Positions 1 through 24,210 of a stretch of DNA of 24,210 nucleotides are shown piece after piece (the stretch's first letter is position 1; every line of letters starts with the position of its first letter). Where the stretch lies: positions 1 through 24,210 of IMG/VR virus record IMGVR_UViG_3300010151_000158, one strand, 5' to 3'. Both the position numbers and the translations under genes were made by a program. This DNA is from a virus. The notes beneath the pieces were generated by a model, which ran no database searches, was not told where the DNA came from, and saw only the letters and a program-made list of their open reading frames with translations.

Positions 1-790
1 TCCAAAATGGACCAGAACCTTCAATCGGCACCCATTCACCATTAATGTATTCTAATAGTTCGGATTCAATCCAATTACCATCTTCATCAATTGCATTTCC
101 ATCGGCCCACATATTATCATCAATACCAAAAGCATCTTCAGCAAAATCCCACCATTGACCTCTGTACCAAGTAGTATCTAATATCATAGCATCAAATCCA
201 TATACTGGATGTTGTCTATGTTTAGCACCTATGCTGATATGAAATTTATCATTTAATATTCCTGGTGTCCATTTTAATCTTAAATCACCTTGTCCATAAT
301 TGATATCTTCCAATCCTAATTCTGTCCAACCAACTTTAGCCATCGCCCAATCACCAATATATCTAACCCAATATTCTTGATTAACATAATCATCACCCCA
401 TTGGCGACCTTCCGACCATTTAATTAAATATTCCCAACCCTTTACTGGACCAAATGTAGCACTTTCGTTATAATTTTCTTCAGAACCCTCGTACCAAGTA
501 CCACCATTTCCTGCGTTCTTAACACCTCGTTTTGGTTCATACTTAAAACGACCAATTTTCCTCAATCCAAATGACTTTTGAAAATCTGGTTTTAACTCAC
601 CTTCAGTTCTTTCAACTAATAAATCTCCAGTAGATAAACCACCAACAATAGCAAATCTATCGTCTTGATATCTTGGTGCATTTAAACTGAAGCTCGCATA
701 AGCCGTGGAATACTTAAAGAATTTCCAAAGTTCGTTCTCCGCAAACAAAGATGAGGTCATCAACAAACCCAATATAATCTTCTTTAACAT
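1..790 (-). CDS. Signal-peptide protein, probably secreted or envelope-associated (partial, runs off left edge)
   Basis: The start codon at 790 is preceded by a good Shine-Dalgarno (AGGAG, 7 nt away). The reading frame stays open to the window edge, giving 263 residues; the C-terminus is missing. Residues 1-17 form a classic Sec signal: a Lys pair, a hydrophobic core (IILGLLMTSSLF) and an Ala before ENELWKFF. The mature part is rich in Trp, Tyr, Phe and Gly, with alternating patterns such as NQEYWVRYIG and GDLRLKWTPG, which suggests a beta-rich, perhaps barrel-like or surface protein. I have an unverified impression of similar proteins in other marine phage genomes but know no function. It is the last gene in the run of structural genes and has its own candidate promoter. 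An exported protein is unusual for a virion gene. It could be a host-envelope modifier or a lysis or exclusion factor; that part is inference. Confidence 0.8.
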   Translation of the reverse strand, partial: MLKKIILGLLMTSSLFAENELWKFFKYSTAYASFSLNAPRYQDDRFAIVGGLSTGDLLVERTEGELKPDFQKSFGLRKIGRFKYEPKRGVKNAGNGGTWYEGSEENYNESATFGPVKGWEYLIKWSEGRQWGDDYVNQEYWVRYIGDWAMAKVGWTELGLEDINYGQGDLRLKWTPGILNDKFHISIGAKHRQHPVYGFDAMILDTTWYRGQWWDFAEDAFGIDDNMWADGNAIDEDGNWIESELLEYINGEWVPIEGSGPFW

Positions 791-831
791 CTGTTTTCTC
801 CTATTAAAATTAACTTATATTACTATACAAC

Positions 832-839
832 TATAAATA
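832..839 (-). promoter_or_regulatory. Candidate phage promoter element TATTTATA before the signal-peptide gene
   Basis: On the minus strand the 64-nt gap between the stop at 855 and the start at 790 contains AATATTTATAG, whose core ends 42 nt before the ATG. The same sense-strand motif at similar spacing occurs before four other genes in this window. No clear -35 box is visible. The assignment rests on recurrence, not experiment. Confidence 0.45.
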
Positions 840-854
840 TTAAAAAATATTTTT

Positions 855-1889
855 TTAGACATCAAATCTAACTACTACGGTAAAACCTTCCCCTGTGTCA
901 CGTTTTACTGGTCTACCTAATTTACTAATAGCTAATAACTCATTTTTATCGTTGTAAAGACCAACAGTAGTTACATATGGAGAAAAATCGGAATGTGTAG
1001 TTGCGTTTATAGCAAATTCTGTAGCTTTATAACTTGTTTTTACAGAACCACTTCCACCAGATGGATTATCTCCAGGTGCGAAGACACTATGAATTGCGGG
1101 CGACCCATTAAAAACATTTATACTACCACTTCTACCCGCTGTTGCACTAATATTCATCGTTTTATTAAATTCTGTTTTACCTATATTACAATATATTTCA
1201 TGTTCATATATAGTATGAGTAGCTTTATAATCCAATTCCCAACCATCTGTACCTTCACCACGACCCGTTTGACCATATGAACCAGTATCTGTAATACAAA
1301 TTAAACCTTGTTCATAAAAAACATTACCAACCGCACTACCACTACCTTTTGCAGTTAATTTAGAATCATCAAAACTACTACTAACAAACGCGGCGAAACT
1401 AGCCGAATATGTGTTGTCATATAAATTACCACGACCATCGTCATATAAAGTAAAAGTTTGTGAAGTACTATCGTCTGTTAACTTAACACTACCAGGCTTT
1501 ATTTGTTCACCATATAATTTTTGTGGAACAGATATAACATTTACTTTGTGATGTATATTACGAAAGGTTTTATTTGTATCTGAATTACCAAAACTATGAT
1601 ATGGTTTGTTACCATCTCTATAATATAAATGTCTAATAGACCAATAAGTTGGAATCTTATAGAATGTTCCAAGACTATATGGGTCTTTACCTAAACTTTT
1701 GGATACCTCATTGAATGCTCCAAATGAATGTGAAGCTGCCTGATGTTTATCAAAATTATGTTTACTACCCGAAATACCCTCTATAGAATAAACACCACTT
1801 CCACTATCAGCATTTGTGAATGTGAAATCTTTATAAGTTTTAAAGGGCGTTATTAAAACATCGTGTGGGGCGAGATTCTTAAATATCAT
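855..1889 (-). CDS. Virion structural protein with shared C-terminal VTTVGLYN domain
   Basis: This 344-residue protein starts at an ATG preceded by GGAAAGGG. It is dominated by Ser, Gly, Thr, Asn and Tyr, and it lacks a signal peptide, membrane helices and enzyme motifs, all typical of tail or capsid-decoration proteins. Its last 40 residues (YVTTVGLYNDKNELLAISKL, then a Pro-Val and ending VVVRFDV) match the end of the upstream neighbour at 1908-3095. The two therefore share a C-terminal module, while their N-terminal parts look unrelated. I believe this module recurs in marine myophage structural proteins, but no precise function is known to me. It lies 18 nt downstream of that neighbour and is probably co-transcribed with it. 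A role in tail fibre or baseplate periphery is inferred from position. Confidence 0.7.
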   Translation of the reverse strand: MIFKNLAPHDVLITPFKTYKDFTFTNADSGSGVYSIEGISGSKHNFDKHQAASHSFGAFNEVSKSLGKDPYSLGTFYKIPTYWSIRHLYYRDGNKPYHSFGNSDTNKTFRNIHHKVNVISVPQKLYGEQIKPGSVKLTDDSTSQTFTLYDDGRGNLYDNTYSASFAAFVSSSFDDSKLTAKGSGSAVGNVFYEQGLICITDTGSYGQTGRGEGTDGWELDYKATHTIYEHEIYCNIGKTEFNKTMNISATAGRSGSINVFNGSPAIHSVFAPGDNPSGGSGSVKTSYKATEFAINATTHSDFSPYVTTVGLYNDKNELLAISKLGRPVKRDTGEGFTVVVRFDV

Positions 1890-1907
1890 GGTTGCCCTTT
1901 CCGTTTA

Positions 1908-3095
1908 TTAGAAGTCTAATTTGACTTTGATAATAGCTTCCCTGGCGTAAGATTTCAATAAAGGTTTACTTAGTTTAGCAACAGCTAATAGTTCATTTTC
2001 ATCATTATATAGACCTACGGTTGTAACATAAACTTTTGGGTCTTTGTGAAATGATGGAATAGTTAATGAACCATCGGATTGTGTAAAGAAAGTTGGATTA
2101 GCACTAAAGTTGTATCTTTTATTCCGAACTCTACAGAAATAATGAGTTGAAGAAATATTTTCTTCTCTACGGGCTTGGAATTTAGCTCCACCATTCAATG
2201 AATCAAGAAATTTCCTATTATTATCTTCACTACCCAATACAGTTCTTGCAGTTGCCATTGAACAACTTGCGTCAAGTTGAGCGGCACTTAATACAAAGAT
2301 ACCTAAGTCTGGATAAAATAATCCAAGACCACCACCTGGTTGACTTGTAGCCGCCGTATTGATTTCGGCTAAACCACTAGCAATAGAACCACTAACAATG
2401 TTAAATACTCTACCACCTTTATTTACTGATGGGTCAAGTGTTGCACCACTATCATCAATTAACTTTGGAACGTGACCAAGAGTATGACCAGCACCAACAG
2501 CCGCACCTAAACTTGAACTTAGTTGTAGTTCCCAATTACCTGGGTCAACTTTTTCACGAATACGACTTCTGTTAATCGTGATGAAATAACAATCGTCAGC
2601 GTCAACACTACCAGCCATTGTAAATTTCTTATCATTTGGTGTCAATAAAATATTTCTGAATTGTGAATATATAGCTTTAGTAGACGCATTATCACCACTA
2701 CTTGCCGCACTACCACTACCAGCATAATGACCATACGCAATACCAAATTGAACTTGAGCCGTTGAATCAGCTGGGTCATTTTTGTATATATCTCTATAAT
2801 AATCACCACTACTAGCACTTTGTGTAGATGAAGTATAGAAAGAAGTTAGACTTGAAGTACTTTCAGACCACAATACCGATGAAACGGCTTGTTTCATATT
2901 TTCAAGTATATCATTTTCAGGGTCAAAGACCGTATATATACTTGGTTTTGTAACAGGAGCTGGTCTTCCAATTCCCTTTCCGAGTAGTTTGGACGCTACG
3001 GCTAGACCACCAATTCCTTTTCCAGACTTTACAGCTTCTTCAATCTGTATAAGTTCTTGGGTTGATAGTCCCTTTTTCTTTTTCATCTTAGCCAT
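1908..3095 (-). CDS. Virion structural protein, lysine-rich N-terminus and VTTVGLYN C-terminal domain
   Basis: This 395-residue protein starts at an ATG with an AGGAG ribosome site about 9 nt upstream. The N-terminus is strongly basic (MAKMKKKKGL), followed by a short helical, Gly-rich segment and then a long Ser/Ala/Gly-rich beta-type region. Near the C-terminus it carries NGGAKFQARREENISSTHYF, FCRVRNKRYNFSANPTF and finally YVTTVGLYNDENELLAVAKL, ending VKLDF. The last 40 residues are homologous to those of the downstream gene at 855-1889. I recall similar proteins in T4-like marine phages annotated only as structural. The basic N-terminus could dock onto an acidic virion partner or nucleic acid (inference). 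It follows the 217-aa gene after 13 nt, so the two are likely one transcript. Confidence 0.72.
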   Translation of the reverse strand: MAKMKKKKGLSTQELIQIEEAVKSGKGIGGLAVASKLLGKGIGRPAPVTKPSIYTVFDPENDILENMKQAVSSVLWSESTSSLTSFYTSSTQSASSGDYYRDIYKNDPADSTAQVQFGIAYGHYAGSGSAASSGDNASTKAIYSQFRNILLTPNDKKFTMAGSVDADDCYFITINRSRIREKVDPGNWELQLSSSLGAAVGAGHTLGHVPKLIDDSGATLDPSVNKGGRVFNIVSGSIASGLAEINTAATSQPGGGLGLFYPDLGIFVLSAAQLDASCSMATARTVLGSEDNNRKFLDSLNGGAKFQARREENISSTHYFCRVRNKRYNFSANPTFFTQSDGSLTIPSFHKDPKVYVTTVGLYNDENELLAVAKLSKPLLKSYAREAIIKVKLDF

Positions 3096-3108
3096 TTTTT
3101 ATCTCCTA

Positions 3109-3762
3109 TTAATTCGCAGTTACGTTGACTGGTACATCAGCGTTAACCGTAAGTGGTATCGTTACAGTAGCACCCGTTTCGTTACCAACAATGGTGACTT
3201 GTGTAGTTATATTCGCAGACAATGTTCTTGCAATTAAATCAACAGACTTAGCTACGATAGTAATAGTATTTTTTCTATCATCATCACCAATAAAAGTTGG
3301 TATTGTAGCTCCTTGAGCCGAAACTTCACCACCAGCCGATACCATCATTCTACAAGAATCTGAATTATGTAGTACAAATGTATATCCAAGAGTTGCATCT
3401 GAAGCATTTCTTGTATTTGGTGATAGAGTTTGTTTAATACCAGCCTTTTGGAAAGTAAGTGACGCAGTTGTCATTTCTAAGATAGGCATCTTCGCCGTAT
3501 TCTTAGGTAGTGTTACCAACTTATACCGCATCATCTGATTTTCATCAGGTATTGCCTCTAATAGTGGCATGTTTTCAATTACCGCTCCGTAATAATTAGT
3601 ACCATTTGGGTTTGTTACATCCCACAAGGTATAATCAATCTCATCGTCAGCTAACGCGAATTTGGTAATTTTAAATTCGTTCCGTCCGCGTGCTAATAAC
3701 TCTCGACCTTTCTTTGTTAGTATCGCGTCTACAGTTGTTGAAGAATTATCTAAAAATCCCAT
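3109..3762 (-). CDS. Conserved virion structural protein (MGFLDNS family)
   Basis: The 217-residue product begins MGFLDNSSTTVDAILTKKGR and continues with LLARG and FKITKFALADDEIDY. I recognise this N-terminal signature from structural proteins of marine myophages, where function is not established. The C-terminal third (about residues 150-217) alternates hydrophobic and Thr/Val residues and ends in TVTIPLTVNADVPVNVTAN, consistent with an Ig-like or other beta-sandwich domain. The ATG is preceded by CTGGAGA. It is the first gene after the giant protein gene and has two candidate promoter motifs in the 112-nt gap before it, so it probably begins a separate late transcript with the two genes that follow. 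Confidence 0.72.
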   Translation of the reverse strand: MGFLDNSSTTVDAILTKKGRELLARGRNEFKITKFALADDEIDYTLWDVTNPNGTNYYGAVIENMPLLEAIPDENQMMRYKLVTLPKNTAKMPILEMTTASLTFQKAGIKQTLSPNTRNASDATLGYTFVLHNSDSCRMMVSAGGEVSAQGATIPTFIGDDDRKNTITIVAKSVDLIARTLSANITTQVTIVGNETGATVTIPLTVNADVPVNVTAN

Positions 3763-3791
3763 GTTTGTCTCCAGTGATTTTAATTTTGTTA

Positions 3792-3800
3792 TAATAAATA
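3792..3800 (-). promoter_or_regulatory. Candidate phage promoter element TATTTATTA (proximal)
   Basis: The minus strand reads GAATATTTATTATAAC here, with the core ending 30 nt before the ATG at 3762. It matches the motif seen before four other genes. The adjacent TTATAAC could also serve as a host-type -10 box, so the exact polymerase specificity is open. Confidence 0.45.
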
Positions 3801-3842
3801 TTCGTCATCACAATTTTTATGAAAATAACTTTTTCGTTCATA

Positions 3843-3850
3843 TATAAATA
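3843..3850 (-). promoter_or_regulatory. Candidate phage promoter element TATTTATA (distal)
   Basis: A second copy, ATGATATTTATATATG, lies about 50 nt upstream of the proximal copy, just past the stop codon of the giant gene. Its spacing to the start codon (about 81 nt) is longer than for the other copies, so it is either a tandem promoter or chance in AT-rich DNA. Confidence 0.3.
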
Positions 3851-3874
3851 TCATGTATTATGTTTTTCGTGTTA

Positions 3875-6800
3875 TTATTCCACCGTTAATTGTGAATCTC
3901 CCGATATGTTTGTTGTTAATACGGTAGGTGAAGTAATTGTGATTTCAATTGCTTTCTTTCCGTCTGTTGTTGTATCATCAGTTTGTTTACATCCCTTATA
4001 ATACAAATTTTGTAGAGCTGTTGTACTCTCATAAATAGGTGATATGTCAGAAACATCTAATGAAGATGATTGTGCATAAAATCTTTTGTGTGCTTTTACA
4101 TTAGTATTACCACCCCTATAATATTCTACACTTGAAGTGAAAAAATAATTTTCTATAAGGTGATAACTATTTGGTCTTGAACTACTAATAAACGGAACCG
4201 TTACTTCTTCCATTATAGATTTCCCATTCTGACCACCAGTGATACCACCAGACTTTATACGTGACTGACTATATTCAGTATCTCCCCTTGTTTTAGTATT
4301 AAAACTATATAACGATGGAGTATTAAATACATCATATGTTTTTATTTTTGTAGATGAATTTGGCCCATCAACTAATACATTTGAAAAATCTTCATAACTA
4401 CCAGAAAAGGTTAATGCATCTGAATTTATATCTATATTATCATATAATTCAAGTCTATACAATCCACTAAACCCAGGATACATAGATTCACTAACAAACC
4501 CTTCTTTATCAATAAATTCACCACCAAATGCTGGAGTTAATGATTGACTTGTAAATCCTTGGTGATAATCAGTTGTACCTGTAGCACCAGGATATATAGA
4601 CTCACTCGCAAATCCTTGATAATAATCTGTAGTACCAGTAAATGCCGGGGAAACAGACTCACTCATAAATCCTTGATAATAATCTGATGAACCCATAGTA
4701 GCAGGATACATTGATTCACTTGAAAATCCCTCGTAATAGTCAGAAGTGGCACTAGCTGTTCCAAATCCCATTGACATAGAATTTTCAAAGTATGGATTTT
4801 CAATTGTTGGGTAATCCATAAATTTTACTTTATTACGTCTTAAAATATTTTCTTCAATTAACGTACCTAATGTCGGATTTGCTCTAGCAGGAATTAAAGT
4901 TTTTACTTGTTGAAAAAGAGCTTTATCAAAAAACTTTAATACTCTCAAATAATCCCAAAAATTATTTGGTGAATTATATTTTTGGAAGTATTGGTCTCGT
5001 ATAGTTTTCAATCCACTATAATAAGTTTTATACTGGTCTCGTGGGTCACCTATATAATCGGAAATGTCAAGGTTACCTACAGAAAAGATTATATCTTCGT
5101 TTATAACATCAGTTGGAGCAAAGTAAATACCAAGTTTATTAGAATCAGTACTTTTTAAATCGAATGCACTAACTTCATTTCTACTATCTATTGATAATTT
5201 AGTACCATAAATTAATTTATTTTCTTCTATTCTAACTTTTGTAGCTCTTCTATTTTGTCCACCTATTTGTGGTACTAACATTTCTGTTACATCTTCTGTA
5301 TTATCGTAACTATTTCTATCTGGATAATTTTTAGCACTACCAGATTGTACATAACTTTGGTCAGCACTTGTATCAGTTATATCTACAGAACCAGTTCCAT
5401 GATTTACATATTGATAGAATGGATATCTTAAAACTAAATCGGTATAAGACGCTGACGGATGGTTACCATCATACGCTTTTGGAGCTCTAACATGGTTATC
5501 AAATCGTGATTCTGATAATGGACTATTCCAATATCTAAATTCCATCATCGAACCAGTAAGTTGATGACCAAACTCATTTCCTGACTTACCACCAATATAT
5601 CCAGCACCATCTTGTTGGAATCTATTATTCATTCCTTGTGGAGCACCACCACCACGACCATCTATATTCAAACTTGCAGAAGATTGAAGATAAATTCTAT
5701 GTCTTGTAGCGTCATATTTTTTAACATATAAATTATAATTAATATTTCTACTATTACCATCATCTACCATAACCTCGCCACTAGCAGAAACTCGATTTAA
5801 CATGACAGAATAAAATTCATTGTCAAATATTGGTAACACAGATGATGATATAGCCGCGGTAGAAGAACTACCTGTTATAGCAAAAGATACATAACCATAA
5901 TTGTCTGTACCAGAACCAGATGGTTCTAATCTTAATGCCCAATCAGTACCTTTTTGGAAAAGTACTTGATGATTACTACCAGATGATACGGCTCTAAATC
6001 TTAATTCTATCGTATCTGGTACTCTACCAGAATTTATATCATCAACCCAAGTTGTTTCTACATTTTGATTACCAAAGAAATTTAATGACCTTGTAAATTT
6101 ACGAGTTATTTCGAAAACTGGATTTTGGTCTGAAAGATGTGGGCCACCATATTCTCTAACTCTCAATATTGATGATGGTAATCCATAACAATTTATTAAA
6201 CCCTTTAATGCACGAGATGTACCTTTTGATTTCAAAAAGAATGGCATATTAACTAATATTCTATTCCAAATTTCTCGTGTAATATCTCTTTCAGTTTCGG
6301 CCGATGATTGTAAAGCTACATTATCAGAACCAGACACTTGGACACCGAGAGCGTATTCTGGTAAACTAATTAAAGATTTACCATCATAAACTTTCCAACC
6401 CGACGCTTTAGCTACTTGATGTACTAAATCTCTCGATAATCCCTCATCAACTTTGTTAGTACGATGATTTATATCAGTTAAAGCTTTTGTATACAACCAT
6501 ATGTCATCAAAATGGTGACCTACCATGTCAATAAACTTTAAAAACTCTGTATTGTCATTGTCATCACGTATATGTAGTGGTAAATTATTAAACAATCTAT
6601 CAAGATTATTTCTATCATATAAAGATGCACTATCATCATTTCCAAGTTTCCAACTTCTATATTGACTCGATGTTGTATGACTCAGAACATATGGATTGAG
6701 TAATGTTCCGGCTCCACTTGATTTTGGCCAACTCGTATCATAAAACTCACCAAGTGAACTTGATTCATACGATGATGATTGATAATAAAGATATTTTTCA

Positions 6801-9800
6801 AAACTATCAAAATTATTTTTTATATCCCAAATATTTCTTTCCGTACTTTTTATATCATCCAATGACGCACTAACAGAATTATAAGATTGACTAATACTCG
6901 TATAATGTTCTATTCGTTTTATTTTATATTCAAAATTATCATATCTTTTTTGTATAGAACTAAATTTTACAAAGTTTTCGTAATTAGTATAATCGTGATT
7001 CAATTCTACACTCAAATCACTTTGACTAATAAATTTATTTTCAAGATGTGTAGATATTTCAGTATTTGATGAAACAAGTTGTTCTCTTGTTTTAAAATCT
7101 GTTGCTTCAAATTCTATTTTATCCGCTATAACTTCAGAATTAAAAGATGCATTTCTTAATACAATACCATCTACTTTATCGTCTACAAAATCAATTAATT
7201 GAATATCTTGTTTTGTGGATGGTAACATCTCTCTTGATACATGAACAAAGTTTTTCTCTTCTATATCAACGGGCAATGGTTCGTACAATTTATAAACCAT
7301 AGCGTGTGGATAATTTTTCCAATTCAACTTATCACTTCTAAAGTTAGTTACTAATGAAAATTTATTGTTACCTAAATTTATAAGTGTTCTTAAATCCCTC
7401 TTTTCTTTTAATCTCCAATTAGATTGTGCTCTTTTAAATGGATATTCCCACTCCTGTCCCTCTAACCAAGTACCTTGTTCTTCTTCATTGGGTGCTGGTG
7501 TACCTGGATTTCCCCACACGTGACCAGTTCTTATAGCTTCTTCACCCCAACTCCTATCTACCGTAATTAAAGAAGAATCGTCATCAATTAATTCGGCGTC
7601 TGTTATTTGTGCAACATAAGATTCATAGGTTGGAATATATTTTACATCATCAATGTATATAACTTTAGATATAGTACTAATGTTTCCACTATTATCTCGT
7701 ACACTCGCTTTAGCTACATAATGACCAGATTCTTGATATCTGTGTGATTCAGTAAATGTTTCGTTATCATAATATTTTTTATCTTCTAATTCAACATCCT
7801 TTTCTATAATATTAGAACCATCTCCGAAATCAAATTCATATTTGACAATTTGACTATCTACATCTTTAGCACCAATAATAAAAGTAACTTCATTTTCTTT
7901 ATCGGAACTATCTTCTTCCAAACCATGGGCATACATGACAAGTTCTGCGGCCTCATTTGGTAAAATAACAACCTCTTTACTTGCTAATTTAGTATATGTA
8001 TCTATTCCATCAGACCACAATGTAGTTACTGTTATTTGATAACTACCAGCCGACTTATATGTGTGACCTGGTATTGGTGACTCACCATCAACTTCATCAA
8101 ATTCACCATCACCCCATTCCCAAAGATTACGTACAATATGTGGTTCTGCTTTAACGGCTATTTTCTTTTCATACCCATCTACATCACCATCGGCATATTT
8201 TATAAAAATATTAGTTGAATAAATACCAGGTTGCGTGAATGTGTGTTCAAATGGTTCCATAAAACCTGGTTCAAGTATTTGTTCTTCCCAAATTCCATCT
8301 CCCCATTGCCACAAAACACTTACAGCTAATTTAGGTACATAAAGACACGGGTCGTTTTCATCTTCAGTAACAGCTAGTGGCCACCAATTCCAAGCTCTAT
8401 CATCGGTACAACCAGTTACTTTCGCTTCTGGAATTATTTGTTGAAATGGATATGGTGGAAATTCTGCTATTGCGAATGGTGATATTGTTCTATTACTATT
8501 CAACCAAGTTTGATAATCTAATAATTGTTGTTGTGAAATCTGACCAGCCGCGACCGCACCAGTGAACCAATCGTATAATTCGTGTGCATCTCTATATACT
8601 GGAATATCACCATCCATAACTTGATACATATCCCCAGTCTCTGCATCTGTCTCATATAGTGGCATTGAATCCCAACCATATATCTCTGTCCAAGTTACAA
8701 CTTCTTCTTCAACCGCTGTTACGGTGTTATTAAATTCATCTACTCGTAATTCCCACTCATCTAAATTTTCTTGTAATTTCTGCGACGTTGGTACATTAAG
8801 AAGTTGCATTAAATCACCACGTGTGGGTTCGGTAGTTCCTTCGTAATATAATGACCAATCTCCTCCATTTTCGGCTTCTAATATCGCCCAATACATATCT
8901 CTTACGTCTTCGGCCGAATAGACTCGCATATCGCTCTGACCTGCGTTAACAATCGTATCGGCAAATAAACCAACATGGTCGGGAGCACCATCTGGTACAT
9001 CATATGAACCAATTTGAAATACAAATGGTCTAATCATTATTGTTGCAATTCTAGCTACTTGGAATCCACTATTTTTCCAATCGGTATATGCCTCTATATC
9101 GGCGGGTGTAAGTGTTCCAATTGTTAATGCATTTTGTAACCAAGCGGCGGATAATAAAACTCCTGGGTCTATTATTTGTCCATTACTAAATTCAAATGGT
9201 ACTAAACCAAGACTTTCAAAATAACCGGCCGTATCATCAACTTCTCTAATATCATTAATAGGAACAAAAAATGCACCTAACCAATTTGGTAACGCGTCTT
9301 CGAGTGGCGGTTCAAATTTTACATCAATCCTATCACCTGGTAAAAATTCAAACGCTACATCATCCCCAATTTGTTTTCCTCTTTCTTCAAGTAAAAGCGC
9401 GTCACCTGGATGGCCACCATCAATGGTCACCATCACATCACTTTCTTGTATATTATATTTAGAGTTTGGGCTACCATCAGGAAGACCAAGTATTTCAATA
9501 TATTCTGCTTTCGTATCTGTGTACGCCGATATTGTTTCGTCAATTATTATTTCTTCTACGGTTGTATTTATTTCATATTGTGATTTAACCGTAGGTGAAT
9601 TAGTTTGACCTTCTATTGTAAATGCATTTCCATTAAAACCACTAACAACATACTCTGTCTCGCCCCAACTAATTATATCACCAATTGCAATATTATATCT
9701 TGATGATGCATTCATCAAAACGGCTCGTCTACTCTCTGCTAAAGCGGCTGCAGTATCATCAGTCACTTCTTGCGCAAACAAATCAAAAGCCGATGAGAAC

Positions 9801-10288
9801 TGGGAGTCATAAAAAGCAATCAGATTACCATCTGCTAATAATTTTGTTTGTCCATTAGTAGTAAATCTCTCGTCAGTTTCATTTATTGTTACGTCAACTA
9901 TTTCTGTAGTACTAGCTTCTCCACCGAAAAATTCTTGTGCGTTTGTACTATATGAAGTATCAAGTCTTATTAACCTGGAACCAGCTCTTTCTATAATTGT
10001 ACCACGAACCCAACTATCTCCATCTGCGGGAAATAAGCCCGAAGGTAATGATGGTGCTGGGTCTGGTGGTAATGGAGGCGGTGGCGGCGGCGGAGTTGGC
10101 GTCGGAGTTGGCGTCGGAGTTGGTGGTGGTGGAGATGGTGTAGGAAAATTATCTGGCGGTGGATTTGGAGGCGGAGGCGGTGGTGGCGGCGGAGAAGGTG
10201 GTGGTGGAAGAGGAATTGTTTCACCATCCCATTCTAACATCTTTAATATAAGAGTGTTTTGTTTTCCACCCCATTTTATTTTTGACAT
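3875..10288 (-). CDS. Giant multidomain baseplate/tail protein with proline stalk, PKD domains, LamG-like domain and 19-aa repeats
   Basis: The likely start is the ATG at 10288 (about 2137 residues), one base after the upstream stop and behind GGGGGAAG; an in-frame TTG at 10303 is less likely. Domains: residues 1-19 are a short conserved head (MSKIKWGGK...MLE) shared with the gene at 11891-12904. Residues 26-82 are a Pro/Thr-rich stalk. Around 380-425 and 576-616 lies a weak internal duplication. Around 626-651 is a Cys-flanked GCTDDRAWNWW...DPCLY motif like the short CTD-type repeats of surface proteins. Around 655-890 are three PKD-like domains with WQWGDG, WEWGDG and FDFGDG cores. Around 1235-1360 is a helical region with LPLHIRDDND and FLKSKGTSRALKGL, faintly like tail protein I. 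Around 1425-1600 is a LamG/concanavalin-like fold. Residues 1850-1944 are five 19-residue repeats. PKD and LamG domains usually bind sugars or protein surfaces, so host adsorption or a wedge-to-fibre scaffold is plausible (inference). Confidence 0.85.
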   Translation of the reverse strand: MSKIKWGGKQNTLILKMLEWDGETIPLPPPPSPPPPPPPPPNPPPDNFPTPSPPPPTPTPTPTPTPPPPPPPLPPDPAPSLPSGLFPADGDSWVRGTIIERAGSRLIRLDTSYSTNAQEFFGGEASTTEIVDVTINETDERFTTNGQTKLLADGNLIAFYDSQFSSAFDLFAQEVTDDTAAALAESRRAVLMNASSRYNIAIGDIISWGETEYVVSGFNGNAFTIEGQTNSPTVKSQYEINTTVEEIIIDETISAYTDTKAEYIEILGLPDGSPNSKYNIQESDVMVTIDGGHPGDALLLEERGKQIGDDVAFEFLPGDRIDVKFEPPLEDALPNWLGAFFVPINDIREVDDTAGYFESLGLVPFEFSNGQIIDPGVLLSAAWLQNALTIGTLTPADIEAYTDWKNSGFQVARIATIMIRPFVFQIGSYDVPDGAPDHVGLFADTIVNAGQSDMRVYSAEDVRDMYWAILEAENGGDWSLYYEGTTEPTRGDLMQLLNVPTSQKLQENLDEWELRVDEFNNTVTAVEEEVVTWTEIYGWDSMPLYETDAETGDMYQVMDGDIPVYRDAHELYDWFTGAVAAGQISQQQLLDYQTWLNSNRTISPFAIAEFPPYPFQQIIPEAKVTGCTDDRAWNWWPLAVTEDENDPCLYVPKLAVSVLWQWGDGIWEEQILEPGFMEPFEHTFTQPGIYSTNIFIKYADGDVDGYEKKIAVKAEPHIVRNLWEWGDGEFDEVDGESPIPGHTYKSAGSYQITVTTLWSDGIDTYTKLASKEVVILPNEAAELVMYAHGLEEDSSDKENEVTFIIGAKDVDSQIVKYEFDFGDGSNIIEKDVELEDKKYYDNETFTESHRYQESGHYVAKASVRDNSGNISTISKVIYIDDVKYIPTYESYVAQITDAELIDDDSSLITVDRSWGEEAIRTGHVWGNPGTPAPNEEEQGTWLEGQEWEYPFKRAQSNWRLKEKRDLRTLINLGNNKFSLVTNFRSDKLNWKNYPHAMVYKLYEPLPVDIEEKNFVHVSREMLPSTKQDIQLIDFVDDKVDGIVLRNASFNSEVIADKIEFEATDFKTREQLVSSNTEISTHLENKFISQSDLSVELNHDYTNYENFVKFSSIQKRYDNFEYKIKRIEHYTSISQSYNSVSASLDDIKSTERNIWDIKNNFDSFEKYLYYQSSSYESSSLGEFYDTSWPKSSGAGTLLNPYVLSHTTSSQYRSWKLGNDDSASLYDRNNLDRLFNNLPLHIRDDNDNTEFLKFIDMVGHHFDDIWLYTKALTDINHRTNKVDEGLSRDLVHQVAKASGWKVYDGKSLISLPEYALGVQVSGSDNVALQSSAETERDITREIWNRILVNMPFFLKSKGTSRALKGLINCYGLPSSILRVREYGGPHLSDQNPVFEITRKFTRSLNFFGNQNVETTWVDDINSGRVPDTIELRFRAVSSGSNHQVLFQKGTDWALRLEPSGSGTDNYGYVSFAITGSSSTAAISSSVLPIFDNEFYSVMLNRVSASGEVMVDDGNSRNINYNLYVKKYDATRHRIYLQSSASLNIDGRGGGAPQGMNNRFQQDGAGYIGGKSGNEFGHQLTGSMMEFRYWNSPLSESRFDNHVRAPKAYDGNHPSASYTDLVLRYPFYQYVNHGTGSVDITDTSADQSYVQSGSAKNYPDRNSYDNTEDVTEMLVPQIGGQNRRATKVRIEENKLIYGTKLSIDSRNEVSAFDLKSTDSNKLGIYFAPTDVINEDIIFSVGNLDISDYIGDPRDQYKTYYSGLKTIRDQYFQKYNSPNNFWDYLRVLKFFDKALFQQVKTLIPARANPTLGTLIEENILRRNKVKFMDYPTIENPYFENSMSMGFGTASATSDYYEGFSSESMYPATMGSSDYYQGFMSESVSPAFTGTTDYYQGFASESIYPGATGTTDYHQGFTSQSLTPAFGGEFIDKEGFVSESMYPGFSGLYRLELYDNIDINSDALTFSGSYEDFSNVLVDGPNSSTKIKTYDVFNTPSLYSFNTKTRGDTEYSQSRIKSGGITGGQNGKSIMEEVTVPFISSSRPNSYHLIENYFFTSSVEYYRGGNTNVKAHKRFYAQSSSLDVSDISPIYESTTALQNLYYKGCKQTDDTTTDGKKAIEITITSPTVLTTNISGDSQLTVE
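4457..4741 (-). repeat. Five tandem 57-nt (19-residue) repeats inside the giant gene
   Basis: Five uninterrupted units of exactly 19 codons are visible. The consensus is D-Y-Y-[EQ]-G-F-x-S-E-S-[MVI]-x-P-[AG]-x-x-G-[ST]-[ST]; for example, one unit reads DYYQGFASESIYPGATGTT. Units 1-3 are the most alike; units 4 and 5 diverge (DYHQGFTSQS and IDKEGFVSES) yet keep the register. The Gly-Phe, Ser-x-Ser and Pro positions are invariant in all five. Such short aromatic/Ser repeats suggest an extended or beta-stacked segment near the C-terminus. Confidence 0.9.
10043..10213 (-). repeat. Proline-rich low-complexity coding tract with 12-nt tandem units
   Basis: These 57 codons encode mostly Pro, with Thr-Pro dipeptides in the middle and long Pro runs on either side. 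At DNA level the plus strand shows GGTGG/GGCGG strings and a repeated GGCGTCGGAGTT unit. It is strikingly GC-rich against the AT-rich surroundings, so slippage length variation is likely. It probably forms a stiff polyproline stalk between the N-terminal head and the body of the giant protein. Confidence 0.85.
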
Positions 10289-10289
10289 C

Positions 10290-11402
10290 TTAACTTCCCC
10301 CAAAATCGTTTAACTTGGATGGACGTGCACCATACTCATTATTATTTAAATCGTTTTCTATAGTTTCTCGAACTTCTTGAGCGGTTTGTGGTGTCGTTTG
10401 TGATTCTACTTGATTTGGTGTATAACTACCAAACCCATCATCATCCACAGTACCAACCATTCTCGCTACAAAATCAAATCCACCAGGTTCGGGTTTTGAT
10501 GGTAAATATAATGGCATCTCTTTAATTACAGATGGTATTGTCTGTTGTTCATATGGAATCAATGGTTCATTCGGTAAAGGCATTTCATTTAATATAGTTG
10601 GTGGATACACTCTTGGGTCATAACGCTCTATTTCATAAACTCTTCGTTCTATATGTGTTATAAATCCCCTTGGTAAAACAAATTCACCACCTACACTTTG
10701 TTTATTATGTCGTTTCCATCTCTTCACACCATCAATTCTAATTTTATTACCACCAAATCCATCTGAAAAAGATATTCTAGCTTCTTCGGTACTTGGGCCT
10801 GGTGAATGCCAACGTTGTATAACTTTACTCAAACTATTGAATGATGTTTTATATCTACTACTATCAATATCATTTGGTATTAGTCTAATTTCCTTTCTAT
10901 CATCAGATATTTTATGTACCCATGCCGATAAATCTTTTATTAATAATTCTCTTCGGTTAGTATCTCTACCTTTAATACCAGCGTAAATTAAGTTATCATC
11001 ATCAATATACCAAGGTTTACCCGTGTCATCGGGGTACATCCGTTTTGGACCAGTATAAACTTCATTGTTATCAGCATAAACTAATATAGTTTCATTAGTA
11101 CCAAACTCTTCTCTTAAAAAATTATATTTGACATGGTACTTCCCTCTGATATAACCCTTACTTCTTAAATCATTACCAGGTTTTGAAATTATTTGATTGT
11201 TCTTTATTTCATAATCTTTTGTTATAAAACTTTCAATTAAATTATCACCAGTCTCATCATATATATGACACTCAATATAATCATGCACACCTGGCGTACC
11301 AGATAGAAAGGGTGGCCAATCATAACCTGGTTGACCTACAGGGTAATTACCACCTCTTTCTAAGATTTGTTTATCTTCTTTTTTTAGTCTATTTATAGCC
11401 AT
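10290..11402 (-). CDS. Unrecognised probable tail/baseplate structural protein, C-terminus DFGGS
   Basis: This 370-residue protein starts with ATG directly after the upstream TAA; TTGGAAG inside the upstream gene serves as ribosome site. The first half has beta-type segments such as HDYIECHIYDETGDNLIES and RGKYHVKYNFLREEFG, resembling the mixed beta modules of large phage baseplate proteins. The middle has an Arg/Lys-rich patch (RIDGVKRWKRHNK). The second half is Pro-rich (RVYPPTILNEMPLPNEPLIP) and likely extended. It ends in LNDFGGS, where GGG GGA AGT also supplies the ribosome site for the giant gene, whose start is 1 nt past this stop. There is no enzyme motif. A partner or adaptor for the giant protein is suggested only by the tight coupling. 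Confidence 0.65.
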   Translation of the reverse strand: MAINRLKKEDKQILERGGNYPVGQPGYDWPPFLSGTPGVHDYIECHIYDETGDNLIESFITKDYEIKNNQIISKPGNDLRSKGYIRGKYHVKYNFLREEFGTNETILVYADNNEVYTGPKRMYPDDTGKPWYIDDDNLIYAGIKGRDTNRRELLIKDLSAWVHKISDDRKEIRLIPNDIDSSRYKTSFNSLSKVIQRWHSPGPSTEEARISFSDGFGGNKIRIDGVKRWKRHNKQSVGGEFVLPRGFITHIERRVYEIERYDPRVYPPTILNEMPLPNEPLIPYEQQTIPSVIKEMPLYLPSKPEPGGFDFVARMVGTVDDDGFGSYTPNQVESQTTPQTAQEVRETIENDLNNNEYGARPSKLNDFGGS

Positions 11403-11891
11403 TTAAACTTCCAATAAAACTGGTTGGTTTTTATAAATTCTTTTCATCTGTTTTTGTGTTGGGTATACTTTAGAAAATTGATATAAGTTAGGATAAATTT
11501 CTTTTGAAAATGTCCAATCTGTTATCATTCTACCATCTTGTATAATTTTATTTCCTACCACAATTTTCGATACCTTTTCTGTTTTTTTTGACTTTGTATA
11601 GTCCAATGGTTTTTTATCCCACCAACAAATATCAACAAAAATATTTTCTTCAACACCTAATTTTATAGCATCTAACATTAATTTTTGTAACTCTGAATAA
11701 ATTGGTTTGTTTGTTAAAACTATATCAATATCCAAAGATTTCCAATTCTCTCTAAACCCACTCGCTAACCAAACATTATATTTATCAACATTTTTTAATT
11801 TAAAAAATTTAGTTTTCCATTCACTAAACTTATGTAATGTTGGTGGCTGTAAATCACAATTAAATTCGTAATTTCCATATTGCCAAATCAT
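11403..11891 (-). CDS. Predicted minimal nucleotidyltransferase-fold protein
   Basis: The 162-residue protein carries a pattern typical of the polymerase-beta-like nucleotidyltransferase superfamily: a helix, then the strand NVWLASGFRE (residues 39-48), an 8-residue gap, LDIDIVLTN with Asp54 and Asp56, a helix at 65-80, and VDICWW with Asp87 as a possible third metal ligand. The usual Gly-Ser of the motif appears as Ser44-Gly45, so activity is uncertain. The C-terminal half is basic (KSKKTEKVSK, KQMKRIYKN) and could bind nucleic acid. No antitoxin-like or HEPN partner is adjacent; it sits between two structural genes, overlapping the upstream stop by one base (TAATG). Its substrate is unknown. 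It could be a tRNA or protein nucleotidylating enzyme, or a degenerate fold used structurally. Confidence 0.55.
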   Translation of the reverse strand: MIWQYGNYEFNCDLQPPTLHKFSEWKTKFFKLKNVDKYNVWLASGFRENWKSLDIDIVLTNKPIYSELQKLMLDAIKLGVEENIFVDICWWDKKPLDYTKSKKTEKVSKIVVGNKIIQDGRMITDWTFSKEIYPNLYQFSKVYPTQKQMKRIYKNQPVLLEV

Positions 11892-12904
11892 TAACTACCA
11901 CCATAGTCGTCACGGTCACCATGTCCATAAGATGGTGGTGGTGTGTATGGTGTGGGAGATGGTGGTGGTGGTGTGACGGTTCCACCAAATGAAAATGTTT
12001 TATCCCACCAATCATCACTGGGGTACACTGCTTTAAATGTTGTAGTAAAATTCCCAATGGTGAAGTTAGTAATGTTATCGCCCTGGCGGGTTGGTCTATT
12101 AACTAAAACTCTAACAATATCACCATCTTCTACCATTTGTGGAAACGGGTTTGGTATATCATCATTAACTTGTAATTGTCCCCCTCTTCCATTAACAAAT
12201 GCTTGAACTGGTTGTGTTAAACCAACTATAGTTCTTGGTTCACTTGTTACTCTATTTGGGCCACTCGTACCTACCCAATCTGGAAACGTAAATGCTTCTG
12301 GTGTAACAACCATTGGTTGGTCTACCTCTTCGGGTAATGGCGTTGGAAGTGGTGGAGCTACTTGGTCTGTTACTTGTAAATTACCAGGGTCTGGATATCC
12401 TGGTGGTGCAATATTAAACACAGAATAATTCATAGCAAATTGTACAGGTACATCAACCTTACCATTATCTACACCAACAACTTCATTGATGACGGTTTCA
12501 ACAATACTTCGTTGCGGTGTAAATCTATAGTGTTTAGCATTAACAGTGGCGGGCGATATAGGTTTAGGAACAGCTTCACTTAATGATACTGTAAACTCAT
12601 TACTATCAATACCACCAACTCTAGCTTTAAATGTTCCATTGCCCCAATCCTCGACATCATCGGCCGATATTGTAAATATACCATTTATCGGGTTTACATA
12701 ATCTGAAAAAACAAGTTCTTGTTGTCCCACTCCAAGTATTTTATAAATATTTAACTCGGCGGAGTTAGCGTCTGGCCCAGGAGGCAATGATGAACCTCCA
12801 TGACTTCCACCAGAATCACCTCCATAATTCCCAGACCCTTCTTGAGTTTCTAACATTCTTAAAGTGCGTGTATTATTTTTTCCACCCCATAATAACTTTG
12901 ACAT
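11891..12904 (-). CDS. Ig-like, proline-rich probable structural protein with WGGK head and DYGGS tail
   Basis: I prefer the ATG at 12904 (337 residues) to the in-frame ATG at 12940. It is 1 nt after the upstream stop behind GGGGAGGAAG, and residues 1-19 (MSKLLWGGKNNTRTLRMLE) then align with the start of the giant protein. A Gly/Ser linker follows (about 22-40). Around residues 210-300 there is a bacterial Ig-like module (RTIVGLTQPVQAFVNG ... VEDGDIVRVLVNRP ... FTIGNFTTTFKAVY), a type found in adhesin-like and phage tail proteins. The C-terminus is Pro-rich (TPPPPSPTPYTPPPS) and ends DDYGGS. It lacks a signal peptide and enzyme motifs. The shared head suggests that it docks on the same partner as the giant protein (inference). 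Confidence 0.7.
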   Translation of the reverse strand: MSKLLWGGKNNTRTLRMLETQEGSGNYGGDSGGSHGGSSLPPGPDANSAELNIYKILGVGQQELVFSDYVNPINGIFTISADDVEDWGNGTFKARVGGIDSNEFTVSLSEAVPKPISPATVNAKHYRFTPQRSIVETVINEVVGVDNGKVDVPVQFAMNYSVFNIAPPGYPDPGNLQVTDQVAPPLPTPLPEEVDQPMVVTPEAFTFPDWVGTSGPNRVTSEPRTIVGLTQPVQAFVNGRGGQLQVNDDIPNPFPQMVEDGDIVRVLVNRPTRQGDNITNFTIGNFTTTFKAVYPSDDWWDKTFSFGGTVTPPPPSPTPYTPPPSYGHGDRDDYGGS

Positions 12905-12905
12905 C

Positions 12906-13160
12906 TTAACTTCCTCCCCAATCAGGATTTTCTTCTGCATATTTAGCGTTCAACTCATCGGCTATAACCTCGGAACTATCTGTCAACGCCCATCTGATAG
13001 TTATACCAGTATTTGCCTGAACAACACCTGGTGTTACTACTACATGATTCATTTCAAGTTGGTCTAAATTTTCATCCTCTGGTGGTGTGTATGTTGCCGT
13101 GGTTGGTGTACTTCTGAAACCACCACTCGTAGAGTGGGATATACTTTTTGTTTCTGCCAT
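12906..13160 (-). CDS. Small unrecognised protein ending DWGGS
   Basis: The 84-residue product starts at an ATG with AAGGAG about 6 nt upstream. It is Ser/Thr-rich at the N-terminus, then acidic (PPEDENLDQLE), and then has a short beta-like segment (HVVVTPGVVQANTGITIRWA) and a helix (SEVIADELNAKYAEENP). It ends in DWGGS, where GGA GGA AGT forms the ribosome site of the next gene. I know no family. Its place in the structural operon makes a minor virion or assembly role possible. Confidence 0.6.
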   Translation of the reverse strand: MAETKSISHSTSGGFRSTPTTATYTPPEDENLDQLEMNHVVVTPGVVQANTGITIRWALTDSSEVIADELNAKYAEENPDWGGS

Positions 13161-13170
13161 AATTTACTCC

Positions 13171-14139
13171 TTAAAATCCTACTTTATTTTGTGAGTTAAA
13201 AGACTTACCACCAGATTTTTTTACTGGAGCTGGTCTTGAACTATTACCCGTTACTCCTCTAACATCATCTACTCCAACCAAGTGTCTTCGGTTCTGAACA
13301 GCTTTGTCTCTAGCTAAAGCACCTTCACTTTTTATTTCTTTATTAAAATCACTTTCAAGTTGCCTTCTATCAGTTTCTCTAGCTATATCACCAGACGTTG
13401 GTAAGAATGGTTCACCAAGTATGTGTTTAGCTAATAAAGCAACTTGGTCAGCTGACTTAGCTAATTGACCAGTAACTTCATATAAATTTTCAACAATTGA
13501 CTTACCTTGTTTAATTCTTTCTCTAACAAGTTCTAATGTTTGTTCATCTGGTTTAGCGAATAGTGGTGTTCTAAAATCTGAATCTCTATGTGTACCCAAT
13601 AACGCATCGGTGTTTCTTAACCTATCACCATGTATCCTTGGGCCCAATGCAATAGAATCATATAACTCATCATCTATTGACTCCACATCTTCTGTGTCCT
13701 TCCCATACACTTTCAATACCGCTTCATTACGAACTGGATATTTAACTTCATCTTGGTATAAACAGAATCTAAACAACCCATTGGCTATATTTTCAGTTGA
13801 ATGTTTTTTAATAAAAGTACCATCTTTAATTTTTAAAAATGGTTTATCTGTTAATGTAAAGTCTCTATCAATCACTTCATCTAATGTTTCATTATCCATA
13901 TTATGATTACGAATCATCATTGGTTTTGAGATATATTGGTCTGGTTGTTCAAGTCCCAATCCACTCCTAACGTCTTCATATGATTGTAAAACACCATCAA
14001 TTTCAAATGGTATTCCAGACCCAGTAATGTCTGCCTTGACCATAGCCGAATCTCGTTTTAATTCATATTCTTTCTCATCAGCATTAACGAGAGATTGAAA
14101 ATATTCGTTATCTAAAAGTTCTTTTGTTGTATAAGGCAT
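13171..14139 (-). CDS. Unrecognised protein in the baseplate operon
   Basis: This 322-residue protein begins MPYTTKELLDNEYFQSLVNA and is mostly charged and helical in character, unlike its Ser/Gly-rich neighbours. A helical stretch (about 205-290) includes LELVRERIKQGKSIVENLYE and ARETDRRQLESDFNKEIKSE. The C-terminus is basic and probably disordered (RPAPVKKSGGKSFNSQNK). The ATG overlaps the stop of the DNRLRE-like gene by one base (TAATG), so translation is coupled. No catalytic motif is seen. It may be a tail assembly or wedge-associated protein on position alone. Confidence 0.62.
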   Translation of the reverse strand: MPYTTKELLDNEYFQSLVNADEKEYELKRDSAMVKADITGSGIPFEIDGVLQSYEDVRSGLGLEQPDQYISKPMMIRNHNMDNETLDEVIDRDFTLTDKPFLKIKDGTFIKKHSTENIANGLFRFCLYQDEVKYPVRNEAVLKVYGKDTEDVESIDDELYDSIALGPRIHGDRLRNTDALLGTHRDSDFRTPLFAKPDEQTLELVRERIKQGKSIVENLYEVTGQLAKSADQVALLAKHILGEPFLPTSGDIARETDRRQLESDFNKEIKSEGALARDKAVQNRRHLVGVDDVRGVTGNSSRPAPVKKSGGKSFNSQNKVGF

Positions 14140-15269
14140 TATCTTATCACCCTAAATTCAAAATCATTATCTATAATTTGCACTACTTCACCAACACCAC
14201 TACCACTAGCTATTTTGAAATTAATCCTATAATTTCTTTCTGGTTGAAAACCTTTTAACCATACATCAAAGAAATTTCCAGTTGAATCACAACCAATAAT
14301 TGAACCACTACCAAAAGGAATAATTACATCTTCTGTATACGCATCTTTTATTTCAAAATACGAACTACCACTTGGTAAATACTTTGGTGTTACTTGATTT
14401 GTAGTGGTTGTTGACCAAGTTTTTGCTGGAAATCTTTCTCTACCAACAACTCTAAATCTAACTTTAGAATCTTCTTGATACTCTGGTCTAAGTCCTTTCA
14501 TATAAACTTCTAAGTTATGTATATCACTTCCAGTCAATGGTGTTAATGAACCAGTATCCCATGTTGTACTATTCCAAACCACTTCTAATGTAGGTTGATA
14601 TATGGTGTTCGTTTCTCTCGAAAAGAATTTAAAATGACCAAGTTGTGTTGTATTACCTTCGGCTAAATTCGAGTCTGAGTTGTCTACACTACCACTTCTC
14701 TTTACCATGAACCCTTCGTTTGGATAAGAAGAACCACTTGTAATCCAATTCTTTACAATACCAGTTACGTCCATTCTAACATCACTAGCTTCATTTGTAA
14801 ATGATTGTGACGCTTCTAATGTATGTGTAGTAGATGTTCCATTAAACCAAGTTCCACCACTATTATTACTACCAGTTACCCATTGGTCAGCTGTAGTTGC
14901 ACCAGTTCTATATCTCCAAGACACACCCTCTGTATCATGTGGCCAATCTTCAAAATGTCCTTGTCCATTCTCCCAAGATTGACTAACAGGGTATGCGTAT
15001 AACATATCACTTGAACCCAATTCTTGTGAGTTAGCGTCATATAAATTAAGATAATATTCGGCGTTTGATGGTATCAATCCACTACTATATGATGCGGATA
15101 TATAAGATAAATCAAACTTAATTAAAACTCTGGAAACATTTATTTGTGTACCAGAATCATTCATATCTTTACGTACTTCTAATATTTCATCGAGACCAGT
15201 ATTCTGACTTGACGTAGCTGGCCCTTGATATAAAGTAGCATCTTGTGTTGCAAATTCGTGATAGTGCAT
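14139..15269 (-). CDS. DNRLRE-like beta-sandwich tail protein
   Basis: The 376-residue product has the hallmarks of the DNRLRE / disaggregatase-type domain: an early QDATLYQGP (residues 9-17), NTGLDEILEV (23-32), then VSRVLIKFDLSYI (45-57), and later VRMDVTGIVKNWITSG followed by NEGFMVKRSG. Such domains occur in extracellular and carbohydrate-associated proteins and in phage tail proteins. The C-terminal half has further beta-rich segments and ends DFEFRVIR. It lies immediately after gp6 and overlaps its stop codon by one base (TAATG), so it is made together with the wedge proteins. A baseplate-periphery or receptor-contacting role is inferred. Confidence 0.68.
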   Translation of the reverse strand: MHYHEFATQDATLYQGPATSSQNTGLDEILEVRKDMNDSGTQINVSRVLIKFDLSYISASYSSGLIPSNAEYYLNLYDANSQELGSSDMLYAYPVSQSWENGQGHFEDWPHDTEGVSWRYRTGATTADQWVTGSNNSGGTWFNGTSTTHTLEASQSFTNEASDVRMDVTGIVKNWITSGSSYPNEGFMVKRSGSVDNSDSNLAEGNTTQLGHFKFFSRETNTIYQPTLEVVWNSTTWDTGSLTPLTGSDIHNLEVYMKGLRPEYQEDSKVRFRVVGRERFPAKTWSTTTTNQVTPKYLPSGSSYFEIKDAYTEDVIIPFGSGSIIGCDSTGNFFDVWLKGFQPERNYRINFKIASGSGVGEVVQIIDNDFEFRVIR

Positions 15270-17305
15270 TATGTTATACTCCCCATTACTTGACCTTTAA
15301 TATCAGAATCTGGGTATTTTAATTCAAAAATACAAGGGTCTAATGACGGATAATATATTCCATCCTTATAAGCTGCACCCATATCATAAATATGACCAGA
15401 GTACCCATCTGTAGTTCTCCACTTGTTTCTTAACATAACTGGTAATTGTATTGGGTCACCAGGGCCATCACCATCTAAGTCTATTGAAAATGGTATTAAA
15501 GTAGCTACACCATCAACTAAAGATAGTTCATATGACAACTCTGCAATAACAATTGGTTGGTTTATTTGCCACTTATCAATGTTAAAAAACTCTTTAACCT
15601 TCTGAATACACTTCAATAATACTTCTTCTTTGTTATATCCTTTTTTGGTCATAATTTTAAAATCAACCCCTATATTAACAATCCAAGCGTCTTTCAAATT
15701 TATAGCATCAGTTACCATTCTATACTGACCAAGGTAATTTTTTAAGTTTTCTTTTACAGCTTTATTAAGAGTTGTTAAATGTTTGTTATAATCATATCCA
15801 AGTAAATACATATTTAAAGCCAATGGATTCGGTATCCTCGTTGGAACTTTCGGAGCTCCAGTTGCTGGTGTATCATCTTGTCCATATAGTTCTTTATCAA
15901 TTGAAAAAATACCAGTACCATCACCAAGCTCTTTCTGAAATTGGAATTGTGCTCCTTCCAATTGTTCATCGGGAACTATGTACGCTTTAGCTACAGCACC
16001 ATATTTAGCAGGCATCGAATATGCTCTCATTATATAATCTTCTTTAGTTACAGCTCTACCTTGAGCGGTAAAGTACGCTAAAGCGTTTTGTCTAATTTCA
16101 ATTAACGATTCTTTACCTTTACCACCACGAGCTGGATTTGGATTTATAACTCCAACTGAACTTTTCGTAGCTGTTACTGTAGCTGAATTAAGTCCAAGTG
16201 GGTCTAAATTAGTGAAAATAGAATTTATTTGTTTGATAGAACCTTCACCAACATTGTGAGCAATACCACCACCGTGTGCATATTTTATGGTCAATGTAGT
16301 GTTTGTTGGAGCTAGTCCGTACGCTCTTGTTTTCAAAAAATTACTTGGGTCAAATGTTTTGTCTAACATCGAAACACCACCTGGTAATGAAGAACCTACA
16401 TTATCTGGATTTGGTATGATATCCTCGTCAGCTCCCGCCGAGACCCCAGCACCGAACCTCAATTCCGTTTTATCATCAGACCTAATATACCTTGTGAACC
16501 TTCTTGGTGTTTTTATAAGTTTAATTAAATATGGTGTATCATCAGAATATTGTGATAATTCTGGGTCAACTGTACTTGAATTTGACACATCATCAAATAT
16601 AATATCTTTCGCTAAAAAGTCAACTTCATACCATTTATTTCCATCACTATCTGTTACCGAAATTATATCTGTAACATTTGTCTTGGATAAAGCTATTCTA
16701 TCATATTTTTTAGCAGTTGTAAATATAAAAGTATCTGTTGTTATTGTACCACTTAAAACGGATACTGATTTTTTCAAAAGATATTTAGTAGGAACATTAC
16801 CCGCCGTTTCATATATACTAACAGAACGTTTATCAAATGAACTTGAATACGCAAAGTTTACATCTTCTTCTGTACGAAATACTACACCAGTTTTTGATTG
16901 TAATTGTAATCCAGCATTAACACTTAACGCATATCTCATGTCTGGTTTTGTATTTTCACCAGTACCAGTTGCTGGTACAGTTTGAAATACATCAACAATT
17001 GTTGAAGATGGTGTAGCTAACTTTGGTCTATATCCCAACGATTGAGCTATTTCAAAAACATTGTCGAGTTCTTCTGCGTAAGATAACAATGATTCTTTAA
17101 ATCTATCATCCACATAATAAGATAATACATCACCAACATACGATGCCATTTCAATGAACATCATACCTGGGTCTGATTCATTAAAATCATTGTATGTGTT
17201 TGGAAAATATGTTTTAGCAAATTCTATTAAATTAGTTCTAAACGAACTAAAGTCTCTACTTAAATATTTTACTTCCTTTTTTTCTAATTTCGCCGCACTA
17301 GCCAT
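15269..17305 (-). CDS. gp6: Baseplate wedge protein, gp6-like (baseplate J family)
   Basis: This 678-residue protein is close to the 660 of T4 gp6. The N-terminus has the characteristic KYLSRDFSSFRTNLIEFAKT, YNDFNESDPGMMFIEMASYV and GDVLSYYVDDRFKESLL. Later come LRFGAGVSAG, AVTKEDYIMRAYSMPAKYGA and a C-terminal VVIAELSYELSLVDGVATL-like segment (written PIVIAELSYELSLVDGVATL), all typical of the gp6 / Baseplate_J family. In T4, gp6 dimers form the ring joining baseplate wedges and drive the hexagon-to-star change. The ATG has AGGAG about 8 nt upstream. It directly follows gp25, its known baseplate partner, which supports the assignment. Confidence 0.93.
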   Translation of the reverse strand: MASAAKLEKKEVKYLSRDFSSFRTNLIEFAKTYFPNTYNDFNESDPGMMFIEMASYVGDVLSYYVDDRFKESLLSYAEELDNVFEIAQSLGYRPKLATPSSTIVDVFQTVPATGTGENTKPDMRYALSVNAGLQLQSKTGVVFRTEEDVNFAYSSSFDKRSVSIYETAGNVPTKYLLKKSVSVLSGTITTDTFIFTTAKKYDRIALSKTNVTDIISVTDSDGNKWYEVDFLAKDIIFDDVSNSSTVDPELSQYSDDTPYLIKLIKTPRRFTRYIRSDDKTELRFGAGVSAGADEDIIPNPDNVGSSLPGGVSMLDKTFDPSNFLKTRAYGLAPTNTTLTIKYAHGGGIAHNVGEGSIKQINSIFTNLDPLGLNSATVTATKSSVGVINPNPARGGKGKESLIEIRQNALAYFTAQGRAVTKEDYIMRAYSMPAKYGAVAKAYIVPDEQLEGAQFQFQKELGDGTGIFSIDKELYGQDDTPATGAPKVPTRIPNPLALNMYLLGYDYNKHLTTLNKAVKENLKNYLGQYRMVTDAINLKDAWIVNIGVDFKIMTKKGYNKEEVLLKCIQKVKEFFNIDKWQINQPIVIAELSYELSLVDGVATLIPFSIDLDGDGPGDPIQLPVMLRNKWRTTDGYSGHIYDMGAAYKDGIYYPSLDPCIFELKYPDSDIKGQVMGSIT

Positions 17306-17314
17306 TTAAATCTC

Positions 17315-17728
17315 CTAAAAGTTAGAAACAAATGTAAGTTGTATTGTTTCAAGAGCTTCTGGTTCTATTGTTACTCCAAACTCCAAATCTACATTAATTT
17401 GATTTGATGATTGTTTGTCGAGATTAACATCAATTCTGTTCATAACAACGTGTGGTAACCACCTTGTTATAGCTTCTTTTATACTATCTTCTATTTTTGC
17501 AGTAGTATCTTCACCAACTGGTTCGAACAACGCACTATATATATCACAACCAAACTCTGGTAGAAAAGGTCGTTCACCTTTCATAGTTAGTAATAAATTT
17601 TTAATATTACTGCCAGTTTGTTTTAATGTTGTTTGTGTCTGTTCAAAAAATCCAACATTGGATTTACCAAGTGGTAATGATAAACCAATAAACACATCGG
17701 GGTTTAAATCATTTTCTAATGCACCCAT
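17315..17728 (-). CDS. gp25: Baseplate wedge protein gp25-like
   Basis: The 137-residue product compares with 132 for T4 gp25. The diagnostic stretch is NIKNLLLTMKGERPFLPEFG followed by CDIYSALFEP (residues 41-70), which includes the GERP motif conserved in gp25 and related type VI secretion TssE proteins. The C-terminal half holds the usual amphipathic helix and paired strands (VMNRIDVNLD, NQINVDLEFGV). In T4, gp25 nucleates sheath polymerisation at the inner baseplate. The ATG follows the upstream gene after a double stop (TAATAA), with AAGGGAAAA as a somewhat distant ribosome site. Confidence 0.93.
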   Translation of the reverse strand: MGALENDLNPDVFIGLSLPLGKSNVGFFEQTQTTLKQTGSNIKNLLLTMKGERPFLPEFGCDIYSALFEPVGEDTTAKIEDSIKEAITRWLPHVVMNRIDVNLDKQSSNQINVDLEFGVTIEPEALETIQLTFVSNF

Positions 17729-17731
17729 TTA

Positions 17732-18190
17732 TTATTTTCCCTTTTTCTTATCCATAGCTTTCATTATAGCACGATAATCTTTTGTTAAAGCGTTTGTCAC
17801 GTGGTCTGGAATTTGTTCAACATTAACACCTGCTTTTTGCATAGTTTGAACAGCTCCAACTTCTCTTTTACTTTGGTCTGACGTACCATAACCCATTACT
17901 TCAGCCATTCTTGTAGTATCAAATGTTTTTCCACCCATTGTCGGCCACGATTCCCTATCACCTTGGATTCCACCTTTTGTTTCATTTAAAATTTTATTCA
18001 AAGATTTATTCTTAGTATAGTTTACTTCCGTTGTCTTTGTCGGTTTTTCGATAAACTCTTTTTTTATAGAATCCGTACTCAATGATTTTTCCTTATCAAT
18101 AAATATTTCCTCTTTAAGTTTTATGATTTGCTGACGGACTTTTCGTTCAACTATTTTGTCTATAACTTCAATAAGTTCTCGTTTCTTCAT
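17732..18190 (-). CDS. Unrecognised small basic protein in the baseplate operon
   Basis: The 152-residue product has a helical, basic N-terminus (ELIEVIDKIVERKVRQQIIK), then KNKSLNKILNETKGGIQ, a Gly/Met-rich middle (PTMGGKTFDTTRMAEVMGYG) and a C-terminal helix ending KDYRAIMKAMDKKKGK. The ATG has AGGAG 7 nt upstream. I have an unverified memory of similar short proteins beside gp25 in marine myophages, with no known function. Conserved position beside gp25 suggests a structural or assembly role. Confidence 0.62.
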   Translation of the reverse strand: MKKRELIEVIDKIVERKVRQQIIKLKEEIFIDKEKSLSTDSIKKEFIEKPTKTTEVNYTKNKSLNKILNETKGGIQGDRESWPTMGGKTFDTTRMAEVMGYGTSDQSKREVGAVQTMQKAGVNVEQIPDHVTNALTKDYRAIMKAMDKKKGK

Positions 18191-18207
18191 TATTAACTCC
18201 TATTGTA

Positions 18208-19956
18208 TTAACCTCTTACTCCAGCCGTAGCTGTTATATTATCTATTTCTTGTAAATTCTCAATGATAAATATTTCTTCATGGTTTTTAAATACCGTATC
18301 ATTCCAAATATCAAACTTTTCTGATTGGATTTCTATCCAATTAATGTCTGGTGTAAATCCACCTTTAGCCCCATCAAAAACTTCATACCCCATCTCACCC
18401 CTTGATGATAGTGGTACTATCGGCCAAGGAACTAAAGTAACTCCCGGCGTGTTTGGAACTGGTCCCGCTGGTGTAGTTAACGTATCACTTGTTAAAGTAC
18501 CAGGCATAAATACTAATAGTGGTATTATATGTTCACCAACAACTGGACACGTTACTATATAAATATGTATTGAGTCTATGAATTGGTTACAAAAATGGTC
18601 AATTATCTCCGGCGTTTCCCCATAATACCCAATTCTTCCATTAATTGTACTCAAAAATTTTATAAGATTTTCAATTAAATGTTCTTTTGCTTCTTCTCTG
18701 TCAACTACTTTAGCTAATCCAACACCCATTGTACTCAATGGAACAGGAATACCCTCAGAATTTGTTTTACCAGTCGGAACTATAGGCCCAACACTTGGTA
18801 TATTTTTATCAATTCTTATATCTGGTGTATCTGATATTAGAAGAACACTTCCTTCTTCCATATACTTATCTAACGCATCTGCGAAACCCTCCGAAAAAAT
18901 TCTTATACTTTCTTCTGGTGTTTCACCCTCTGGTGCCGAACGACTATATATTTCAAATAAATCTTTTTGTAATTGTACTTTAGCTGGTGAACCACTTGTT
19001 GATTCCCAAGATAAATCTATATTACCACTTGTAATTAAACTACCAGGGTTTGGTTGTCCCACATCTGCTGGTAATAAGGTAAATGATATATAAGTTCCAT
19101 TATCTTCAATCGTTTCTATTATATAAATTCCCTTATTAGAACCTTGTTTTATTTCTAATTTAGATTTACCAGGTATTTCAGTTAAATCATATTCTCTACC
19201 ACTTTTATCATTTCTTGAAAGATGTATACCAGTTATACCTTCCATCGTACTAGCTGGTTCTGGTGGAGCTTCTGTTTCCACATCCATAGTTCTTGGTATA
19301 GAATCATATTCATTAAACTCTTCTTTAGCATCTTCCCATTTTTTCTTAGCGTCTTGCCATTTCTTTTTTGATGCATTAGTTTTAATTAATTTAGCATCAT
19401 GTTCTTTTTTTAATTTTCTCCACTTATCATCTTTTTTATTCATATCGTCTTCTAAACTTGTATGTTCATCTGGGTCAAAATCTGGGTTATCAACTACTAC
19501 TGGTTCTGGTTGTTCAACTGGAGGCGGTGAATTTGTCTCTATAAAATATTGACCAGGATTTTCAATTAAATTTTTCTGTCTAACTTTATCATGTTTTGTA
19601 GTAAACCCAGGAATAAATCCCAAATGTATAAAAGTTCCTTCAAACCTACCTCTATCAGAATCGGGTGTTACTGAACCAGGTGTTGTTGTAAATGAACCAT
19701 ACGTATCTACAAGACCAGGAGCTAATTTAGTAAGTGGTGCAGATGTATCACCAACTATTTCTTTACCAACAATGTAATCATCTATCATATTAGCTAATCT
19801 TGTTGTGTATATTTCCCAATACTCATCCATTTTGTCTGAGTCTGTCATTAGACCAAGTGAACCATCTATTAATCCAGCGACTTCACTTTCTAAAACAACC
19901 ATTTCATCAAACAATTTTTGGGTATCTAACTTTGGTATTTTTTTTGTTAAAGGCAT
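18208..19956 (-). CDS. Unrecognised 582-aa protein with charged coiled-coil segment
   Basis: The protein begins with a helical region (residues 10-66), then Gly/Pro/Thr-rich beta segments, a Pro patch (SPPPVEQPEPVVV, about 143-155) and a highly charged coiled-coil-like stretch at about 168-218 with repeated K-K-x-W-x-D-A-K units (KKKWQDAKKKWEDAKEEF). The C-terminal part (about 330-582) mixes helices with beta and Pro segments and ends NITATAGVRG. No enzyme motif is visible. Its position between the gp5-like hub and gp25 fits a baseplate or tail-completion component (inference). The start lacks a clear ribosome site: the ATG overlaps the context AGATAATATG, one base after the hub gene stop, so translation is probably coupled. 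Confidence 0.65.
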   Translation of the reverse strand: MPLTKKIPKLDTQKLFDEMVVLESEVAGLIDGSLGLMTDSDKMDEYWEIYTTRLANMIDDYIVGKEIVGDTSAPLTKLAPGLVDTYGSFTTTPGSVTPDSDRGRFEGTFIHLGFIPGFTTKHDKVRQKNLIENPGQYFIETNSPPPVEQPEPVVVDNPDFDPDEHTSLEDDMNKKDDKWRKLKKEHDAKLIKTNASKKKWQDAKKKWEDAKEEFNEYDSIPRTMDVETEAPPEPASTMEGITGIHLSRNDKSGREYDLTEIPGKSKLEIKQGSNKGIYIIETIEDNGTYISFTLLPADVGQPNPGSLITSGNIDLSWESTSGSPAKVQLQKDLFEIYSRSAPEGETPEESIRIFSEGFADALDKYMEEGSVLLISDTPDIRIDKNIPSVGPIVPTGKTNSEGIPVPLSTMGVGLAKVVDREEAKEHLIENLIKFLSTINGRIGYYGETPEIIDHFCNQFIDSIHIYIVTCPVVGEHIIPLLVFMPGTLTSDTLTTPAGPVPNTPGVTLVPWPIVPLSSRGEMGYEVFDGAKGGFTPDINWIEIQSEKFDIWNDTVFKNHEEIFIIENLQEIDNITATAGVRG

Positions 19957-19957
19957 A

Positions 19958-21400
19958 TTATCTTGTAAAATTTACTTCACTATTAAATGACGCTTTGGCC
20001 ATCTTTGCTAAATCTGCTTTTAGTTGTGGTAGAGTTGCAGGAAAACTTAATAAGCCCGCGGGGCCTGGATAAGATAATTTCATTATTGCCGAAATCAAAT
20101 CATCTAAAAAGTTTACCAACTGAATACCATTCACAACTGGTTCTGTGTTAGTTGTATCTCCAAGATATATTTTTGGACTTGTTATTACAGTTTTTGTTTT
20201 AGTAACTAATTCAAAATCTTTTTCGGATGTAAAACCAACTACACCATTAGTATTAACATTAACACCATTTTTTGCATCAACTACAAAAAAGTTACCAGTA
20301 TTAAAATAGGTATCTGTATTTGTATACGAATATAGTCCATCTGTTTTGGAATTAAAAACTACTCTATCTGTACATAAAAGAATTTGTTGACCACTTAATT
20401 CTGTTGGCGGTTCTTTTGGTATATTATCTGAATACTCTGCAGTAAAATTACTTATTGTATGACCACCGAGACCAAAATGATATAAAGTTTCCTTACCAAA
20501 AACATCTGGATTTGTTGCTCTATTTAGTGGTATAGTTTCATTTGTAGTCATGTAGAACGAAGAACCATCTGCGTTTATATCTTCAATTACGTATGGTTGA
20601 AATTTTCCTTCATCTGTTTTCTCTTTTTCAAATTCTTCTATATCCTCATTCTTATTATGATTACCTAAACCTGTTAATTGACCAACTCTCATTTTTATAT
20701 TTGGTGAATCTATATCACCATCTTCATCAACCGTACCTTCTCTTCCCAAGTCACTATCATCACTTATGTTACTTCCAAGTCTAATAGTATTTCCGAATCT
20801 ACCTTGTATAGTTAAATCGCCTTCATATGGTTTTAATTGTCTAATATATCTCTTTCTTTTAAAGAACTCACCAAGTTCAAACCCACCCTCTTCAGAATCA
20901 GTTGGTTCTGTTTCACCACTATCCACGGTGGCATAATCCTCGGTATCAGTTTTTGACATTTGCGAAACAGTACTCAATCCTGGAACTGAGTTTGTATTTA
21001 TACTGGATAGAAAATTTAAAGTTTGTGTATAAAATTTCAAACCAAGATAATTTACACAAACAACATACTCACCTTTGAGTGGAAATTGTTTAAAGTTTGA
21101 TTCTAATGGATACAACCAACTACACTCATCGGGCGATTTCCCCTGGTCACTATTAAGTAACCTAACTTTGGCCATTCCAATGTATGTAAAGTTAGAATCA
21201 CTTTCCTCTTCTACACGGGGTTGTCTTTCTAACAAATCATCTTCTGTTAATAAAATATCTATTACTTCACCAACTTCTAATTCATAAAATTGTTCTGGTT
21301 CATTTAAATTCTTTACCATATTGGCAACAGAACCAAAGCTTGTTAATCCGCCAAGTAAAGTTGGTAAACTTTTCTTCTTTTTCTTCTTTATATATGCCAT
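19958..21400 (-). CDS. gp5: Baseplate hub/spike protein, gp5-like OB-fold
   Basis: The 480-residue protein has a poly-Lys start (IKKKKKKSL), then an OB-fold-like domain at about 40-135: LEVGEVIDILLTEDD, YIGMAKVRLLNSD, WLYPLESNFKQFPLKGEYV and VCVNYLGLKFYTQTLNFLSS. Next is DLTIQGRFGNTIRLGSN (195-211), a motif I associate with gp5-type hub proteins of cyanophage and marine T4-like viruses. The C-terminal part (GVNVNTNGVVGFTSEKDFEL, then KTVITSPKIYLGD) shows short beta repeats like the gp5/VgrG spike helix. Unlike T4 gp5 I see no lysozyme domain; the central insert is acidic and probably disordered. Its start has no obvious ribosome site and lies one base after the upstream stop. Confidence 0.82.
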   Translation of the reverse strand: MAYIKKKKKKSLPTLLGGLTSFGSVANMVKNLNEPEQFYELEVGEVIDILLTEDDLLERQPRVEEESDSNFTYIGMAKVRLLNSDQGKSPDECSWLYPLESNFKQFPLKGEYVVCVNYLGLKFYTQTLNFLSSINTNSVPGLSTVSQMSKTDTEDYATVDSGETEPTDSEEGGFELGEFFKRKRYIRQLKPYEGDLTIQGRFGNTIRLGSNISDDSDLGREGTVDEDGDIDSPNIKMRVGQLTGLGNHNKNEDIEEFEKEKTDEGKFQPYVIEDINADGSSFYMTTNETIPLNRATNPDVFGKETLYHFGLGGHTISNFTAEYSDNIPKEPPTELSGQQILLCTDRVVFNSKTDGLYSYTNTDTYFNTGNFFVVDAKNGVNVNTNGVVGFTSEKDFELVTKTKTVITSPKIYLGDTTNTEPVVNGIQLVNFLDDLISAIMKLSYPGPAGLLSFPATLPQLKADLAKMAKASFNSEVNFTR

Positions 21401-21401
21401 A

Positions 21402-21788
21402 TTAATTTAAAGCCTGAATTTCGTCTTGTATATCATCTTGATTTTTTTGAATATCATCTACCGTATCTTGTATACCTTTCATTAGTTGTTCCTTTTCTGC
21501 TTCAGTTAATCCAAATTCACTTTCACTACCACCTTTACTCTCTGCGGCAATTAATCGTTGAACAATCGCGGCTACTTTTACAAGTTGTTCGTCATTTTTT
21601 ACATTTATTTCCAAATACTCCTTTATCATAGGAACTATTTGGATGGCCGTATCACCATCTTTGATAAATTGAACAATTTCTTTTGTCAACACATCAAGTT
21701 GCCTCCTATTATGTTCTGTATTTTCGTAAATATCTTTAAATAAGTCCGAAAGAGTCTTTCCCTCGAATATTTCGTAATCATTGGACAT
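21402..21788 (-). CDS. Small acidic coiled-coil protein at head of structural operon
   Basis: This 128-residue protein is predominantly helical: FEGKTLSDLFKDIYENTEHN, a middle helix (VPMIKEYLEINVKNDEQLVK) and a C-terminal acidic coiled coil (MKGIQDTVDDIQKNQDDIQD). I recall similar small proteins next to the hub gene in marine T4-like phages but know no function. It is the first gene of the minus-strand structural operon, with an AGGAAAA ribosome site and a candidate promoter about 38 nt upstream. A chaperone or hub-assembly role is possible from position and coiled-coil nature. Confidence 0.65.
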   Translation of the reverse strand: MSNDYEIFEGKTLSDLFKDIYENTEHNRRQLDVLTKEIVQFIKDGDTAIQIVPMIKEYLEINVKNDEQLVKVAAIVQRLIAAESKGGSESEFGLTEAEKEQLMKGIQDTVDDIQKNQDDIQDEIQALN

Positions 21789-21825
21789 AGTATTTTCCTA
21801 TTTTTGATAAATGAATATAACCCAA

Positions 21826-21834
21826 TAATAAATA
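21826..21834 (-). promoter_or_regulatory. Candidate promoter TATTTATTA for the structural operon
   Basis: In the 118-nt divergent gap the minus strand reads GATATTTATTATTGGG, with the core ending 38 nt before the ATG at 21788. It mirrors the copy that faces the plus-strand gene. In this gap the motif can also be read as T4-like TAATAAATA pointing at the opposite gene, so direction is uncertain. Confidence 0.42.
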
Positions 21835-21866
21835 TCTTTTTTATTAAAATACATCTATATATATGA

Positions 21867-21875
21867 TATTTATTA
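21867..21875 (+). promoter_or_regulatory. Candidate promoter TATTTATTA for the membrane-protein islet
   Basis: The plus strand reads GATATTTATTAATAAC here. The core ends 31 nt before the GTG at 21907. Its first 11 bases (GATATTTATTA) are identical to the copy on the other strand at 21826-21836, which makes this intergenic region a divergent pair. Confidence 0.45.
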
Positions 21876-21906
21876 ATAACAAAACTAACCAAGAAAGGAT
21901 GAACTC

Positions 21907-22248
21907 GTGGATAACACACTAATAGAGAACCTTATCGGTGAGTATGGTTGGTTATTTCTTACGGGTATAATAGCCCTTCTATTTCAAAGTACTATACAAG
22001 AAGCGGTAGATGGTTTAATGGTCTTTTTAGGAAACGACTACAACGAAGATGATGTCGTTGAAGTTGATGGAGAACCTGGACGTATAGTTCGTGTAGGTAT
22101 ATGGAAAACTGTATTCTTTATTTACCATATAGTGGGTGGAAAAATAGTAGGTGGTTCAAAGTTAGTAGTAGCCAATTCTAAATTAAAGGACTTAAAGATA
22201 GAAAAACCACTACCTAACTTAGATTTGTCTAAATATGACGAATCCTAA
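21907..22248 (+). CDS. Mini-MscS-like membrane protein (one membrane helix plus MscS beta domain)
   Basis: This 113-residue protein starts at GTG, preceded by GAAAGGATG; an upstream out-of-frame ATG gives only seven codons. Residues 14-30 form a hydrophobic helix (GWLFLTGIIALLFQSTI) followed by an amphipathic stretch (QEAVDGLMVFLGNDYNEDD). It continues with VVEVDGEPGRIVRVGIWKTV (50-69) and VVANSKLKDL (87-96). This order (pore helix, then D-V-V-E-V-x-G-x-x-G-x-V, then hydrophobic-P/A-N-S-K-L) closely follows the TM3-beta-domain core of MscS mechanosensitive channels, but TM1, TM2 and the C-terminal alpha/beta domain are absent. It lies on the strand opposite to the structural genes. Roles in envelope permeability, lysis timing or osmotic protection during infection are inference; gating has not been shown for such short forms. 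Confidence 0.7.
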   Translation: MDNTLIENLIGEYGWLFLTGIIALLFQSTIQEAVDGLMVFLGNDYNEDDVVEVDGEPGRIVRVGIWKTVFFIYHIVGGKIVGGSKLVVANSKLKDLKIEKPLPNLDLSKYDES

Positions 22249-22292
22249 TAATATATATATATAGTATCATAAAATTTCATATATATCATAGT

Positions 22293-22300
22293 TATTTATA
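22293..22300 (+). promoter_or_regulatory. Candidate promoter TATTTATA before the 73-aa membrane protein
   Basis: In the 89-nt gap between the two plus-strand genes the sense strand reads GTTATTTATACAAT, ending 37 nt before the ATG at 22338. The rest of the gap is AT-rich, with a short TA run at about 22252-22263 and no clear terminator. Confidence 0.42.
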
Positions 22301-22337
22301 CAATAATCTTTAACTAATTGTCGAAAGGAGAGACATC

Positions 22338-22559
22338 ATGAAAGAGATAATGAGAGCCGTAAACGAATGGATGACTGGGATGCTAGAAATGCTTTTTAAC
22401 TTTATAGCCGTTGGAGCTGTAGTTGAAGTACTTTTTGGTTCTGGTGTATTCGGTGTTAGTGTGATAGGAAACTTGACCACTATCATTGGTGGGTTTGGTA
22501 ACAGCGGATTCGCTGGTTTACTAGCATTATTATTCTTGGTTGGTTTATACAAGAAATAA
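22338..22559 (+). CDS. Small two-helix membrane protein (holin-like size, function unknown)
   Basis: The 73-residue product has a strong ribosome site (AAAGGAGA). It has a short charged amphipathic N-terminus, a long hydrophobic stretch at about 15-50 (MLFNFIAVGAVVEVLFGSG onward, with one Glu30), a Gly/Asn turn (GGFGNSG), and a second helix (FAGLLALLFLVGLY, 58-71) ending KK. Two membrane helices and a basic tail fit the size and charge pattern of small holins, but many unrelated phage membrane peptides look the same. It is paired with the MscS-like gene on the plus strand and ends at a strong terminator. Confidence 0.65.
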   Translation: MKEIMRAVNEWMTGMLEMLFNFIAVGAVVEVLFGSGVFGVSVIGNLTTIIGGFGNSGFAGLLALLFLVGLYKK

Positions 22560-22568
22560 TAAAAATAG

Positions 22569-22602
22569 AAAAGGGGAACTTTAATTTTGTTCCCCTTTTT
22601 TT
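22569..22602 (+). terminator. Bidirectional intrinsic terminator between converging genes
   Basis: A perfect 11-bp stem (AAAAGGGGAAC with GTTCCCCTTTT) encloses a 9-nt AT loop. It is followed by a T run on the plus strand; on the minus strand the stem continues into CTATTTTTATT. It sits 10 nt past the 73-aa gene stop and 30 nt past the late sigma gene stop, so it can end transcripts arriving from both sides. Confidence 0.92.
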
Positions 22603-22631
22603 ATATATGATGTTATAATGTAATTTAACCA

Positions 22632-23387
22632 CTAAAAGTTATAATTATAATCTGGTTTCCTCCGTTGGTCATCGGCTATTAAAGACCCAGTATAACTTAC
22701 GTCTACTTGACCAAAAGTAGTAAATTCATGCATCAATCTCTTATGATATTTTTTTAAAGTATTAACAACCCTTGTAATATGTTGTGTATTTGAACCAGTC
22801 ATTTCCCTAATAAGAATATATAAAGCTTTCTTATTAAAATTTTCAAGAAACATACGTCTCCTAAACAATTCTAAAATAGAATCAACTACCATTATATCAC
22901 GATGTCGTTTAAAAACCTTATTTAGATTAGTATCCCAGAATAGTAAGGTCTGTTCCAAAAATATTTCCGTCTCATTTATATACTCATCCTTCTGGATTTT
23001 TAGATTATCCCCATATTCCAAGGAAGATATATCTTGTTTTTGTTTATATGACTTATAATTTTTATTATTATGTAAAATTAAGTAATTTTTTGCTACAATA
23101 CTAAAGTAAGAAAACGCTTTACCCTTACCTTCTTTGAATTTATGCATATTCATTACAAGAAAAGACATAACTTCCTGTTTAACATCTTCACTTGGTACAT
23201 CAAAGTAATAAAACTTAAATGTATGAATGATATTTTCGCATAATTTATCAATTGCTTTGTTAATATGGTCGTTATAAATTCTGTTTCTCATATATGGACG
23301 AGTTTCTTTATTATATCGAATAATAGCATTCTCTGTTTCTTGTGTGAAGTAATAACGACTACTTCCTTTTTTTGCTTTTCTACCCAT
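22632..23387 (-). CDS. gp55: Late-transcription sigma factor, T4 gp55-like
   Basis: This 251-residue protein compares with 185 in T4. The core resembles sigma-70 region 2: helix NKAIDKLCENIIHTFKFYYF, then VPSEDVKQEVMSFLVMNMHK (64-83), FKEGKGKAFSYFSIVAKNYL (84-103) and ILHNNKNYKSYKQK, where the Tyr/Phe/Asn-rich helix would melt the promoter. The C-terminal part has additional helices and ends in PDYNYNF; in T4 the gp55 C-terminus binds the sliding clamp, and this aromatic tail could do so (inference). Its ribosome site AAAGGAGAAG lies within the 3' end of the overlapping upstream gene (8-nt overlap). It would direct host RNA polymerase to late genes, such as the structural operon here. Confidence 0.85.
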   Translation of the reverse strand: MGRKAKKGSSRYYFTQETENAIIRYNKETRPYMRNRIYNDHINKAIDKLCENIIHTFKFYYFDVPSEDVKQEVMSFLVMNMHKFKEGKGKAFSYFSIVAKNYLILHNNKNYKSYKQKQDISSLEYGDNLKIQKDEYINETEIFLEQTLLFWDTNLNKVFKRHRDIMVVDSILELFRRRMFLENFNKKALYILIREMTGSNTQHITRVVNTLKKYHKRLMHEFTTFGQVDVSYTGSLIADDQRRKPDYNYNF

Positions 23388-23649
23388 TTATGTCTTCTCC
23401 TTTAACATAGTTATTTAAGTTTTCAATTGTTAATTTTATTCCTTCAAAAACTGAACCAATTTCATCATCAGATTCAAAATGTCCAGTAGAATCTATTTTT
23501 TTCATACCATTGTATGTAGAGTTAACCATTTCCGAAGTTCGTTCCATCCAACTTTCAAGTAATTCTGTTTTCTTTAGTAAATTCCAATTGATATATAGTG
23601 AAGTTACCAATAAAATACTACACGCTCCAAGAGCTATTTCAAATAACAT
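23380..23649 (-). CDS. Small single-pass membrane protein beside the late sigma gene
   Basis: The 89-residue product has one N-terminal membrane helix (FEIALGACSILLVTSLYI, residues 3-20) and a mostly helical, acidic cytoplasmic tail (LLESWMERTSEMVN, then DDEIGSVFEGIKLTIENLNN). It starts directly after the upstream TAG, with GGAGAAAA as ribosome site inside the upstream gene's last codons, and its 3' end overlaps the sigma gene by 8 nt. I recall similar small proteins next to gp55 in marine T4-like phages, without known function. Confidence 0.65.
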   Translation of the reverse strand: MLFEIALGACSILLVTSLYINWNLLKKTELLESWMERTSEMVNSTYNGMKKIDSTGHFESDDEIGSVFEGIKLTIENLNNYVKGEDING

Positions 23650-24210
23650 CTATTTTTCTCCAAATAATTCTTCAAATAAGTCTGCATGTTTGTTTGATAG
23701 ACCACTATCTACCACTGGTTCTTCCTTTTTACCACCGACAGAGTGCTTTATTCTATTTACAGACTTTTCTACCACTTTTTCTGAAGCTTCACCAGCTCTC
23801 TTCCATTGGTCACCTTCAATGAATGTAGCCATACAATCGGCTGCATGACAAATACGTGCAATATTTGAACGTAATGAAAATTCTGGAAGATATGACTTCA
23901 AATAACTCTCATTAGCTTTCTCATACATACCATCTGTTAATCTTAAACCAAGATATTCTGTCTGATTCATTGGAATACTAAAGTGTTGTAATAACCATAG
24001 TGCTCTATCTGTAACAGTCATGTATTGTAATTTAGGATTATGTGTAAAAATCTTACCTTGATTCTTACGATGCCACTCAGACTCATATAGAATATAATAA
24101 TCGTGGTCTAAATCACCAACTTTACCTAAATCATGGTGTAGAGTTGCAAAAACTAATTCCTCATCTGTGAAATCTATGGTCGCACCATTACGTTCCCACA
24201 TTTCTCTTAA
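23650..24210 (-). CDS. HD-domain phosphohydrolase (partial, 5' end beyond right edge)
   Basis: The frame is open to the window edge, and residues LRE precede the first Met at 24201, so that Met is probably internal. The visible 186 residues hold ELVFATLHHDLGKVGD, the His-Asp metal-binding motif of HD phosphohydrolases. The His ligand expected earlier in the chain would lie outside the window. Later come LWLLQHFSIPMN and IARICHAADCMATF, where a late Asp would complete the metal site. HD enzymes hydrolyse nucleotides or cyclic nucleotides; substrate here is unknown. The C-terminus (NKHADLFEELFGEK) resembles short hydrophobic/acidic clamp-binding tails (weak inference). It is followed directly by the small membrane protein and the late sigma factor. 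Confidence 0.75.
   Translation of the reverse strand, partial: LREMWERNGATIDFTDEELVFATLHHDLGKVGDLDHDYYILYESEWHRKNQGKIFTHNPKLQYMTVTDRALWLLQHFSIPMNQTEYLGLRLTDGMYEKANESYLKSYLPEFSLRSNIARICHAADCMATFIEGDQWKRAGEASEKVVEKSVNRIKHSVGGKKEEPVVDSGLSNKHADLFEELFGEK

Follow-up and report, generated by a model that had tools for sequence, protein, structure and literature searches.

How little of the mechanosensitive channel MscS can a protein retain and still be recognizable as one, and to what end would a bacteriophage make it? These questions are raised by an ORF at positions 21907 to 22248 (plus strand) of a stretch of DNA that constitutes a whole viral record of 24,210 bases, referred to here as the window. 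The ORF encodes 113 amino acids and begins with a GTG codon, with AAGGA as the ribosome-binding site 7 nt 5' of it. A preliminary description had placed the gene at these coordinates and had interpreted its product as a miniature MscS-like protein on the strength of two motifs, both of which are present: DVVEVDGEPGRIV at residues 49-61 and VVANSKL at residues 87-93. It had also noted a plus-strand islet opposed to the structural genes, which we likewise see; the islet consists of this ORF and a second one of 73 aa (22338-22559), with minus-strand genes on both sides. The 113-aa ORF is a genuine gene on which purifying selection acts strongly (dN/dS of about 0.1 between near relatives), and we refer to its product as mini-MscS on the combined evidence of the ORF itself, its relatives, the Pfam family PF00924, AlphaFold (AF2) models searched with Foldseek, and dN/dS.

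That the gene is encoded by a phage, as had been claimed, is supported by the viral contig itself, by a baseplate wedge protein gene among its minus-strand genes (15269-17305) and by capsid genes in related records, in that PF07068 (T4-type gp23 capsid protein) was found in 6 of the 16 tested, many of these records possibly being fragments. The wedge protein has relatives in Microcystis phage Mel-JY01 (46%) and Flavobacterium phage immuto (39%), and since such a gene is present we take the source of the window to be a contractile-tailed phage. The minus strand also encodes a 2142-aa protein with PKD domains (3875-10303; E 5.5e-16), which is probably an adhesin or tail fibre, and a likely divergent phage sigma factor (22632-23387) with a weak Sigma70_r2 match (E 0.077) and a match to a PHROG transcription regulator (E 8.7e-4); an HD-domain-like protein is encoded at 23650-24201. 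A PADLOC search gave no match to a defence family.

Mini-MscS belongs to a large, conserved and selected protein family found in marine phages, several of which have T4-type capsids. Scanning viral contigs returned 92 relatives when the query was the single sequence and 105 when it was an alignment, so that the family comprises at least 105 stretches; the relatives kept are 50-99% identical. The family profile and conservation statistics were derived from 44 members, mostly 110-138 aa in length, among which 21 columns are invariant. The family is absent from PHROGs, and tblastn searches of 50,697 named phage records found no match, whether the query was the window copy or either of two divergent members. 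A single match came from 84,980 species of bacteria and archaea, on a contig binned in a Pelagibacter MAG that is viral-looking and carries phage-like neighbouring genes. In a separate set of 42 cellular matches, each at least 279 aa long, there was no small MscS core. Full-length MscS genes are rare in viral contigs (seven loci with the one pattern scanned, some of them possibly host flanks), and the idea that a phage MscS was recently truncated in place is therefore unsupported.

The relationship to MscS is best seen at the level of the family. PF00924, which describes the MscS beta-domain, matches 42 of the 44 members, with a best E-value of 3.2e-6, and several relatives score above its curated cut-off (21-28 bits versus 20.2). 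The window copy falls below this cut-off, with 16.7 bits and an E-value of 0.0083 over residues 29-70, and thus the single sequence would be insufficient proof by itself. An hhalign comparison of the family with eight cellular MscS cores, including those of E. coli and a Pelagibacter, scored 32.0, whereas the highest score among 100 column shuffles was 25.0 and reversing the profile gave 14.5; against another set of cellular cores the E-value was 2.8e-5, with about 28% identity over the aligned core, and the divergent phage members by themselves gave 3.9e-5. When 299 bacterial genomes were in turn searched with the family profile, four yielded matching frames of 291-502 aa, as long as complete MscS proteins. 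Searches of PDB sequences gave no match with phmmer and the single window sequence, and chance matches only with a profile. NifZ matches in 22 members (best E 0.009) were judged to be fortuitous, being weaker than those to PF00924 and having no structural echo. Mini-MscS is distantly homologous to MscS across the TM3b helix and beta-domain.

The predicted structure points the same way. Template-free AF2 models of the monomer, built from two alignments, both show a helix, a kink, a second helix and then the strands of an MscS-type beta-domain, with moderate confidence (pLDDT 76 and pTM 0.50 for the first model, pTM 0.47 for the second). When the first model was compared with the PDB using Foldseek, the best 29 matches were MscS-family proteins (best E 5.2e-4), counting 3udc, which is titled just 'a membrane protein' and which we take to be the Thermoanaerobacter MscS; other small barrels appear from rank 30 downward. 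The second model also had MscS-family proteins as its best 13 matches, at weaker E-values (4.3e-3 for the first) and with a large rmsd. A search of predicted viral proteins put three unnamed proteins of 104-138 aa first, followed by giant-virus MscS, and relatives thus appear to have been deposited already without a name. Both an MscS profile match and a predicted fold with the Sm-like beta-domain, the two points on which the preliminary description had proposed to be judged, were found, and its view of a miniature MscS-like protein with only the TM3-kink-beta core is borne out by profile and predicted fold.

Three segments can be delineated in the protein. Residues 13-26, YGWLFLTGIIALLF (21943-21984), form a hydrophobic TM3a-like helix, as judged from the profile, a model helix at residues 3-25 and hydropathy. 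They are followed by the kink and an amphipathic TM3b-like helix at residues 27-42 (21985-22032), seen both as a model helix and in the MscS alignment, and by the MscS-type beta-domain at residues 49-101 (22051-22209), identified by PF00924, hhalign and model strands at residues 50-53, 56-63, 67-76, 79-89 and 98-102, the hairpin at 67-89 being lengthened. Alignment with E. coli MscS is possible over about 75 columns, spanning the TM3 kink, TM3b and the beta-domain, and only these are clearly conserved. Residues 26-28 (FQS) align with L111-Q112-G113 at the kink (an offset of 85), G36 with G121, and the invariant N90 with the Asn of the MscS PN[GS]K motif.

The situation is different for TM3a, where the mapping is an ungapped extension of the profile alignment and is less certain than that of the kink, TM3b and beta-domain; mapped in this way, the L109 gate position of MscS is occupied by L24, which is invariant (44/44), the L105 gate position is Gly or Ala, and A98, G101, A102, G104, A106 and G108 correspond mostly to Y, L, F, V/A/T, V/I and T/L. 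Because these Gly/Ala packing residues are replaced, the TM3a half is alike in topology only, even though W15, L24, F26 and the hydrophobic helix are kept in all 44 members. The earlier claim that TM3 is retained thus holds for TM3b and the kink and fails for TM3a beyond topology, its Gly/Ala packing face being gone. Over 19 residues the hydropathy of this helix is 1.53 in the window copy, compared with a family median of 1.71 and 2.13 for TM3 of E. coli MscS; 33 of the 44 members reach 1.6, a usual threshold for a membrane helix, below which the short stretch of the window copy falls. The tension-sensing helices TM1 and TM2 are absent, there being about 14 residues ahead of the hydrophobic helix in the window copy, as is the C-terminal cage (alpha/beta domain and beta-barrel), since the protein stops about 12 residues past the beta-domain. 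In these respects the statement that nothing else of MscS is kept was correct, but it overlooked features specific to the family, namely the lengthened beta-hairpin, in which GG-K is invariant, and a conserved C-terminal tail, KDLKIEKPL..LDL. A further family motif, GNDYNEDD, stands where MscS has RPFRAGE.

A promoter-like element, ATATATATGATATTTAT, lies 33 bases ahead of the GTG codon (21857-21873, plus strand), and the same element with one mismatch precedes the 73-aa ORF (22279-22295, plus strand); these are its only occurrences in the window, where 0.45 would be expected by chance (two or fewer mismatches). Both islet genes thus appear from their upstream sequences to be driven by one phage element, in opposition to the structural genes. 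Within 1.19 Mb of related loci the element ATATATATNATATTTAT, allowing one mismatch, occurs 54 times: 30 times at 27-40 nt before mini-MscS, 12 times before the 73-aa gene and 12 times before other ORFs, counts that are not independent since many of the loci are near-copies. It is missing from the deeper clades (L042, L044 and L057). This AT-rich element likewise lies at a fixed distance before ORF starts at L050:2714, L060:8923 and L056:2515, and the ORFs that it precedes in this phage group include one that is PhoH-like and one of 1217 aa that is probably structural; it may be a class-specific phage promoter. The T4 late promoter, TATAAATA, was not enriched.

The second islet gene (22338-22559, plus strand) encodes a Gly-rich membrane protein (hydropathy up to 2.08) with the motif FGSGVFGV.VIGNLT, conserved in 12 viral contigs in the scan and in 8 of 16 records tested, and without a match in Pfam, PHROG or PADLOC. 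It lies near mini-MscS on the opposite strand in L037-L039, L043-L045 and L047-L049, whereas in other lineages it is found without mini-MscS, beside a 128-aa gene or between sigma-like and HD genes, and is therefore better regarded as a resident of the locus that is linked to mini-MscS only in part. We considered whether it might supply the missing TM1-TM2, as it adjoins mini-MscS in two arrangements, but rejected this in view of its occurrence elsewhere without mini-MscS.

The surroundings of mini-MscS vary by clade. In that of the window it is beside the sigma-like and HD-hydrolase-like genes; in another setting it follows tail genes and precedes an outer-membrane-type protein, and in further ones it is beside pseudopilins or a DNA polymerase III alpha-like gene. 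An outer-membrane-type protein with a signal peptide is near mini-MscS in 27 loci, at a median distance of 49 bp, and the envelope-type neighbours of other clades also include a lipoprotein and a secreted thioredoxin; such company would suit a membrane role for mini-MscS. Several of these neighbours are of note in their own right. The secreted thioredoxin-fold protein (L033:11174-11578 and relatives in 17 loci; PF00085, E 5.7e-8) is encoded downstream of mini-MscS within a phage envelope-gene cluster, and the pilin-like genes, resembling type II secretion pseudopilins, at L050:8571-9707 and L044:5781-6906 are unusual phage cargo. Lipoprotein-like phage genes at L033:9653-10255, L050:5725-6285 and L057:12534-13514 have a Cys followed by acidic residues (SCDD, SCED), a pattern that resembles the Bacteroidota lipoprotein export signal, and these motifs hint at a Bacteroidota or Marinimicrobia host.

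What, then, might the protein do? We propose that mini-MscS is a minimal oligomeric pore or valve that the phage makes for the inner membrane of its host, a proposal for which we regard the case as evenly balanced. It is a reasonable reading because two similarly truncated mini-MscS proteins form heptamers, one of them a working channel (PMC12334622, PMC11262690). Expressed from the phage's own promoter-like element, the protein would place its TM3a-like helix, the kink and the amphipathic TM3b at the inner membrane with an N-out/C-in topology, as homology suggests, and its Sm-like beta-domain, of which the order and fold come from profile and prediction, presumably on the cytoplasmic side. 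The beta-domains of several subunits would form a closed ring, the probable number being seven by analogy with MscS, TcMscS and MscS2, and a short lipid-sensitive pore would be lined by the helices, lacking both TM1-TM2 paddles and cytoplasmic cage. As a small valve for osmolytes and ions it could keep the infected cell intact under osmotic and envelope stress or, alternatively, set the moment of membrane failure, and it is here that the scheme is at its weakest. With the Gly/Ala face for TM3 packing and gating gone, the pore cannot simply be taken to be that of MscS, and this loss is the main reason against assuming MscS-like gating.

The most serious alternative, which we consider unlikely but by no means negligible, is that the MscS core has been re-used for oligomerization only, as a membrane-anchored Sm-like beta ring serving as a scaffold or plug, for instance at the DNA entry site in superinfection exclusion or as a membrane anchor for phage proteins. 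The loss of TM3a packing and of the L105 gate position alongside strong retention of TM3b and the beta-domain would be explained in this way, as would the short N-terminal helix and the presence of the charged GNDYNEDD motif and the GG-K hairpin, which are not MscS-like, among the most conserved parts; however, retention of the hydrophobic helix with W15, L24 and F26 throughout the family goes beyond the needs of an anchor, and TcMscS likewise has short, divergent membrane helices and yet is a channel (PMC12334622). Interference with host MscS by mixed assembly, the truncated subunit entering host heptamers and locking or opening them, is improbable and without specific support. A target would exist, as MscS-family proteins occur in every one of 14 control genomes and in 20 of 21 bacterial genomes sampled, and TM3b and the beta-domain are homologous to those of cellular MscS, but the aligned cores share only some 28% identity and TM3a no longer has its subunit-packing face. 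Slightly less probable again is a lysis protein, either forming a pore in the manner of a holin or pinholin or timing lysis by collapsing the membrane potential; this would suit a small phage membrane protein adjoining another with the same promoter-like element, but the window protein has no PHROG or Pfam holin match (one weak PHROG hit, E 0.29, in a single one of the 44 members), no endolysin was recognized beside the gene in the contexts inspected, where many neighbours are unannotated, the neighbourhood varies between clades, and a folded MscS beta-domain is foreign to holins. Chance resemblance, in which a phage helix is joined to an SH3/Sm-like barrel that is unrelated to MscS by descent, could account for the sub-threshold Pfam score of the window sequence, its lack of a PDB phmmer match and the small barrels at Foldseek ranks 30 and below, but is very improbable given the recurrence of one Pfam profile across the family, the relatives that exceed its cut-off, the shuffle test, and the joint match of helix and barrel to MscS in preserved order.

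A more ambitious reading, which we put forward tentatively and consider doubtful, is that this widespread family comprises the smallest MscS-type channels known, each subunit contributing a single helix and its share of a beta-ring, and that these channels, with a dedicated promoter shared with a second small membrane protein, act as a phage tension valve controlling envelope integrity or lysis time. Were this true, phages would regulate osmotic conditions at the host envelope with a valve of their own, and the family would provide a natural test of whether a helix and a ring, without tension paddles or cage, are the minimum of an MscS channel. The protein is small and easily expressed in channel-less E. 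coli, so the channel question is directly testable.

Homologues of MscS and MscL in viruses and truncated mini-MscS proteins in eukaryotes were known already; what appears to be new here is the one-helix MscS core in phages. The available part of a 2018 survey describes MscS or MscL homologues, as putative channels, in three large eukaryotic viruses (a 261-aa MscS with three TM helices in an Aureococcus virus, and MscL-like proteins in Tetraselmis virus 1 and a Cafeteria virus), which resemble mini-MscS in being viral mechanosensitive-channel homologues but belong to viruses of eukaryotes, and that part contains no phage one-helix MscS core (PMC6163359). According to a 2026 paper, viral contigs, chiefly of Caudoviricetes, carry genes for MscL and other mechanosensitive channels (PMC13288924), and no published description of the phage core was found in a literature search that did not extend to preprints or to most subscription journals. 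Among cellular proteins, E. coli MscS (YggB) differs in its 286 aa, its TM1-TM2 paddles and alpha/beta cage and its Gly/Ala-rich TM3a, and Arabidopsis MSL10 (8tdk), the best PDB fold match, shares the TM3-beta fold (TM-score 0.59 on the query, 21% identity) but is a full channel with extra helices and a cage. The closest parallels are eukaryotic. MscS2 of the microsporidian Nematocida displodere, a homo-heptamer, is similarly cut down to TMH3 and the beta-domain, having no TM1, only part of the cage and probably no TM2, but was acquired horizontally from bacteria and retains the P129, G143 and P166 landmarks (PMC11262690), whereas in the phage family D44 stands in the place of P129 and the GNDYNEDD and GG-K motifs are its own. 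TcMscS of Trypanosoma cruzi, a heptameric mechanosensitive channel of 478 pS without TM1 or cage, is likewise a miniature MscS core with short membrane helices that stops after the beta-domain, although it is longer (165 aa), has an N helix and TM2 besides TM3, and is a protein for which channel activity has been measured (PMC12334622).
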